DNA from: Nicoliella spurrieriana | GTDB lineage: Bacteria > Bacillota > Bacilli > Lactobacillales > Lactobacillaceae | Reading direction: 5' to 3' | Length of the DNA stretch: 64,000 bases | NCBI RefSeq assembly: GCF_023380205.1 | Contig: NZ_CP093361.1 | Span: 62,001 to 126,000, forward strand | Part shown: piece by piece, positions 1 through 64,000 of the stretch | How the letters are laid out: each line of letters opens with the position of its first letter | Numbering within the stretch: position 1 is the stretch's first letter | Position numbers and translations under genes: made by a program | The notes under the pieces: model-generated | What the model was told of the DNA's origin: nothing | Databases searched by the model: none | The model's input: the letters and a program-made list of their open reading frames with translations, nothing else

Positions 1-635
1 GGCAAGTCCGAATTTTTTTCATTATCTGGTTCGTAATTACCGGATTCTTCGCTAAACAACCATTTAATTTTCTATTATTAAATACGTTTCTAGCATACAT
101 CCCCATCGAAATTAGCATCGATATTAATTATAAAATCATTAATGAAAGTTTTCTATACTGGCCAATTCTTATCATCTGGCTGTTATTTTATCCCAATGCA
201 CCATACGTTTTAACTGACTTATTCCACCTATCATTACTAAACCCATATGATAGTCTCACAGGGCTATTAAAATTATCCAATCCAATTTGGATCAACTTCA
301 TGCTATTAGTCATTAGTGCCATCGTTTGTACATTCGTGGGTGCATGGTCACTATCGATAACGGTCCAATCACTTATGAATAAATTAAAGTTAAAATCACA
401 GATCATTAGATGGCTTTTGGTGCTCATTTTTACATTTGCTGCTTCGGTCGGTATTTTTGTAGGCCGGTTCCTAAGGCTACATACATTGTACCTATTTCTT
501 AGTCCCCGCTTATTCATTACCCCGTTGATTAAGATGTGGACACCGCAAATGTTAACCTTTACCGCCATTATGATGGTGATTCAAATCTTTGTTTATTGGG
601 TGATTATGATCAATCAAAAGAACATTACAAAATAA
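1..635 (+). CDS. DUF1361-type membrane protein, 5' truncated
   Basis: The reading frame is open from the window edge (first full codon at base 3) to the stop at 633-635, giving about 210 residues; the true start lies outside. Read from the edge, the protein carries LAYIPIEIS and later FYPNAPYVLTDLFH, which I recognise as the DUF1361 pattern of multi-pass membrane proteins of unknown role. Several hydrophobic segments follow, and the end is basic (INQKNITK). An internal ATG at 300 would drop the conserved part and is not the start. The family has no established function, so none is given. A shared hairpin separates it from the convergent antiporter gene. Confidence 0.7.
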   Translation, partial: QVRIFFIIWFVITGFFAKQPFNFLLLNTFLAYIPIEISIDINYKIINESFLYWPILIIWLLFYPNAPYVLTDLFHLSLLNPYDSLTGLLKLSNPIWINFMLLVISAIVCTFVGAWSLSITVQSLMNKLKLKSQIIRWLLVLIFTFAASVGIFVGRFLRLHTLYLFLSPRLFITPLIKMWTPQMLTFTAIMMVIQIFVYWVIMINQKNITK

Positions 636-661
636 GCGTTCGCATTTTGCGAACGCTTATT
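631..661. terminator. Bidirectional terminator
   Basis: Perfect 14-bp inverted repeat AATAAGCGTTCGCA / TGCGAACGCTTATT with a 3-nt loop. It lies between the end of the DUF1361 gene and the end of the convergent antiporter gene and overlaps the first stop codon. The T-rich flank suits termination from both sides. Confidence 0.75.
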
Positions 662-2713
662 TTAGTCATCATCTGATAACGGGCTCATCAGAACGTTTTC
701 TAAGTAGTTAACGTGTTGTCTCAAGTCGTTTGATATCGACCAATCAATTTGCTTATCATCCAATAGCTGCTGAACCTCTAGTCGTTGCGCACCAAATCCC
801 TTAACCTGTAAATTATCATATTGTTGGTCGTAATCATCGCGATCCAGACTAGTGGAATTAACCCGATTCATCCGATTCCGGTAGAATACAATGATGTGGT
901 CGACCATTTGATTTTCGAATGAACTAGAATCAATGTCATCCCGATTTAAGTAGTTTTTGACCTCTTCGATTGCTGATTGACTCAAACCATTAATAATCAT
1001 TGCCCAGTGGCGCTGCAAGCGTTCTCCCCGGTGCTTAGTTTTTGAACTGGAAAAGAAGAATTTTTTCAACCCAGACAATAGGGTATTAAAATCAGTGCGA
1101 ACGGTTGAACGCGAACTCCGCATTCCCACGGAATCAAACATTGCAGCTTCCCGACGATTAATAATTTGGCTTACCGCAACGTATTCGTCACGCTTAATCT
1201 CGCCATCTTCATACATCCTAAGGGCCGCTTTCCGCTCACCACTAAAGGCAATCCGACGCAAAGCTAGCTCGTTATTAAAGCTAAAGTCGTTAATCCGATT
1301 GGAGTGGAGGGAGTGATTGAGCTTTCGTAACATTAATTGGTATTGAAAAATTAAGTCGAAAGCAGCCTGTTGGTTATGTTCATTTTGACTTTTATGAATT
1401 TCTTTAATGGCACTTTGAATCATTTTAGCCTGTGCTTCATCCTCAGTTAAGTATTGATCATATTCGATTACCTCTGCTTTGTTATCAGTTAGTAACGGAA
1501 TCAGGATAATTGCACTTAACAGGCTAAGGATAATCACACTTGCAGCAATGAATAGCACTAACGGACGTTCGGGAAACGCCCTTCCCGCTGGGGTGGCCAA
1601 TGGAATCGAAAGCACCCCGACCATCGTAACTGCCCCCCGTACACCAGAGAGTCCTGATAATATGGATACGCGCCAATTAACTTGGTGATAATCCCACCGG
1701 TTAGCAACTAATTGATACCCAGCAATCCATAGGGTCCGAATTAATAGTAGGACCGCCCAGGTCACAATTGCATAAAAAATGGGTTGCACCGTACCTAACT
1801 GAATGGTCTGAATGCTGCCCCCCATTGCTTCGGGTAATGAAAAGCCAAGCAATAAGAAGATAATTCCATTTAAAATGTAAATGATGACGTTCCAGGTCTT
1901 CTCAGTTACTAATTTTAATTCAGGATTAACGATTGAAGTTCGACGACTCATTAAGTGAAACGTAATTCCAGCGCTAACCACTGAAATCACCCCAGAAGCA
2001 TGTAACCAGTCTTCACTAATAAAATAAATTACGAACGGGGTCAGAATATAGGCCACGGTTAGAAAAATAATATTTTGCATTCCATGGTCGTATAAATACC
2101 TACGCAGTTTAACTAGTAAGTACATCAAAAAGATTCCGGCAACCAATCCAACTACGCTAATGTAGAAGAAGTCCCCAATGGCGTGACTTAACATAAATTG
2201 CCCAGTAATGGCAGCTGCCAATGCATATTTGAAACAAATTAGCCCACTCGCATCGTTGATTAAACTCTCCCCACTAACCAGGTGGAGAATGCTACCGGGT
2301 AAATTCGACCGCTTTGCAATTGATTGGACCGCAACTGGATCGGTCGGCGAAAGAATCGCTGCAAGCGCAAAGGCCACTGCGAATGGCATCTCAGGAATCA
2401 TCCAATTAATGATGATGCCACCAAATAACATTGTAATGACCACTAACGCAATTGCATTAATAAAAATCGGTAGCTTTAACTGCCAGAGTTCTCGTTTCGG
2501 AAACCGTTTCCCATCGTTGAATAATAGTGGCGCAATAAACAATAGCAAGAACCACTCGGTTTCAAAATTAATTTTGAAATTAGTAAAAACAGAAAGTAAT
2601 AGTCCCAACCCAATTTGAATTAAACTACCTGGAATCATGGGGAGGTAGTGATTAATTACGGTTGACACCAATAGTAAAACAACTAATAGCATGATTAATT
2701 CAATAATCACCAT
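662..2713 (-). CDS. CPA1 family Na+/H+ antiporter
   Basis: Predicted plasma-membrane cation/proton exchanger for pH and sodium homeostasis. The N-terminal ~400 residues are strongly hydrophobic, with about 12 segments. They carry LSPTDPVAV and SGESLINDASGLICF, the ion-binding core of CPA1 (NhaP/NHE-like) exchangers. The last ~270 residues are a charged cytoplasmic tail. I place the start at the ATG at 2713 (MVIIELIML), because GAGGTGA lies about 9 nt upstream; a GTG at 2725 and an ATG at 2722 overlap that Shine-Dalgarno. At ~683 residues it matches the long, tailed subgroup. It sits just downstream of murB on the same strand. Transported ion preference cannot be read from sequence. Confidence 0.85.
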   Translation of the reverse strand: MVIIELIMLLVVLLLVSTVINHYLPMIPGSLIQIGLGLLLSVFTNFKINFETEWFLLLFIAPLLFNDGKRFPKRELWQLKLPIFINAIALVVITMLFGGIIINWMIPEMPFAVAFALAAILSPTDPVAVQSIAKRSNLPGSILHLVSGESLINDASGLICFKYALAAAITGQFMLSHAIGDFFYISVVGLVAGIFLMYLLVKLRRYLYDHGMQNIIFLTVAYILTPFVIYFISEDWLHASGVISVVSAGITFHLMSRRTSIVNPELKLVTEKTWNVIIYILNGIIFLLLGFSLPEAMGGSIQTIQLGTVQPIFYAIVTWAVLLLIRTLWIAGYQLVANRWDYHQVNWRVSILSGLSGVRGAVTMVGVLSIPLATPAGRAFPERPLVLFIAASVIILSLLSAIILIPLLTDNKAEVIEYDQYLTEDEAQAKMIQSAIKEIHKSQNEHNQQAAFDLIFQYQLMLRKLNHSLHSNRINDFSFNNELALRRIAFSGERKAALRMYEDGEIKRDEYVAVSQIINRREAAMFDSVGMRSSRSTVRTDFNTLLSGLKKFFFSSSKTKHRGERLQRHWAMIINGLSQSAIEEVKNYLNRDDIDSSSFENQMVDHIIVFYRNRMNRVNSTSLDRDDYDQQYDNLQVKGFGAQRLEVQQLLDDKQIDWSISNDLRQHVNYLENVLMSPLSDDD

Positions 2714-2738
2714 TGCTCTCATCACCTCAATTCAATCG

Positions 2739-3632
2739 TTATTTGTCACCAATAATTCGCACTTCAGTTTCTAATTTAATCCCGCTATCGTGGAATACCA
2801 CTTCTTGAACGTGGTGAATAACGTTGAGATAATCGGTAGCAGTGGCTCCGCCGACGTTTACGATAAAGCCGGCGTGTTTAGTAGAAACCTCAGCGCCACC
2901 AAAGCGGTATCCCTGTAACCCTGCATCATGAATTAATTTCCCAGCAAAATGATTTTTAGGGCGTTTAAAGACGCTTCCACATGATGGTAGTTCTAATGGC
3001 TGCTTAGATGAGCGCAGTGCATTAAAATGGTCCATTTTGGCTAAAATTTGTTTCTGATTACCCGGCATTAATTCAAATTCAACTGATACAACCGCATCAT
3101 AGCCATTTTGAATGATACTATGGCGATAATCAAAATCTAACTCCGCATTCGTTAACGTCTTTACTTCACCATCAAAATCAACAACGGTAGCTGAATTAAC
3201 CACATCCGCGGTTTGCCCACCATAGGCCCCAGCGTTCATATAGATTGCACCACCGACACTTCCCGGAATGCCAGCGGCAAACTCGAGTCCGGATAGGCCG
3301 TGTTGTTGTGCAGCAATCGCAACGTCGATCAGGGCCGCACCGGCATCAGCAATAATCCGGTTTCCATTAATTGTAATATGGGTCATATTACTTAAAATGA
3401 CCGTTAACCCACGAATCCCCTTATCGCTCACGATTAAATTGCTAGCGTTTCCTAAAATGGTAATTGGTAAGCCATCCGCATTAGCTAACGTCAATAGCTG
3501 GCTTAATTGTTCCTGATTAGCAGGAAGTGCCAAGTAATCGGCTTTCCCACCGGTTTTGGTAAACGTATACTTAGAAAGTGGTTCGGCGGTTTTAATTTTT
3601 AAATCTTTAATGTTTGGATTAAAATTATTCAT
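2739..3632 (-). CDS. murB: UDP-N-acetylenolpyruvoylglucosamine reductase
   Basis: Cytoplasmic flavoenzyme that reduces UDP-GlcNAc-enolpyruvate with NADPH to UDP-MurNAc, the second committed step of peptidoglycan precursor synthesis. The 297 residues show the FAD-binding region (ILGNASNLIVSDKG, ~59-72, and AGIPGSVGGAIYMNAGAYG, ~120-138). The active-site set is also visible: Tyr-Arg at 169-170, Ser220 in SCGSVFKRP and Glu290 near the C-terminus. The length is typical of Gram-positive MurB. An AAAGGAC ribosome site precedes the ATG. It is divergent from the exonuclease gene, with AT-rich promoter-like DNA (TATAAT on both strands, around 3655-3670) in the gap. Confidence 0.95.
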   Translation of the reverse strand: MNNFNPNIKDLKIKTAEPLSKYTFTKTGGKADYLALPANQEQLSQLLTLANADGLPITILGNASNLIVSDKGIRGLTVILSNMTHITINGNRIIADAGAALIDVAIAAQQHGLSGLEFAAGIPGSVGGAIYMNAGAYGGQTADVVNSATVVDFDGEVKTLTNAELDFDYRHSIIQNGYDAVVSVEFELMPGNQKQILAKMDHFNALRSSKQPLELPSCGSVFKRPKNHFAGKLIHDAGLQGYRFGGAEVSTKHAGFIVNVGGATATDYLNVIHHVQEVVFHDSGIKLETEVRIIGDK

Positions 3633-3732
3633 TATAATCGTCCTTTTTAAATCGATATATTATAATTTTAACATGAATTTAGGAATTGATTATGAAAAAG
3701 CATTAATTCAACAACTAGAAAGGAAAATAAAT

Positions 3733-4269
3733 ATGAACTTTGTAGCAATCGACTTTGAAACCGCTGCTAGCAAACGGGCATCCGCTTGTTCACTAGCATT
3801 GACGGTGGTTCGTAACAATGAGGTGGTAAACGAATTTTACACCCTGATCAATCCCGAGGTCCCCTTCTTTTGGCGAAACGTTAAGATTCATGGGATTCAT
3901 GAAAAAGACGTTCTCGATGCGCCCACCTTTCCAGAAGTTTGGGAAAAAATTAAAATGTTTTTCACCCCTAATCAGTTAATCATTGCACATAACGCCCGGT
4001 TTGATAATAGCGTTCTTAAAAAAAGCTTAGAACGATACGGATTAACACAGCCAAAGTATCTGACTCTAGATACCCTTGCAGTGACCCGCCATTTATTTCC
4101 TAAATTAGCGAACCATAAACTAAACACGGTCTGTGACAGCCTGGGCATTGAATTAAACCACCACCACAATGCCCTCGATGATAGTCTAGCGTGTGCCAAC
4201 ATTTTAAGGGCGGAGCAACAACGATTCGGTGATGATTCAATCAAACCATTTATTACGGTCGTCAAATAA
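3733..4269 (+). CDS. DEDDh 3'-5' exonuclease (DnaQ/epsilon-like)
   Basis: A stand-alone exonuclease domain of 178 residues. The metal-binding residues are visible: Asp7 and Glu9 in DFET, Asp91 in FDNS, and His145/Asp150 in HNALDD. This is the DEDDh pattern of the polymerase III epsilon superfamily, which removes nucleotides from DNA or RNA 3' ends. I chose ATG 3733 because AAAGGA lies directly upstream; the frame is open further 5' but that part is not protein-like and overlaps murB. Whether it proofreads, repairs or processes RNA cannot be told. It is monocistronic, ending at a hairpin shared with the GNAT gene. Confidence 0.85.
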   Translation: MNFVAIDFETAASKRASACSLALTVVRNNEVVNEFYTLINPEVPFFWRNVKIHGIHEKDVLDAPTFPEVWEKIKMFFTPNQLIIAHNARFDNSVLKKSLERYGLTQPKYLTLDTLAVTRHLFPKLANHKLNTVCDSLGIELNHHHNALDDSLACANILRAEQQRFGDDSIKPFITVVK

Positions 4270-4316
4270 AATAGATGCTAACGTGATGGTCTAATCAATC
4301 ACATTGGCATCTATTT
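4269..4316. terminator. Bidirectional terminator
   Basis: AAATAGATGC pairs with GCATCTATTT, and inner bases extend the stem (AACGTGAT with ATCACaTT). A T-run follows on the plus strand and an A-rich flank serves the minus strand. It separates the convergent exonuclease and GNAT genes. Confidence 0.7.
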
Positions 4317-4317
4317 T

Positions 4318-4839
4318 TTAGTTTAAGTCGTAAGTCATTTCAGTGGTAGCAGTTTCATTTCCCGGCACTGCGATGATGCGTCGCTTTAAATTATCAACAA
4401 ACCCAAGGCGGTGGTAAACGTGAATTGCGGCTTGATTTTGATTTTCAACCGTTAACACCATCCGAGTTAGGTTACTGAATGAAGTCCCCCAGTTAAGGGC
4501 TTCATCTACCAATGCCGTCCCAATCCCGTTATTCCAAAATTGTTTAAGCACCGCTACTCCTAACTCCCCGTCCATTGAATCATGTAGTTGTTGGACGGTA
4601 ACCACGCCAATAATTTCATCACTAAAGTGCGCCACTAAGATGACGTTGCTCCGGGTCTGGTTGATTAACATAATCTGGCGTTGCTCTTGTTCAATTGAAA
4701 GTTGGGCAAGCCCCGGATCAACCGTAAAGGTATCAGATTCCGTAGTGAGCTGCTTCATCAATTTTAAAATTGCTGGCGCATCGGTTCCCGTGGCTAACTC
4801 AATTGAAACTGATTCATCATTATTTGCCATTGTTATCAA
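4318..4839 (-). CDS. GNAT family N-acetyltransferase
   Basis: A 173-residue GCN5-related acetyltransferase. The acetyl-CoA loop is the region GVAVLKQFWNNGIGTALVDEAL (R/Q-x-x-G-x-G/A type). It is followed by the fold's C-terminal strand region with NQAAIHVYHRLGF. The substrate is unknown. The frame overlaps the end of tsaE by up to 20 bases; TTG 4839 has the better-spaced AAAGGAAAG site, while ATG 4830 (MANNDES) is the alternative. It is the last gene of the ung-pta-tsaE run, so translation is probably coupled to tsaE. Confidence 0.85.
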   Translation of the reverse strand: MITMANNDESVSIELATGTDAPAILKLMKQLTTESDTFTVDPGLAQLSIEQEQRQIMLINQTRSNVILVAHFSDEIIGVVTVQQLHDSMDGELGVAVLKQFWNNGIGTALVDEALNWGTSFSNLTRMVLTVENQNQAAIHVYHRLGFVDNLKRRIIAVPGNETATTEMTYDLN

Positions 4840-5296
4840 TACTTTCCTTTAGAATCGCTTCAAAGTGGGCCCCATGGGGCTCAAAAGTGAGGGTCCGCGA
4901 ATGATCCCCCTGGTCATCATTACGCTTAAAAATAATGCGCAGGTAGTTATCAGGAAGTTCGTTGGCCACAAATTTAGACCACTCAACGACGTTGACCCCG
5001 TCACCATTAAAGTACTCATCCAGCCCTAATTCATCCCCGCTACCATCATCTAGGCGGTAAGCATCCATATGGTATAGCGGTAACCTGCCGTCTTGATACT
5101 CCCGAATAATGGTGAAGGTCGGACTTTTAACGTTACGCTTAATGCCGAGTCCCGCAGCTAATCCCTTGGTAAAGGTCGTTTTACCAGCTCCGAGGTCCCC
5201 ATCCAATAAAATCAGGTCCTCTGGCTTGAGATATGGTGCAATTGCTTGCCCTAGCTGCATTGTTGCTTCAGGTTTATCAACAGTGATTGTTTTCAA
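4820..5296 (-). CDS. tsaE: tRNA t6A biosynthesis ATPase TsaE
   Basis: Small P-loop ATPase that works with TsaB and TsaD (encoded at 51.5-53.8 kb here) to make the threonylcarbamoyl-adenosine at position 37 of ANN-decoding tRNAs. Walker A is GDLGAGKT (33-40). The family motifs SPTF (~58-61), MDAYRL (~77-82) and VVEW (~103-106) follow. At 158 residues it has normal length. It lies between pta and the GNAT gene with a 19-nt gap upstream and an overlap downstream, as in other lactobacilli. Confidence 0.93.
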   Translation of the reverse strand: MKTITVDKPEATMQLGQAIAPYLKPEDLILLDGDLGAGKTTFTKGLAAGLGIKRNVKSPTFTIIREYQDGRLPLYHMDAYRLDDGSGDELGLDEYFNGDGVNVVEWSKFVANELPDNYLRIIFKRNDDQGDHSRTLTFEPHGAHFEAILKESIDNNGK

Positions 5297-5315
5297 ATCG
5301 ATTACCCCTTATCAA

Positions 5316-6293
5316 TTATTCCATTGCTTGTAAGGCGTTGATAATGGCCACCTTATAGACATCTTCAGCGTTACAACCCCGTGATAGATCCGAAACCGGT
5401 TTATTCAATCCTTGTAGGATGGGTCCCAAGGCTTCAAACCCACCTAACCGTTGGGCGATTTTATAACCAATATTTCCGGATTGTAGTTCTGGGAATACAA
5501 ATACGTTCGCCTTCCCTGCGACCTTAGAATCAGGTGCCTTTTTCTGTCCAACGGCTGGAACAAAGGCTGCGTCAAATTGTAATTCACCATCGACAGCTAG
5601 GTCGGGTTGTTTTTCATGCACAAGGGCGGTTGCTGATTGAACCTTCTTGACCATTGGCCCGCGAGCAGACCCCTTAGTCGAAAAGCTTAACATTGCAACC
5701 TTTGGATCAATGCCAAATTGCTTGGCAGTGGCGGCACTTTCAATTGCAACATCAGCCATTCCATCTGCATCTAATTCTAGATTAATTGCACAATCAGCAA
5801 AGACATAGCGTTGGTCGCCCTTCATCATGATGAAACAACCACTCACCAACTTAATCCCGGGCTTAGTCTTAATAATTTGAAGCGCTGGGCGGACCGTATC
5901 GCCGGTTGGGTGGGCAGCTCCCGAAACCATGCCGTCAGCCTTGTCTAAATAAACCATCATCGTCGCAAAGTAGTTAGGATCAGCTAACCATTGTTTGGCA
6001 GTGGCTTCATCGGTCTTTCCGTTCCGCCGCTCCACTAGTGCGGTCACGTATTCGGCGGCCTCATCTTCAGCAAGGTTTTGATAGTCGAAAATCGTAACGT
6101 TGTTCAATTCAATTCCAGCTTCAGCAGCTACTTGCTTAATTTCAGTGGGGTTGCCTAATAAAATCGGCTGAACCACTCCATCAGTAGCTAAGCGACTAGT
6201 GGCTTCAACGATTCGGATATCTGACCCCTCTGGAAATACGATGGTCTTCTTATGTTGGCTTACCTTTTGCTTTAAACTTTCAAATAAATCCAT
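5316..6293 (-). CDS. pta: Phosphate acetyltransferase
   Basis: Interconverts acetyl-CoA and acetyl phosphate in the cytoplasm. In heterofermentative lactic acid bacteria it links acetyl phosphate from phosphoketolase to acetyl-CoA and ethanol formation. The 325-residue protein is the short, single-domain form. It shows FPEGSDIRIVEA near the N-terminus and the conserved segments DGMVSGAAHPTGDTVRPALQ and LSFSTKGSARG, ending in FPELQSGNIGYKIAQRLGG. It lies 15 nt downstream of ung and 19 nt upstream of tsaE, all on the minus strand. The family match is strong; the metabolic direction is inferred. Confidence 0.95.
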   Translation of the reverse strand: MDLFESLKQKVSQHKKTIVFPEGSDIRIVEATSRLATDGVVQPILLGNPTEIKQVAAEAGIELNNVTIFDYQNLAEDEAAEYVTALVERRNGKTDEATAKQWLADPNYFATMMVYLDKADGMVSGAAHPTGDTVRPALQIIKTKPGIKLVSGCFIMMKGDQRYVFADCAINLELDADGMADVAIESAATAKQFGIDPKVAMLSFSTKGSARGPMVKKVQSATALVHEKQPDLAVDGELQFDAAFVPAVGQKKAPDSKVAGKANVFVFPELQSGNIGYKIAQRLGGFEALGPILQGLNKPVSDLSRGCNAEDVYKVAIINALQAME

Positions 6294-6308
6294 TCTTAAT
6301 TGCCTCCA

Positions 6309-7025
6309 TTAAATTGATTTTAAATCGTGCTGTGCTTCTTTAACATCAACATGCTCAGGAAGTTGCCAATCAATTGGCTGCTCCCCCATTGCTACTAATG
6401 CTTCATTGGTCTTTGAAAACGGTTTGGATCCAAAGAAGCCCCGGTTAGCAGACAGCGGACTCGGATGCGCAGATTCCAATACAATATTGGTTTTGGTATT
6501 AATCAACTTAACCTTATCACGTGCAGCGCGTCCCCATAGAATAAAGATCACCGGTTGCGGACGTTCAGAAAGCTTCTTGATTGCAGCATCGGTTAGTTGT
6601 TCCCAACCCTTGCCCTTGTGTGAAAAAGCGGCTCCGTTACGAACGGTTAGGACTGAGTTGAGGAGTAACACACCCTGCTTGGCCCATTTTTCCAAAAAGC
6701 CATGATCAACCGGTTTAATTCCTAAATCATTGTATAGTTCCTTATAAATATTACGAAGCGATGGCGGAATTGGGACCCCCGGCATTACTGAAAAACTGAG
6801 TCCCACCGCTTGGTTGGGTTCATGGTAAGGATCTTGTCCTAAAATCACGACCTTAACCTTACTAAACGGGGTCCAATTGAACGCTTCAAAAATTTGGTGC
6901 ATATCCGGATGGATTTGATGGTGGTTATATTCATCAACTAAGAACCGGCGTAAATTTTGGTAGTATGCCTTCTCAAATTCTGGTTTTAAGACTTCCCACC
7001 AGTCATTATGAATAAATGGTTGCAT
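6309..7025 (-). CDS. ung: Uracil-DNA glycosylase
   Basis: Removes uracil from DNA to start base excision repair. Family 1 hallmarks are present: [18 protein letters not shown] with the catalytic Asp65, and the minor-groove loop [13 protein letters not shown] with His187. The 238-residue length is usual. It is the first gene of the ung-pta-tsaE-GNAT group, starting after the smpB terminator with a GGGAGG ribosome site. In lactobacilli this ung-pta linkage is common and has no known functional meaning. Confidence 0.95.
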
Positions 7026-7056
7026 TTATTTTCCCTCCCTAAGTTGATGTAACCAC

Positions 7057-7091
7057 AAAAAGCGGTTCTCAAAATTTAAGAATCGCTTTTA
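7057..7091 (-). terminator. smpB terminator
   Basis: On the minus strand AAAAGCGATTCT pairs with AGAACCGCTTTT (one mismatch) around an AT loop, followed by a T-run. It overlaps the smpB stop region. Confidence 0.7.
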
Positions 7092-7559
7092 ATAGTGCTT
7101 TAAGACGCGGTCAATTTGACGATTCTGATCACGTTTCTTCAAAGTTTCTCGCTTATCGTATTCATGTTTCCCCTTCGCTACTCCAATTAAAACCTTTGCA
7201 AAGCCGTTTTTAATGTAGAGCTTTAAGGGGACGATGGTAATTCCCTTGGCCTTGGTATCATTCAATAACCGGGTAATTTCCTTTTTATGCAATAATAACT
7301 TTCTGGTCCGAAGGGGATCGTGGTTGAACTGATTACCTTCAGCATATTCACTAATGTGAACGTTTTCCAAGTATGCCTCATGATTTCTAATTCGCACGAA
7401 GCCATCCTTTAAGTTCACCCGGCGTTCACGGATGGACTTAATTTCAGTTCCCCTTAGCGAGATTCCCGCCTCCATCGTCCCTTCAATCGTATAGTCATGA
7501 CGGGCTTTACGGTTTTGGGCCATCAAGTTATCATTATTTTGTGGTTTCTTTTTAGCCAT
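7089..7559 (-). CDS. smpB: SsrA-binding protein SmpB
   Basis: Binds tmRNA and delivers it to stalled ribosomes in trans-translation. The 156 residues include [20 protein letters not shown], the core [23 protein letters not shown], and the basic C-terminal tail ([16 protein letters not shown]) that enters the decoding centre. It lies 25 nt downstream of rnr on the same strand. RNase R also acts in trans-translation, and secG-rnr-smpB is a widespread Gram-positive arrangement. The tmRNA gene itself is not in the window. Confidence 0.96.
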
Positions 7560-7584
7560 GCATTTTCACCTCACCTTAAATTAA

Positions 7585-9930
7585 TTAGTGGGAGCGGTGA
7601 CTATTATTTTGGCTCCGGCCATTCCGTTGGTGATTAGAGCCCGAACTATGGTTTCGATTACCCCCACCATTATGATTGCGCCGATGATTATTTCCGTTAC
7701 CATTTCTGCGGTTCCGATTGCCGTTACCACGCCCGTGACTTTGTTTTGGTAATAAGTCACTAGTGGGCGTTTTTTCAGGGTCAACAATGTCAAAGTCCAC
7801 CGTACTTTGTGCTGGATCAGCACCAACGACCTTGACCCGTACGCTTTGGCCAATTTTATAAGTCCGCTTCGTCCGCCGACCCACTAGGGCAAGGAATTTT
7901 TCAACATATTCGTAGTAGTCATCCTTCATCCGGCTAATGTGAACCAACCCTTCAACCGTATTTGGTAGTTCAATGAACATCCCAAATTTAAGGACTGAAC
8001 TAACGGTCGCATCGAATTCTTCTCCGATATGATCAGCCATGTATTCGGCCTTCTTCATTGAGTCGGTATCCCGTTCGGCATCAACAGAACGGCGTTCACA
8101 CTTCGAAGAATGGTCAGCAATTTCTTCAAGGAGGCCACCACCGAACTTGGCCTTACTTTCCTTATTGATGCCATTATCTTCATAATAATGAATTAAGCGA
8201 TGCACCGTCGTATCTGGATACCGCCGGATTGGCGAAGTAAAGTGGGTATAAAATTCAGCCCCCAATCCAAAGTGACCAAGTGATTGATCAGCATACCGGG
8301 CTTGCTTTAAGCTCCGTAGCATCATCACTGAAACCACCGCTTCTTCAGGCTTACCAGCGACTTTCTTCAAAACATTTTGTAACATCTTAGGTTTTAACTT
8401 AGCGGGATCACCCTTTACATTGATTCCAAATGCCGTTAGAAATTCAAAAAACTTCTTTACTCGTTCAGCATCTGGGGTTTCATGAACCCGGTAGATAAAC
8501 GGAGCATGTTTTTCACTGTAATGTTGGGCAACGGTTTCATTCGCTGCCAACATGAATGATTCAATCATCTTTTCAGCAGTTCCACGAACCCGTAATTTAA
8601 TGTCGGTTGGGTGCCCCTTTTCATCAACGATGATTTCTGCTTCACGGTCATCAAAGTCAATTGCACCACGTTGTTTTCTATGCTTGTGTAAAATCTTGTG
8701 TAATTCACCCATCGTTTCAAACATTGGCACTAATTCTGAATATTCTGCCATGGTTTTAGGATCCTTAGCTTCCAAAATTTGGTTAACGGCCGTGTAGGTC
8801 ATCCGCGCCTTAGAACGCATGAAACTAGGGTGAATCCGGTGTTTAACCACGTTTCCAGCGGGAGTAATTTCCATTTCACAGCTCATACAAAGCCGAATCA
8901 CACCCTCATTTAACGAACAAATCCCATTCGATAACCGCCGTGGTAACATTGGAATGACCCGATCAGTTAAGTAAACGGAAGTTCCCCGTTTATAAGCTTC
9001 TTCATCCAAAAGGCTCCCCGGTTTAACGTAGTGACTAACGTCTGCGATGTGGACTCCCAAGTGGAAGTTCCCATTTGGAAGCTTCCAGGCGGTAACAGCA
9101 TCATCTAAATCCTTAGATGCTTCCCCATCAATCGTTACTAAATTCTGATCAGTAACGTCTTCACGACCATTCAGTTCCGAATCCAAAACATGGTCTGGAA
9201 TTGCATCAGCTTCCTGTAATACATCCTCTGGGAATTGTGCTGGAATGTCATGAGCGTAAACAATCTGGAGAATATCAATTCCCGGATCGTCAACACTTCC
9301 AATCACCTGTTTAGCAATTCCAACCATTGCTTCTGGATGATCATCATTAGGAAACTCGGTAATTTCAGCGGTCACCACTTCACCGGCAGTGGGCTTTAGC
9401 CCGACTTCGGTCACGTAGAACTTGTAGTTCAGCAGTTTTTTATCCTTAAGGTGGATTTGACCATAGTAACCATTATCATCACCGGTTTGGACGAATTCAC
9501 CCACTACCTGGGAATAATTATGTTCCAAAATGTTAGTTACTTTTCCCTGTGGTCCACGGTCAGAGCCCGGTTCTGCTGGTTTGATGATTTCGATTTCAAC
9601 GGTATCACCATTCATGGCATGCAAAGTGTAGTCAGGGGCAATAAAGGCGTCTGATTCATTTTCATCAAAATCAACGAATCCAAAGCCCTTTTGATTAGCA
9701 TGAAACGTTCCCTGTGGTTTTAGTGATTTAGGATTAACGGTAAACTTACCGGATTCGGTAACGAGCGCTTTTTCCTCCCGTTCAAGTCGAGCAAGCTCTT
9801 GGACGATTAACTTAAAGGCTTCTGAACCATGGTAACCCAATTCATCGGATAGTTCGCTAACCTCAAACGCAGTCTTTGCGTTTTGCTTTAAGACGGCTTC
9901 AATTTCGTCTTTTAATTTATTATCTTCCAA
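7585..9930 (-). CDS. rnr: Ribonuclease R
   Basis: Processive 3'-5' exoribonuclease that degrades structured RNA and mRNA freed by trans-translation. Domain order: N-terminal helix-turn-helix; cold-shock domains (GFGFVDFDENESDAF); RNB catalytic domain with the acidic DGEASKDLDDAV motif and HFTSPIRRYPD; S1 domain (EEFDATVSSVLKFGMFIEL); then a tail rich in Asn, Gly, Arg and His. I set the start at TTG 9930 because GAGGAAATTAA lies directly before it. An upstream TTG at 9966 would place that Shine-Dalgarno inside the gene. Length ~781 residues, normal for the family apart from the tail composition. Confidence 0.95.
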   Translation of the reverse strand: MEDNKLKDEIEAVLKQNAKTAFEVSELSDELGYHGSEAFKLIVQELARLEREEKALVTESGKFTVNPKSLKPQGTFHANQKGFGFVDFDENESDAFIAPDYTLHAMNGDTVEIEIIKPAEPGSDRGPQGKVTNILEHNYSQVVGEFVQTGDDNGYYGQIHLKDKKLLNYKFYVTEVGLKPTAGEVVTAEITEFPNDDHPEAMVGIAKQVIGSVDDPGIDILQIVYAHDIPAQFPEDVLQEADAIPDHVLDSELNGREDVTDQNLVTIDGEASKDLDDAVTAWKLPNGNFHLGVHIADVSHYVKPGSLLDEEAYKRGTSVYLTDRVIPMLPRRLSNGICSLNEGVIRLCMSCEMEITPAGNVVKHRIHPSFMRSKARMTYTAVNQILEAKDPKTMAEYSELVPMFETMGELHKILHKHRKQRGAIDFDDREAEIIVDEKGHPTDIKLRVRGTAEKMIESFMLAANETVAQHYSEKHAPFIYRVHETPDAERVKKFFEFLTAFGINVKGDPAKLKPKMLQNVLKKVAGKPEEAVVSVMMLRSLKQARYADQSLGHFGLGAEFYTHFTSPIRRYPDTTVHRLIHYYEDNGINKESKAKFGGGLLEEIADHSSKCERRSVDAERDTDSMKKAEYMADHIGEEFDATVSSVLKFGMFIELPNTVEGLVHISRMKDDYYEYVEKFLALVGRRTKRTYKIGQSVRVKVVGADPAQSTVDFDIVDPEKTPTSDLLPKQSHGRGNGNRNRRNGNGNNHRRNHNGGGNRNHSSGSNHQRNGRSQNNSHRSH

Positions 9931-10045
9931 ATTAATTTCCTCATTATTTATAGATTTAGATATCAATCGATTTTATTTCGTGTTTTAACTACTTTATATT
10001 TTAACATTATTTAATTTTAAAGTAATTCAATAACCATAATATATA

Positions 10046-10077
10046 CAAAAAACCTTCCGCCGTAAAACAGAAGGTTT
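10046..10077 (-). terminator. secG terminator
   Basis: On the minus strand AACCTTC...GAAGGTT flank a loop and are followed by a run of six T. It lies between secG and rnr, so rnr probably has some transcription of its own. Confidence 0.7.
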
Positions 10078-10083
10078 CGTAAA

Positions 10084-10320
10084 TTAATGTGATGAAATCC
10101 AAACTAATGCAAATGCAGTCAAGAAGAATAAAGCCCCAAGAATCGTTGTTACACGTTGCATAAAGGCTTCGAATCCCCGTGGCTTTGATTTAGAGAATAA
10201 ATCGTCAGCACCACCAGTAAGTGATGATAATGCATCGTTAGTTTTAGCAGGTTGCATTAGTACCGCAATAATAATCAAAATACTAATGATCCAAAATATC
10301 GTCATTAAAAAGTTATACAA
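10084..10320 (-). CDS. secG: Preprotein translocase subunit SecG
   Basis: Small two-span membrane subunit of the SecYEG channel. The 78 residues have a hydrophobic N-terminal span (FLMTIFWIISILIIIAVLMQ), the loop with GGADDLFSKSKPRGFEAFMQR, and a second span ending FALVWISSH. The loop and length are typical of Firmicutes SecG. It precedes rnr and smpB. SecA is encoded at 38-40 kb in this window. Confidence 0.93.
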   Translation of the reverse strand: MYNFLMTIFWIISILIIIAVLMQPAKTNDALSSLTGGADDLFSKSKPRGFEAFMQRVTTILGALFFLTAFALVWISSH

Positions 10321-10408
10321 AATAATGCCTCCTAGTTTTCTTCAAGGCTAAATATACTACCATGTATTTTAACATATCTAACGAGTGGTTGCCAATTCGG
10401 CCTCCAAA

Positions 10409-11686
10409 TTAGCGCCGTTTTTGTAATAGGTTGGTCAGCATTTGACTATAAATTGGCTTGCCGTTCAACAAATCAACCACTGCGTAAGCGATTAGGGAGG
10501 TAACCGCCAGTGACATTAAATGGGTCACCGTTCCCACCATTTCAGTAATTAGCAAAATAGCCGTAAACGGCGACTTAGTGATGCATGCAAAGTAGGCTGC
10601 CATCGCAATAATAATCAAGTTAATTACCAAGTTTGCAGGAATCAAATGTAACCCCACTAAGCATTGCCCATAAAGCGCTCCTAAAATCGCCCCCAGGGTC
10701 AAAATCGGTAAAAAGATCCCCCCTGGTACTCCGGAACCATACGAAATTGCCGAAAAGCAAAACCGTACGAATAGATAAATTAATAATAACCAGATTCCGG
10801 GAACCGTTCTTGCAATTGCAAGGATCAATCCATTCCCACCCCCAAGGGTCTCAGGCAAAAAGTAGCCAATCGGAATGACCAGCAGTAACGGTAGCACCAC
10901 TAAGTATTGATTTGGAATTCCTTTAAAGTAACGATAAAATTTAGCAAGGTTCAACGTTGTTTGTTGATAGATAATTCCAGCAATTCCCAACAGAATCCCT
11001 AGCAAAATTAAGCTCCAGTATTGATTAATTGGAAATGGATGATCATAAATAATGTGTAGCACTGGGGTTTGACCAAATAGCTCAGTCGAAACTAGATTGG
11101 CAGCAATTGATGCACCAAGGGTAGTTGGCCAAACCTTTAATGGAAATTCATGGTAAATTTCTTCCAATACAAATAGCGAACTGGCAATGGGCGCATTAAA
11201 CGCCGCAGCTAATCCAGCAGCGGCACCAGCAGCAATCGCAACCCTTCTGGGACTGCCATTCAACCCCTGCATTTTAGCAATCCCCTGTGCGGTCGTGGAC
11301 CCTAATTGAATCGAAGGCCCCTCACGGCCTAAGAAGAGCCCACTCCCAATTGCTAATACCCCACCGATAAATTTTTTCCAAAGGACCGGCCAAAACGGAT
11401 AATCCAACCGATTGGCTAATTGACCCTCTACCTGTGGAATTCCGGAACCCTTGATATCCGGGGTCGCTTTAATCAAGCTCCCGACAATTAAAACAATCAA
11501 TAAATTAATCGCGATGATTAACCCTAACCACCAATGGTTAGAATGTGCCAATTGATAAATGGATTTGACCCACGCTAAGTCGGTTTCGATCAACCAACGA
11601 AAAAGACTTACAACCGCTCCAACCGCTAGGCCAATCAACACTCCATCCCATAAATACGCAATTTGTCGCCAATTTATTTTTTGCAT
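10409..11686 (-). CDS. ClC family chloride channel/transporter
   Basis: Multi-pass membrane protein of the ClC family. Selectivity-filter motifs are visible in order: GSGIPQVEG, GREGPSIQLG with the gating Glu, and GGIFLPILTLG. The intact gating Glu favours a Cl-/H+ exchanger over a channel, but this is inference. I place the start at ATG 11686 (MQKINWRQ), which has GGAG 7 nt upstream; the frame continues to 11752, but that extension runs through the eno terminator. There is no C-terminal CBS domain. About 425 residues, normal for bacterial ClC. It is unrelated in role to the flanking glycolysis and secretion genes. Confidence 0.88.
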   Translation of the reverse strand: MQKINWRQIAYLWDGVLIGLAVGAVVSLFRWLIETDLAWVKSIYQLAHSNHWWLGLIIAINLLIVLIVGSLIKATPDIKGSGIPQVEGQLANRLDYPFWPVLWKKFIGGVLAIGSGLFLGREGPSIQLGSTTAQGIAKMQGLNGSPRRVAIAAGAAAGLAAAFNAPIASSLFVLEEIYHEFPLKVWPTTLGASIAANLVSTELFGQTPVLHIIYDHPFPINQYWSLILLGILLGIAGIIYQQTTLNLAKFYRYFKGIPNQYLVVLPLLLVIPIGYFLPETLGGGNGLILAIARTVPGIWLLLIYLFVRFCFSAISYGSGVPGGIFLPILTLGAILGALYGQCLVGLHLIPANLVINLIIIAMAAYFACITKSPFTAILLITEMVGTVTHLMSLAVTSLIAYAVVDLLNGKPIYSQMLTNLLQKRR

Positions 11687-11732
11687 TTTGCTACTCCGCC
11701 CCCAAGTCATAATACTAATTATCTTAACACAC

Positions 11733-11768
11733 AAAAAAAGCTTTGGAAGCAAGTTCCAAAGCTTTTTG
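11733..11768. terminator. eno terminator
   Basis: Strong 14-bp stem (AAAAAGCTTTGGAA / TTCCAAAGCTTTTT) with a short loop and T-run on the minus strand, just downstream of the eno stop. It ends the eno transcript ahead of the ClC gene. Confidence 0.85.
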
Positions 11769-11785
11769 GATAACCAGTAATTAGA

Positions 11786-13117
<1,332 letters not shown>

Positions 13118-13173
13118 TTAAGTGAAAGTTAATTGTCCATCGATCAAGATGGGTGATAATGTGAACAAATTTA

Positions 13174-13194
13174 GTAAAATGGACTCCATTTTAC
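13174..13194. promoter_or_regulatory. Palindrome in eno leader
   Basis: GTAAAATGGA and TCCATTTTAC form a perfect 10-bp inverted repeat around a single base, about 70-90 nt upstream of the eno start. There is no T-run, so a simple terminator is unlikely. It could be a protein operator or an mRNA leader hairpin. A possible extended -10 (TG-G-TATCAT, minus strand, -10 at 13260-13265) lies upstream of it, which would put the palindrome in the transcript. Confidence 0.5.
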
Positions 13195-13315
13195 CGGGGA
13201 TTATTCACCATCCCGTTGAAATTGAATAAATTCTAACTTTATTCATTGTCTATACTGTTATGATACCATTTTTTGATTTTTAAAACCAATAATTAATAGC
13301 TAATTATTCAAAAAA

Positions 13316-14077
13316 TTAATAATGAATTAAGTTTAGGAATTCATCCGGGTCCAGGCTTGCACTACCAACTAACACGCCATCGATATCAGGCTTGGCCATT
13401 AACGCCTTAACGTTTTTGGGCGTGACACTGCCACCGTATAATACCCGCACCGTTTCAGCAACTTCTGGTGAGTAGATGCGACTGATGGTCTGACGAATCA
13501 ATGCACATCCTTCCTCAGCCTCATCGGCACTAGCGGTAATCCCGGTCCCAATTGCCCACCGTGGCTCATAGGCAATCATCATCTTTAGGGCATCCGTACT
13601 GCTAACGTTTTTAAACGCAGCAATGACTTGACTAACCACCCAATGAACCCCATCATTGGTTTCAGTCCGCACCAACGTCTCATCACAACAAACAATCGGA
13701 TTAATTTGATTTCGTAACAGTGCGTGGACCTTTTTGTTTACAATTGTTGGATCCTCGTCAAAGTAGTGCCGCCGTTCAGAATGACCAGCAATTGAATATT
13801 GAATCCCAATCTCAGCCAATGCCTTTGGACTCACTTCTCCAGTATAGGCACCGGTATCATGGTAATCGCAGTTCTCAGCCCCAATGATCACATCGCTTCC
13901 AACGGCATGTTTCAGTAGTGGCCATAGGTATAGCGGTGAAGCAGCAATCATTACTTGGGTCTCGCTAGGCTTGGGAATTTGATTTTTAATCGTTTCAATG
14001 TACGGAATGACTTGATCAGGCATCAAATACATCTTCCAGTTCGCCCCAATGAATGGGACTCTTTTTTGGGCACTCAT
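13316..14077 (-). CDS. tpiA: Triosephosphate isomerase (divergent)
   Basis: Interconverts dihydroxyacetone phosphate and glyceraldehyde 3-phosphate. The 253-residue protein keeps the catalytic residues: Asn13 and Lys15 in GANWKM, His99 in AGHSERR, and Glu171 in AYEP. The phosphate loops AIGTG and YGGSV are also intact. It differs from common TIMs in using GANWKMY for the usual GNWKMN, CCDE (130-133) where C-x-G-E is usual, and AYEPRWAIGTG with Arg after EP. It has its own promoter (14136-14165) and lies after the pgk terminator. If the organism uses the phosphoketolase pathway, carbon flux through this enzyme would be low. Confidence 0.9.
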   Translation of the reverse strand: MSAQKRVPFIGANWKMYLMPDQVIPYIETIKNQIPKPSETQVMIAASPLYLWPLLKHAVGSDVIIGAENCDYHDTGAYTGEVSPKALAEIGIQYSIAGHSERRHYFDEDPTIVNKKVHALLRNQINPIVCCDETLVRTETNDGVHWVVSQVIAAFKNVSSTDALKMMIAYEPRWAIGTGITASADEAEEGCALIRQTISRIYSPEVAETVRVLYGGSVTPKNVKALMAKPDIDGVLVGSASLDPDEFLNLIHY

Positions 14078-14135
14078 TAATTAAATCCCCCTTATCAGGA
14101 TATTGACACAACCGAGTGTCTTAGTGCATTTTTTA

Positions 14136-14165
14136 ATTCTACTATAAATTAACGGATTATCTCAA
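14136..14165 (-). promoter_or_regulatory. tpiA promoter candidate
   Basis: On the minus strand, TTGAGA (14160-14165) and TAGAAT (14136-14141) are separated by 18 bp. They lie between the pgk terminator and the tpiA start. Confidence 0.45.
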
Positions 14166-14195
14166 ATTACAACCATAATTTAAATAAAAATATGT

Positions 14196-14232
14196 AAAAA
14201 AACAGCCACACTATTAAAGTGTGGCTGTTTTT
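14196..14232. terminator. pgk terminator
   Basis: AAAACAGCCACAC pairs with GTGTGGCTGTTTT around a 7-nt loop, with T-runs on both sides. It is directly downstream of pgk on the minus strand. Confidence 0.85.
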
Positions 14233-14242
14233 AAAGTGCACA

Positions 14243-15457
14243 TTATTTGTCAGAAATTGCAGCAATTCCAGGAAGGGTCTTACCTTCAAGGTAAGTAAGT
14301 GAAGCACCCCCACCAGTAGAAACGTGGGTTAACTTATCAGCAATTCCTAATTGCTTAACGGCTGCAGTGGAGTCACCACCACCAACGATGGTAGTAGCAT
14401 CCTTCAAGTTAGCTAAGAAATCACCAACTGCTAAGGTTCCCTTAGCAAAGTTACTCATTTCGAATACACCCATTGGGCCATTCCAAACAACGGTCTTAGC
14501 ATCAGCAAGCACGTTTTCAAATTCTTGAATAGACTTAGGTCCAATGTCAAGCGCCATCATGCCATCAGGAATGTCACCTTCAACGATTTGAGTATTAGCA
14601 TCATTCGCAAACTTATCAGCAACAACGTTGTCAACTGGTAATACTAGCTTGTCGCCAGCCTTATCAAGGATTTGCTTAGCTAAATCAATCTTATCCTTTT
14701 CAACTAATGAGCTTCCAATCTTAATGCCCTTAGCAGCGTAGAAAGTATAAGTCATTCCACCACCGATAATGACCTTATCAGCTTTATCTAATAAGTTATC
14801 GATTACGGTAATCTTGTCAGATACCTTAGCACCACCTAGGATGGCAACGAATGGACGCTTAGGATCATTAACGGCGTTTCCAAGGTACTTAATTTCCTTT
14901 TCCATTAAGAATCCAACGGCAGCTGGCTTACCAGCAGCTTCCATTGCCTTAGCAATTCCAACGTTGGAAGCGTGGGAACGGTGCGCAGTTCCGAATGCAT
15001 CGTTTACGAATGCATCACCAAGTGAAGCCCAGTATTCACCAAGCTTTGGATCATTACCGGATTCGCGCTTAACGTTTTCGCCATTAACAACATCTTCGAA
15101 ACGAGTGTTTTCAACTAGTAAAACATCGCCATCATTCATCTTGTTAATTGCATCTTCTAATTGAGGACCTTCAGTAGCAGGAACAAACGTTACGGGCTTG
15201 TTCAATAGGTTTGAAAGCCGTTCTGCAACTGGACGTAAGGAAAGTTCCTTCTTGTCGTCTTCGGACTTGATTCTGCCAAGGTGAGAGAAGATGATTGCCT
15301 TGCCACCGTGATCAACTACGTAGTTGATGGTAGGAAGTGCAGCAACGATTCGGTTATCATCGCCAATCACACCGTTCTTAATTGGAACGTTGAAATCAAG
15401 ACGCATTAATACTTTTTTATCTTTTAAATCTAAATCAGAAACAGTTAATTTAGCCAA
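14243..15457 (-). CDS. pgk: Phosphoglycerate kinase
   Basis: Transfers phosphate from 1,3-bisphosphoglycerate to ADP, the first ATP-yielding step of lower glycolysis. The 404 residues begin with [13 protein letters not shown], the substrate-binding region, and continue with IFSHLGR and [15 protein letters not shown]. The nucleotide side shows [22 protein letters not shown] and [10 protein letters not shown] with STGGGASL. Length is typical. It has its own promoter (15497-15525) and terminator, so the gap-pgk-tpiA-eno set is not one obligate transcript. Confidence 0.97.
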
Positions 15458-15496
15458 TTTAGATACCTCCTAAATAAAGATTAACTTAACAATTTA

Positions 15497-15525
15497 ATAA
15501 TACAGCATTTAAGGGCTAATCACAA
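15497..15525 (-). promoter_or_regulatory. pgk promoter
   Basis: Minus strand TTGTGA (15520-15525), 17-bp spacer, TATTAT (15497-15502), about 40 nt upstream of the pgk start and downstream of the gap terminator. Confidence 0.6.
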
Positions 15526-15552
15526 AGCAAACGACTAGCCAAGATTATAATA

Positions 15553-15586
15553 AAAAGGTGAAAGAGTAACCTCCTCCACCTTTCTT
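15553..15586 (-). terminator. gap terminator
   Basis: On the minus strand AAAGGTG..AG pairs with CT..CACCTTTTT around a short loop, followed by TATT. It lies 30-60 nt downstream of the gap stop. Confidence 0.65.
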
Positions 15587-15615
15587 AGTTTTAACTATTT
15601 AATTAAAACTGCTTT

Positions 15616-16626
15616 TTATAGTTGAGCGAACTTCAATAAAGTACGAACCATGTTACAAGTGAAGCCCCATTCGTTATCGTACCAAGTCCAAACCTTAACT
15701 AATTGGTCATCACCAACAGTAGTTACATCAGTTTGGGAAGGATCAAATACTGATCCGTGAGTATCACCAATGATATCACTTGAAACGATAGGATCTTCAG
15801 CGTAACCAAATGCATCGTTACCTTCAGTGTGCTTCTTCATTGCTGAGTTAATGTCTTCAGCAGTAACCTTCTTGTCCAAGATTGCAGTTAATTCAGTTAA
15901 TGAACCATCCACAACTGGAACCCGTTGAGCAACACCGTTTAATTTACCTTGTAATTCAGGAATAACTAAACCAAGCGCCTTAGCAGCACCAGTTGAATGA
16001 GGAATCGTATTTGCGCTAGCAGTACGGTTATTTCTCATCTTCTTACCTCTAGGACCATCTAAGATAGCTTGAGTAGAAGTAAAGGCATGGATAGTAGTCA
16101 TAGTACCAACCTTGATTCCGAAGTCTTTGTTCAAGAAGTAAGCTGATGGTGCAATACTACTAGTAGTACATGAACCAGCAGAAACAATCTTGTCATCGGA
16201 GTCAAGAGTATCCAAGTTAACACCAGGAACAACAGTCTTAATTTGACCAGCAGGAGCTGAAATCAAGACACGCTTTGCGCCAGCGTCCAAGTGAGCTTGT
16301 GACTTTTCAGCAGAAGTGTAGAATCCAGTACATTCAAGAACATAGTCAACACCATTGTTCTTTACCCAAGGAATTTGTGAAGCATCCTTTTCGGCATATA
16401 CAGGGTATTCCTTACCATCAACCACGATACCAGTGTCAGTTGAAGAAACCTTACCTGGGAACTTACCATGAGTTGAGTCATACTTTAATAAGTAAGCTAA
16501 CATTGATGGAGTAGTTAAATCATTGATTGCTACAACTTCGATGTCGCTTGAGTTAAGTTCGTGGATCCGCTTGAAAGCTAAACGTCCAATGCGTCCAAAA
16601 CCATTAATACCAATTTTTACAGTCAT
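15616..16626 (-). CDS. gap: Glyceraldehyde-3-phosphate dehydrogenase
   Basis: Oxidises and phosphorylates glyceraldehyde 3-phosphate with NAD+ to 1,3-bisphosphoglycerate. The Rossmann motif [12 protein letters not shown] opens the protein. The catalytic Cys153 sits in SCTTSSIAP and His180 in [16 protein letters not shown] closes the coenzyme site. The Asn that usually follows CTT is Ser here. The start is ATG 16626 (MTVKIGING) with AAAGGAGG upstream; the frame extends 20 codons further, but that part holds the promoter. 336 residues, normal. Unlike most lactobacilli, no cggR regulator gene lies upstream; a tRNA gene on the other strand takes its place. Confidence 0.97.
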
Positions 16627-16687
16627 ACTGAATTTTCCTCCTTTAGGAAATAATAAGATAAATATTATTTTAAAGCAGTACAACATT

Positions 16688-16716
16688 ATATTACCACTTT
16701 TGGCTGCTAGTGTCAG
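16688..16716 (-). promoter_or_regulatory. gap proximal promoter
   Basis: Minus strand CTGACA (16711-16716), 17-bp spacer, TAATAT (16688-16693), about 60 nt upstream of the gap start codon. Confidence 0.6.
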
Positions 16717-16792
16717 CCCCGTTGCTCAATAAATATTGATAAACCGGGCAACAATCAGCGAAGCACCAAGTAATAATATTATCTTTAAATGC

Positions 16793-16821
16793 AGTATATC
16801 AAGCGCTTTCATAAAATGCAA
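16793..16821 (-). promoter_or_regulatory. gap distal promoter with cre-like site
   Basis: Minus strand TTGCAT (16816-16821), exact 17-bp spacer, TATACT (16793-16798). Inside the spacer, ATCAAGCGCTTTCA (plus strand, 16798-16811) matches the CcpA catabolite-responsive element except for its first two bases. A CcpA dimer there would block RNA polymerase, so glucose repression of this promoter is the natural reading. A second GCGCT core lies just upstream (16828-16832). Promoter and site are sequence matches only. Confidence 0.5.
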
Positions 16822-16858
16822 AAGATAGCGCTCATTAATTAAAATTATCCTAACCCAC

Positions 16859-16887
16859 TTGAAATTAGAGATGATTTAAGGTATAGT
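16859..16887 (+). promoter_or_regulatory. tRNA-Arg promoter
   Basis: TTGAAA (16859-16864), 17-bp spacer, TATAGT (16882-16887), about 30 nt upstream of the tRNA 5' end. It is divergent from the gap promoters. Confidence 0.7.
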
Positions 16888-16918
16888 TTTATATTGTTTG
16901 ATTGAGTAATAAATAGCT

Positions 16919-16990
16919 GCGCCTGTAGTGTAATGGATAGCACGTAAGATTCCGGTTCTTGAGATGAGGGTTCGATTCCCCCCAGGCGCA
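16919..16990 (+). tRNA. tRNA-Arg(CCG)
   Basis: A 72-nt cloverleaf. The acceptor stem is GCGCCTG/CAGGCGC with discriminator A at 16990. The D arm has stem GTGT/GCAC. The anticodon loop is TTCCGGT, with CCG at 16952-16954 reading CGG (Arg); the T loop is TTCGATT. CCA is not encoded. The variable region is short (4 nt), and the T stem GAGGG/CCCCC has one A-C mismatch at its second pair, which is unusual. Promoter and a strong terminator flank it, so it is a single-gene transcript. Confidence 0.9.
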
Positions 16991-17001
16991 TAAATGAAAT
17001 A

Positions 17002-17052
17002 AACGCCCGTTATCATTTAATGCTCTAAGCATTAATGTAACGGGCGTTTTTA
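17002..17052 (+). terminator. tRNA-Arg terminator
   Basis: AACGCCCGTTA pairs with TAACGGGCGTT through a long stem (inner TTAATGC/GCATTAA) followed by TTTTATAT, directly after the tRNA. Confidence 0.85.
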
Positions 17053-17088
17053 TATATTTAATATTTGATTAAAAATAGCAATTAAAAA

Positions 17089-17125
17089 CTTAGTCAGCCT
17101 TAGTCATTAACTTAGTCAGTATAAT
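17089..17125 (+). promoter_or_regulatory. Triple CTTAGTCA repeat upstream of TATAAT
   Basis: Three exact copies of CTTAGTCA start at 17089, 17099 and 17111 (10- and 12-bp steps, about one helical turn). A perfect TATAAT follows at 17120-17125. There is no good -35 hexamer, so the repeats may bind an activator or other regulator that recruits polymerase to the downstream small transcript. Confidence 0.45.
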
Positions 17126-17131
17126 TTAAAA

Positions 17132-17190
17132 TAATAGTCCGTGTATGGTGGTAATGTGAGGTTGCTCAATTCATTTTGAGTAGCCTTTTC
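17132..17190 (+). ncRNA. Candidate ~60-nt small RNA
   Basis: Downstream of the TATAAT at 17120, a short stretch without an ORF ends in a 10-bp hairpin: GGTTGCTCAA (17160-17169), a 6-nt loop, TTGAGTAGCC (17176-17185), then TTTT. Two of its pairs are G-U on the plus-strand RNA and would be A-C mismatches in an antisense RNA, so the structure is selected, if at all, as a plus-strand transcript. No match to a family I know. Confidence 0.4.
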
Positions 17191-17612
17191 ACTTTGCATT
17201 GAGTGTCTAAACGCAAAATTACGTTATGATCTATTATCAGAATAGAAGGCCTACCTAAAATTAGGCATATCTCAATTAATATCAATATCACTGTTAATCA
17301 GACGCTCTCAGTTCTTAAGTTCATCCACTAAGTGATTAACTTGTTTAAAATTAAGCCTACTTCATTTAATAATACATAATATCGTAACGATTCACTAAGG
17401 TATTCAGCGCGTCCCTTACGATTATCAAGTTCTGATAAACCAAACTTGTTTTTTCTAAATAACCTACGTGCCAATTCTGAAAACGTAAATTTTCTTTCTA
17501 TAAAAATAACCTGCGTATCTGTTTTAGGTACGCAGACTAAGATGTACCCAATTTTGAGGATATATCTTACTATCATTACTTTGATAGAATTGCATTATAT
17601 TAGGGATTAAAG

Positions 17613-17835
17613 AATGCTACTTTAGCAGGATTGCCTTATATTTGGGCAAGCTAGAATCTACCAAAAAATGCTATTGATATGGTTCAGTATGATTTTTTTA
17701 TGTATGGCTTTGTCATGTTTTGACAAGTTTTCACTAAACCAAAATACACCATATAATGCTGTTTTAGCGGGCTTTACCTAAATTAAGGAAAGCCAAATGC
17801 AGAAAGTAGATTTGCTATCTTAAATGGATACTGTT
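17613..17835. repeat. Two diverged copies of an ~80-bp unit
   Basis: Copies begin at 17613 and 17755 (offset 142). Both start AATGCT, continue with TTTAGC-x-GG, a hairpin of the CCT...GG type, and end with TGCTAT and ATGG. Similarity is partial, indicating an old duplication. Confidence 0.35.
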
Positions 17836-18006
17836 TTATTCAGCTTTCAGTAAATTACAGAAAGCGATATCAATACTATTTAGATACTAAAAAAGAGACT
17901 GCAATTAAGCAATCTCTTTCTTAATATATGCTTGTAGTGCCTTTGAAAGCACAAGCAAGCTTAACATCGATTTAAATAATGAGTGGCTATCTCACTATTC
18001 TGGGAA

Positions 18007-18048
18007 GAGAAATCTTCCTTTATGAAATCAATAATTATAATATATTAA
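18007..18048 (+). pseudogene. Decayed copy of the Fst-like toxin start
   Basis: The stretch GAGAAATCTTCCTTTATGAA (18007 on) closely repeats the leader and start of the toxin gene 167 bp downstream (GAGAAATTTTCCTTTTATGA). After ATG AAA TCA the frame stops within nine codons (TAA at 18046-18048), so no toxin can be made. It appears to be a remnant of a tandem locus. Confidence 0.4.
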
Positions 18049-18110
18049 TCCGGTTAACATGTCAAAAATAGTGAATAGCAATAAATAGGTTTTAATATTA
18101 ATAAAATAAC

Positions 18111-18119
18111 TGATATAAT
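18111..18119 (+). promoter_or_regulatory. Extended -10 promoter of the Fst-like toxin
   Basis: TGATATAAT combines a TG extension with a perfect TATAAT (18114-18119). The -35 region is AT-rich and weak. It would give a leader of about 63 nt ahead of the toxin ATG. Confidence 0.5.
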
Positions 18120-18188
18120 AACAACCAGTGTCGCATCAAACCCTAATGGCTAAGGGAATAGACGCTAGAAAGGAGAAATTTTCCTTTT

Positions 18189-18284
18189 ATGAAATCATTA
18201 GTTTATAAAATCTTAACTAAAATTGTTTTACCTGTAACTTACGCAGTTATAAGTGGGTTAATTCTTCATTTATTAATCAAATAG
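18189..18284 (+). CDS. Fst-like type I toxin peptide (candidate)
   Basis: A 31-residue ORF, MKSLVYKILTKIVLP at the start and SGLILHLLIK at the end. It has a short N-terminus, one hydrophobic span with a central Pro, and a positively charged end, the shape of Fst/Ldr-type membrane toxins. The leader supports this. AAAGGAG pairs with CCTTTT next to the ATG, hiding the ribosome site as in Fst mRNA. Further upstream AGTGTC/GACGCT encloses CCCT/AGGG. An extended -10 and a terminator bracket the unit, and a decayed second copy lies upstream. No antisense antitoxin promoter is obvious. The toxin role is inference from shape and context. Confidence 0.5.
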   Translation: MKSLVYKILTKIVLPVTYAVISGLILHLLIK

Positions 18285-18301
18285 CAATAGTTAAGTAATA
18301 G

Positions 18302-18340
18302 GACACGAGCTGACTAATAATCATGCTTGTGTTTTTATTT
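18302..18340 (+). terminator. Terminator after the Fst-like toxin
   Basis: ACACGAGC (18302-18309) pairs with GCTTGTGT (one G-U pair) across an AT loop, followed by TTTTATTTT. The G-U pair suits a plus-strand transcript. In par-type loci this hairpin is shared with the antitoxin RNA; the minus-strand side here has no T-run. Confidence 0.55.
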
Positions 18341-18368
18341 TAATATATTGTTTATGATATTCAAGGAA

Positions 18369-18468
18369 TAACGTTTCGTTACCCCTATAAGATGAGGCAC
18401 TGTTTTAGGATTCCATAAATAGATGAGGTCGTACTTCACGATCCCACAAGGGTTCTAACAAAACGTTA
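18369..18468. repeat. Degenerate ~30-bp tandem repeat inside an inverted repeat
   Basis: Two adjacent units begin ATGAGG at 18392 and 18423 (31 and 30 bp). They share ATGAGG, a T-rich centre and GAT(T/C)CCA near the end. A related piece precedes them. An 8-bp perfect inverted repeat encloses the block: TAACGTTT (18369-18376) and AAACGTTA (18461-18468). No spacers, so not a CRISPR array. Confidence 0.35.
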
Positions 18469-18484
18469 AAAGTCCCCCCTGCTT

Positions 18485-18517
18485 AAAAAGATATGCTCAA
18501 TTTTGGGCATATGCTTT
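18485..18517 (-). terminator. Possible minus-strand terminator
   Basis: On the minus strand GCATATGCCC..GAGCATATC folds into a hairpin followed by TTTTT. No intact minus-strand gene lies just upstream, so it may be a relic. Confidence 0.35.
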
Positions 18518-18770
18518 ACCCATCCCTATAAGAATGCTTCGTGGTGGTATGATTTGATAAATGTTCAAATATAAATGTTTTACTGTATTATAATTATTAA
18601 TTTTGCAACCTTGCATTATTATTTTATCAACGATCAATTAATCAATTCCTTGCTATTAATCTATCTTATATAATTTAATAAGTGATGAGTTGTTACGTTT
18701 TTTTACTATAACTATTAACAGATGAATATTCAATATTTCTTAGCAATTCTAGCAATTATCACCCTATATT

Positions 18771-19056
18771 TTATCTATGAATAACGGGATGAGCGTTTAA
18801 TGACTCATTAAATAATTGCTCAATAATAATCCCTCTAGGCCCATCTAACTGTTCTTTTGGAATTGTCATTAAACGGTTCTTTCATTGAATAAACTAGCTT
18901 ATTCAATTGATTATTATTAAACTTAGTTACGTGGTTAATGTTCAAGTTAAAATGATTAGCAATCATCTTACTATTAGGGCGTTTACTGTAATCATCATAA
19001 TAATAAATATAAGCTAGGATTTCACGCTCCTCTTTAGTTAAGTAGGATAACCTATA
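18771..19056 (-). pseudogene. Broken helix-turn-helix protein gene
   Basis: On the minus strand a frame without a start codon reads LSYLTKEEREILAYIYYY, then RPNSKMIANHFNLNINHVT, and stops at 18835-18837. Another frame continues with MTIPKEQLDGPRGIIIEQL and ends at 18771-18773. The first part has the spacing of a helix-turn-helix (an 'SKMIANHFNL' recognition-type segment). Together they look like one truncated and frameshifted DNA-binding protein. The family is not recognised. Confidence 0.4.
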
Positions 19057-19060
19057 AAGA

Positions 19061-19096
19061 ATGATTTAATCACTAGTGCTCCTATGATTAAATCAT
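19061..19096. terminator. 12-bp inverted repeat downstream of the secreted-protein gene
   Basis: ATGATTTAATCA (19061-19072) and TGATTAAATCAT (19085-19096) are perfect inverted repeats around a 12-nt loop. On the minus strand TTCTTTATA follows. It probably ends the transcript of the secreted-protein gene; the stem is AT-rich, so it may be weak. Confidence 0.5.
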
Positions 19097-19140
19097 TTCA
19101 GGGTTTAGTCATAGCAACTCCTATCATTCAAGTTAGTAAA

Positions 19141-20304
19141 CTAACTCAACTGACTATATTTGGTTTTATTAACCTTATATTTATTTAGTACTTCTTTATA
19201 ACGCTTATTCGCTGCTTTTAATTTCTTATTAAGAGCAACCCTGGCCTTACTACTTTTAGATTTTTTAACTGCCCTTCTAGCTTCTTGAACTTGCTTTTTA
19301 GACCGCTCGACACTTTTTTGGGACTTTTGGTAGGCCCGTTTAATTAACTTAGCTTGTGATTTAGCAGAATTAGATTTACTTGTGTCCGTCACTGAAGATG
19401 CGCCGCTAGAGCTCGATGTGTTTAATGATGAATCACTATTTGTAGCATTAGAAGACACAGTGTTCATAGCATTAGAAGTGTTATCAGAAGAAGTGGTAGA
19501 ACCCAATGATGGATTTAATTGTAATAACTGCCCAATCTCTGTCGATTTACTAGATATAACCCCTTGACTAACGAGATCACGAGTCATTCTTGAAATTCCT
19601 GAAGTTTCATAACTAAATGTATCACTAATCGTACTTGCACTATCATCAGCAAAACCAACAATCACCTTGTTATAAGAACTAACTGTATTGGACGCTGCAC
19701 TTGAAAATGAAGCATTTGAAGACCTTGATGGATCGGCATCATATACTGAATCAGCATAAGATGCCATATCTGAAAGAGAATCATAAGCTGAATTCAAGGA
19801 TGATTTAATTTGACTATTTTCACTCATCATAGAAGTTTCTGCTGCTGATACTTGAAAGAAATTAGATACAGCAGCCGAATATTCGGAAGCAGTGATTGAT
19901 CTAGGAGTATCATCTTCATATGATTGATAAATAACAGACCCCAGCTCTTTATCTAAACTCTGATATTTAGAATAATTAGAATCGGCGACTGAACTATAAG
20001 CTGACGCTAAACTATCTACGGCATTAGATGCACCACCATAAACACTATTAGCATAATACTGTGGGTACGTAGTTTCATCATCATAATAATCGCCATTAGC
20101 CATACTACCCGGATTTGCAGATAATTGTGCATAAGTAGGCAAAGTACTATCTGCATGGGCAATTGGAGTTGTGTAAGAATTAATCTCATAATTAGATATC
20201 CCGTATCCAACCGTTACCAAAGTCGCAGTTGTGATCAAAGCAACCACCCATCTCTTACCTGACTTATATAGACGGTAATGTTCTTTATTAGTCTTATTAC
20301 TCAT
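19141..20304 (-). CDS. Secreted serine-rich protein, KxYKxGKxW signal peptide
   Basis: A 387-residue exported protein of unknown role. The N-terminus has HYRLYKSGKRWVVALITTA, matching the KxYKxGKxW signal type of lactobacilli, and cleavage is likely after AHA near residue 51. The body is rich in Ser, Ala, Asp and Tyr. It is followed by a Ser/Thr/Asn linker and a C-terminal ~75-residue coiled-coil-like region very rich in Lys and Arg (KRAYQKSQKSVERSKKQVQE). No LPxTG motif or wall-binding repeat is visible; the cationic end could hold it to teichoic acids. Start ATG 20304 follows GGGGGAGA; the frame continues 11 codons upstream. Alone among degraded DNA, it is probably an accessory gene. Confidence 0.75.
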   Translation of the reverse strand: MSNKTNKEHYRLYKSGKRWVVALITTATLVTVGYGISNYEINSYTTPIAHADSTLPTYAQLSANPGSMANGDYYDDETTYPQYYANSVYGGASNAVDSLASAYSSVADSNYSKYQSLDKELGSVIYQSYEDDTPRSITASEYSAAVSNFFQVSAAETSMMSENSQIKSSLNSAYDSLSDMASYADSVYDADPSRSSNASFSSAASNTVSSYNKVIVGFADDSASTISDTFSYETSGISRMTRDLVSQGVISSKSTEIGQLLQLNPSLGSTTSSDNTSNAMNTVSSNATNSDSSLNTSSSSGASSVTDTSKSNSAKSQAKLIKRAYQKSQKSVERSKKQVQEARRAVKKSKSSKARVALNKKLKAANKRYKEVLNKYKVNKTKYSQLS

Positions 20305-20583
20305 AGTTATCTCCCCCAAGGTTATTAGTATGAACATAATAACACTAATTAAGATAATTCAATAATTTTATAGATAAAAAATAAATCCACAATTGATAAT
20401 TAATTATAAATATAGTTCAATTTCAAAACCAAATGCAATTTATGGAATAACAAACAATTAACTATCCTTAGGTATGATTAGCATCCCTATTCTTAATCAT
20501 AGTTAATATGTTTTATGCAGATTTAAATCTATACCGATTCTCAGGTACTTTGTTTTTCACTTTCTTACTTCACGGGCAAATGT
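20305..20583. other. Divergent intergenic region, secreted protein / clpP
   Basis: AT-rich DNA with no ORF of note. On the minus strand TTGTGG and TAAAAT (16-bp spacing, around 20365-20390) could drive the secreted-protein gene; this is weak. The clpP promoter lies at its right end. Confidence 0.4.
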
Positions 20584-20613
20584 TTTGACCTTCACTGACT
20601 ATTAAGATAGAAT
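20584..20613 (+). promoter_or_regulatory. clpP promoter with CtsR-like box
   Basis: TTGACC (20585-20590), 17-bp spacer, TAGAAT (20608-20613). TTTGACC-TTC-ACTGACT (20584-20600) overlaps the -35. On the other strand it reads AGTCAGT-GAA-GGTCAAA, against the CtsR consensus RGTCAAANANRGTCAAA with one perfect and one 5/7 heptad. Heat-stress control by CtsR is the likely reading. Confidence 0.65.
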
Positions 20614-20658
20614 TTAAATAGTTAAATTAAACAAACCAATATTAGGGGGACAATTATA

Positions 20659-21267
20659 ATGAACTTAATCCCAACTGTTATTGAGCAATCCGCCAATGGC
20701 GAAAGAGCTTATGACATTTATTCTCGTTTATTAAAAGACCGGATCATTATGTTATCAGGTCCAATCGAAGATAACATGGCAAACTCAATCATTGCCCAAT
20801 TATTATTCTTGGATGCCCAAGATTCTGACAAGGATATTTACCTATACATTAACTCACCAGGTGGTGTGATTACTTCTGGAATGGCAATCTACGATACGAT
20901 GCAATTTGTTAAGTCAGATATTCAAGTCATCGTTATGGGAATGGCTGCTTCAATGGCCAGTGTGCTTGCTTCATCCGGTACTAAGGGGAAGCGATTTGCA
21001 TTACCACACGCCCAAGTTATGATTCACCAACCATCTGGTGGTGCCCAAGGGAAACAAAGTGATATTGAAATCGCTGCCGAATCCATCTTGAGTGCTAGAA
21101 AGATGTTAAACAAGATTTTAGCTGCAAATTCCGGTCAAACGGTTGCTAAGGTTAATCGTGATACCGATCGTGATAACTACTTAACTGCTGATGAAGCTGT
21201 TAAATACGGATTACTTGATGGCATCATGACTAACAAGAGCGAACAAGACAAGGATTCTAAAAAATAA
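20659..21267 (+). CDS. clpP: ATP-dependent Clp protease proteolytic subunit
   Basis: Serine peptidase that forms a 14-mer barrel and degrades proteins fed by ClpC, ClpE or ClpX. The 202 residues start with the usual NLIPTVIEQ segment and show the catalytic Ser in [14 protein letters not shown] and His in MIHQPSGG. The oxyanion and handle regions lie in [18 protein letters not shown]. The C-terminal Asp is in [11 protein letters not shown]. It is monocistronic, with a CtsR-like promoter and strong terminator. whiA and glmR, its usual neighbours, lie 1.5 kb downstream on the opposite strand behind two inserted genes. Confidence 0.97.
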
Positions 21268-21299
21268 TTAACCTTCTCATTATGTTGGTTAATCAATTT

Positions 21300-21337
21300 A
21301 AAATCAGTAGTCATTTAGCTGGCTACTGATTTTTTTG
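21300..21337 (+). terminator. clpP terminator
   Basis: AAATCAGTAG pairs with CTACTGATTT around a 12-nt loop, followed by TTTTTTG. Confidence 0.85.
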
Positions 21338-21572
21338 TCCATAAAAAGTGGGCTTAAAAAATAAGCCCGGCTTAATCATTGGTTTATCAGTCTTTTAAGC
21401 CAATTTGTAACCTTAAATAAGCCAACAATCTAACGTTAAACTTCCCTTGGAAACTACCATTTATTTAAGGGGTTTGATATGATGCCAATAATAAATTGCA
21501 CAATTTACTATCTTAATCAAAACGGATCAATTTATTTCAAACTAATTCAATCTTTAGAACGGGGCGTTAATA
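21338..21572. other. Intergenic region after clpP
   Basis: Contains a small hairpin GGGCTTA/TAAGCCC (21350-21368) without a T-run, then AT-rich DNA. A GGGG stretch at 21561-21564 may serve as ribosome site for the following gene. Nothing else seen. Confidence 0.4.
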
Positions 21573-22139
21573 ATGGAAACCATAATCAATAAAATTACCT
21601 TAAATCTAAAAGTGTCGCGCACTATTATCAAATGGTGGTCAATTGTAGCGATTTTATTATTCATAATTGCTATGATGGTGGGGTTATTCAATTCTGACAA
21701 TGTAAATCATTTGATTACATTTCCAACAGCAGATTCATTAATCACGGCAATGAAGAATGGCCTAAGAATAATAATTATTTACCTAATCCTTTCATTCATT
21801 CCAGTTTCATGGCCAACCAAAACGGTGTGTTTCATTAGCACCGCAATCGTTTTCAGTGGCATCGGTTCAATCATTGCGGGATTTTCATTCAACCATACCG
21901 TTAATGCTCTAGTTAGTATTATTTTCAATATCAACTACCTAATACTAGTTTATACAATTGCTACTATCTCAATTCAAACCATTAATAACGTTAAATACCA
22001 GTCAAATCATCACTACATCTTGAAGTGGTTTAATTCACTTAAGCATTCATTGGGCAGTACGTGGTGCCCATTGATCGTTACGATGGTAATCTATTTTATA
22101 TTAATGGCAATTACTCCCATTCCAGTAACGCCATTTTAA
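21573..22139 (+). CDS. Hypothetical multi-pass membrane protein
   Basis: Not recognised. A 188-residue protein with about five hydrophobic segments: WWSIVAILLFIIAMMVGLF, then segments around residues 65-80, 85-105 and 108-135, and a last span with VTMVIYFILMAITPIPV. The loops are Asn- and Lys-rich and it ends in PVTPF. There is no signal of enzyme activity. It is convergent with the membrane-bound XRE regulator gene, which could be a functional partner, but nothing proves it. Both sit between clpP and whiA, where most lactobacilli have no extra genes. The start (ATG with a GGGG site ~10 nt upstream) is reasonable. Confidence 0.6.
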   Translation: METIINKITLNLKVSRTIIKWWSIVAILLFIIAMMVGLFNSDNVNHLITFPTADSLITAMKNGLRIIIIYLILSFIPVSWPTKTVCFISTAIVFSGIGSIIAGFSFNHTVNALVSIIFNINYLILVYTIATISIQTINNVKYQSNHHYILKWFNSLKHSLGSTWCPLIVTMVIYFILMAITPIPVTPF

Positions 22140-22162
22140 CGTAATAGTTAATACTATCCATC

Positions 22163-22187
22163 AACTCATTTTTCATTTGAGTTTTTT
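22163..22187. terminator. Terminator between convergent genes
   Basis: AACTCA/TGAGTT hairpin (22163-22168 with 22178-22183) followed by TTTT on the plus strand. It overlaps the end of the XRE gene. Confidence 0.6.
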
Positions 22188-22748
22188 AAATGTGAATATA
22201 ATCAAAACCCCATAATCAAGAACAATCGCTCTAAACAGGGCTCCAACGTAAGTAAAAGCGGCGATTTCAAATCCCATTCGAGATATCTTTTCTATTTGTA
22301 AAGCAAAAAAGAGTGCGGTTATCACAAATAAGAATATAAATGAAAATGGAAGTGTATTTTTGATTGTGATTTTATTATTCGAATGATAAACATATATGGA
22401 AAAAAATAAAATGATGGAAATGATTTCTAAAAAGAACACAAACCTTAAAAGGCCAGTAAATAGATTAAACAAATTAAGGCCCATGATCACTAAATTAAAA
22501 TACCAGGCCATTAAAGCATAATTTAGCTTACTCCTTTTATTTTCCTTCCGTTTTTGATTATCTAAAATATCGTTTAGGTTAATATCATATAGTGCTGAAA
22601 GTTCATTAATTTTGTAGATATCAGGAATACTGCGATCATTTTCCCATCCAGATACTGTTTTGCGGGATACATGCATCTGATTAGCAACGTCACTTTGCGT
22701 TAAGTTAGCATTATTTCTTGCTTGTTTTAACTTGTGGCCTATTTTCAT
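22173..22748 (-). CDS. Membrane-anchored XRE family regulator
   Basis: A 191-residue protein with an N-terminal Cro/C1-type helix-turn-helix: IGHKLKQARNNANLTQSDVA, then HVSRKTVSGWENDRSIPD at residues ~26-43. A short linker is followed by about four hydrophobic segments (residues ~76-185). Such XRE-membrane fusions are common in lactobacilli and are thought to sense envelope or peptide signals; the signal here is unknown. Its neighbour on the other strand is also a membrane protein. The ATG at 22748 opens with the usual MKIG(H)KLKQAR start of these proteins. Confidence 0.8.
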   Translation of the reverse strand: MKIGHKLKQARNNANLTQSDVANQMHVSRKTVSGWENDRSIPDIYKINELSALYDINLNDILDNQKRKENKRSKLNYALMAWYFNLVIMGLNLFNLFTGLLRFVFFLEIISIILFFSIYVYHSNNKITIKNTLPFSFIFLFVITALFFALQIEKISRMGFEIAAFTYVGALFRAIVLDYGVLIIFTFKKLK

Positions 22749-22783
22749 TTAAATCCCTCGCTTACAATTAAAATTAACATGAT

Positions 22784-22822
22784 AAAAAGCTGATTTTGAT
22801 ATTGTTCAAAATCAGCTTTTAT
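22784..22822. terminator. whiA terminator
   Basis: AAAAGCTGATTTTG and CAAAATCAGCTTTT form a perfect 14-bp stem, T-rich on both flanks, just downstream of whiA on the minus strand. Confidence 0.85.
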
Positions 22823-22825
22823 TAA

Positions 22826-23788
22826 TTACTTATTTTCAACCATTGCAATCCGCTCTTCAGTTTGGACCCGTAGCTTTTCAGCAAAATCATTAATTTTTTT
22901 CAACCGGTGGTTAATCCCAGATTTAGAAATCGGCCCCCCTGGAATTAGTTCACCCAGTTCCTTTAGGGTCACTTCCTTATTTGCTAGTCGAATTTCGGCA
23001 ACTTCACGTAGTTTATCAGGAAGTTGATCCAACCCCACCGTATCAGCAATGAAGTTAATACTAGCAATTTGACGGGTCGCAGCGTTAGCAACCTTATTCA
23101 TGTTCGCATTTTCACAGTTGACCAACCGGTTGACTGAATTTCGCATGTCACGAACAATTCGAATATCCTCAAAGTGTAGCATTGAATTGGTGGCCCCAAT
23201 CAATTGCAGGAAATCTGCAATCTTTTCGGCCCCTTTCAAATAGGTGATAAAGCCACTTCTACGCCCCGTAGTCTTAGCTTCTAGATGGTAACGATTCATC
23301 ATCTGTGTAATCATTTCGTTATGATCTTCGTATAAAGAATAGATTTCCAAATGATACCGTGAGGTCTCCGGATTATTAACGGACCCTCCGGCCAAGAATG
23401 CACCACGTAAGTAGGAGCGCACCTGTGAATCACTTGCAAGTAATTCATCAGGGACGGTCTCTACTAATTCAAATTCATGTAAAATTCCTAAATCATCCAA
23501 AATATTCTTGGTATTAGTAGTAATACGGACTACATACACGTTATTCTTTTTTAACTTCATTCGTTTTCGAACGATTAAATTACTTTCGACATCGTAAAAT
23601 TCAAGTAATAAACGATAGATCCGTCTAGCAATTGCCGGGTTTTCGGTTTGAACGTTTAAAATCAAATCATGGTTAACGATCGTAAGCGACCCGTTCATTC
23701 TAATCAATGCCATCAATTCAGATTTAGCGTTTTCTTGATGGACCTCAAGCGTCGTTAACTCCTTCTTGACCTGACTAGCATAGGACAT
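22826..23788 (-). CDS. whiA: DNA-binding protein WhiA
   Basis: Conserved Gram-positive protein that, in other species, affects cell division and chromosome segregation. The 320 residues start [15 protein letters not shown]. They contain the LAGLIDADG-like domain ([18 protein letters not shown], ~135-152) and the C-terminal helix-turn-helix region ([19 protein letters not shown]), with [14 protein letters not shown] between. It follows glmR by 24 nt, so they are probably one transcript. The usual third member of the operon, rapZ, is not present. Confidence 0.95.
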
Positions 23789-23812
23789 TTTTAACCCTTC
23801 CTTCGTTATCAG

Positions 23813-24796
23813 TTACTTAGTTTCGATTAATTTAATGAGCTCATTCGCCACAGCATCTCCGTTATGGTAAGCACCATGGTCATGCAATTTCAAAAAATCA
23901 GATGCAATGACTCGACAGCGCTGATTAACTAATCCAGCTTGATCATGAGCAACTTGATGGGAGGTTTCATCAGCATTCCTTCGGATATAGTTATCAGGAA
24001 CCCGTTTATTATTGACCATTACCACGTCAATAATATTTTGGCCAAAATGACGGTTTAAAACAGCAACGTGCCCTGAATCGGTCAGACCATTCGTTTCGCC
24101 ATTTTGGGTCATAATATTACAAATATAAACAATTTCAGCACTGGTGTGTAGGATTGCATCATGGACTTCCGGAATCATTAAATTGGGTAGGATGCTGGTG
24201 AATAAACTTCCGGGGCCTAAAACAATTTGATCTGCATTTAAAATTGCGTCGACTACTGGTTGGGCAGCCTTAGGGGCCCCCTTTTGATCATCACGATTCA
24301 CCCAGACCCGTTCAATCATTTTATCAGCATTGGTAATTTCTGATTCACCCGCTAGCTGCGTTCCATCAGTAAATTCAGCGTGCAGCGTAATTAAATCATC
24401 ACTCGCTGGATAAATATGCCCCTGAACCCGTAAGATTCTGGCCAGATCCTGAACCGCTTGAAAGATGTTTCCCTTCATTTCAGAGAGGGCCGTGATCAAT
24501 AGGTTCCCAATCGCGTGGCCAGCTAAAAACTTATCGCTACCCTTAAACCGGTATTGAAATAGATCCAAAAATTCTGGGTCAGCATCCGATAGTGCGACCA
24601 TCACATTTCGGATATCACCAGGTGGTACCACATTAATGTAATTTCTGAGAATGCCGGATGACCCACCATCATCAGCAACCGTAACGATCGCAGTGATATC
24701 AACATCCTTACCCTTTAACGCCCTTAAGATGACCGGCACACCAGTTCCGCCACCAATTACAACGATCCGGGGTTGATGCGACCTAATTTGTGACAT
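23813..24796 (-). CDS. glmR: Gluconeogenesis factor GlmR/YvcK
   Basis: CofD-like protein (327 residues) that binds UDP-sugars and, in Bacillus, supports cell wall synthesis on gluconeogenic carbon. It starts with [21 protein letters not shown], continues with [13 protein letters not shown] and [14 protein letters not shown], and later has [15 protein letters not shown]. It lies first in the glmR-whiA pair behind the uvrA terminator. In most Firmicutes rapZ (yvcJ) comes directly upstream; here only 126 bp separate glmR from uvrA. Confidence 0.94.
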
Positions 24797-24897
24797 TATA
24801 GACCCTCCCTATTAATTATTATTAAATCTTTAGGTGAGTTCAAAAACTCACAAACATAAGTATAACATACCTGGTGTTTCTTTTTGATTTAAAACTT

Positions 24898-24924
24898 AAA
24901 AAAAGACGAACATTCGTCTTTTTT
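24898..24924. terminator. uvrA terminator
   Basis: AAAAAAGACGAA pairs with TTCGTCTTTTTT around two bases, overlapping the uvrA stop codon; works on the minus strand. Confidence 0.8.
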
Positions 24925-27781
24925 AGTCTTGCTTTAACTTTTGGGTCCGTCGCGTATCGGTATCTAAGACCGGCTTCAGGTATTGACCGGTGTAACTATC
25001 CTTAACCGCACAGACTGCTTCAGGGGTTCCGGTCGCAACGATTTGGCCACCACCGTCACCACCTTCTGGCCCTAAGTCAATTAGGTAATCAGCAGTCTTA
25101 ATTACATCTAGGCTATGTTCAATGATCAACACCGTATTGCCCTTATCCACTAATTCATGCAGAATTTTTAATAAGCGACCGATGTCATCAGTATGCAATC
25201 CAATCGTTGGTTCATCTAAAATATAGAAGTTCTTGCCATCTGATTTCTTGTACAACTCAGCAGAAAGCTTCATTCGCTGAGCTTCCCCACCGGAAAGCGT
25301 AGTAGCAGATTGGCCTAATTTAACGTACCCTAGTCCAACTTCATTGATGGTCCTTAACTTGCGGGTAATCTTTGGAATGGCCTTAAAGAACTGAAGAGCT
25401 TCACTGACCGTCATGTCCAAAACATCAGCGATGTTCTTGCCTTTGTATTCGACTTCTAGCGTTTCAGCATTATACCGTTTGCCATGACAGACTTCACATG
25501 GCACGTACACATCCGGTAGAAAGTTCATTTCAATTTTTAAGATTCCATCCCCATGACAGGTCTCACAACGCCCGCCCTTAACGTTAAAGCTAAACCGGCC
25601 CTTCTTATACCCCCGTAACTTAGCTTCATTCGTTTCAGCGAAGAGGTCCCGAATATCATCGAACACCCCGGTATAGGTTGCCGGATTACTCCGTGGGGTG
25701 CGACCGATCGGGCTTTGATCAATGCTAATGATCTTTTCAATATTTTTATATCCACGGATGGACTTATACTTCCCGGGCCGGGTCGAGTTATGATTTAACT
25801 TCTGGGCTAGTGCCCGTTTTAAAATCGTATTAACTAGCGTTGACTTTCCAGAACCAGAAACCCCGGTCACGACCACAAATTCACCCAGTGGAAAACTAAC
25901 CGTAACATCCTTTAGGTTATTTTCTTGCGCTCCAGTCACGGTAATTTGCTTTCCATTGCCAGTCCGACGGGTTAATGGAACTGGAATAAACTTTTTTCCA
26001 GAAAGGTACTGACCGGTCAGCGACTTCGGGTTCTTAGCCACCTGTTTGGGTGTCCCAGCCGCCATGATGCGACCCCCGTTTTGACCAGCCCCCGGTCCAA
26101 TATCAACAATGTAATCAGCATCTTCCATTGTATCCTTATCATGTTCAACCACTACTAGGGTGTTGCCCAAGTCACGCATCGCTTGAAGTGATTTGATCAG
26201 CCGGTTATTATCCCGCTGGTGCAATCCAATCGAAGGTTCATCCAAGACGTAGAGGACTCCTGAAAGGTTCGAACCAATTTGAGTAGCTAACCGAATCCGT
26301 TGCGATTCACCACCGGAAAGGGTCCCAGCCGTTCTAGATAACGTTAGATAATCCAGCCCCACGTTCTTTAAGAACGTTAGGCGATCAATAATTTCCTTAA
26401 TGATTGGTTTAGCAATCACTGCGTCTTGTTCACCAAATTCAAGGGTGCTAAAATAGTTCAATTCCTTTTGCACATCAATGCTAGCAACCTGACTAATATT
26501 TTGGTCGGCCACCTTAACACAAAGGGCTCGTTCATTTAGTCGATAGCCATGACAGGTTTGACAGGTCAATTCGGTCATATACTCACGCATTGTCTTACGG
26601 GTAAATTCACTATTAGTGTTATGATAACGGCGATCGATATTAGTAATTACCCCTTCAAATGGCATGTCGAGGTCCCGAGAACCCCCAAAATTACTTTCAA
26701 AGTTGAAGTGGAATTGCTTTTTTCCGGAACCATAAAGAACAAGATCCCGCTGCTTTTTAGGCAACTTATTAAATGGCGTATTCATATCAATCCCAAAATG
26801 CTCACAGGCCTGTTTTAACATGTTGGGATAGTATTCAGAACTAATCGGGTTCCATGGTGCCAGTGCTCCCTGTGCCAACGTCTTGGTACGGTCGGGAATC
26901 ACAAGGTCAGTATCCACCTCTAGCTTAATTCCCAGCCCATCACATTCTGGACAGGCACCTAATGGTGAGTTAAATGAAAAGAGCCGTGGTTCGAGCTTGC
27001 CCACCGTAAAGCCACAGTATGGACATGAATAGTGTTCTGAAAAGACCATCTTATCACGTTTTCCCATAAAATCAGCAATTGCATAGCCATCACTAAGCCT
27101 TAGTGCGGCTTCTAATGAGTCTGATAGCCGTGACTTAATGCCATCCTTAATGATAATTCGGTCGATGACGACGTTAATCGTGTGGTGTTTATTCTTATCC
27201 AGTTCAATCGAATCATCTAGGTCCATGGTTTGCCCATCAACTTGGATGCGAATGTACCCCTCCCGTTTAATCTTTTTAAGTAAATCCTTGTGTTGGCCCC
27301 TTTTATCACGGACCACCGGTGCCAAAATTTGTAACCGAGTCCGGTCAGGGAGCTTCAACAATTCACCCATCATTTGATCTACAGATTGACTAGTAATCTT
27401 AGTACCATCATTGGGACAAATTGGGGTCCCGACCCGGGCCCATAATAATCTAAAGTAGTCATTAATTTCAGTAACGGTCCCGACGGTTGACCGGGGGTTA
27501 TGGGAAGTCGTTTTTTGATCAATTGAAATGGCTGGACTAAGGCCTTCGATTGAATCAACATCTGGTTTATCCATTTGCCCCAAAAATTGGCGAGCGTATG
27601 ATGATAAACTCTCAACATAGCGTCGCTGCCCCTCAGCATAGAGGGTATCAAAGGCCAACGAACTTTTTCCAGAGCCCGATAGACCAGTCATAACAGTTAA
27701 TTTATTTTTAGGAATCGTGACGTCAACATCTTTTAAATTATGTTCACGAGCGCCTCGAATAATGATTTTATCGTTCAACAA
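24923..27781 (-). CDS. uvrA: Excinuclease ABC subunit A
   Basis: Damage-recognition ATPase of nucleotide excision repair. Two ABC modules are present: Walker A GLSGSGKSSLAF near the start and GVSGSGKSTLVN in the second half, each with LSGGE(S/A)QR signatures. Zinc modules show CPYCGFTVG..CPECDGLG and CETCHGDGILK..CEVCHGKRY. The start is most likely TTG 27781 with AGGGGG 9 nt upstream, giving 952 residues (usual ~945). The frame runs 39 codons further but inside uvrB. It lies 13 nt after uvrB, one operon. Confidence 0.96.
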   Translation of the reverse strand: MLNDKIIIRGAREHNLKDVDVTIPKNKLTVMTGLSGSGKSSLAFDTLYAEGQRRYVESLSSYARQFLGQMDKPDVDSIEGLSPAISIDQKTTSHNPRSTVGTVTEINDYFRLLWARVGTPICPNDGTKITSQSVDQMMGELLKLPDRTRLQILAPVVRDKRGQHKDLLKKIKREGYIRIQVDGQTMDLDDSIELDKNKHHTINVVIDRIIIKDGIKSRLSDSLEAALRLSDGYAIADFMGKRDKMVFSEHYSCPYCGFTVGKLEPRLFSFNSPLGACPECDGLGIKLEVDTDLVIPDRTKTLAQGALAPWNPISSEYYPNMLKQACEHFGIDMNTPFNKLPKKQRDLVLYGSGKKQFHFNFESNFGGSRDLDMPFEGVITNIDRRYHNTNSEFTRKTMREYMTELTCQTCHGYRLNERALCVKVADQNISQVASIDVQKELNYFSTLEFGEQDAVIAKPIIKEIIDRLTFLKNVGLDYLTLSRTAGTLSGGESQRIRLATQIGSNLSGVLYVLDEPSIGLHQRDNNRLIKSLQAMRDLGNTLVVVEHDKDTMEDADYIVDIGPGAGQNGGRIMAAGTPKQVAKNPKSLTGQYLSGKKFIPVPLTRRTGNGKQITVTGAQENNLKDVTVSFPLGEFVVVTGVSGSGKSTLVNTILKRALAQKLNHNSTRPGKYKSIRGYKNIEKIISIDQSPIGRTPRSNPATYTGVFDDIRDLFAETNEAKLRGYKKGRFSFNVKGGRCETCHGDGILKIEMNFLPDVYVPCEVCHGKRYNAETLEVEYKGKNIADVLDMTVSEALQFFKAIPKITRKLRTINEVGLGYVKLGQSATTLSGGEAQRMKLSAELYKKSDGKNFYILDEPTIGLHTDDIGRLLKILHELVDKGNTVLIIEHSLDVIKTADYLIDLGPEGGDGGGQIVATGTPEAVCAVKDSYTGQYLKPVLDTDTRRTQKLKQD

Positions 27782-27794
27782 AAATATAATCCCC

Positions 27795-29810
27795 CTAAAC
27801 CTTTGCTTGCAGTTCAATAATCGTGTCACGAAGATTAGCAGCATGTTCAAAGTCCAAGCGCTTAGATGCGGCTTGCATTTCATCTTCCAGCCTTCCAATC
27901 ATCGCCTGCTTATCCTTTTTACTCATCTTCTTAAAATCAGATTCAATCACTTTATCATTAGTAGCGGCATTTTCTTCCGCAACCTGATCACCACTAACTG
28001 AAATGACCGGTGAAATTTCCTTTTTGATCGTATGCGGAGTAATCCCATGCTCATGGTTATACTGCTCTTGAATCGCCCGCCGGCGTTTTGTTTCATCGAT
28101 TGCCCGCTTCATTGAATCGGTCATCGCATCGGCATACATAATTACTTCCCCGTTTTCGTTCCGGGCTGCCCGACCAATCGTTTGAATCAATGAACGTTCA
28201 TTCCGCAAAAAGCCTTCCTTATCGGCATCTAAAATGGCAACGAGTGAAACTTCCGGGACATCAATTCCCTCCCGTAACAGGTTAATGCCAATTAAAACAT
28301 CAAATTTACCAGCTCGAAGGTCATGAATAATTTTAGTACGTTCCAACGTTTTAATATCACTGTGCAGGTAGCGAACCTTAATCCCCAGATCCTTAAGATA
28401 GTCGGTTAAATCCTCCGCCATTTTCTTAGTCAAAGTGGTCACAAAGGTCCGCTCATTGCGCTCAATGCGTTGGTTAATTTCACCCACTAAGTCGTCCATT
28501 TGTCCCATAATTGGCCGAACCTTAACGATGGGGTCTAATAAGCCAGTGGGTCGAATAATTTGTTGAACCACTTGATCAGCGTGGTCTAGTTCATAGGGAC
28601 CAGGAGTTGCTGACATGTAGATCACCTGATTAATGTGCTGCTCAAATTCAGGCATCTTTAGGGGCCGGTTGTCCAAAGCACTTGGTAACCGGAAACCATA
28701 TTCAATTAACCGTTCCTTACGAGCTTTATCTCCATTATACATCCCACCAATTTGTGGAATCGTTTGGTGTGACTCATCAATGACCATTAAAAAGTCCTTT
28801 GGGAAAAAGTCCATCAACGTGTAAGGTGGCTCACCCGGCTTCCGTCCATCCATGAACCGTGAGTAATTTTCAATTCCGTTGGTGTAGCCCATCTCACGCA
28901 TCATTTCAATATCATACGTGGTCCGTTGCTTAAGTCGTTGTGCTTCTATTAGCTTCCCTTCCCCTTCCAGTTTCGCTAATTGGGTTTTTAATTCAGATTG
29001 AATTCCATCCAAGGCATGGTCCATAATCTGGTCATCAGCTAAAAAGTGTGTCGCTGGAAAAATCACAATTTTATCCTGGTCACTGATCACTTCACCGGTC
29101 AACGTATCCACTTCACGAATCCGATCAATCTCATCACCAAAAAACTCGATTCGATATGCGTACTTACTGCCGGAAGCCGGGAAGACTTCAACTACATCGC
29201 CACGAACTCTAAACCGGCCCCGCTGAAAATCAATATCATTTCGGTCAAATTGAATGTTCACTAACTCACGTAATAGCGTGTTGCGATCGATTTCTTGACC
29301 CACCTTCAATGGAATCGTATGGTCAAAGTACTCCTTAGGACTCCCGAGTCCAAAGATCGCGGACACTGACGCCACGACGATCACATCGTTACGTTCTAAC
29401 AGTGCACTGGTGGCGGCGTGCCGAAGTTGGTCAATTTCATCGTTAATCGAGGAATCCTTTTCAATATAGGTATCACTAGATGGAACGTAGGCTTCTGGTT
29501 GATAGTAATCGTAATAACTAACGAAGTACTCAACCGCGTTATGCGGAAAGAACCGCTTTAACTCACTGTATAGTTGTCCTGCTAACGTTTTATTATGGGA
29601 TAGCACTAATGTCGGCTTATTTGCATTTTTAATTACGTTCGAAATGGTGAACGTTTTTCCAGTCCCGGTGGCTCCTAACAGGACTTGTTCCTTATCGCCC
29701 TGTTTTAAACCATCAGTTAGCTCCTGGATGGCCTTTGGCTGATCACCAGTCGGTTGGTATTTTGAAACCAGGTCAAAGTGATTAGTGGTAACCCGCTTAA
29801 TTTCTGCCAT
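27795..29810 (-). CDS. uvrB: Excinuclease ABC subunit B
   Basis: Helicase-like subunit that verifies damage and loads UvrC. The 671 residues begin with the family segment [17 protein letters not shown]. Walker A is [11 protein letters not shown] and the beta-hairpin region shows [25 protein letters not shown] is in [10 protein letters not shown], and later come [13 protein letters not shown] and [10 protein letters not shown]. The C-terminal UVR domain ends the protein ([17 protein letters not shown]). The start at ATG 29810 (MAEIKRV) follows GGGGGAAA; an in-frame start at 29834 would swallow that site. Confidence 0.96.
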
Positions 29811-29872
29811 TGGTATTTCCCCCTTTAATTTCAACTATAATTGGTTATTAATTAATTTATATTTAATCGCAA

Positions 29873-29908
29873 TAAAAAGTGGGGAAGTCAGCCTCCCCCA
29901 CTTTTTAT
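29873..29908. terminator. trxB terminator
   Basis: AAAAAGTGGGG / CCCCACTTTTT stem of 11 bp around an 11-nt loop, T-rich on the minus-strand exit side. It separates trxB from uvrB. Confidence 0.8.
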
Positions 29909-29950
29909 AATCATTCTAACACTGTTTCAGCCGTTGCAAAGAATAACGAC

Positions 29951-30868
29951 TTACATATTTTGAATATAATGAAATGCATTTTGACCAGCAATCCCACCGT
30001 CGCCAACGGCAGTAACGACCTGTCTTAGCTCTTTTGCTCTTACATCACCAATGGCAAATACACCGGGCATTGAAGTTTCCATACGATCATTTGTCTTGAT
30101 CCAGCCCTTATCATCGGTAATCTTCAAATCGGTAAATGCATCGGTAATCGGTAGGTTCCCAACGTAAATAAAGACCCCACTAGCAGGAATTTCGCCGGTA
30201 GCATTAGTTTGGTTATTGACGGTTTTAACCCCCGTTACCTTTGCGCCATCACCGGTAATTTCAGTCACATTGGTGTTCCAAACAAAGTTAATTTTATCAT
30301 TTGCGAACGCTTGGTCTTGCAACACCTTTTGTGCACGCAGTTGGTCACGACGATGGACAATGGTTACCTTTGACACTAACTGGGCTAAATAAAGGGCCTC
30401 TTGAATTGCGGAATCACCACCACCTACAACGACGACCTCCTTGTTTTTAAAGAAGGCTCCATCACAGACGGCACAATAGGAAACCCCACGGCCACCGTAT
30501 TCATCTTCACCCGGTGCACCCAATTTCTTATACTGAGAACCAGTTCCAATGATGACCGCCTTAGCTTCGTAATCACCGTTATCAGTATGAACGACCTTGG
30601 TTGCACCGTTATCTTCAATGGATTCAACGGTTCCGTACCCATACTTGGCACCAAAGTTAATTGAACCTTCGTACATATTTTTGGCTAAATCTGGACCTAA
30701 AATAGATTTGAATCCTGGGTAGTTTTCGATTTCCGCAGTATTATTCATCTGCCCACCGTAAATTCCCCGATCAATCATCAAGACTGATAAGTTAGCCCTG
30801 GAAGCGTACAAAGCACTAGTCATCCCACTAGGCCCGGCGCCAATTACAATCACATCATAACTTTCCAT
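29951..30868 (-). CDS. trxB: Thioredoxin reductase
   Basis: NADPH-dependent flavoenzyme that reduces thioredoxin. The 305 residues show the FAD motif VIVIGAGPSGMTSALYASR, the redox pair CAVCDGAF, the NADPH motif VVVVGGGDSAIQEA, and the C-terminal FAD motif PGVFAIGDVR. Start ATG 30868 (MESYDV) follows GAGGGGTG; a longer frame adds six codons over the ribosome site. It ends the hprK-lgt-gpsA-galU-trxB run, an arrangement conserved in lactobacilli. NrdH at 62.7 kb is a likely electron acceptor (inference). Confidence 0.95.
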   Translation of the reverse strand: MESYDVIVIGAGPSGMTSALYASRANLSVLMIDRGIYGGQMNNTAEIENYPGFKSILGPDLAKNMYEGSINFGAKYGYGTVESIEDNGATKVVHTDNGDYEAKAVIIGTGSQYKKLGAPGEDEYGGRGVSYCAVCDGAFFKNKEVVVVGGGDSAIQEALYLAQLVSKVTIVHRRDQLRAQKVLQDQAFANDKINFVWNTNVTEITGDGAKVTGVKTVNNQTNATGEIPASGVFIYVGNLPITDAFTDLKITDDKGWIKTNDRMETSMPGVFAIGDVRAKELRQVVTAVGDGGIAGQNAFHYIQNM

Positions 30869-30954
30869 GAATTTAACACCCCTCACCTAAAATTATCAAT
30901 GTTCATAGCTTACTATTAATAAACATGGTTGTCTAATAGTTTGTACTCAAACCA

Positions 30955-31845
30955 TTATTTTTGATCTTCTTCAGTTAGTTTTTGACCTAATTGCTTAATG
31001 TACTCGCGCAAATCGGCCTTCACTTCAGGGTGTTCTAAGCCATATTCAATGTTGGTCTTTAGCCAACCGAATTTATTTCCAGTATCGTATCTGGAACCCA
31101 CTAACTCATGTGCATAAACCTTATGGGTTTTGTTTAAGGTATCAATGGCATCCGTTAATTGAATTTCGCCACCCTTACCAGGCTTGGTATCAGCTAGGAT
31201 ATCAAAGATATTCGGGGTTAATAGGTACCGACCAATGATGGCAAGGTCACTAGGGGCATCCTTTGGATCTGGCTTTTCAACAAAGCTATCCACATCATAT
31301 AGGCCGGGCTTAATTTCCTTCGTTGGTGCAATTACTCCGTACTTCGCAGTGTCTTCATGGGGCACCCGCATTACAGCTAGGGTGGATTCACCAGTGGCTT
31401 CATAACAATTGATCAATTGCTTCGTTAGTGGTTCATCAGCCTTTGCAATATCATCACCTAGCATAATCACAAATGGTTCATCGCCAACAAAACTCTTAGC
31501 CGTTGAAACAGCATCGCCCAATCCATCCGGATGGTTTTGGCGAATAAAGTAGATATTCATTCCATTCGTTTCTTGAACCGCCTTTAGCATCTTATCCTTA
31601 TGCTTCCGGGCCAAGTTAGCTTCCAATTCTGGATTGGAATCAAAGTGATCTTCGATGTTGCGCTTATTCCGGCCGATGATAATTAAAATATCGGTAATTC
31701 CAGAAGCCTTTGCTTCTTCTACGATCAATTGAATGGTTGGGGTATCAACAACTGGTAACATTTCCTTTGGGACCGCCTTGGTTTCTGGTAAAAATCTCGT
31801 TCCTAATCCAGCAGCGGGGATAATTGCTTTTCTAATTTTTTTCAT
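30955..31845 (-). CDS. galU: UTP-glucose-1-phosphate uridylyltransferase
   Basis: Makes UDP-glucose from UTP and glucose 1-phosphate for glycolipids, teichoic acid decoration and galactose use. The 296-residue protein starts [19 protein letters not shown], the nucleotide-binding signature. It continues with [13 protein letters not shown], the [11 protein letters not shown] region and VDSFVEKP, then the typical [12 protein letters not shown]. It lies between gpsA and trxB with short gaps. Confidence 0.95.
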
Positions 31846-31878
31846 TTTGACAACTCCTAGTTAATAGATAGATTCGAA

Positions 31879-32895
31879 TTAAGCTAATTCCGAACGACCC
31901 TCACGTTGCATTAATTGAGCAATCGATTCTTTGATATCAGCATTATCATACAATACATGGTAAATCGCAGAGGTAATTGGCATCTCAACCCCACGCTGCT
32001 TAGCTAATTCATAAGCCGCCCTGGTCGTAGCAACTCCCTCAATGACCATTCCCATGTTATCAACAACTGCTTGTAGTGATTTACCATGGCCGAGTTGGTT
32101 TCCAGCCCGCCAGTTTCTAGAATCGGAACTAGTGGCAGTTACGATTAAATCACCAACTCCGGATAATCCGATAAACGTTAACGGATTGGCACCAAATGAA
32201 GTTCCTAACCGTGAAATTTCGGCTAATCCTCTGGTAATCAAGGATGCTTTCGCATTATCACCGTAGCCGAGCCCCACTAATGCTCCGGCACCCAATGCAA
32301 TGATGTTTTTAAGGGCGGCCCCAATTTCGACTCCAATCACGTCGTCATTGGTGTAGACCCGAAAGGTGGGGTTCATAAATAGTGATTGAATGTGTTCAGC
32401 ATCTTGAATGTTTTCGCTGGCAGCGGTCACTAACGTGATGTCCCCCCGAGCAACATCCTCAGCCTGACTGGGGCCTGAAATTACGGAAATCGAATGACGG
32501 TTTGCTGGGTCGATCTCATCGGCTAGCACTTCCGACATCCGCTGATATGTTTTCTCTTCAATTCCCTTGCTGGCGTGAATTAAGTTGGGTTTAATCCCCA
32601 ATTGCGCTAGTAATGGATTTACCTTTTTAGCTACCGAGCGGGTCACTTGGGCTGGGACTACGAATAATACATCATCGACGTCCGCTAAAGCAGCCCGCAT
32701 ATCTGAATAAGCAACTAATGAGTCTGAGAATGTAAAATCTTTTAAGTATTTTGAATTCGTGTGGTCCGTATTTAGCTCATCTACTTGAGCTGTTTTATAG
32801 GACCATAGTCTAACGTCGTGGCCATTTGTAGCTAAAATATTGGCTAACATGCTCCCCCAAGAGCCAGCCCCTAATACTGCAATCTTTTCTGTCAT
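31879..32895 (-). CDS. gpsA: Glycerol-3-phosphate dehydrogenase [NAD(P)+]
   Basis: Reduces dihydroxyacetone phosphate to sn-glycerol 3-phosphate, the backbone of membrane lipids and teichoic acids. The 338 residues show the Rossmann motif IAVLGAGSWGSMLANILA and ASKGIEEKTYQRMSE. The catalytic region has GAALKNIIALGAG with the active-site Lys, followed by GLSGVGDLIVTATS. It lies 15 nt downstream of lgt. Confidence 0.95.
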   Translation of the reverse strand: MTEKIAVLGAGSWGSMLANILATNGHDVRLWSYKTAQVDELNTDHTNSKYLKDFTFSDSLVAYSDMRAALADVDDVLFVVPAQVTRSVAKKVNPLLAQLGIKPNLIHASKGIEEKTYQRMSEVLADEIDPANRHSISVISGPSQAEDVARGDITLVTAASENIQDAEHIQSLFMNPTFRVYTNDDVIGVEIGAALKNIIALGAGALVGLGYGDNAKASLITRGLAEISRLGTSFGANPLTFIGLSGVGDLIVTATSSDSRNWRAGNQLGHGKSLQAVVDNMGMVIEGVATTRAAYELAKQRGVEMPITSAIYHVLYDNADIKESIAQLMQREGRSELA

Positions 32896-32910
32896 TGTTT
32901 AATACATCCT

Positions 32911-33723
32911 TTATTTTAATAGTTTTTTAGTGCCATCTAGATACCAACTAGCATCCGGAATGGTCCGTCTACGGTAGATCAATAATCCCAATGCAAAGCC
33001 AAACAACACGATCGATAACCATTGTGATACTCGAACACTCCCAATCATTAGGCTGTCGGTTCGCATCCCTTCCACAAAGAAGCGGCCAAATGAATACCAC
33101 ATGATATAACTTAGAAACACCTCGCCGCGTTTAAAGAAGTGGGGAACGTGGCGTAATGAAAATAACACTGCCACCCCTAAGAAACTCCATAGCGATTCAT
33201 ATAGAAATGTCGGTTGACGGTACAACCCACTAATGAACATCTGATTAATAATGAACTGTGGTAGGTGGAGGTGGTGGAGAAAGGCGAGGCTAGTTACCTG
33301 ACCAAATGCCTCTTGGTTCATGAAGTTTCCCCACCGGCCAATTCCTTGACTTAGTAATACGGTCGGTGAAATAACATCTAGCATTAACCATACTGGAATT
33401 AATCGACTACGACAAAAGATAATGATTACAATAGCAGCACCAATTAGCGAACCGTAAATTGCAATTCCACCGTCCCAAATTTTAATAATTTCATTGAGAT
33501 GGTTTTGATAGTACCCCCATTGAAAGATAACGTAGTACAGGCGGGCACTAATAATGGAAAATGGTAATGCCCATAATAACATGTCATAGATATCATCAGG
33601 CTTAATGCCCCGTTTTTTCCCCTCACGGACCGATAAAAAAACCGCTAGGATCACAGCACTGGCAATAAAAATGCCGTACCAATGAACCAGAATTGGTCCC
33701 AAATGAAACGCGATGGGGTTCAA
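32911..33723 (-). CDS. lgt: Prolipoprotein diacylglyceryl transferase
   Basis: Membrane enzyme that attaches diacylglycerol from phosphatidylglycerol to the lipobox Cys of prolipoproteins. The 270 residues have about seven membrane spans. The Lgt signature [13 protein letters not shown] is intact, and the essential His-bearing N-terminal region ([11 protein letters not shown]) is present. Later segments include [12 protein letters not shown] and [12 protein letters not shown]. It lies directly after hprK, as in other Firmicutes. Confidence 0.95.
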
Positions 33724-33754
33724 TGCTAATTTAATTTGAATTCATTCCCTTCGA

Positions 33755-34768
33755 TTATTTCTGATCATCAGGACGATCATGAAGCGCATGCTCGTTGTCT
33801 GATTCAATTTGTTTTTCCTTAGAACGTTCTTTTGAATCACGGATTGAATTTTCCTTGATCAAGCTTTTTAAGTTTTCATCGAAGACCTTAGTAGCATCGT
33901 AACCCATCGAACGGGCTCTGAAATTCATCGCAGCGGATTCAATCAAGACGGCTAGATTCCGACCGATTTTGACCGGAATTTTAATTTTAGGAACATCAAC
34001 GTCAAAAATCCGTTGAAAATCCTTGTTATCACCCAACCGGTCAAACGGAGTCTCCTTAGACCAATTTGACAGGTGGACGATCAAATCAACCTTAGTGTTA
34101 CTGCGGACTGCCCCGGCACCAAAGAGGTTCATCGCATCGATAATCCCAATTCCACGAATCTCCAATAGATGCCTAAGAATGCGGGGGGCTTGCCCGATCA
34201 ACGTCTGCTCATCTTGTTGGTAGACTTCTACTCGATCATCTGCAATCAAGCGATGCCCCCGCTTAATCAATTCAAGCGCGGTTTCACTCTTCCCCACTCC
34301 AGAATCACCAGTAATTAAAACCCCAAGCCCGTAAATATCGACTAATTCACCATGCAATGACATTCGTTCAGCTAACTTTGCTTCCAAGTAATTAGTCATG
34401 TTACTAAGTACCCGTGAAGTGGTTAACTTAGAACACAGCACTGGAATTTGCTTCTGTTCAGCAGCTTCCAGTAGTTCCTCGGGTGGGTCCAACTGGGTCG
34501 AAATCACAAAGGCCGGCGTCTCGGGTTGACACATCTTCTCCATCACGTCATACAGATCAAAGCTAGCCATTCCCTTTGCAAAGGAAGTTTCAGTAATGCC
34601 CAAAAGCTGGATTCGCTTTGCCGGATAGTAATTAAAATAGCCGGTCAATTCCAATCCAGGTCGTGAAATATCGCTGGTGGTAATTAAGCGGTCCAAATAG
34701 TCTTCACCATAGGCAACGCTCAAGTGAGTATTATCAACGAGGTCCTTAACGGTTACTCGTTCAGCCAT
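33755..34768 (-). CDS. hprK: HPr kinase/phosphorylase
   Basis: Phosphorylates or dephosphorylates Ser46 of HPr and so controls CcpA-dependent carbon catabolite regulation; a cre-like site is present at the gap promoter. Walker A is GDSGVGKS (154-161). The HprK/P signature region IEIRGIGIIDAMNLFGAGAV precedes IPVKIGRNLAVLIESAAMN. Start ATG 34768 (MAERVTV) follows GGGGAGG. At 337 residues it exceeds the usual ~310, because of a charged C-terminal tail rich in Lys, Glu, Asp and Ser (KENSIRDSKERSKEKQIESD). Confidence 0.95.
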   Translation of the reverse strand: MAERVTVKDLVDNTHLSVAYGEDYLDRLITTSDISRPGLELTGYFNYYPAKRIQLLGITETSFAKGMASFDLYDVMEKMCQPETPAFVISTQLDPPEELLEAAEQKQIPVLCSKLTTSRVLSNMTNYLEAKLAERMSLHGELVDIYGLGVLITGDSGVGKSETALELIKRGHRLIADDRVEVYQQDEQTLIGQAPRILRHLLEIRGIGIIDAMNLFGAGAVRSNTKVDLIVHLSNWSKETPFDRLGDNKDFQRIFDVDVPKIKIPVKIGRNLAVLIESAAMNFRARSMGYDATKVFDENLKSLIKENSIRDSKERSKEKQIESDNEHALHDRPDDQK

Positions 34769-34842
34769 TTTCATCCTCCCCAATCATAAAAACAAATTAC
34801 ACGTTAATTTTATCACGATATCACATTTCAATACACTTTGTT

Positions 34843-35205
34843 TTACTGATTTTGTCGTTGATAGTGATCAGCAAAAATGGCATTGCATAGCGATAGAATA
34901 ATCGCTACCAACATTGCACTACCAAATGATGAAAAGTGAAAGCTTTCGTTGCCGACTAACCAGGAGGTCATTTCTAACATCAAGCCATTAATAACGATAC
35001 TGAACAACCCCAGGGTCAAGATATTAATCGGCAATGATAAAACGGTAATGAACGGCTTAACCAGCGCATTCAAAATTGATAGCACTAACGCAGCACCGAG
35101 GGCGGCCGTGATACTAGCAACGTAAAAAATCCCTGAACTTTGTAAAAAACCGGCCACTGCAATAAACACCAGCATGTTCAATAATATTTGTTTCAAAAAA
35201 TGCAT
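34843..35205 (-). CDS. YvlD-type phage holin family membrane protein
   Basis: A 120-residue protein with four hydrophobic segments, including LSILNALVKPFITVLSLPIN and GLFSIVINGLMLEMTSWLVG. This matches the YvlD (phage_holin_4_2) family, which despite its name is not known to be a phage lysis protein. In Bacillus the homologue lies in an envelope-stress operon. Here too it is beside a PspC-domain gene (11 nt apart) and upstream of hprK, so an envelope role is plausible. Confidence 0.8.
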   Translation of the reverse strand: MHFLKQILLNMLVFIAVAGFLQSSGIFYVASITAALGAALVLSILNALVKPFITVLSLPINILTLGLFSIVINGLMLEMTSWLVGNESFHFSSFGSAMLVAIILSLCNAIFADHYQRQNQ

Positions 35206-35216
35206 GTCACTTCTCC

Positions 35217-35531
35217 CTACTTATGATCATCCTTTTCCTCAACGTCATGGAGGATTTTACGGCCGCGTGGCTTTGCACCCATCTCGGAATTATTTTCCTG
35301 GTGATCATAACCACTAAAGCGGTCGTTAGCACCGTAGTCACTGGGCATCAAAACCATTAATGCAAGGTAAATTAACACCGGTAGCATGGTATGGATAAAT
35401 AGAATCGTTAATACTAAATACGCAATTCTTAAATAGCGAGCGTTAATGCCAAAGTAATCGGCAATCCCGCCCAATACACCGGTTAAAACACGATTTTGGT
35501 GTGATTTCATTAGTTTTTTCTTCGTTTTCAT
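35217..35531 (-). CDS. PspC domain protein
   Basis: A 104-residue protein with an N-terminal PspC domain (HQNRVLTGVLGGIADYFGIN, then one or two hydrophobic spans, LVLTILFIHTMLPVLIYLAL). A charged cytoplasmic tail ends EEKDDHK. PspC proteins take part in phage-shock or envelope-stress responses. It is transcribed just ahead of the YvlD-type gene, and the pair forms a small stress unit before hprK. Confidence 0.88.
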   Translation of the reverse strand: MKTKKKLMKSHQNRVLTGVLGGIADYFGINARYLRIAYLVLTILFIHTMLPVLIYLALMVLMPSDYGANDRFSGYDHQENNSEMGAKPRGRKILHDVEEKDDHK

Positions 35532-35581
35532 TGGAATGTTCCTTTCATTGTAAACTAGTTCAAACTAATATTATCACATTC

Positions 35582-35613
35582 AAAAAAAGTGTCTATCTTT
35601 AAGCATAGACACT
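35582..35613 (-). terminator. Terminator of the PDZ protein gene
   Basis: AGTGTCTAT / ATAGACACT, 9-bp stem, with seven T on the minus-strand exit side. Confidence 0.8.
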
Positions 35614-35623
35614 AATAATATCT

Positions 35624-36790
35624 TTAACTTTCCTGTTTAAATAGCACTACTCCCAATTCGTGGGGAGCGTTACTAAAGATAGCAGTTTCGGTAATTGCTA
35701 ATTGGCCCTGCCGATTTTCGACCTTTAGGCGACAGTAAGTCGATTGGGTCAACAACGCTTGGTAGAATTCATCTTCATTGGTCACCGCAATGTTATTAAC
35801 CTCTAGGATAACATCCCCGATCGATAGGTTCATCTTGGCAGCCGGCGTCTTTGGTTCAATTCCAACCACACGCACCCCGTTGATTACCTCTGAGTACCAA
35901 TCACCCTGGGCCTTGTCATGCGCCTTGGCGCGCATTAAAAGCCACCAATAAATAACCAATAAGCTTCCCAAGGCCGGAACGGCTACAATTGCAAAGAAGT
36001 AACTAGCTACGCTCAACAATATTCCAAATAAGGCTAGTTTTGCAAAGCGCCCCGCTAATTTCTTAAATACCACCCGGGGGGCTTGTTTAAAGATCGTCAT
36101 CCGAAAGCTAAACAGGATTGGCGCGATCAAAAACGCATATGATTGGCCGTTCAAAACAAACACTGGCCAAAATTGAAATAGATTATGAATCCAGTCGCCC
36201 GGGATAAACAGGAAAAGGGGAATCACATTAATGCTTTTGAACGGATACCCAGCAATTCGAACTTGGCGTTCGTTCCGCTCAATAATGGGAACGTTAAACT
36301 TACCACCGTCCTTAGCAACCATGATTGCTAGCCCGAATAAAAAGAGGCTGGCCAATAAAACGTAGTTAAAGTTGGCCGGTGCAGATCCCCACATGCCATA
36401 GTTCTGCAACGTTTGAAAATGGAAGAACTGTTCAGCGTATTGATTGAGGTTCAAGAGGGCTACAATCACCGTGGAAATAATTACAATTTCAAATGAAAAG
36501 ATGACGCCCGGGATAAATAATAAATTAACCAATAGTAATAATTGGTAAACTAGTAGCCACGTAATCGTCATGACCGGCCCCACGATAATTGTAACCAGTG
36601 ATCCCAAAATCCCCAATATTAATAGATTGAGCCAAAATTGCCGGAGTTCAAAATGTTGCGAATAAATGGCGGTTCGAAAGGTATTTCTGGTCCCTTGAAT
36701 TCGTTTTTTGGATAATAAGTACGTTCGGATTAACGCCACCCAAAATACAGGTTGTAAAATAAAAATCAGTAAAGCAAGCAATATTTGCAT
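35624..36790 (-). CDS. MinJ-like PDZ-domain membrane protein
   Basis: A 388-residue protein with eight or so hydrophobic segments in the first ~280 residues and a C-terminal PDZ domain (GVRVVGIEPKTPAAKMNLS, then GDVILEVNNIAV). This layout matches Bacillus MinJ, a bridge between DivIVA and the MinCD division inhibitor at poles and septa. In Bacillus minJ also lies near prfB and secA, which supports the call. No peptidase motif is seen. The exact role in lactobacilli is not established. Confidence 0.65.
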   Translation of the reverse strand: MQILLALLIFILQPVFWVALIRTYLLSKKRIQGTRNTFRTAIYSQHFELRQFWLNLLILGILGSLVTIIVGPVMTITWLLVYQLLLLVNLLFIPGVIFSFEIVIISTVIVALLNLNQYAEQFFHFQTLQNYGMWGSAPANFNYVLLASLFLFGLAIMVAKDGGKFNVPIIERNERQVRIAGYPFKSINVIPLFLFIPGDWIHNLFQFWPVFVLNGQSYAFLIAPILFSFRMTIFKQAPRVVFKKLAGRFAKLALFGILLSVASYFFAIVAVPALGSLLVIYWWLLMRAKAHDKAQGDWYSEVINGVRVVGIEPKTPAAKMNLSIGDVILEVNNIAVTNEDEFYQALLTQSTYCRLKVENRQGQLAITETAIFSNAPHELGVVLFKQES

Positions 36791-36812
36791 AATTACATTC
36801 GTCCTTTATCAA

Positions 36813-37929
36813 TTAATCAGGATTCTTTTGACTTAATTTCCACTGGAGATAGGCATTAATGAATGGATCTAAATCACCATCCATCACCGCCTGGCCGTTA
36901 CCAGTTTCATAGTTAGTCCGGTGATCCTTAACCATCGTGTATGGATGGAAGACATAGGAACGAATCTGCGAACCCCAACCAATATCCTTTTGTTCACCCT
37001 CGATTTGAGCCTTCTTGGCGGCCTTTTTTTCCTCTTCACGTTCATACAACTTAGATTTTAACATATTCATTGCAGTTTCACGATTTTGCAATTGAGATCG
37101 CTGGGCCTGACTGGAAACAACGATTCCAGTCGGTTCATGGGTAATCCGCACTGCCGATGAGGTCTTATTAACGTGTTGGCCCCCGGCCCCACTAGCCCTA
37201 AAATAGTCAATTCGTAAGTCAGCGGGATTAATTTCAATGTTTACACTATCATCTAGTTCTGGCATTACATCAACGGAAGCAAATGAAGTATGCCGCCGCC
37301 CTGCAGAATCAAATGGTGAAATCCGGACCAATCGATGGACCCCCTTTTCAGATTGCAACAGCCCGTAAGCATTGGTCCCAATCACCATAAAGGTAACCGT
37401 ATCAATTCCAGCAACGTCGCCAGCCTGGTAGTTTAACACCGCTACTTTAAATTGGTGCTGTTCGGCCCATCTGGTATACATTCTAAATAGCATTGAACCC
37501 CAATCCTGAGATTCTGTGCCCCCGGCCCCCGGGTGAATTTCAACAATGGCATTATTATGATCGTACGGACCGGATAATAATAGGTTTAAGCGATAATCAG
37601 TTAATTGTGCCTCAACTTTGGTTAAATTATTTTCAAATTCGGCCATTAAATCTGGATCAGCTTCTTCTTCCAATAACTCTAAATTAACGGATAGCTCATC
37701 GGCAGCATCCGCTAAATTATTGAATCGGTCATATTTTTGCTTCATTTGATTAGTTTCATCAATTACTTTTTTAGCAGCTTGTTGATCATTCCAAAAATCT
37801 GGTTCAGCCATGCGATGCTCATTTAAATGAATCCCTTCATTCAATGCATCTAAGTCAAAGTGACCCCCTAAAGCCATTAATGGCTTTTTGAATTGTTTCA
37901 ATTTTATTTTTTGCTTCACTTAATTCCAT
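36813..37929 (-). CDS. prfB: Peptide chain release factor 2 (programmed +1 frameshift)
   Basis: Recognises UGA and UAA stop codons and triggers peptide release. It is encoded in two frames. The first 24 codons run from ATG 37929 (MELSEAKNK) to CTT at 37858-37860, followed by an in-frame TGA at 37855-37857. The rest continues in the +1 frame from GAC. The shift site AGGGGG-TCA-CTT-TGA-C is the classical autoregulatory signal. The main part has the GGQ loop (ASGAGGQHVNKTSSAVR) and the anticodon-like region with SPFDSAGRRHTSF. The total is ~371 residues. It lies downstream of secA, as in most Firmicutes, behind a terminator. Confidence 0.95.
37854..37870 (-). promoter_or_regulatory. prfB programmed +1 frameshift site
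   Basis: On the minus strand an internal Shine-Dalgarno-like AGGGGG is followed by TCA, the slippery CTT and the stop TGA, then C. When RF2 is scarce the ribosome slips +1 on CUU and reads GAC; when RF2 is abundant it stops at UGA. The layout is identical to the well-studied prfB site. Confidence 0.92.
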
Positions 37930-37953
37930 TTTAATTTTCCCCAATCATTTAAA

Positions 37954-37990
37954 AGCAAAAAGCGAAGGGACCAATACAGTCACTTCGCTT
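37954..37990 (-). terminator. secA terminator
   Basis: Minus strand AGCGAAG...CTTCGCT stem followed by TTTTTGC, between secA and prfB. Confidence 0.7.
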
Positions 37991-38001
37991 CTTCCTAAGA
38001 A

Positions 38002-40365
38002 TTATCTTTCAAGGTTTTGTCTAATTTCAGCCTTCATAAATAATCTAGTGGTATCGTAATCGATATCAGCAATCATTTCTTCAAACATCCGGTAACCTTC
38101 CCGTTGGTATTCAACCAATGGGTTTAATTGTCCATAACCACGAAGTCCAATTGATTGTCTTAATTGATCCATTGCATCAATGTGATCAGTCCAGTGTGAA
38201 TCGACCACCCTTAGGATTACAACCTTTTCGAACTCAAGCAACTGTGCAGGATCAGATAATTCTGATTGCTTTTCCTTGTAGTTTTCCTTAGCAATGTTAT
38301 TTAAGTAATCCTTAATTTCATCAGCTGATTTATTCTCTAAATCAGAAATGCTAATTTTGTCAGGATTAATTAAGGTACTGATTGCAAAATCTAAAATGGT
38401 ATCTAGATCCCAATTATCAGTACTTCCCTGGGTGTGCAAGTCTACCACGTGGTTAATGGTTCTTTCGAACATTGGTAGTAGGACCCACCCGAGTGACTTA
38501 TCTTCTTCGATGATTTCATAACGCTCTTTATACATCACGTCACGTTGTTGTCTCATCACATCATCGTATTGAAGAACGTTCTTCCGTGAATCGTAGTTAT
38601 TCCCTTCAACCCGCTTTTGAGCTGATTCAACCTGCTTCGAAATCATCCGACTCTTAATTGCGGCACTATCACCATCAATTTTAAGGTGTTGGAGGAGGTT
38701 CTTGATTCTATCAGAACCAAACCGACGCATTAAGTCATCTTCAAGGGAAAGGTAGAATTGAGAAACACCAGGGTCCCCTTGCCGACCAGAACGACCACGG
38801 AGTTGGTTATCGATCCGCCGCGATTCATGCCGTTCAGTCCCTAAAACAGCTAGGCCACCTAGTTTAACCACACCGGGCCCTAATTTAATATCAGTTCCCC
38901 GTCCGGCCATATTAGTGGCAATCGTAACGGCGCCCTTTTGACCAGCATTTTTAACGATTTCAGCTTCTTTGGCGTGGTTTTTAGCATTTAAGACCACGTG
39001 TTCAATTCCTTCTTCATCCAAGCGTTGGGAAAGGTATTCAGAAGTTTCAACGGCAACCGTCCCCACTAGAATTGGTTGGCCTGCATGGTGCAACTTCTTA
39101 ATTCTTTGAATTACGGCTTCGAACTTAGACTTTAAATCAGGATATAAAACATCTGGTTCATCTAAACGGACAACTGGCTTGTTGGTTGGAATTGAGATAA
39201 CTTCCATATTATAAATTTCACGGAATTCTTCAATTTCAGTCCGTGCCGTACCAGTCATTCCTGATAGTTTTTTATACATCCGGAAGAGGTTTTGGTAAGT
39301 GATGTTGGCCATCGTCTTACTTTCTTGTTGGATTTCAACGCCTTCCTTAGCTTCAATAGCTTGATGCAGACCATCTGAGAAACGCCGTCCTTCCATGATC
39401 CGTCCAGTAAATGAATCAACGATTTGAACGGAATCATCTTGCACCACGTAGTCCTTATCACGAAGCATAATGTAATTAGCACGTAATGCTTCATCGATAT
39501 GGTGGGTCAATGCAGTATTTTCAGTATCAAATAGGTTCTTTAGATTAAAGAACTTATCAGCCTTTTTAATTCCTTGATCAGTCAAAGCGATGGTCTTACT
39601 TTCAAGATCGATTTTGTAATCAGTATCCTTATTCAAGGTCTTTGCAAACTGATCAGCTGAATTGTAAAGTTCAGATGATGCAGTCGCTTGTCCTGAAATA
39701 ATCAATGGCGTTCTAGCTTCATCAATTAAGATGGAGTCCACTTCGTCGACTACGGCAAAATTAAGTGGCCGTTGAACCATGTCTTCCTTATAAACCACCA
39801 TGTTATCACGAAGATAATCGAATCCAATTTCACCATTAGTGGAGTAGGTAATGTCAGCAGCATAGGCCTGGCGCTTTTCTTCTGGTGATTTTTCCGAAGA
39901 GTTAACCCCTACCGATAGGCCTAACCAATTATATAATTCACCCATTTCGGTAGCATCACGTTCGGAGAGGTATTCGTTAACGGTAATAACGTGGACCCCG
40001 TCTCCAGAAATAGCATTTAAATAAACTGGCATCGTACAAGTAAGGGTCTTCCCTTCACCAGTCTTCATTTCTGAAATATTCCCTTCATGCAAAACAATTC
40101 CACCCATGATTTGAACGTGGAATGGATTTAATCCTAAGACCCGTCGAGCTGCTTCTCTAGCCACTCCGAATGCTTCTGGCAATAACTCATCTAGGGTTTC
40201 ACCATCTTGGTAGCGCTTCTGAAATTCAGGAGTTTTAGCTTGTAATTCTTCATCACTTAATTTGCGGTATTGCTTTGACCATTCACCGACTTGATCAGCA
40301 AGCTTGCTAAGTCTCTTGATCTCACGCTTATCGCTTTCTACCCATTTTTTTAAAATATTAGGCAT
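38002..40365 (-). CDS. secA: Preprotein translocase ATPase SecA
   Basis: Motor that drives secretory proteins through SecYEG. The 787 residues show Walker [11 protein letters not shown], the DEAD-like [15 protein letters not shown], the preprotein cross-linking domain, [16 protein letters not shown], and [18 protein letters not shown]. The C-terminus ends RQNLER, so the zinc-binding tail used by many SecA proteins to bind SecB is absent, which is normal in lactobacilli. It is directly preceded by comFC; hpf, which usually lies between, is missing. Confidence 0.97.
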
Positions 40366-40502
40366 TAAAAATCAATTTCCTTTCTTAAAATAAATCATCG
40401 TTTTTAAATAGGGAATTTTACCCCAATTATTCATTATCTTTATCTAGTCTATTCTAACATTTTCAACGTAAATTTAAAACGATAAACATAAAATCAATTT
40501 AA
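40366..40502. other. Intergenic region secA-comFC (no hpf)
   Basis: 137 bp of AT-rich DNA. On the minus strand TTGAAA and downstream AT-rich hexamers could serve as secA promoter. It contains no trace of hpf/yvyD, the ribosome hibernation factor gene found here in most lactobacilli. Confidence 0.5.
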
Positions 40503-41186
40503 TTAGCGTGCTAGAGTAAGCCCCTGGACTGATTTAGCCCCATTTTCAATTAGTAACCGGGCCGCAAATCGAATCGTGGTCCCGGTAGTATAAACATCAT
40601 CAACGATCAAAACATCCCGTTGGGCAATCCTTCCAATTAACTTAGGATCAACTATGAACGGTTGTTCCATCGCTTTTCGTTGATCCCGCCCCCGTTGTGA
40701 TTGATCAATGTTTTTTTGGTGGTTCTTAGTCAATAAACACTCAATCGTTTGCACCTGCAATAACCCTAGCGTTTGATTAAAGCCCCGCCGTTGTAGAGTT
40801 ATTGGTGTTAATGGAATTGGGACGATGACGCGGCCACTGGCAGTTGCACTTTCACTTAGTTCCGCGGCAAATACGGTTCGTAATTGATAATCCCCCACAA
40901 ACTTATAGCGGTGCATAAATTCCTTCATCGCCACATTGTACTGATACAGCGAGTGGTTAACAAATTGGAAGTCAGTCTTTGCTTGCCATTCTAAGCAGTC
41001 TTCACAATCCTCAGACTCAATTCCTAGTTTATTACAACTAGTACAGGTCGGTTGGTCAGCTAACCGATTAAAACGGTTCTGACACTTATTGCATATAACT
41101 GAATTAACGGACGGTGCTAAGCTCAATAGCCAACCAATTGTTACCTGATTTGATAAGTAATTTTGACATAGTAAGCACTTATTCAT
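40503..41186 (-). CDS. comFC: Competence protein ComFC
   Basis: Phosphoribosyltransferase-like protein needed for efficient DNA uptake in competent Gram-positives. The 227 residues start with zinc-finger Cys pairs (CLLCQNYL, CNKC, CTSC, CEDC). They end with the phosphoribosyltransferase loop DVLIVDDVYTTGTTI. The family segment RRGFNQTLGL is present. It overlaps comFA by 8 bases, so the two are translationally coupled. Both are intact, but competence cannot be inferred without the DNA-uptake pilus genes. Confidence 0.9.
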   Translation of the reverse strand: MNKCLLCQNYLSNQVTIGWLLSLAPSVNSVICNKCQNRFNRLADQPTCTSCNKLGIESEDCEDCLEWQAKTDFQFVNHSLYQYNVAMKEFMHRYKFVGDYQLRTVFAAELSESATASGRVIVPIPLTPITLQRRGFNQTLGLLQVQTIECLLTKNHQKNIDQSQRGRDQRKAMEQPFIVDPKLIGRIAQRDVLIVDDVYTTGTTIRFAARLLIENGAKSVQGLTLAR

Positions 41187-42519
41187 GATTTAACTTTTGC
41201 GCGCCCAACCGGTTCATATGCGCAATTTGGCGAACGGCTCCCGCAACGTTTTTGGCATTACTGTGGATAAAGAAATCCACATCGCCGAACGGACGATCAG
41301 CCTTACGACCGACCCGCCCAGCGATTTGGACTAATGCCGGCGTAGAGAAAATATCCTCATCGGCACCTAATACGATTACGTCGATTCCAGGAAACGTCAC
41401 CCCGCGTTCCAAAATGGTGGTCGTTATTAAAAAGACCAGGTGCAACTCCCGCATGGCAGTAACCTTGGTTAAGCGGTGCGGGTCTTCAGAATGAACGGTC
41501 ATGAACTGAGCTGTATCTGGTAACACTTTCGCTAAAACCTCAGCCACCGGTTTTAAGTCCCGAACATGGGGAACGAATAATAAGAAGCGCTGGTTTGTAC
41601 GCACCTTCATCCGCACCAGGTCAATTAACCGGCGGGGCAGCTTGCCCTTCGTTAACTTCTCACGCCAATATGGCACGTACCGCCGCTTAATCTGCGGTAA
41701 TAAGTGCCGGTGGAACCGTAACGGTAAGTAACTGATCGAAAGTTGCTTTTGCCTCACTAATTTCAATAAATCTGCACTGGGGGTCGCAGTCAAAAATAAC
41801 CGCGCGCCATCTGGTTTGATTGCGTTATCGACCGCATAGTGAAGCCCTGCATCTTGAGCGTATGGAAACGAGTCGACCTCATCAATAATTAAAATATCGA
41901 ATGCCCGATAAAAACGGAGCAGTTGGTGAGTTGTACAAATCGTTAGTTGCGAGTATTGATACTTTTCACTTTGGCGTCCGTGTAATAAAATCATAGGTGT
42001 AGTAGCAAATGCCTCTTTAATTCTGGGAAAGAGCTCAATGCACACGTCGACCCGTGGCGAAGCAATTGCAATCCGCAGTCGATTTTGTAGCGCCCATTTA
42101 ATCCCGGGAAATAACATTTCCGTCTTGCCAGCCCCAGTTACCGCCCATAGTAAGTGGGCCTTGCGACGCTGAAAATGATCGATAATGGTATTAGAACACT
42201 GTAATTGATCGGTAGTCAATCGTCCTTGCCAGGTCAACGGATTATTTGGTGGTTCAAATTGATTGGGTTCGTTAGCGTAAGCTAAATCACAATTACTAAC
42301 CATTCGCCCCAGGTTAATGCATTCTGGACAGTAAAAATGATTCCCGGGCAGGGCACTGCTTTGACAGTCAGTCCTCATTCCACAGCGTTGACACTCAATT
42401 TGCCCATTCAATTTTTTAATGGCTGGCCGTGTTTTCAGACCCGTAGCATCTAAAACGGCGGCATCAATCTCAAATGTGTTAATTTGACGCCCATAAAGTT
42501 CATTAATTTTCGTAATCAT
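41179..42519 (-). CDS. comFA: ATP-dependent DNA translocase ComFA
   Basis: DEAD-box-like ATPase thought to pull single-stranded DNA across the membrane during transformation. The 446 residues have N-terminal Cys pairs (CQRC, CPEC), Walker A LLWAVTGAGKTEMLF and DEVD in DILIIDEVDSFPYA. Helicase motifs TATPS and QIAGRVGRKADRPFG follow. It is first in the comFA-comFC pair and divergent from the YigZ-family gene with a ~50-bp gap. Confidence 0.92.
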   Translation of the reverse strand: MITKINELYGRQINTFEIDAAVLDATGLKTRPAIKKLNGQIECQRCGMRTDCQSSALPGNHFYCPECINLGRMVSNCDLAYANEPNQFEPPNNPLTWQGRLTTDQLQCSNTIIDHFQRRKAHLLWAVTGAGKTEMLFPGIKWALQNRLRIAIASPRVDVCIELFPRIKEAFATTPMILLHGRQSEKYQYSQLTICTTHQLLRFYRAFDILIIDEVDSFPYAQDAGLHYAVDNAIKPDGARLFLTATPSADLLKLVRQKQLSISYLPLRFHRHLLPQIKRRYVPYWREKLTKGKLPRRLIDLVRMKVRTNQRFLLFVPHVRDLKPVAEVLAKVLPDTAQFMTVHSEDPHRLTKVTAMRELHLVFLITTTILERGVTFPGIDVIVLGADEDIFSTPALVQIAGRVGRKADRPFGDVDFFIHSNAKNVAGAVRQIAHMNRLGAQKLNHE

Positions 42520-42572
42520 AATTTATCACCCATTCATTAAATACGCATAAAATATTCAAAGGAGCTTCTAAA

Positions 42573-43256
42573 ATGGAAAAAGAACAAACTTATTTAACGG
42601 TTAAAACTAGTGGTTCAAATGAAATTGACATTAAGAAATCCCGGTTCATCGGTAGTGTGAAGCGGGTCAAGACCGAAGCTGAAGCAAAGGAATTCGTTGC
42701 CCAGATCATCGAGGAAAATAAATCAGCGACCCATAATTGTTTTGCATACATGGTGGGGCAAGATGATCACATCCAACGTAAGAGTGACAATGGTGAACCA
42801 TCCGGAACCGCCGGGCTCCCGATTTTAGACGCCATCAAGCTCAAACAACTCCATGATGTTGCGGTCGTGGTTACGAGGTACTTTGGTGGAATTAAGCTAG
42901 GGGCCGGTGGATTGATTAGAGCTTATAGCAATGCGACAACCGAAGCAATCAATAAGGTGGGCGTCGTGGAACGAATCCTCCAAACGAAAATCAATATCGA
43001 AATTGAATATTCATTGTTGGAACAATTGAAGTACTTTTTAGAACAATCAGATATCTATATTGACGATATTCAATATGGTGCAGATGTTACCGTGGTGGTA
43101 GCAGTGCCAGCAGATCAAATTGAAGGGTTTAAAAAGCAGGTCATTGAGCTATTAAATGACCGTGCAAAAATTTCAACTGGTGATCAAGAATACTTTGAAG
43201 TGGATTACCATCAAGGTAAGGATCGTTACAAAAAAGGATCAATTGACCTCAAATAA
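42573..43256 (+). CDS. YigZ/IMPACT family protein
   Basis: A 227-residue protein of the UPF0029/IMPACT family (YvyE in Bacillus). Motifs include KKSRFIGSVKRVKTEAEAKE, ATHNCFAYMVG, SDNGEPSGTAGLPILDAIK and VVVTRYFGGIKLGAGGLIRAY. The bacterial function is uncertain; eukaryotic IMPACT acts on translation control. It is placed divergently from comFA, as in many Firmicutes. CAAAGGAG precedes the ATG. Confidence 0.9.
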   Translation: MEKEQTYLTVKTSGSNEIDIKKSRFIGSVKRVKTEAEAKEFVAQIIEENKSATHNCFAYMVGQDDHIQRKSDNGEPSGTAGLPILDAIKLKQLHDVAVVVTRYFGGIKLGAGGLIRAYSNATTEAINKVGVVERILQTKINIEIEYSLLEQLKYFLEQSDIYIDDIQYGADVTVVVAVPADQIEGFKKQVIELLNDRAKISTGDQEYFEVDYHQGKDRYKKGSIDLK

Positions 43257-43280
43257 CGGGGGCGATTGATCCTTTTTTAA
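43229..43280. terminator. Bidirectional terminator
   Basis: AAAAAAGGATCAATTG and CGATTGATCCTTTTTT pair over 15-16 bp. The hairpin covers the end of the YigZ-family gene and the end of tagO. Confidence 0.85.
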
Positions 43281-44371
43281 TGATTACTTTTACTGGTGGT
43301 GTTCTTTACCACCCGCTTAATCCATTTTAAAAGCGGCTGCCGATTCTTGCCAACCAATCCAATGGACTCCACAAATAATTCGAGCCCAATTAAAGTGGCA
43401 ATCGTGAGTAAAATACTACCCCATAGATTGGAAATCGGATAAAGGAGTGAGATGAACGAAAAAATCATTGCAATTCCATAAATCACTAACACGGTCTGGC
43501 GGTGGGTCAATCCCATCTGCATTAACCGATGGTGTAGATGGTGCTTATCGGCATGTGAAATGGGTTGGCGGTTCAATACCCGCCTTAAGATAGCATAAAC
43601 GGTATCGGTAATCGGGACTCCTAGAATAATTACTGGAATAATCACGGTAATGAAGGTTGCATTTTTTAGTCCATTTAGTGAAAAGACTGAAATCATGAAC
43701 CCGATAAATAACGAACCCGTATCGCCTAAATAAATGCGCGCTGGGAAAAAATTGTACGGTAAGAATCCAACACATGCAACGACCAGTGTAAAAATCATGA
43801 TGGATACATATGTATTTCCAACGTTCAAGAAAAACATCCCAGTAATTCCCATTGTGGTGAGGGCAATAATTGCAACTCCGGTAGCTAATCCATCCAAGCC
43901 GTCAATTAAATTAACCGCATTCGTGATCGCTAAGATCCAGATCCAAGTAATTGGTAAACTTAACCACCCTAAATGAAATGAGCCCAATAGAGGTAACGTG
44001 ATGATGGTCATTCTGACATGCGCAAAGAAGTAAACGAACAATGCTGCTAGGGTAATTCCTAAAACCTTTTGCTTGGGATTTAGAGTATAAATATCGTCTA
44101 ATACTCCGGTAATGATAATTAGGATTTCACCACCTAATATCCCCCATAGTTGGGGGCCTGGAATTAAGTTGTGCATTAATCCGGCCGTTGCGAACGTATA
44201 GGAAGCAAAGATGGCTAGTCCCCCAAGGGTGGGCATCGGCACCTTATTGACCCGCCGCTTATTCGGATCATCTTCGGCGCCAACTTTAAACGCTAGTTTC
44301 CGAATGAACGGAGTTAAAACCGCCGAAAGTAACATGGTCGCGAATAAGCAAACGATTATCTTTAATTTCAA
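43277..44371 (-). CDS. tagO: Undecaprenyl-phosphate GlcNAc-1-phosphate transferase
   Basis: Integral membrane enzyme that starts wall teichoic acid or other glycopolymer synthesis by moving GlcNAc-1-P onto undecaprenyl phosphate. The 364 residues have ~11 spans. The MraY/WecA family motifs are visible: VPMPTLGGLAIF, ITGVLDDIYTLNPKQK, NAVNLIDGLDGLATG, ARIYLGDTGSLFIGF, and HADKHHLHHRLMQMGL with the His-rich loop. The substrate call is by family; tagO versus other WecA-like transferases rests on context in Gram-positives. Confidence 0.88.
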   Translation of the reverse strand: MKLKIIVCLFATMLLSAVLTPFIRKLAFKVGAEDDPNKRRVNKVPMPTLGGLAIFASYTFATAGLMHNLIPGPQLWGILGGEILIIITGVLDDIYTLNPKQKVLGITLAALFVYFFAHVRMTIITLPLLGSFHLGWLSLPITWIWILAITNAVNLIDGLDGLATGVAIIALTTMGITGMFFLNVGNTYVSIMIFTLVVACVGFLPYNFFPARIYLGDTGSLFIGFMISVFSLNGLKNATFITVIIPVIILGVPITDTVYAILRRVLNRQPISHADKHHLHHRLMQMGLTHRQTVLVIYGIAMIFSFISLLYPISNLWGSILLTIATLIGLELFVESIGLVGKNRQPLLKWIKRVVKNTTSKSNH

Positions 44372-44443
44372 TCCTGCACCTCCCTATTCAATAATTGTAT
44401 AAATCCAATTATACAAATCCACCAATCTAAAAACAACCCAATC

Positions 44444-44480
44444 AAAAAGAGTTATCACAATTGTAATATGCAATAACTCC
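44444..44480 (-). terminator. Terminator of the KimA-like gene
   Basis: Minus strand GAGTTAT...ATAACTC stem, extended by inner pairs, followed by TTTTT. Confidence 0.75.
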
Positions 44481-44491
44481 TAATTAAAAGT

Positions 44492-46326
44492 TTATCTAAG
44501 GTGGTAGTTATAGGTACTAACCACAATATTTTGACGCGAATTCAATGCCGCCCGCAAGCGTAACCCACTCTGGTTGTGTAGAATTTGCTGCCAGTAATGC
44601 TTAGGGACGAATTGGGGAACCAACACCGTGGTGGTGTTGCCCTCATATTCAGCCCGCTTCGCAATTACGTCACAGAACCGTAACGTTGGATTAACAATTG
44701 AACGGTACGAAGAATGAATGTCCACAAATCGGACGCCTGGAAAGGCCGTTTTAAAATCACTAGCCACCTTTTGTTCCTTTTTAGGATTCGAATCAAACGA
44801 AACGTGCATCGCAATAATGTCATCACTGATCGATTTAGCATATGAAATCGCATTGGTAGTCATTGCTGTGACATCACTAATCAAGACGATTACAGTGGCG
44901 CCACTAAACGTTTCTGGAATTGCTTCCGCTTCATGACTAACTTCTAATTGTTCACTGACCCGCTTATAGTGCTCATTGATTCGGTAGAACATTAAAATTA
45001 GCAGTGGCATCACAATGAAGTATGGCCAAACGTTCACAAAGTGAAGCAGCAATAAGAAGACCACTAGAATCGCTGAAATCAGGGCCCCGATAAAGTTAAT
45101 CGTAGCCTTTAGAATCCAAGCTCCCTCACGATGCTTCCGCCAGTGTAAAATCATCCCCGACTGTGAAAGGGTAAACGGAATAAAGACCCCAATCGAATAA
45201 AGTGGCACCAAGAGGTTCGTTTCACCATTAAACATGATGATTAAAACGAACGCCCCGATTGCCAGTGAAATAATCCCATTAGAATACCCTAGCCGGTCCC
45301 CCTTATCCAGGTAAGCATGTGGCAAGAACTTGTCCCGAGCAAGGTTATAAGCAAGAATGGGGAACGCCGAAAACCCGGTGTTCGCAGCAACCGCCAGAAT
45401 CATTGCCGTTGAAAGTTGTAAAACATAAAATAAAATGCCACCATGCCCAAAAATGCCGCTACCAATTTGAGAAAGCACGGTAACATGCGCATTGGGCTTA
45501 ATGCCCATGTAGTAACTCAAAAACGTAATGCCACCAAAGAAGAACGCCAAAATCAAGGCCATGATGGCTAACGTATGTGAAGCCATTTTCTCCTTGGGTT
45601 GCTTAAAGTTAGGCACGGAGTTACTGATGGCTTCCACCCCGGTTAATGAAGATGATCCAGACGAAAAAGCCTTGAAGAATAACAACAACGTCATTCCCTG
45701 AACGGGCGTTCCGACCGCACTAGCAGCACTGTATGTAATGTGCCCAGTGGCAATGTTATAGCCACCCCAGATAATCATTATAAAGATCATCAAGATAAAT
45801 AGATACACCGGAACCGTTAAAATGGATGCTGATTCGCGCATTCCACGTAGGTTTAATAACATAATCAAAACCACAATTAAACACGAAATTAGGACCCGGT
45901 AGTTATATAGTGCAGGAATGGCTGACGTGATTGCTTCGGTCCCGGAAGTAGTTGATACCGCAACGGTCAGCATGTAGTCAACTAGCAATGATCCGCCAGC
46001 GACTAATCCTGCCGTTCGACCCCAGTTATCACTAGCAACTAAATAGGCCCCTCCACCAGATGGATAGGCATAGATAATTTGTTGATAGGATAACGTAATG
46101 CAAATAATAACACTAATACCAATGCTGCAATCCAAATTTGGTAAACCAATGCTGCAACCGAAAGCGTCAGGAGCACCGCAGTGATCTGTTCGGTTCCGTA
46201 AGCAACGGATGAAAGCGCATCGGATGATAACAATGCCAATCCTTTGAATTTATTAAGGGATTGGCCACCCTCATCGGTTGATTTCAATGGCTTTCCAATT
46301 AATAATCGTTTTAAATAACGCCACAT
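44492..46326 (-). pseudogene. KimA-like potassium importer, frameshifted
   Basis: APC-superfamily transporter resembling Bacillus KimA, a high-affinity K+ importer controlled by c-di-AMP. The first frame (ATG 46326) begins MWRYLKRLLIGKPLKS and LLSSDALSSVAYGTEQI, then leaves the family sequence near 46095 after LVLLFAL. The second frame picks up at TLSYQQIIYAYPSGGGAYL and runs to 44492, with about ten more spans and a C-terminal universal-stress-like domain. Joining them by restoring one base (GCATTA-ACG) gives ~610 residues, the KimA length. There is no slippery heptamer, so a one-base deletion, real or from sequencing, is the simplest cause. No ydaO-type riboswitch is seen upstream. Confidence 0.75.
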
Positions 46327-46435
46327 GAAAATGACCTCACTTTATTGATGTACTTGTTAAGAAAATGTAAAACTGTTTATGCAATTCTTAATTTTACTAC
46401 ATTTTGTTAAATATTTCATAACTATTTTAAGCAAA

Positions 46436-46470
46436 CAAAAAGAGAACCGCTTAACAGCAGCCCTCTCAGT
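46436..46470 (-). terminator. groEL terminator
   Basis: Minus strand GAGA..GGC-TGCT-gtta-AGC-GG..TCTC hairpin followed by TTTTTG, downstream of groEL. Confidence 0.65.
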
Positions 46471-46485
46471 TAAAACATTATTAAA

Positions 46486-48108
<1,623 letters not shown>

Positions 48109-48162
48109 TTATTCTCACCTCATAAATTAGATTTTATTTTGAATGGTTTAATTTTAAATTAA

Positions 48163-48447
48163 TTAGTCAATCACTGCGACTAAATCTTTATCATGCAAAA
48201 CTAAGTAGGATTGTCCTTCATAGTCAACTGAAGTTCCTGAGTACTTATCAAATAAAACAGTGTCACCCTTTTTAACGGATGGTGCAACTTGCTTGCCGTT
48301 ATCAAGAACTCGACCATCCCCAACAGCAACAACCTTCCCGGTTTGTGGCTTTTCCTTAGCATTACTTGCTAATACAATTCCACCGACTGTTTTTTCCTTT
48401 GCTTCCTCAACTTCAACGATGACACGATCACCTAATGGCTTTAACAC
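48163..48447 (-). CDS. groES: Co-chaperonin GroES
   Basis: 10-kDa lid of the GroEL chamber. The 94 residues begin [20 protein letters not shown] and contain the mobile loop ([16 protein letters not shown]), [12 protein letters not shown] and the roof/end segment [20 protein letters not shown]. First gene of groES-groEL, with promoter at 48519-48547 and CIRCE at 48481-48507. Confidence 0.97.
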
Positions 48448-48480
48448 ATTAATCCCTCCAAGTTCATTTACAACTTTATT

Positions 48481-48507
48481 TTAGCACTTGATGTCCATCA
48501 GTGCTAA
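48481..48507. promoter_or_regulatory. CIRCE element (HrcA operator)
   Basis: TTAGCACTT - 9 bp - CAGTGCTAA. It matches the CIRCE consensus TTAGCACTC-N9-GAGTGCTAA except for the innermost pair. It is placed just downstream of the groES -10 region, so HrcA repression of groES-groEL is expected. Confidence 0.92.
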
Positions 48508-48518
48508 TCACTGTCTTA

Positions 48519-48547
48519 AATATATCTGTTTTTAATTTTAATTGCAA
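48519..48547 (-). promoter_or_regulatory. groESL promoter
   Basis: Minus strand TTGCAA (48542-48547), 17-bp spacer, TATATT (48519-48524), directly upstream of CIRCE. Confidence 0.75.
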
Positions 48548-48657
48548 CCATTTTGACTGAATTAAAAAATGTGCACGTAAATTAACTTACATGCACATTC
48601 TAAATGGTTAACTTTGATGCGTCGATGATTTTGATTTAAAACTAGTATTCATTAAAC

Positions 48658-49290
48658 TTACTTAATATAATGTTCAATAAAATAAATTAACGTCTGTAAT
48701 TCATTCGTTAAATCCACGTTTTGGACCGTCACGTTTTCCGGCGTGGATAGTCTGACCTGCGTAAAATTAAGGAACCCTTCCGCTCCGGCTTTAATTGCAT
48801 TATCACAAACTTCCTGCGCCACTTTAGATGGAACGGTCAAAATGACCACCTTAATTTGTTGATCACGCAGTTGTTGAATCATTTCTTCATATGAGTAGAT
48901 CGGCACGCCATTTTGAATCGTATTGATCATGCGTTCCTTGGTATCAAAGGCTGCTGAAATTCTAACGTTGCTATCACGGTGAAAGTTAAAATTAAGCAGG
49001 GCCTGGCCAAAGTTACCAACCCCCACTAACGCTACGTTAGTTAAGCGGTCTTCGTTCAAAATGCGCTTGAAAAAGTTTAAAAGATTATCAACGTCATATC
49101 CGTAGCCCCGCTTGCCAAGCGCCCCAAAGTATGAAAAATCTCTGCGGATGGTTGCGGAATCGACTTGAATTGCATCCGCAAATTTATTTGAGGAAATTCG
49201 TTCAACTTTAGAATCATGTAGAATGGTAAGGTATCGATAGTAAATCGGTAATCGTTTTGCGGTTGCTCGTGGAATTTTATTTTCAGCCAT
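48658..49290 (-). CDS. rex: Redox-sensing transcriptional repressor Rex
   Basis: Senses the NADH/NAD+ ratio and represses fermentation and NADH-linked genes. The 210 residues have an N-terminal winged helix ([42 protein letters not shown]) and a Rossmann domain ([16 protein letters not shown]). Start ATG 49290 (MAENKIP) follows AGGAGG; the frame extends nine codons over it. It is divergent from the ABC-F gene, an arrangement known from Bacillus (ydiH/ydiF). Confidence 0.94.
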
Positions 49291-49338
49291 AATTAACGTT
49301 CCTCCTGGCATTTGCATTCAAAAAAACATTTTACAGAT

Positions 49339-49377
49339 TATTCTATCACAAAAAGTAACTTTGTGAAATATCAATCA
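49339..49377 (-). promoter_or_regulatory. rex promoter with possible Rex operator
   Basis: Minus strand TTTCAC (49362-49367), 17-bp spacer, TAGAAT (49339-49344) with TG extension. TCACAAA (49345-49351) and TTTGTGA (49359-49365) form an inverted repeat in the spacer, and TTGTGAAAT (49360-49368) equals a Rex half-site. Autorepression is plausible; the match to the full Rex box is imperfect. Confidence 0.4.
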
Positions 49378-49461
49378 ATTATATCAGATTCATAATTTCA
49401 TATTATTCACAAATTATGATAAAATTATCCATAAATTACCATAAAACAAAGGGGTGAGGAC

Positions 49462-51420
49462 TTGCAAATATTACAAGTAAATAACGTTACCAAAAGATTT
49501 GACGGTGTGCCAATTTTCACAAATGTTAGTATGAATGTTGAAAATCACGCCCGAATTGGACTAGTGGGCCGCAACGGGGCTGGTAAATCAACTCTCGTTA
49601 AGATGATCATTGGGGAGGAAAGCGTTGATGCCGGCACCATTACCGAAAAAAACGGTTTAACCGTTGGCTACCTTTCACAAAACACCGGTCTCCATTCTGA
49701 GCAAAATGTTTGGGACGAAATGCTCAGCGTTTTCGCCGAGTTAATTAAAACCGAACGAAAAATGCACGCCCTCGAACAACAAATGAGCGATCAACAAGTG
49801 AATCAAGATCCAAATAAGCTCGCCGAAGTTACTAAGTCATACGATACCATGCAGGCTAATTTTACTGCTAACCATGGTTACAGCTATCAAGCTGAAATTA
49901 AGGCAGTCTTAAATGGATTCGGGTTTGGTGAAGAGTACTACGATCAACCAGTTAACTCACTATCAGGTGGTCAACAAACTCAATTAGCACTGGCTAAGTT
50001 GCTCCTTGAAAAACGGGACCTATTGATCCTAGATGAACCTACTAACCATTTAGATGTTGAGACCATTACCTGGCTTGAGGGGTATGTCCAAAATTACCCT
50101 GGGGCACTATTGATCATCTCCCATGACCGGTACTTTATGGACAAGCTAGTCAATGAAGTGTATGACCTAGATAATGGCTCGATGACCTACTACAAGGGTG
50201 ACTACACTAGCTTTGTAAAACAAAAACAAGCTCGTTATGCAGAACGGCTCCATGCCTATGAAAAGCAACAAGCCGAAATTAAAAAAATGAAGGATTTTAT
50301 CGACAAAAACATCGTGCGGGCTTCGACCACTAATCGGGCCCAAGCCCGCCGGAAACAACTAGCTAAAATGCACAAGCTAGAAAAGCCATTCGACAATAAT
50401 AAGGTTGCTCAGTTCCGGTTTACCGCAGCAAAGCCTAGCGGAAACATTGTGCTTACGGTTCGTGACTTAGCGGTCGGCTACGATGGCAATGTGATTGCTA
50501 GTCCCATCAATATTGATGAAAAAAAGCACCAATCAATTGCGATCATCGGTCCCAACGGGGTTGGTAAATCGACGCTCCTTAAAACCATCCTAGGGCAACA
50601 GCCCAAATTAGCTGGTACGGTAACCTTCGGGACCGGTGTTACGATTGGTTACTACGATCAAAAGCAGGAGTCGTTACACAGTGATAAAACCGTCCTCAAT
50701 GAAATTTGGGACGATTATCCCACCACATCAGAGGGGCGCATTCGGACCATTTTAGGTAGTTTTTTGTTTTCCGGAAACGACGTTGAAAAGGTCGTGGGGA
50801 ACCTTTCCGGTGGTGAAAAAGCACGGTTAATGCTTACCAAGTTAGCAATGGACCATGATAACTTCTTAATGTTGGATGAACCCACTAACCACTTGGATAT
50901 CGAAAGTCGGGAAGTATTAGAAACCGCCTTAAAGTTATTTGATGGGACGATTCTATTCGTTTCTCATGATCGGTACTTCATTAACCAGGTGGCTAGTGAA
51001 ATCATCGAAATTACGCCCGATGGATCACAAAGATACCTTGGTAATTACGATTACTACGTGGAAAAGAAGGAGGATGAAATTGCCCAAGCAAAACACGATG
51101 CCGAACAACTGGCAGAGCAACATCCCGAACAAAATCAACCCGTTCAATCCAAAGGCCGGGTCGATTATCAACAAAGCAAACAAGACCAAAAGCGGGCCCG
51201 CAAGCTAAAACGGCAAATTAGTGATATTGAAGCCCAAATGGGAATGCTTAGTAAGCGGCATACTGAAATCGAGGACCAAATGGCTCACCTAGCATCAGCC
51301 CAAAAGATTGGTGAATTAAATGACCTTCAAACGGAACTCGAACAAATTAACCAACAAAACGAGGAACTATCAAATCAGTGGACTGAACTTAGTCTGGAAT
51401 TGGAAACCCTTGAATCATAA
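49462..51420 (+). CDS. ABC-F family ATPase (YdiF-like)
   Basis: Soluble ABC protein of the ABC-F class that acts on ribosomes rather than in transport. The 652 residues hold two nucleotide-binding domains: Walker A GRNGAGKS (36-43) and GPNGVGKS; signatures LSGGQQTQLALAKLL and LSGGEKARLMLTKLA; LDEPTNHLD twice. A linker arm rich in Lys/Arg/Gln lies between them and a C-terminal coiled coil follows (~550-650). There are no membrane spans. It starts at TTG 49462 after AAAGGGGTGAGGA. The rex neighbour points to Bacillus YdiF. Antibiotic resistance is not implied. Confidence 0.9.
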   Translation: MQILQVNNVTKRFDGVPIFTNVSMNVENHARIGLVGRNGAGKSTLVKMIIGEESVDAGTITEKNGLTVGYLSQNTGLHSEQNVWDEMLSVFAELIKTERKMHALEQQMSDQQVNQDPNKLAEVTKSYDTMQANFTANHGYSYQAEIKAVLNGFGFGEEYYDQPVNSLSGGQQTQLALAKLLLEKRDLLILDEPTNHLDVETITWLEGYVQNYPGALLIISHDRYFMDKLVNEVYDLDNGSMTYYKGDYTSFVKQKQARYAERLHAYEKQQAEIKKMKDFIDKNIVRASTTNRAQARRKQLAKMHKLEKPFDNNKVAQFRFTAAKPSGNIVLTVRDLAVGYDGNVIASPINIDEKKHQSIAIIGPNGVGKSTLLKTILGQQPKLAGTVTFGTGVTIGYYDQKQESLHSDKTVLNEIWDDYPTTSEGRIRTILGSFLFSGNDVEKVVGNLSGGEKARLMLTKLAMDHDNFLMLDEPTNHLDIESREVLETALKLFDGTILFVSHDRYFINQVASEIIEITPDGSQRYLGNYDYYVEKKEDEIAQAKHDAEQLAEQHPEQNQPVQSKGRVDYQQSKQDQKRARKLKRQISDIEAQMGMLSKRHTEIEDQMAHLASAQKIGELNDLQTELEQINQQNEELSNQWTELSLELETLES

Positions 51421-51425
51421 TTAAA

Positions 51426-51480
51426 TTAAAAGCACTTTTGACTTGTTTATTACATTGAGCCAAAAGTGCTTTTAATTTTC
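51426..51480. terminator. Bidirectional terminator
   Basis: AAAAGCACTTTTG and CAAAAGTGCTTTT form a 13-bp stem between the convergent ABC-F and tsaD genes, T-rich on both sides. Confidence 0.8.
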
Positions 51481-51485
51481 AATCC

Positions 51486-52517
51486 CTACTTAATTACGTC
51501 CGGAGCCCAGTCAAATTCTAGGCTGGGGTCAGCATTTAAATCTAACCCAGCGAAGTGCCCTTCTTTGAACAATACATAGGCAGCAGCACCGATCATTGCA
51601 GCATTATCACCACATAGTTTACGGGGCGCCATTAATAATTCAGTCGCTGGTAGTTGATCAATCGCTGATTGCAATTGCTTTCTCAGCCCGTTATTAGCAG
51701 CCACACCACCGGCTAGGATCAATTGCTTAACTGGATAATGTTTGAGTGCCCGAAGCGTCTTATCAACTAATACGTCCACAACTGCACTTTGGAAACTAGT
51801 GGCCAAATCATCATGATTCAGCTTTGCCCCCACCTGTTCAGCATGGTGGTAAGTATTAATAAAGGCACTCTTTAGTCCACTAAAACTAAAATCATAGTTG
51901 GGGTCCTTATCCATTGCCCGTGGAAAATGAAATGTATCATGCCCCTTCGCAGCCATCGCATCAACGGTGGGGCCCGCAGGATAGTTAATTCCTAAGACCC
52001 GTCCGACCTTATCATAGGCTTCGCCAGCGGCATCATCACGAGTTTCACCAATAATTTCAAAGGTCCCTGCTTCAGGCATGTAAACTAATTCGGTGTGCCC
52101 ACCAGAAACCACTAGCGCTAATGCTGGAAATGCAATGGGTTCCACAAACCGGGCAGCATAGATGTGTCCCGCCAAGTGATTGACCGGAATTAATGGTAAG
52201 TGGTGCGCCCAGGCAACCATCTTAGCTGCCGTGACCCCAATTAACAATGCCCCCACTAACCCCGGGCCATAAGTAACGGCCACTGCTGAAAGATCATCGT
52301 AGGTTACGTGTGCCTCTTGCATTGCGTCACGAATACAGATGGTAATTTCTTCAATGTGATGGCGACTGGCAACTTCTGGAACCACCCCACCAAAGCGCTT
52401 ATGGCTTTTAATTTGAGTGGCAACTACGTTCGAGCAAATTTTAGCGCCATCCTCAATAATCGCAACGCTAGTTTCATCACAACTAGATTCGAATGCCATG
52501 ATTAAATTTCGTTTCAA
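51486..52517 (-). CDS. tsaD: tRNA threonylcarbamoyltransferase TsaD
   Basis: Transfers the threonylcarbamoyl group to A37 of tRNA, with TsaB and TsaE. The 343 residues show the ASKHA fold motifs [13 protein letters not shown], the metal-binding HLAGHIYAA (H-x-x-x-H), [12 protein letters not shown], and [14 protein letters not shown] near the C-terminus with a downstream Asp. It is last in the tsaB-rimI-tsaD operon; tsaE is at 4.8 kb. Confidence 0.96.
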
Positions 52518-52532
52518 GATAATTCCCCCAGA

Positions 52533-53132
52533 CTATAACCCATAATTATTAGGACGACTGTCCATTTCGCTGATGTCTAATGCCATATCAATGGCATCCT
52601 CTTGGTTATCAACGTAGTAGTTATTCTTAATTCCCGTCCGGTAAAAGCCTAAATCAGAATACAGGTGTTGAGCCCGGTAATTACTACTGCGCACCTCTAG
52701 TGTAATCTGATCATAATTAATGAGGCGCGCCTTTTTAATAATTACCGTCATTAAGTAATAAGCTAGCCCCCGGTGCTGAAATTCTTTTTGGACGGCCAAA
52801 TTTGTAATGTGGCACTCTCGTTTAGTATCAAACATGGCACAACCAATAAACGCTACTAATTGGTCGTGGTACCTAATTACCAAGTACAAACGATCTTGTT
52901 CACGCTTTAATTCCTTTAACATGGTGGTGTAGTTCCAAGGGGTCTGTCCATCATAAACCGATTTTTCAATCTTTAATAACTCTGGAATATCCGTTACCAT
53001 GGCCTTCCCAATAAAATACTTAGCATCCTTAATTTCAACGATATGGTTTTTAACCGCGATTTGTTGTTCACGAAAAACCTGATTACTTTTCAAGAATAAA
53101 TTGTGGTACCATTTTCTAAATTTTTTCAACAT
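52533..53132 (-). CDS. rimI: Ribosomal protein S18-alanine N-acetyltransferase-like (RimI)
   Basis: GNAT acetyltransferase of the RimI type, placed between tsaB and tsaD as in many Firmicutes. The acetyl-CoA motif is VQKEFQHRGLAYYLMTVII, and the end carries LEVRSSNYRAQHLYSDLGF, typical of RimI. At 199 residues it is ~50 longer than common RimI, because of a basic N-terminal extension (FRKWYHNLFLKSNQVFREQQ). The substrate is inferred from family only. The start overlaps the end of tsaB by 17 bases. Confidence 0.88.
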   Translation of the reverse strand: MLKKFRKWYHNLFLKSNQVFREQQIAVKNHIVEIKDAKYFIGKAMVTDIPELLKIEKSVYDGQTPWNYTTMLKELKREQDRLYLVIRYHDQLVAFIGCAMFDTKRECHITNLAVQKEFQHRGLAYYLMTVIIKKARLINYDQITLEVRSSNYRAQHLYSDLGFYRTGIKNNYYVDNQEDAIDMALDISEMDSRPNNYGL

Positions 53133-53829
53133 ATGAATTGGAATCCTCTTCTGGGTGTAGTTTTTGCCAATCAGCTTCGGCCTTGGTCAACCGGAGATAA
53201 TTAGGGACGAACGTATCAATATCCTGGACTGGTGGCAGTGTTTGTCCAAACAATCCTAAATTAGCAGCTTGTGGTAAATTATTGAGATTCTGAACTAGTG
53301 TAAAGTTGCTTGGGAGCTGCGCTTTAAAGTGGTTTGCATCTGCAACCCCAATGATGGATTCATTTTGATAGTCGGCAAGCTTAGCTAGCCACCGTTCTAA
53401 TGAAACGTGTTGGTCGGGAATGACCACCATGGGTTTCCCATCCTGAATCCGATAAAGTCCGGTAAACAGGTTTTGATTTCTAGCATCGAAAATGGGGTTA
53501 ACTAACTGTCCCTCACGAGTGAAGTTCAGCGCTAACGTTTGCAAGCTCGAAACCCCGACTAGTTTGATTCCTAACGTAAATGCCAATACCTTTGCAGTGG
53601 CGGTGGCAATTCGAATCCCAGTGTATGAGCCGGGTCCATAGGCGACTACCACCCGGTCTAAGTCATCCGGTGCCAGCCCACAATCATCCATTAATTGATC
53701 AATAATGGGTAGGAGATACTGGGCATGTTTTTGGTGGATGGTCGTGGTGGTGGTGGCTAATATTTGTTGGTCCTCTAATACTGCAATGCTTAAGGGCCGA
53801 TTAGAAGCATCCAATGCTAAAACCTTCAT
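53116..53829 (-). CDS. tsaB: tRNA threonylcarbamoyladenosine protein TsaB
   Basis: Non-catalytic ASKHA partner of TsaD in t6A synthesis. The 237 residues open with KVLALDASNRPLSIAV, followed by the H-Q-K segment IHQKHAQYLLPIID and the conserved VAYGPGSYTGIRI. The C-terminal half is variable, as usual. It is first gene of tsaB-rimI-tsaD and overlaps rimI. Confidence 0.93.
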   Translation of the reverse strand: MKVLALDASNRPLSIAVLEDQQILATTTTTIHQKHAQYLLPIIDQLMDDCGLAPDDLDRVVVAYGPGSYTGIRIATATAKVLAFTLGIKLVGVSSLQTLALNFTREGQLVNPIFDARNQNLFTGLYRIQDGKPMVVIPDQHVSLERWLAKLADYQNESIIGVADANHFKAQLPSNFTLVQNLNNLPQAANLGLFGQTLPPVQDIDTFVPNYLRLTKAEADWQKLHPEEDSNSYVEKI

Positions 53830-53905
53830 AAAATATTCTCCCTATTATCATTTATTTTAATTAATTTTATTATATCTGCTTGCAATCAAAAAAGCGAACT
53901 AGATA

Positions 53906-54658
53906 TTAATCTACCTCGCCATCAGGTTGCCAAGTAAAGTTGGCGACTGCCGCTAAATTACCGTTATTATAAATTTCGTGCCTGGTCACCGTCTGATCAT
54001 CGATGGTCAAACGTTCATACTTGCTTTCAATCGTGTTTCCATAGCGCACTTCATTATCGTACTTTAAATTAATGTGTGCAGGCTGATGGCTAATTAAAAA
54101 ATCATATGGCAACAGGTCAATCATCCAATCTAAATAACGGGTATTATTAACGTGGATGTTAGTATCAATATCACTATACCGAATCCGGTATTCACGACTT
54201 GCGGTTACTTGCTCAATTTTCTTAGGTTTTTTAAACCGGGGGGTTAACCGGACTGCCTCTGAATGATATGGAGCCACAATTTCAGGCGGAATCGGTGCCA
54301 ACCGCCGTTGTTCCACGTTCATGGCGACCCATAGACTCTTAATTGAGATGCATTGGTTACCAGCCTCATCGAGCACCCAGTATTCACGGAATGCAAAGAA
54401 TTTATTGTAAGAGCTGGGCTGAGTCTGTAAAGTAATGTGCTCATCAGTCTTTGGGAGATGATCAATTTCTAAATCATATTGAATCACAACCCATGTTACC
54501 CCAAAGGATAGAATGAATTGATCAGTTAATCCTAAATCAATATTTTGATCTTCGGATACCAAAATAATCATATTCAATAACATGGGTAGTGTCACACGAT
54601 TTTGATTATCAGTCTCATAATAGGTAATCCGGTGGTCTTCACTATATTTATTAGCGAT
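53906..54658 (-). CDS. Acyl-ACP thioesterase (probable ATC start)
   Basis: Hot-dog fold thioesterase that releases fatty acids from acyl carrier protein. Two hot-dog repeats are seen: TLPMLLNMIILVSEDQNIDLG early, and RIRYSDIDTNIHVNNTRYLDW with Asp, Asn and His in the catalytic position. Homologues begin with M-x-x-K-Y-(S/T)-E-x-H-x-I-x-YYE, and this pattern is encoded here from ATC 54658 (ANKYSEDHRITYYETDNQ). That ATC lies 7 nt after GGAGGG and 3 nt after the rsmI stop; no ATG, GTG or TTG occurs at that place. A GTG at 54595 would lose the first strand and has no ribosome site. About 250 residues from ATC. Product call is strong, start call moderate. Confidence 0.82.
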   Translation of the reverse strand: MANKYSEDHRITYYETDNQNRVTLPMLLNMIILVSEDQNIDLGLTDQFILSFGVTWVVIQYDLEIDHLPKTDEHITLQTQPSSYNKFFAFREYWVLDEAGNQCISIKSLWVAMNVEQRRLAPIPPEIVAPYHSEAVRLTPRFKKPKKIEQVTASREYRIRYSDIDTNIHVNNTRYLDWMIDLLPYDFLISHQPAHINLKYDNEVRYGNTIESKYERLTIDDQTVTRHEIYNNGNLAAVANFTWQPDGEVD

Positions 54659-54661
54659 GGC

Positions 54662-55552
54662 TCAGCCCTCCCTTTCAATATGGTGGTAAAGGTTATAAAC
54701 TTCCTGCTTTTTAATCTGGTGAAGCTTCGCCACCCGCTTAATTGCGGAATTGGGCTTATCACCTTGATTAATAAAGTGTTCGACTTGCTCAGGCATCGAA
54801 AGCTTTAGCAATTCATCATCAGCAGTGGAATTGACAGTACTGGCATTCTGATTTCCCGCCACAATGATGACAAATTCCCCCATCACCCGATTATTTTCAG
54901 CCCAGTCCAACAGTTCGGCCAAGTTCCCCCGATGAAAATCTTCGTACCGTTTAGTAATCTCACGGCATAAAACCGTCTGCCGATTACTTCCTAACACTTT
55001 ATTCATATTCTTAAGCGTTTTTTTCAACCGGTGCGGAGCTTCATATAAAATAATGGTTTCTTGATGTTGATTGATTGCTTCTAATTCAGCAATCTGGTCA
55101 CTGGGTTTGCGGTTTAAAAAGCCGTAGAAGTAAAACGGCTGGGGACTTAACCCAGATGCGATTAGCCCGGTCAACCCAGCATTGGCACCGGGCAGTGGAA
55201 CCACCGGAATATTCTCCTTAATACAAGCAACCACTAGTTCATGCCCCGGATCACTAATCGACGGCATCCCCGCATCACTAGCTTGGGCAATGTTCATTCC
55301 CGCTTGCAGCTTTTGAACTAGCTCTGGAATCCGTTCCATGGTGTTATGCTCATGAAAACTAATTTCCCTAGTATCAATTTCAAAGTGGTTTAATAACTTT
55401 TGGGTGTTGCGGGTATCCTCGGCAGCAATCAAATCCACTTCACGAAGGACTTTGACCGCCCTAAACGTCATATCGTCTAAATTACCAATCGGGGTCGGAA
55501 CTAAATACAAGGTCCCGGTGGGCTGATTGGCAAAACTATGTTGAACTTGCAA
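54662..55552 (-). CDS. rsmI: 16S rRNA (cytidine1402-2'-O)-methyltransferase RsmI
   Basis: SAM-dependent methylase acting on C1402 of 16S rRNA in the decoding centre. The 296 residues show GTLYLVPTPIGNLDDMTFRA, IAAEDTRNTQKLL, ASDAGMPSISDPG and VPLPGANAGLTGLIASG, all hallmarks of the RsmI/CbiF family. It ends with the C-terminal basic extension. It follows yabA by 8 nt and is followed by the thioesterase after 3 nt. Confidence 0.95.
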   Translation of the reverse strand: MQVQHSFANQPTGTLYLVPTPIGNLDDMTFRAVKVLREVDLIAAEDTRNTQKLLNHFEIDTREISFHEHNTMERIPELVQKLQAGMNIAQASDAGMPSISDPGHELVVACIKENIPVVPLPGANAGLTGLIASGLSPQPFYFYGFLNRKPSDQIAELEAINQHQETIILYEAPHRLKKTLKNMNKVLGSNRQTVLCREITKRYEDFHRGNLAELLDWAENNRVMGEFVIIVAGNQNASTVNSTADDELLKLSMPEQVEHFINQGDKPNSAIKRVAKLHQIKKQEVYNLYHHIEREG

Positions 55553-55560
55553 ATTAATCC

Positions 55561-55914
55561 CTAACTTTCTAATTTTCGATTGATAATTTCATCACAGAAC
55601 ATGCAGACCTCACCATTTTCACGGGGTTTACCGTAAAACTGGTTACAAACATGAAAACCGGAATCAAATAATTTTTCCAAGGTCTTTCGCGAATCATTAC
55701 GCTTATGCGCCTTTTGTGCTGGCGCTTTTTGCCCGTGCGCTTCCTTGGTTTGTGATTCCAGTAATTCACGTAAGTGTTGATTTTCAATTTCTAACTCGGA
55801 ATTTTTTTCTAAAACTTCATTCATTGCTTCACGCAAGTCTGAAAAACGGGCTACCATTAGCTTGGTTTGTGACTCCATGTTCTTCAACCCGTTGTATAAT
55901 TCTTTATTATTCAA
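55561..55914 (-). CDS. yabA: Replication initiation control protein YabA
   Basis: Binds DnaA and the sliding clamp and limits replication initiation in Gram-positives. The 117 residues have an N-terminal leucine-zipper-like coiled coil (~1-60, VLEKNSELEIENQHLRELL), a Gln/Lys/Ala-rich linker, and a C-terminal zinc cluster (FHVCNQFYG, then CMFCDEII). I set the start at TTG 55914 (NNKELYNGL) behind AGGGTG; the frame goes seven codons further, into the spacer. It lies between holB and rsmI, the standard position. Confidence 0.88.
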   Translation of the reverse strand: MNNKELYNGLKNMESQTKLMVARFSDLREAMNEVLEKNSELEIENQHLRELLESQTKEAHGQKAPAQKAHKRNDSRKTLEKLFDSGFHVCNQFYGKPRENGEVCMFCDEIINRKLES

Positions 55915-55938
55915 TGTCCATTTCACCCTTATCAATTG

Positions 55939-56964
55939 TTATTCCAATTTCTCAAGCACCCGCAATGTCGTTGTTTCCAAAATGGTTTGAAAGTTTAAGT
56001 TAGCAGCTAACGCACCATTATTTTTCAGTACTAATTCAATGATTTCAAGTAATTGCATTTTCGGAATTTTAAATGCAATTTGGTGAATTTGATCCTTAAT
56101 TTGTGGAAAACTTAACTCCGCATCAGCGACTGCATTAAATTTTACATCTAATACGTCCCGCCATACTTCAATTAGCATGTCGATCGTAATCGCTTTGGCA
56201 GCTTGATTATTAATTAATGGGACGATATCGGTCTGCACCATCGTAAATGCAACTGGACTGTGTTTATTAAGTTGTAAAAACCATTGACTAATGGCGGTTT
56301 GAAGCTTAGCGAACCAATCATTTTCAAACCATTCGTGCACCGTCTGGAGGTTATTAGTCAGCATTGTGATCAAATGAAAGTAATTCCGATCAATTCCCAT
56401 TTGAGCTAATTCTTTACTAAATACAGCTGGTGCAATTGCTGGAAAATCAACCAGCTGGGTTCGTGAAACGATCGTTGGTAATACCAATGATTTATTGTTG
56501 GTTAATAAAAACGAAACCACGTTGCCAACTGGTTCTTCAATGAACTTTAGGAGACTATTGGCGGCTTCGGTCGTCATTTTATCAGCACCATTAATGATGA
56601 AGGCCTTTTGATTCCCCTCAACCGCACTCTTCGAAAATTCAGCCTTTAGCATCCGCACTTGGTCAATTTTAATGCTAGCACCATCCGGCTGGACGATTAA
56701 AACATCTGGATGTTGACGATTAGCAATCCGAATGCACTCATTACACTGTCCACAGGGACGGCCGTTAACTGGATGTTCACAAAACAACGCCATCGTTACC
56801 TGAAGGGCAACTGCTAACTTTCCGGACCCTGATTCACCATTAAATAAGTACGCATGCGTTAAATCATGGTTGGTAACGACCCGTGCAAAATGCTCAACCA
56901 GCTGTGGTTGCTTAAATTCAGCATCACTAACGACTGTTTTGGCAACTGATTGTTCAGTAGACAT
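55939..56964 (-). CDS. holB: DNA polymerase III subunit delta'
   Basis: Clamp-loader subunit, partner of DnaX (59-61 kb). The 341 residues have AYLFNGESGSGKLAVAL (P-loop region), a zinc module (CEHPVNGRPCGQCNEC), IIDGADKMTTEAANSLLK-like ADKM motif and LLKFIEEP. The C-terminal domain is diverged. It starts one base inside the end of darA, so the two are coupled. Confidence 0.92.
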   Translation of the reverse strand: MSTEQSVAKTVVSDAEFKQPQLVEHFARVVTNHDLTHAYLFNGESGSGKLAVALQVTMALFCEHPVNGRPCGQCNECIRIANRQHPDVLIVQPDGASIKIDQVRMLKAEFSKSAVEGNQKAFIINGADKMTTEAANSLLKFIEEPVGNVVSFLLTNNKSLVLPTIVSRTQLVDFPAIAPAVFSKELAQMGIDRNYFHLITMLTNNLQTVHEWFENDWFAKLQTAISQWFLQLNKHSPVAFTMVQTDIVPLINNQAAKAITIDMLIEVWRDVLDVKFNAVADAELSFPQIKDQIHQIAFKIPKMQLLEIIELVLKNNGALAANLNFQTILETTTLRVLEKLE

Positions 56965-57290
56965 TAGAATTGGTAGAACTGATCCATTGGTAGGATCATT
57001 ACCGTTGCGCCACCGACTTGAATCTTAACTGGGTATGAACCCTCGTTAGCACCACCATCTAAGTTTACGGGTGGCGTCATGTATTTCTTTCTAGTCCGTG
57101 AAATATTTTTGATAATGTCCAAGACCCGTTCGACCTTTTCATCTTCAATTCCAATCATATAGGTCGTATTTCCTGATTTTAAAAACCCTCCGGTCGTGGA
57201 TAACTTAGTCGCCCGAATGTTATTTTTAATAAATGACTCTTGTAACTCGCTAGTGTCCTTGTCCTGAATCACTGCAATTAATAATTTCAT
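56964..57290 (-). CDS. darA: Cyclic-di-AMP receptor DarA/PstA
   Basis: PII-like protein (108 residues) that binds c-di-AMP. It starts MKLLIAVIQDKDTSELQESF, and carries the T-loop region TKLSTTGGFLKSGNTTYMIG and the end GGATVMILPMDQF. In Bacillus (darA/yaaQ) it lies between tmk and holB, exactly as here, sharing terminal bases with both. What it controls is still open; a link to potassium transport via c-di-AMP is interesting given the damaged kimA. Confidence 0.9.
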   Translation of the reverse strand: MKLLIAVIQDKDTSELQESFIKNNIRATKLSTTGGFLKSGNTTYMIGIEDEKVERVLDIIKNISRTRKKYMTPPVNLDGGANEGSYPVKIQVGGATVMILPMDQFYQF

Positions 57291-57934
57291 TATCTATCAC
57301 TCCTATTTAGGTAATTTCGTAAAATCGTCATTACTGATTCATAAACTTGTTCAACCGGTTGGGTGGCATCGACCCTCACCATCCGGTCCGGATATTTTTG
57401 CACTAATTGTTCATAGGTGTCATGAACCCGTTGGTGAAAAGCACGGGTCTCCACGTCCAATCGGTCAGTATCAGCAACGCTACGGTGCTCCGCAATTCGT
57501 TGTAATCCCACCGCAACTGGAACGTCAAAGTAAATTGTAAGCCCAGGCATTAGGCCATCGGTAGCAAATTGATTCATCTCATAAACCGCCTGGCATCCAA
57601 TCTGCCGACCCCCACCCTGGTAGGCTAACGAGCTATCCAAATACCGATCACTCAATACCATTTTACCATCAGCTAGGGCTGGTAAAATGGTTTCCACTAG
57701 GTGTTGGCGACGTGCAGCAGCGTATAATAATGCTTCGGTCTTGGCATCCATTTCCCGATTATTCCGGTCTAAAATCACGTTTCTAATCATTTCAGAAATT
57801 CGATTGCCACCCGGTTCACGGGTTAAAATGCTAGGCTGTTCTGTAATCGTATCTAGCGTTTCAAAAACTCGCTTTAATACGGTGGTTTTCCCGGCACCAT
57901 CGGAACCCTCAAACGTAATAAAATTATTATTCAT
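57290..57934 (-). CDS. tmk: Thymidylate kinase
   Basis: Phosphorylates dTMP to dTDP. The 214 residues show the P-loop FEGSDGAGKTT (8-18), the DR-x motif ILTREPGG and the LSDRYLDSSLAYQGGGR segment with the catalytic Arg. The lid region is RIAEHRSVADTDRLD. It is first in tmk-darA-holB-yabA-rsmI, after the yaaL terminator. Confidence 0.95.
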   Translation of the reverse strand: MNNNFITFEGSDGAGKTTVLKRVFETLDTITEQPSILTREPGGNRISEMIRNVILDRNNREMDAKTEALLYAAARRQHLVETILPALADGKMVLSDRYLDSSLAYQGGGRQIGCQAVYEMNQFATDGLMPGLTIYFDVPVAVGLQRIAEHRSVADTDRLDVETRAFHQRVHDTYEQLVQKYPDRMVRVDATQPVEQVYESVMTILRNYLNRSDR

Positions 57935-57997
57935 TAGTTAACTATCCTTTTTATTTACTATCTATAATTGTACTGTATTCAATCATAGTTATCAAAA

Positions 57998-58035
57998 TAA
58001 AAAAGAGTTAAAATCACCACCGTGATTTCAACTCC
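57998..58035 (-). terminator. yaaL terminator
   Basis: GAGTTaAAATCAC / GTGATTTcAACTC stem with a 4-nt loop, T-run on the minus strand. It separates recR-yaaL from tmk. Confidence 0.75.
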
Positions 58036-58042
58036 CTTAGCA

Positions 58043-58291
58043 TTAATAATCAAATACCGATGATTGAATCCGATTATTATGCACTTTTCGGAATCTAGCT
58101 TCACGGTATAAATACAAGTACCTGCAACGGGCTAACTGGGTCTGAGCAATAATTTCATCGTCCACTTCTGAAATGGCATTTTGGGTTTCCTGTGCTCGTA
58201 ACCAATCTGACTTAGCCTCATCAATTGAATCTAACAAATCTTGATCATATTGTAACTTACTTTTTTGAGCGGTATTCTTTCTCCCGAACAT
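58043..58291 (-). CDS. yaaL: YaaL family protein (DUF2508)
   Basis: A small protein of 82 residues, mostly helical and charged, with LQYDQDLLDSIDEAKSDWLR and the end RYLYLYREARFRKVHNNRIQ. It matches the DUF2508 family by sequence and by position directly after recR, as in Bacillus. The function is unknown. Confidence 0.8.
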   Translation of the reverse strand: MFGRKNTAQKSKLQYDQDLLDSIDEAKSDWLRAQETQNAISEVDDEIIAQTQLARCRYLYLYREARFRKVHNNRIQSSVFDY

Positions 58292-58303
58292 AAATAATAT
58301 CTC

Positions 58304-58903
58304 CTAAATTTCAGTGCGGCCCTGAACAGCCTTGAACAAGGTCATTTCATCTGCATATTCAATATCACTACCAACGGATAAGCCATGGGCTAGTCGCGTT
58401 ACCTTGATGCCAGCTGGTTTAATCAACTTGGACAGATACATTGCGGTAGCTTCCCCCTCAGGAGTGGCATTGGTGGCAATGATAACTTCATTCACCGCCT
58501 CATTGGCTTGCAAGCGCTTAATTAGAGAACGCACATTCAATTCATCTGGCCCCTTACCATCAATTGGGGATAAGACCCCACCTAAAACGTGGTAGAGACC
58601 ATGGTAATCCTTCATTCGTTCCATTACCATGATGTCCTTAGGCTGTTCAACGACCAGAATTTTAGATTGGTCCCGCGTTGGATCCTGACAAATTTCACAG
58701 GGATCCTCATCGGTTAAATTACCGCAAATTGAACAGTAACGTAACTTATCCTTCGTTTCCGTCAACGCCTCAGCGAAATTTGCGATGTCGGTCTTATCCA
58801 TATTCACCGTAAAGTAAGCCAACCGAACGGCAGTCTTCCGACCGATTCCTGGGAGGTGCATATAACTATCAATCAGCTTTGCAATTGGTTCTGGATACTG
58901 CAT
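58304..58903 (-). CDS. recR: Recombination protein RecR
   Basis: Recombination mediator that acts with RecO/RecF to load RecA. The 199 residues include the helix-hairpin-helix ([15 protein letters not shown]), the zinc finger ([18 protein letters not shown]) and the Toprim domain ([15 protein letters not shown], and [19 protein letters not shown]). It follows ebfC by 17 nt, the classical dnaX-ebfC-recR operon. Confidence 0.96.
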
Positions 58904-58920
58904 TTTAATTCCCTCTTTAA

Positions 58921-59232
58921 TTACATTCCTGGCATGCCCTTAGTGTATTTACCAAGGGTACTTTGAGTGGCATCTTCGACCTTGCCAAGGGCTTCGTTTA
59001 CAGCGGTCAATACTAGATCAGAAAGCATATCTGGATCATCTGGATCAATTGCCTCTGGCTTGATTTGCATGTCCGTCATTTTGCGATCACCGGTAAAGGT
59101 CACCTTAACCATATCATCTGGAGCGGTCCCAGTGAATTCTTGTTTATTTAATTCAGCTTGCTCTTCGCCCATTTGCTTTTGCATTTGCTTAACTTGCTTT
59201 AACATCTTGTTCATGTTCATTCCGTTCATCAT
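58921..59232 (-). CDS. Nucleoid-associated protein EbfC/YbaB
   Basis: Small DNA-binding protein (103 residues) of the YbaB/EbfC family (YaaK in Bacillus). The N-terminal helix is [20 protein letters not shown]; the central sheet shows [18 protein letters not shown] and [14 protein letters not shown]. It ends with YTKGMPGM. It lies between dnaX and recR. Confidence 0.93.
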
Positions 59233-59253
59233 ATTATCAACATCCTTTTATTA

Positions 59254-61083
59254 TTAATCATTTTTTACATCTAAAATGTCCTTACCAAATAACTCCTCAG
59301 CCTTTGTAACCACATCTGGTTCCGCACTAGCTTGTTCATGCACACCCTGATCATCAATCGGCAATGGTGGCTCGTCGCTATTATCATTACCAGCAGCATT
59401 CGAATGCTGCTTGGGTGCTGATGACTGTTCAGCTGAAGGAGCGGGCTGATTAGCATTGCCCCGCATTCGTTTGTGATTATAGTAATCCTTACGAATTTGT
59501 TGCCATTGTTCTTCCGGGACAAAGCTTAGATCAGGAGCATACCCAATGATGCGGTCAAACCCATTTCCAATCGCATCGATCAATGACCGATCGTTAACTG
59601 CCTTTTGGTAAAAAATATCATAACTAAATGATAACACAACCCCACTACTGCTGGCAGCAACTGGGTTCGCAATGTTCATCAATGACCTTTGAACCACATC
59701 TAAATTTTGAACCAATTCAGCCCAAGAACTCTTGATGCGGTTAAGATCTGAGCGGGTCGCATGATCCAAGATCGGGTAAATCTTTTCCAAATTAACGCGA
59801 TGGCTTGGTGCCGATTGCTTTTTAACAGGTGCCGGCTGGGGGGTTGCTGACTGTTTAGGCGTCGATTGAGCTTGTGGTTTGGAATCAGTCGTTATAACGG
59901 ATTGTTTCAGGGCGCTAAGTTGTTGTTTTAAGTCGTTGATTTCACCCGTAAGTTGTTCAATTTGTTTACTATCGGCAGCTGAACCCTCAACGCCGCCACG
60001 ATTCAACGTGGCAATTTTAACCGTTAATACCTCCAGATAAACATCTGGATGGAGCGTGTAACGCATTTGTTGTTGAATGTCATTCAAAATTTCAATGATT
60101 TGATAGATTACATTGGCGTTTGCATCGGTCGCGATTTGCTTGAACTGGTCGTCAACGATGCCCAATTCTTGTTCCAAGACCATTTCAGGAGCTTGCTTAT
60201 AAAGTAAGGTGTTTTGGTAATAACTAATCAAGTCCTCAATAAACTGATTGGCATCCTTACCAGCATCAACTATTTTGCGCACTGACACTAGGGCAGCTTT
60301 CACGTCTTGATGGGCCACTTCGCTAACGAATTCAGTCAAGAGCGAAGTGGTCACGCTTCCGGTAACTTGAAGTGCGTTTTCATAGGTTACTACATCATCC
60401 CCATACGACATGGTTTGATCCAAAATGCTAAGTGCATCCCGCATCCCACCTTCAGCAGCCCTAGCAATTACCCGCAGCGCTTTGTCATCGTACTTAACAT
60501 CCTTTTGCTTTAGAATGTATTCCATTCGTTCCAGAATATCCTTGGGTTGAATTCGCTTAAAATCAAAGCGTTGGGTCCGTGAAATGATCGTGGCTGGTAA
60601 CTTGTGGGGTTCGGTCGTAGCTAGAATAAAAATCACATTTGTGGGAGGTTCTTCCAATGTCTTTAACAATGCATTGAATGCCCCCGTTGATAGCATGTGC
60701 ACTTCATCGATGATGTAGACCTTATAAGTCGCTTCGGTCGGTGCGTACTTCGCCTTATCGCGAATATCACGAATCTCATCGACCCCGTTATTGGAAGCCG
60801 CATCAATTTCGATTACATCATTGAGGGTGCCATTGGTAATCGCCTTACAAATGCTACATTCATTACATGGTTCCCCATCCTTTGCATTTGGACAGTTAAC
60901 TGCCTTAGCAAAGATTTTAGCAGCTGATGTTTTCCCAGTTCCGCGGGGGCCTGCAAATAGGTAAGCATGACTAATTTGATTGGTAATAATGGTGTTCTTC
61001 AACGTTTCAGTAATTACCGGTTGGCCCACTAGATCAGCAAATCGTTGGGGTCGCCAGACCCGATATAATGCTTGATAACTCAA
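59254..61083 (-). CDS. dnaX: DNA polymerase III subunit gamma/tau
   Basis: Clamp-loader ATPase. The 609 residues start SYQALYRVWRPQRFADLVGQ. Walker A is GPRGTGKT (45-52), zinc Cys are at 64, 73, 76 and 79, and DEVHMLSTGAFNALLKTLEEP follows. After residue ~360 comes a linker rich in Gln, Ser, Pro and Ala, then the tau-like C-terminus, which contacts the polymerase. No gamma-type frameshift site was identified. It is first in dnaX-ebfC-recR, downstream of the SRP RNA gene. Confidence 0.95.
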   Translation of the reverse strand: MSYQALYRVWRPQRFADLVGQPVITETLKNTIITNQISHAYLFAGPRGTGKTSAAKIFAKAVNCPNAKDGEPCNECSICKAITNGTLNDVIEIDAASNNGVDEIRDIRDKAKYAPTEATYKVYIIDEVHMLSTGAFNALLKTLEEPPTNVIFILATTEPHKLPATIISRTQRFDFKRIQPKDILERMEYILKQKDVKYDDKALRVIARAAEGGMRDALSILDQTMSYGDDVVTYENALQVTGSVTTSLLTEFVSEVAHQDVKAALVSVRKIVDAGKDANQFIEDLISYYQNTLLYKQAPEMVLEQELGIVDDQFKQIATDANANVIYQIIEILNDIQQQMRYTLHPDVYLEVLTVKIATLNRGGVEGSAADSKQIEQLTGEINDLKQQLSALKQSVITTDSKPQAQSTPKQSATPQPAPVKKQSAPSHRVNLEKIYPILDHATRSDLNRIKSSWAELVQNLDVVQRSLMNIANPVAASSSGVVLSFSYDIFYQKAVNDRSLIDAIGNGFDRIIGYAPDLSFVPEEQWQQIRKDYYNHKRMRGNANQPAPSAEQSSAPKQHSNAAGNDNSDEPPLPIDDQGVHEQASAEPDVVTKAEELFGKDILDVKND

Positions 61084-61186
61084 TAGTTTTCCCCCTCATC
61101 ATAGTCAAAAACAACGAACCTAATTCAATTTATTATAGCACGCGCAACTCCAATGCCACTCCGCCACTCTAAAAATTAATAATAAA

Positions 61187-61217
61187 ATAAAAAAGCCCCC
61201 AGTCATAAACGACTAAG
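61187..61217 (-). terminator. SRP RNA terminator
   Basis: Minus strand AGTC-gtttat-GACT hairpin, then GGGGGC and TTTTTT. The stem is short, so the exact 3' end is uncertain. Confidence 0.5.
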
Positions 61218-61221
61218 AGAT

Positions 61222-61324
61222 TAATTGCTATGTACAAGAAGCACAGAACGTAGGAAACTTAGTGCTGCTTCCTCTCGGACCTGACACGGTTCGTTAGCAC
61301 GTCCTTGCTCCAAGGCCTAACGGC
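61222..61324 (-). ncRNA. ffs: Signal recognition particle RNA (4.5S type)
   Basis: On the minus strand the RNA begins GCCGTTAGGCCTTGG and carries the near-universal SRP tip GTGTCAGGTCC-GAGA-GGAAGCAGC, the Ffh-binding hairpin with symmetric loop and tetraloop. It is the short bacterial form of ~100 nt. It lies between tadA and dnaX, the standard Gram-positive position. Ends are approximate. Confidence 0.93.
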
Positions 61325-61344
61325 AAATATTATCTTAACTTATT

Positions 61345-61839
61345 TTACCTAACTTGTCCAGAACGACGAGCTAGTTTTTTACGCTTGCGAGCAGCCTTGA
61401 AAAACGCCTTCATAATTGCCGCAGATTCATTAGCCAAAACCCCACCAGTCACGTTCACCTGGTGGTTAAAACGGGGGTCGTTCAAAACCTGATAGAGGCT
61501 ATCGACCACGCCGCCCTTGGGGTTTGGGGACCCATAATATAGGTTTTTGATCCGTGAATTTAGGATTGCACCAGCACACATTAAGCATGGCTCAACGGTA
61601 ACGTAGAGGTCACAATCCTCCAATCGCCAACTATTTAAAACGGCACAGGCCTCTTGGATCGCATAAATCTCCGCATGCCCAGTGGCATCTTCCGCTAGTT
61701 CACGTAGGTTATGACCGGTCCCAATTACCCGTCCGTCGTGAACGACCACGGCACCAATCGGAACTTCATGAATGGAATTGGCCGCCCGCGCCTGTATTAA
61801 TGCCCGTTGCATAAAGGCTTCAATCCGTTGATCGTTCAT
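61345..61839 (-). CDS. tadA: tRNA-specific adenosine deaminase TadA
   Basis: Converts A34 of tRNA-Arg(ACG) to inosine. The 164 residues have the zinc-deaminase motifs HAEIYAIQEA and PCLMCAGAILNSR. The tail is basic (RKRKKLARRSGQVR). Start ATG 61839 (MNDQRIEAF) is well spaced from GGAGG; an ATG three codons up touches the ribosome site. It lies between a methyltransferase gene and the SRP RNA. The tRNA-Arg(CCG) at 16.9 kb decodes a different Arg codon. Confidence 0.94.
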   Translation of the reverse strand: MNDQRIEAFMQRALIQARAANSIHEVPIGAVVVHDGRVIGTGHNLRELAEDATGHAEIYAIQEACAVLNSWRLEDCDLYVTVEPCLMCAGAILNSRIKNLYYGSPNPKGGVVDSLYQVLNDPRFNHQVNVTGGVLANESAAIMKAFFKAARKRKKLARRSGQVR

Positions 61840-61854
61840 TAGACGCATTCCTCC

Positions 61855-62457
61855 CTAGTGCTTGGTACTTTCCAAAATATAGTAACCCTTGTCGCGTTTA
61901 ATGACCTTACAGTTACCAAACGTATTGGCCATTAATTTTTTAGCGGATGGCGCCCCCTGCTTTTTTTGAAGCACCACGGTCAACCGCCCTCCACTGATCA
62001 GGTGTTCTAATGCCCCGGTAATCATATTATCGACCACCGTTTTACCTGCTCGTACTGGTGGGTTAGTGATTACCGCAGCAAAGGTAGCGTCAATTGCCTG
62101 ATAGCCATCGGAATTTTGAATCGTAACGTTAGCAATGTGGTTTTGCTGGGCGTTTTCCTTCGCCAAGCCGAGGGCCCGGTTATTCACATCGCTCATCAAG
62201 AAGTGTCGATCTGAATAGCGCTTTGCAAGGGCGAGGCCAATTGGGCCATATCCACAACCAAGGTCTAGGATGTCTCCATCCGGCAACTCAGCAATTTCAA
62301 CGCTATTAATTAAAACGCGTGACCCATAATCCACCGTTCGTTTGGAAAAAACACCATTATCAGTAGCAAAGGTCAGCTGATTGCCCAATAATTCAAAATT
62401 CCAATTCTGTTTTGCGTGTTCAACATCGGGATTTGGTGTATAATAATATTCGGTCAT
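61855..62457 (-). CDS. Class I SAM methyltransferase (RsmC/YbxB-like)
   Basis: A ~200-residue methyltransferase with the SAM motif ILDLGCGYGPIGLALAKRY (~residues 62-80) and the substrate-end motif VITNPPVRAGKTVVDNM, as in N2-guanine rRNA methylases of the RsmC type. It is the single-domain Gram-positive form (YbxB). Start ATG 62457 (MTEYYYTPNPDVEH) has GGATGA upstream. It lies 15 nt upstream of tadA, so probably cotranscribed. The exact rRNA target is not established for this form. Confidence 0.88.
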   Translation of the reverse strand: MTEYYYTPNPDVEHAKQNWNFELLGNQLTFATDNGVFSKRTVDYGSRVLINSVEIAELPDGDILDLGCGYGPIGLALAKRYSDRHFLMSDVNNRALGLAKENAQQNHIANVTIQNSDGYQAIDATFAAVITNPPVRAGKTVVDNMITGALEHLISGGRLTVVLQKKQGAPSAKKLMANTFGNCKVIKRDKGYYILESTKH

Positions 62458-62538
62458 TTTTATCATCCATTTCTATTTCATAATCTTAATTAGTTACCAA
62501 AATTAAATTAAAAATTGTTTCACGTATTATCACATGAT

Positions 62539-62582
62539 ACCACATCTAGTGTTACACGAATTTTGCAAACACTACTTGTGGT
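62539..62582 (+). promoter_or_regulatory. Two NrdR-box-like sites upstream of nrdH
   Basis: ACCACATCTAGTGTT (62539-62553) and AACACTACTTGTGGT (62568-62582) are related in opposite orientation (AACACTA-xx-TGTGGT). Both fit the NrdR box pattern ACAC-WATATWT-GTGT loosely. Their centres are 29 bp apart, about three helical turns, the usual NrdR pair spacing. They lie just upstream of the nrdH promoter. Confidence 0.6.
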
Positions 62583-62590
62583 ATTTTACG

Positions 62591-62618
62591 TTGAAATTAT
62601 TCAACAAGGGTGTAGAAT
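62591..62618 (+). promoter_or_regulatory. nrdH promoter
   Basis: TTGAAA (62591-62596), 16-bp spacer, TAGAAT (62613-62618). It gives a ~70-nt leader that contains the 30-bp palindrome. Confidence 0.55.
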
Positions 62619-62640
62619 AAAATACATATTATTTACTAGT

Positions 62641-62670
62641 TCCTAGCAATTAGCTAGCTAATTGCTAGGA
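62641..62670 (+). repeat. Perfect 30-bp palindrome in the nrdH leader
   Basis: TCCTAGCAATTAGCT (62641-62655) and AGCTAATTGCTAGGA (62656-62670) are exact reverse complements with no spacer. It lies between the -10 and the GGAGG ribosome site of nrdH. No T-run follows, so it is not a classical terminator. As RNA it forms a long hairpin; as DNA it could bind a dimeric regulator. Confidence 0.7.
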
Positions 62671-62696
62671 TGCGAAAACAACTGGAGGCCGCGATT

Positions 62697-62933
62697 ATGA
62701 CACAAATTACTGTATTTTCAAAAAATAACTGCATGCAATGCAAAATGACCAAACGATTCCTGGAAGAACACGGTGTTGATTTTAAAGAAATTAATATCGA
62801 TGAACAGCCAGAATACATTGACACTTTGAAAGAAGCGGGCTTTATGGCTACCCCAGTTATTAAGGCTGATGGAATCGAACCCTTTAGTGGCTTTAGACCC
62901 GATCAGTTAAACAAACTAGCGGTAATGGCATAA
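62697..62933 (+). CDS. nrdH: Glutaredoxin-like protein NrdH
   Basis: Electron donor for class Ib ribonucleotide reductase. The 78 residues show the redox pair C-M-Q-C (12-15), KMTKRFLEEHG, the cis-Pro segment ATPVIKADG and SGFRPDQLNKL, the NrdH mark. Start ATG 62697 follows GGAGG; the frame runs nine codons further into the leader. It is first gene of nrdH-nrdE; thioredoxin reductase (trxB, 30 kb) is its probable reductase. Confidence 0.93.
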   Translation: MTQITVFSKNNCMQCKMTKRFLEEHGVDFKEINIDEQPEYIDTLKEAGFMATPVIKADGIEPFSGFRPDQLNKLAVMA

Positions 62934-62950
62934 ACTGCAATTATTCTACT

Positions 62951-62993
62951 GAAGTTGGCGATGTCTTTTAAAGACCTCGCCACTTTTATTTTA
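62951..62993 (+). terminator. Intercistronic hairpin between nrdH and nrdE
   Basis: AAGTtGGCGAtGTCTT pairs with AAGACcTCGCCaCTT around a 3-4-nt loop, followed by TTATTTT. It may act as a partial terminator or attenuator that lowers nrdE relative to nrdH, or protect the upstream mRNA. Confidence 0.6.
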
Positions 62994-63023
62994 GCAAATT
63001 TTTAGAGAAAGCGTGGAGAAATA

Positions 63024-64000
63024 ATGGGACTATCAGATTTAAAGGACGTTACCTATTACGACTTGAATAATGAAATCAACATCCCAGTTGATGGTCAAAT
63101 CCAGTTGGATAAGGATAAGGAGGCCCTTGCTGCATTCCTAAGGGAAAACGTCGAACCAAACACTAAGCACTTTGCCTCACTGAAGGAACGCTACCAATAC
63201 TTAATCGACAATGATTACCTGGAAAAAAAATTTATCAATAAGTATAACTTTAGCTTTATTGAAAAGGTATACGACTATCTTAAATCACAATCATTTCACT
63301 TTAAGACCTTTATGGCTGCGTATAAATTTTATGCTCAATACGCATTGAAGACCGACGATAATGAATACTACCTTGAAAACTTTATTGACCGTGCTGCCGT
63401 AAACGCCCTTTATTTCGCTGATGGTAATGAAGAACTCGCAATGAGCTTAGCCGATGAAATTATTAACCAACGCTATCAACCAGCGACCCCTAGTTTCTTG
63501 AATGCGGGGCGGAAACGCCGTGGTGAACTTGTTTCTTGTTTCCTAATTCAAACGACTGATGACATGAATACAATCGGTCGGACCATTAATTCTGCCCTTC
63601 AGCTTTCTCGAATCGGTGGTGGGGTTGGAATCAACCTCTCCAACCTACGAGCTGCTGGCGATCCCATCAAACACATTGAAGGGGCTGCTAGCGGGGTCGT
63701 TCCAGTAATGAAGTTATTAGAAGATAGCTTTTCATACTCCAACCAATTGGGGCAACGCCAAGGAGCCGGTGTGGTGTACCTAAGCCTCTTTCATCCCGAT
63801 ATCATTTCCTTCTTATCAGCCAAGAAGGAAAATGCCGATGAAAAGATTCGGGTAAAGACCCTTTCACTTGGGGTTACGGTTCCTGATAAGTTTTACGAAC
63901 TAGTTAGAAACGATGATGATATGTATCTATTCAGTCCATATGATGTTGAAAGAATTTACGGAAAACCATTCTCATACGTTGACATCACTAAGGAATATGA
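63024..64000 (+). CDS. nrdE: Class Ib ribonucleoside-diphosphate reductase alpha subunit (partial)
   Basis: Reduces ribonucleoside diphosphates to deoxyribonucleotides with the NrdF radical subunit. The frame starts at ATG 63024 (MGLSDLKDVTYYDLNNE) after GTGGAG and is still open at the window end; about 325 codons are visible. Motifs: RYQPATPSFLNAGRKRRGEL with SCFL (active-site Cys region), SRIGGGVGINLSNLR, EGAASGVVPVMKLLED, and QRQGAGVVYLSLFHPDI. The ATP-cone domain of class Ia is absent, as expected for NrdE. nrdF is presumably beyond the edge. Confidence 0.94.
   Translation, partial: MGLSDLKDVTYYDLNNEINIPVDGQIQLDKDKEALAAFLRENVEPNTKHFASLKERYQYLIDNDYLEKKFINKYNFSFIEKVYDYLKSQSFHFKTFMAAYKFYAQYALKTDDNEYYLENFIDRAAVNALYFADGNEELAMSLADEIINQRYQPATPSFLNAGRKRRGELVSCFLIQTTDDMNTIGRTINSALQLSRIGGGVGINLSNLRAAGDPIKHIEGAASGVVPVMKLLEDSFSYSNQLGQRQGAGVVYLSLFHPDIISFLSAKKENADEKIRVKTLSLGVTVPDKFYELVRNDDDMYLFSPYDVERIYGKPFSYVDITKEY

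Follow-up and report, generated by a model that had tools for sequence, protein, structure and literature searches.

What are the three 8-nt repeats and the hairpin that stand behind a tRNA-Arg(CCG) gene of Nicoliella spurrieriana? The window, i.e. the whole stretch of 64,000 nt analysed here, comes from a Lactobacillaceae genome of 2.05 Mb (G000; G denotes genomes and L loci) and was compared with one congener genome. An earlier note had proposed a novel small RNA at this locus, starting behind a TATAAT promoter, ending at the hairpin and controlled by an activator bound to the repeats in place of a -35 element. The features of the locus are as follows.

16918-16991, + strand: tRNA-Arg(CCG) gene, its 3' end being the presumed att core (ARAGORN, Rfam tRNA)
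17000-20573, no strand: putative island relic, from tRNA-Arg to clpP (blastn against the congener locus L057; integrase searches negative)
17001-17049, + strand: T1, a long hairpin terminator adjoining tRNA-Arg (perfect 12-bp inverted repeat 17001-17012/17038-17049, then a T run)
17089-17096, + strand: putative arm-type repeat 1, CTTAGTCA, 98 nt past the tRNA
17099-17106, + strand: putative arm-type repeat 2, CTTAGTCA, 108 nt past the tRNA
17109-17718, + strand: duplicated block, 82% identical to one behind tRNA-Lys in the same genome (L021)
17111-17118, + strand: putative arm-type repeat 3, CTTAGTCA, 120 nt past the tRNA
17120-17125, + strand: TATAAT
17139-17158, + strand: G-rich word 5' of the T2 hairpin (alignments); the same place in intact islands holds the complement of the integrase leader
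17160-17189, + strand: T2, hairpin GGTTGCTCAA/TTGAGTAGCC (17160-17185) followed by TTTT, the presumed 3' end of an RNA (fold z, covariation)
18189-18284, + strand: ORF for a 31-residue hydrophobic peptide inside the relic (translation)

A probable island relic behind tRNA-Arg and the recurrence of its hairpin

The sequence elements were all found where the earlier note had placed them, namely three exact CTTAGTCA words spaced 10 and 12 nt apart, the TATAAT, and the hairpin, which is followed by a T run and has two G-U pairs in the plus-strand RNA. CTTAGTCA occurs five times in the whole window against a shuffle mean of 1.5, a count reached in 1 of 100 shuffles. The fold of 17126-17195 has a z of -3.0 (0 of 200 shuffles as good), and 16600-18600 contains two terminator-like sites, T2 among them, where 0.7 are expected. 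No known Rfam RNA scored above the gathering cutoff at the locus, the only matches in the window being tRNA and SRP RNA.

Homology between the window and the congener ends at 16999, about 8 nt past tRNA-Arg, and restarts at 20574 (blastn), the interval between tRNA-Arg and clpP being ~3.6 kb in the window vs ~0.55 kb in the congener. No integrase was detected in this interval by tblastn or by a genome search with the island integrases described below. Based on the homology gap and the undetected integrase, we read the locus as the end of a relic island. A second copy of the att core was not found near the relic, the next match lying at 56610 with 3 mismatches. The locus is probably the attL end of a phage-satellite-like island that has decayed, with integrase arm sites and the remnant of an antisense element once borne by attP. 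The island would have integrated at the 3' end of tRNA-Arg(CCG), leaving its attL side in the window, and the word at 17139-17158 together with the hairpin at 17160-17189 would be what remains of the antisense element.

Within the relic, the ORF at 18189-18284 encodes MKSLVYKILTKIVLPVTYAVISGLILHLLIK, with a ribosome site and, behind it, terminator-like sequence, which we take by its look to be a type I toxin-like peptide. Around it, the sequence shares 71% identity with a region behind the congener tmRNA, where the frame is broken (by eye). On the minus strand, 19141-20337 encodes a 398-residue protein with a KxYKxGKxW signal peptide (Pfam PF19258).

A chance origin of the arrangement is opposed by its recurrence: there are two further copies in G000, behind tRNA-Lys and behind the tmRNA gene (L043), and two in the congener, again behind tRNA-Lys and tmRNA (L023), none being shown at the congener tRNA-Arg. 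Beyond the tRNA, the tRNA-Lys copies of the two species match only over the repeat-hairpin stretch, and the tmRNA copy of G000 has a different stem sequence with the same pairing. Behind that tmRNA copy lies a pair that looks like the toxin-antitoxin pair HigB/HigA (L043, 5501-6953), and behind the congener tmRNA a 518-residue protein that looks like a reverse transcriptase (L023, 6761-8317).

The hairpin is conserved in relatives. Within the genus (five copies), both partners have changed in 4 of 10 pairs; among 13 copies, 6 of 8 pairs covary in this way (20 such cells), with a covariation score reached by 0 of 500 shuffles. When the partner was slid by 1-3 columns, at most three such pairs remained and 53.8% were paired vs 93.3% unslid. 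A covariance-type search of the family, as proposed in the note, returned 20 matches in 14 of 397 Lactobacillaceae genomes, all behind tRNA or tmRNA genes, with 13 in the model and 7 outside it. The model used (R3) has its right stem arm shifted by two columns and served for finding copies only, the pair counts being taken from the correct structure. In an order sample of 325 genomes, only G000 gave a match. Because of this patchy occurrence, a host small RNA inherited by descent was dropped as a candidate.

The exact hairpin pattern was present in five stretches of the genome contigs, of which two are the known copies of Lactobacillus sp. Sy-1, mentioned in PMC13134047 as close to Nicoliella, and three are in unrelated taxa. 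Three hairpin patterns found nothing in a scan of viral contigs, nor did blastn of the window region against phages; the same search with L098 found 18 phage records, matching its tmRNA end only. Weak matches of the model R1 other than L043 were discarded as ordinary terminators by look. A start-stop ORF was likewise rejected: the words of the genus copies end in ATG plus a stop codon (TGA, TAA, TAA, TAG and TAG, by eye), whereas copies of other genera, e.g. L098, are without ATG. Within the genus, this ATG follows the last repeat at 35, 35, 45, 42 and 39 nt in the five copies (counted by eye).

The promoter fared less well. Sigma-70 promoters were not enriched before the hairpin over the 20 loci (p<=0.05 in 1 of 20; mean p 0.49), the one locus being the window itself (p=0.02, TTAACT-17-AATAAT). 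The position of TATAAT also varies among the other genus copies (by eye).

Repeats at the ends of tRNA and tmRNA islands

Pairs of CTTAGTCA words 2-4 nt apart (CTTAGTCAN{2,4}CTTAGTCA) were sought in 397 genomes, and 12 of these, from 7 genera, yielded 19 matches. As the reversed control had 11 matches in 8 genomes, the repeat pattern carries little weight by itself, and the loci in G295, G349, G331 and G213 were set aside as chance by look.

In three genomes, two CTTAGTCA clusters lie 8-14 kb apart, and the intervals between them are islands. That of G346 (L098) has the order tmRNA, three repeats, replication-type genes, a repressor-like gene, an integrase gene, two repeats and a 16-nt copy of the tmRNA end; that of G297 (L099) is at tRNA-Glu with an 18-nt core; and that of G125 (L100) is at tmRNA with a 45-nt core and holds genes that look like terminase and portal genes. 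The island of G245 (L107) has a related integrase, a core of 19 nt and, on both sides, TGACAGTA words. The far-end CTTAGTCA cluster of L098 and L099 directly adjoins the integrase stop. All three integrases scanned have Arm-DNA-bind_4, SAM_3 and Phage_integrase domains. L107 carries tandem islands, with a second hairpin after an attR core (4965-5029).

Exact 7-mer repeats 9-13 nt apart occur at +61..+200 in 15 of the 20 hairpin loci, and 13 of these start at +91..+105. Such pairs appear in 4-11% of shuffles, those of L023 and L128 being no better than shuffles, and the repeated words differ between loci. In the free phage TMW 1.706 P1, ACGTAATCA words flank a stretch after its integrase; this phage has repeats but neither such a hairpin nor pairing. 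Of 81 viral stretches with CTTAGTCA pairs, 80 were compared, giving one weak integrase match, more than 1 kb from the repeats.

In Oenococcus oeni prophages, phage-specific direct repeats flanking a core at the tRNA 3' end are described as proposed sites of the integrase N-terminus, and insertions are reported at tRNA-Glu, -Lys and -Leu and also near walKR (PMC8074189). The layout is the same as here as far as that account goes, with different repeat sequences and with only one side retained in the window; the word 'terminator' does not occur in its main text. Direct repeats on both arms outside the core are present in four of our islands, and the window shows them for the attL side, the only one it has. 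The clusters at both ends, the arm-binding domain, the near-constant geometry and the parallels in phages and Oenococcus lead us to read the CTTAGTCA repeats as putative arm-type sites of a tyrosine integrase, a known kind of element.

Response-regulator-controlled multicopy small RNAs are known for CiaR- and LisR-type regulators, and an activator binding the CTTAGTCA triplet in front of a small RNA would be a comparable case; several copies per genome with repeats in front fit such a scheme. Its -35-replacing activator sites, however, are hard to reconcile with repeats that stand at both ends of four islands, vary in sequence from island to island and keep a near-constant distance to the att core, and not to the hairpin, nor do the loci, found in 14 of 397 family genomes and in G000 only of the 325 in the order sample, show other than a patchy distribution. 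We regard this explanation as very improbable, and the repeats are probably not activator sites. Patterns of this kind near tRNA genes are easily mistaken for operators, and here that reading is corrected.

A CtsR operator was considered as well. The CtsR heat-shock operator consists of RGTCAAA repeats 10 nt apart before heat-shock genes; the window words lack AAA and are spaced 10 and 12 nt, and this candidate was rejected. In G000, a TAGTCA pair does precede a ctsR-like gene. The sequence there is TAGTCAAGATTAGTCA (L044, ~1813), and the congener has it at the matching position behind this tRNA cluster (L045, ~1937). It is presumably a CtsR-type box and probably unrelated to the arm repeats.

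Complementarity between island words and integrase leaders

In a first run, the word before the hairpin was paired with the starts of the listed frames of its island. The integrase leader was the best of 14 frames in G346 (-21.5 vs -16.2+-2.6 for shuffled words) and the best of 8 in G297 (-23.1 vs -11.4+-2.0), while L107, whose frame list lacked the integrase start, gave no signal. For six islands reached by way of the hairpin (the hairpin model includes four; 20-nt words set by hand; the true start of G245 computed apart), the own pairs reached -24.4, -26.1, -27.8, -20.2, -24.3 and -23.5 kcal/mol, the integrase leader was the best of its island, and the own assignment was the best of 720 permutations. 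The word of G332 fits the leader of its relative G245 better than its own. A permutation test with hand-picked words (0 of 20,000) is biased, as the words had been chosen from their own pairing; in it, the RNAs of G245, G332 and G236 were cut before the hairpin by the T-run rule.

An independent set was drawn through the integrase: 145 of 397 genomes had integrase matches, and 20 regions were taken from the upper part of the list, with the islands already used excluded. Eleven regions with an att pair at a tRNA or tmRNA gene were scored, the nine without such a pair being left out. Paired with the integrase leader, the stretch at +60..+260 outranked all other same-strand segments (62-105 per island) in 7 of the 11 islands and was one of the best four in 9. 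It came second in G110 (112 controls) and fourth in G226 (83 controls), and in G326 (L278) 14 of 102 did better. In the tandem island G035a (L270), it ranked 80 of 155 with the outer core and reached -29.4 with the nearer core, which was one of three tried, was chosen after the energies had been seen and enters the 17-island matrix. At this tRNA-Lys, two integrases with different words lie 8.7 kb apart (L270/L271). Five hairpin-found islands subjected to the same ranking gave four first places, and G332 had 12 of 108 better.

In a whole-segment matrix of 17 islands, own pairs averaged -31.0 and foreign pairs -19.6 kcal/mol, and 0 of 20,000 permutations was as low. The 11 integrase-chosen islands alone gave -32.2 vs -19.5, with the own pair lowest in 8 of 11 rows and again 0 of 20,000. 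Over all 17, the own pair was lowest in no more than 9 rows, in part owing to the close kinship of some islands. Thus, the complementarity to the translation start region is beyond chance and island-specific. A comparable case was seen in the phage JB1P3 of Lacticaseibacillus rhamnosus JB-1, with 11 nt of perfect pairing and -33.2. The 37 other segments gave -20.5+-3.7, with -32.3 for one of them.

The words themselves are unrelated between most islands and range from G-rich to GC-mixed (CGGGCGGT, TGGGGAATGG, GCGCCCAGCCGTAAA, TGCGAAGGGCGG); that of G035b is 27 nt long, with 26 positions matching. In 12 of 16 islands, the target word stops 3-5 nt short of the Shine-Dalgarno sequence, and the computed duplex starts inside the repeats in G332, G207 and G110. 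All 17 islands have the order RNA gene end or core, repeats, word and terminator hairpin. The terminator-like element lies across the core from the integrase gene and on its strand, a placement like that of a retroregulator, in 17 of 17, and this was selected by the att-pair rule, which required the integrase gene to be distant from, and on the same strand as, the RNA gene. In the inverted island of G125 (L100), where the integrase gene adjoins the tmRNA, the placement agrees: the opposite end of the island has a perfect match of 14 nt with a hairpin behind it (by eye), and here too the core separates it from the integrase gene. Its energy is -26.8 vs -27.4 and -26.5 for same-strand rivals. 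As the rule fixed the orientation elsewhere, G125 is the sole hint that the element keeps a fixed relation to the integrase gene through attP, and not to the tRNA promoter.

Could the hairpin be just a second terminator, insulating the island from tRNA read-through or, like lambda tI, ending the integrase mRNA of the circular form, with a functionless word? Three observations agree with this: all 17 islands have a T-run hairpin on the tRNA strand, no terminator lies between the integrase stop and the core in L098, L099 and L107, and promoters are not enriched before the hairpin. We nevertheless consider it unlikely, for it leaves unexplained why the leader is matched island by island (0 of 20,000 permutations).

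By our own reading, 10 of 16 islands have the word a third time, 1.3-1.9 kb upstream of the integrase gene, at a level clearly higher than that of shuffled words. This further copy was seen at L098 6424, L099 ~5636 and L107 ~7954, on the opposite strand and just behind a coding frame (by eye). The word could then be a DNA operator of an excisionase- or repressor-like regulator, repeated at attL, in the integrase leader and at a third place in ~10 of 16 islands. The differences between word and target (6 G-U, 4 A-C and 1 other in 209 positions) have no strand preference, as an operator would allow. Yet there is no consensus between the words of unrelated islands, one word is 27 nt long, and the words stand directly before a hairpin and T run in 17 of 17 and at 3-5 nt from the Shine-Dalgarno in 12 of 16, so that we judge an operator to be distinctly unlikely.

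A possible coupling of integrase synthesis to the integration state

Instead, the word and hairpin likely form a predicted antisense RNA directed at the integrase. The case for RNA is made by the free drift of the words, the hairpin and T run after the word, and the target's usual place before the Shine-Dalgarno; base pairing would allow words to differ as widely as they do between islands. For the novel small RNA ending at the hairpin that the earlier note had envisaged, the recurrence, the compensatory changes and a matching target in intact islands speak in favour, and against it stands that no promoter stands out. In intact islands, the RNA ending at the hairpin would carry the word, pair with the leader of the integrase mRNA and set the amount of integrase. 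In the circular element, the attachment core would stand between the word and the integrase gene; as integration parts the two, the control might vary with the integration state. Transcription of the element, its action as an RNA and the sign of that action we infer from these comparisons.

A sensor of the integration state, by which Lactobacillaceae islands would let integrase track the circular, integrated or induced state through an island-specific word across attP and a further copy, both pairing with the integrase leader, is a tentative proposal to which we give a little less than an even chance. Two points weigh against the antisense RNA. A T1-like hairpin with a T run was found by scan at the same place in L098 and L107, and was absent in L099; lying between the junction and the word, it should stop read-through. 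Moreover, the types of word/target mismatch seem to favour neither an RNA nor a DNA site.

Cofolding with its own RNA raises the unpaired probability of the Shine-Dalgarno in 16 of 16 islands, and foreign RNAs likewise free it in 3 of 6 (G297, G245 and G332). In the same three islands only, of six tested, masking of the Shine-Dalgarno exceeds that of shuffled leaders, by ~2-3 standard deviations; in G410 and G326 it is not masked to begin with (0.79). Blocking of the ribosome is slightly favoured over unmasking of a folded-away Shine-Dalgarno, the choice being nearly balanced. The lean to repression comes from GcvB-yifK, in which pairing of the small RNA immediately upstream of the Shine-Dalgarno blocks translation (PMC3879156); as treated there, GcvB is a host small RNA with several targets, as opposed to the one island-borne target here.

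Antisense RNAs against the leaders of recombinases or transposases, at the translation start region, have precedents in mobile elements. For RNA-OUT of IS10 and art200 of IS200, a short RNA of the mobile element is aimed at the translation start region of the moving enzyme, as predicted here; unlike these, the island word is not opposite its target but several kb off and beyond the attachment site, and its short complementarity is more like that of a trans-acting small RNA. In lambda, sib acts in cis through RNase III cleavage of the int mRNA. Like lambda sib/tI, the island element is a hairpin across attP from the integrase gene and is parted from it by integration; unlike sib, it includes a word whose complement lies in the integrase leader near the Shine-Dalgarno. 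Retroregulation of int by lambda sib/tI is touched on in PMC2951348. Searches of an open-access paper library gave no earlier description of an integrase-directed word and hairpin element, which hints that, next to arm-type repeats of a known kind, this element is apparently undescribed.

Phage satellites and prophages should make integrase only on entry into or exit from the chromosome, and a short RNA word linked to this site of attachment would couple integrase synthesis to the integration state in a simple manner. If the RNA-sensor reading is true, words drift freely because only complementarity matters, and each island would have private control without cross-talk with its neighbours. The word could in this way explain the independence of neighbouring islands with similar integrases. 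It could be read from the sequence alone and would help to mark island ends.

For the window word, no outlier was found among 36 integrase upstream regions, and this copy appears to be an orphan relic whose pairing partner would be gone. The word of the tmRNA copy in G000 (L043) pairs with the leader of a relic integrase of the congener at -21.9 (0 of 300 shuffles), the best of 36 leaders; among the 22 tests of words against two relic leaders, there were several weak values of 0.01-0.05 besides that of L043. On the other contig of G000, a degraded integrase of the same family is present in two pieces (L237, 3895-6458).
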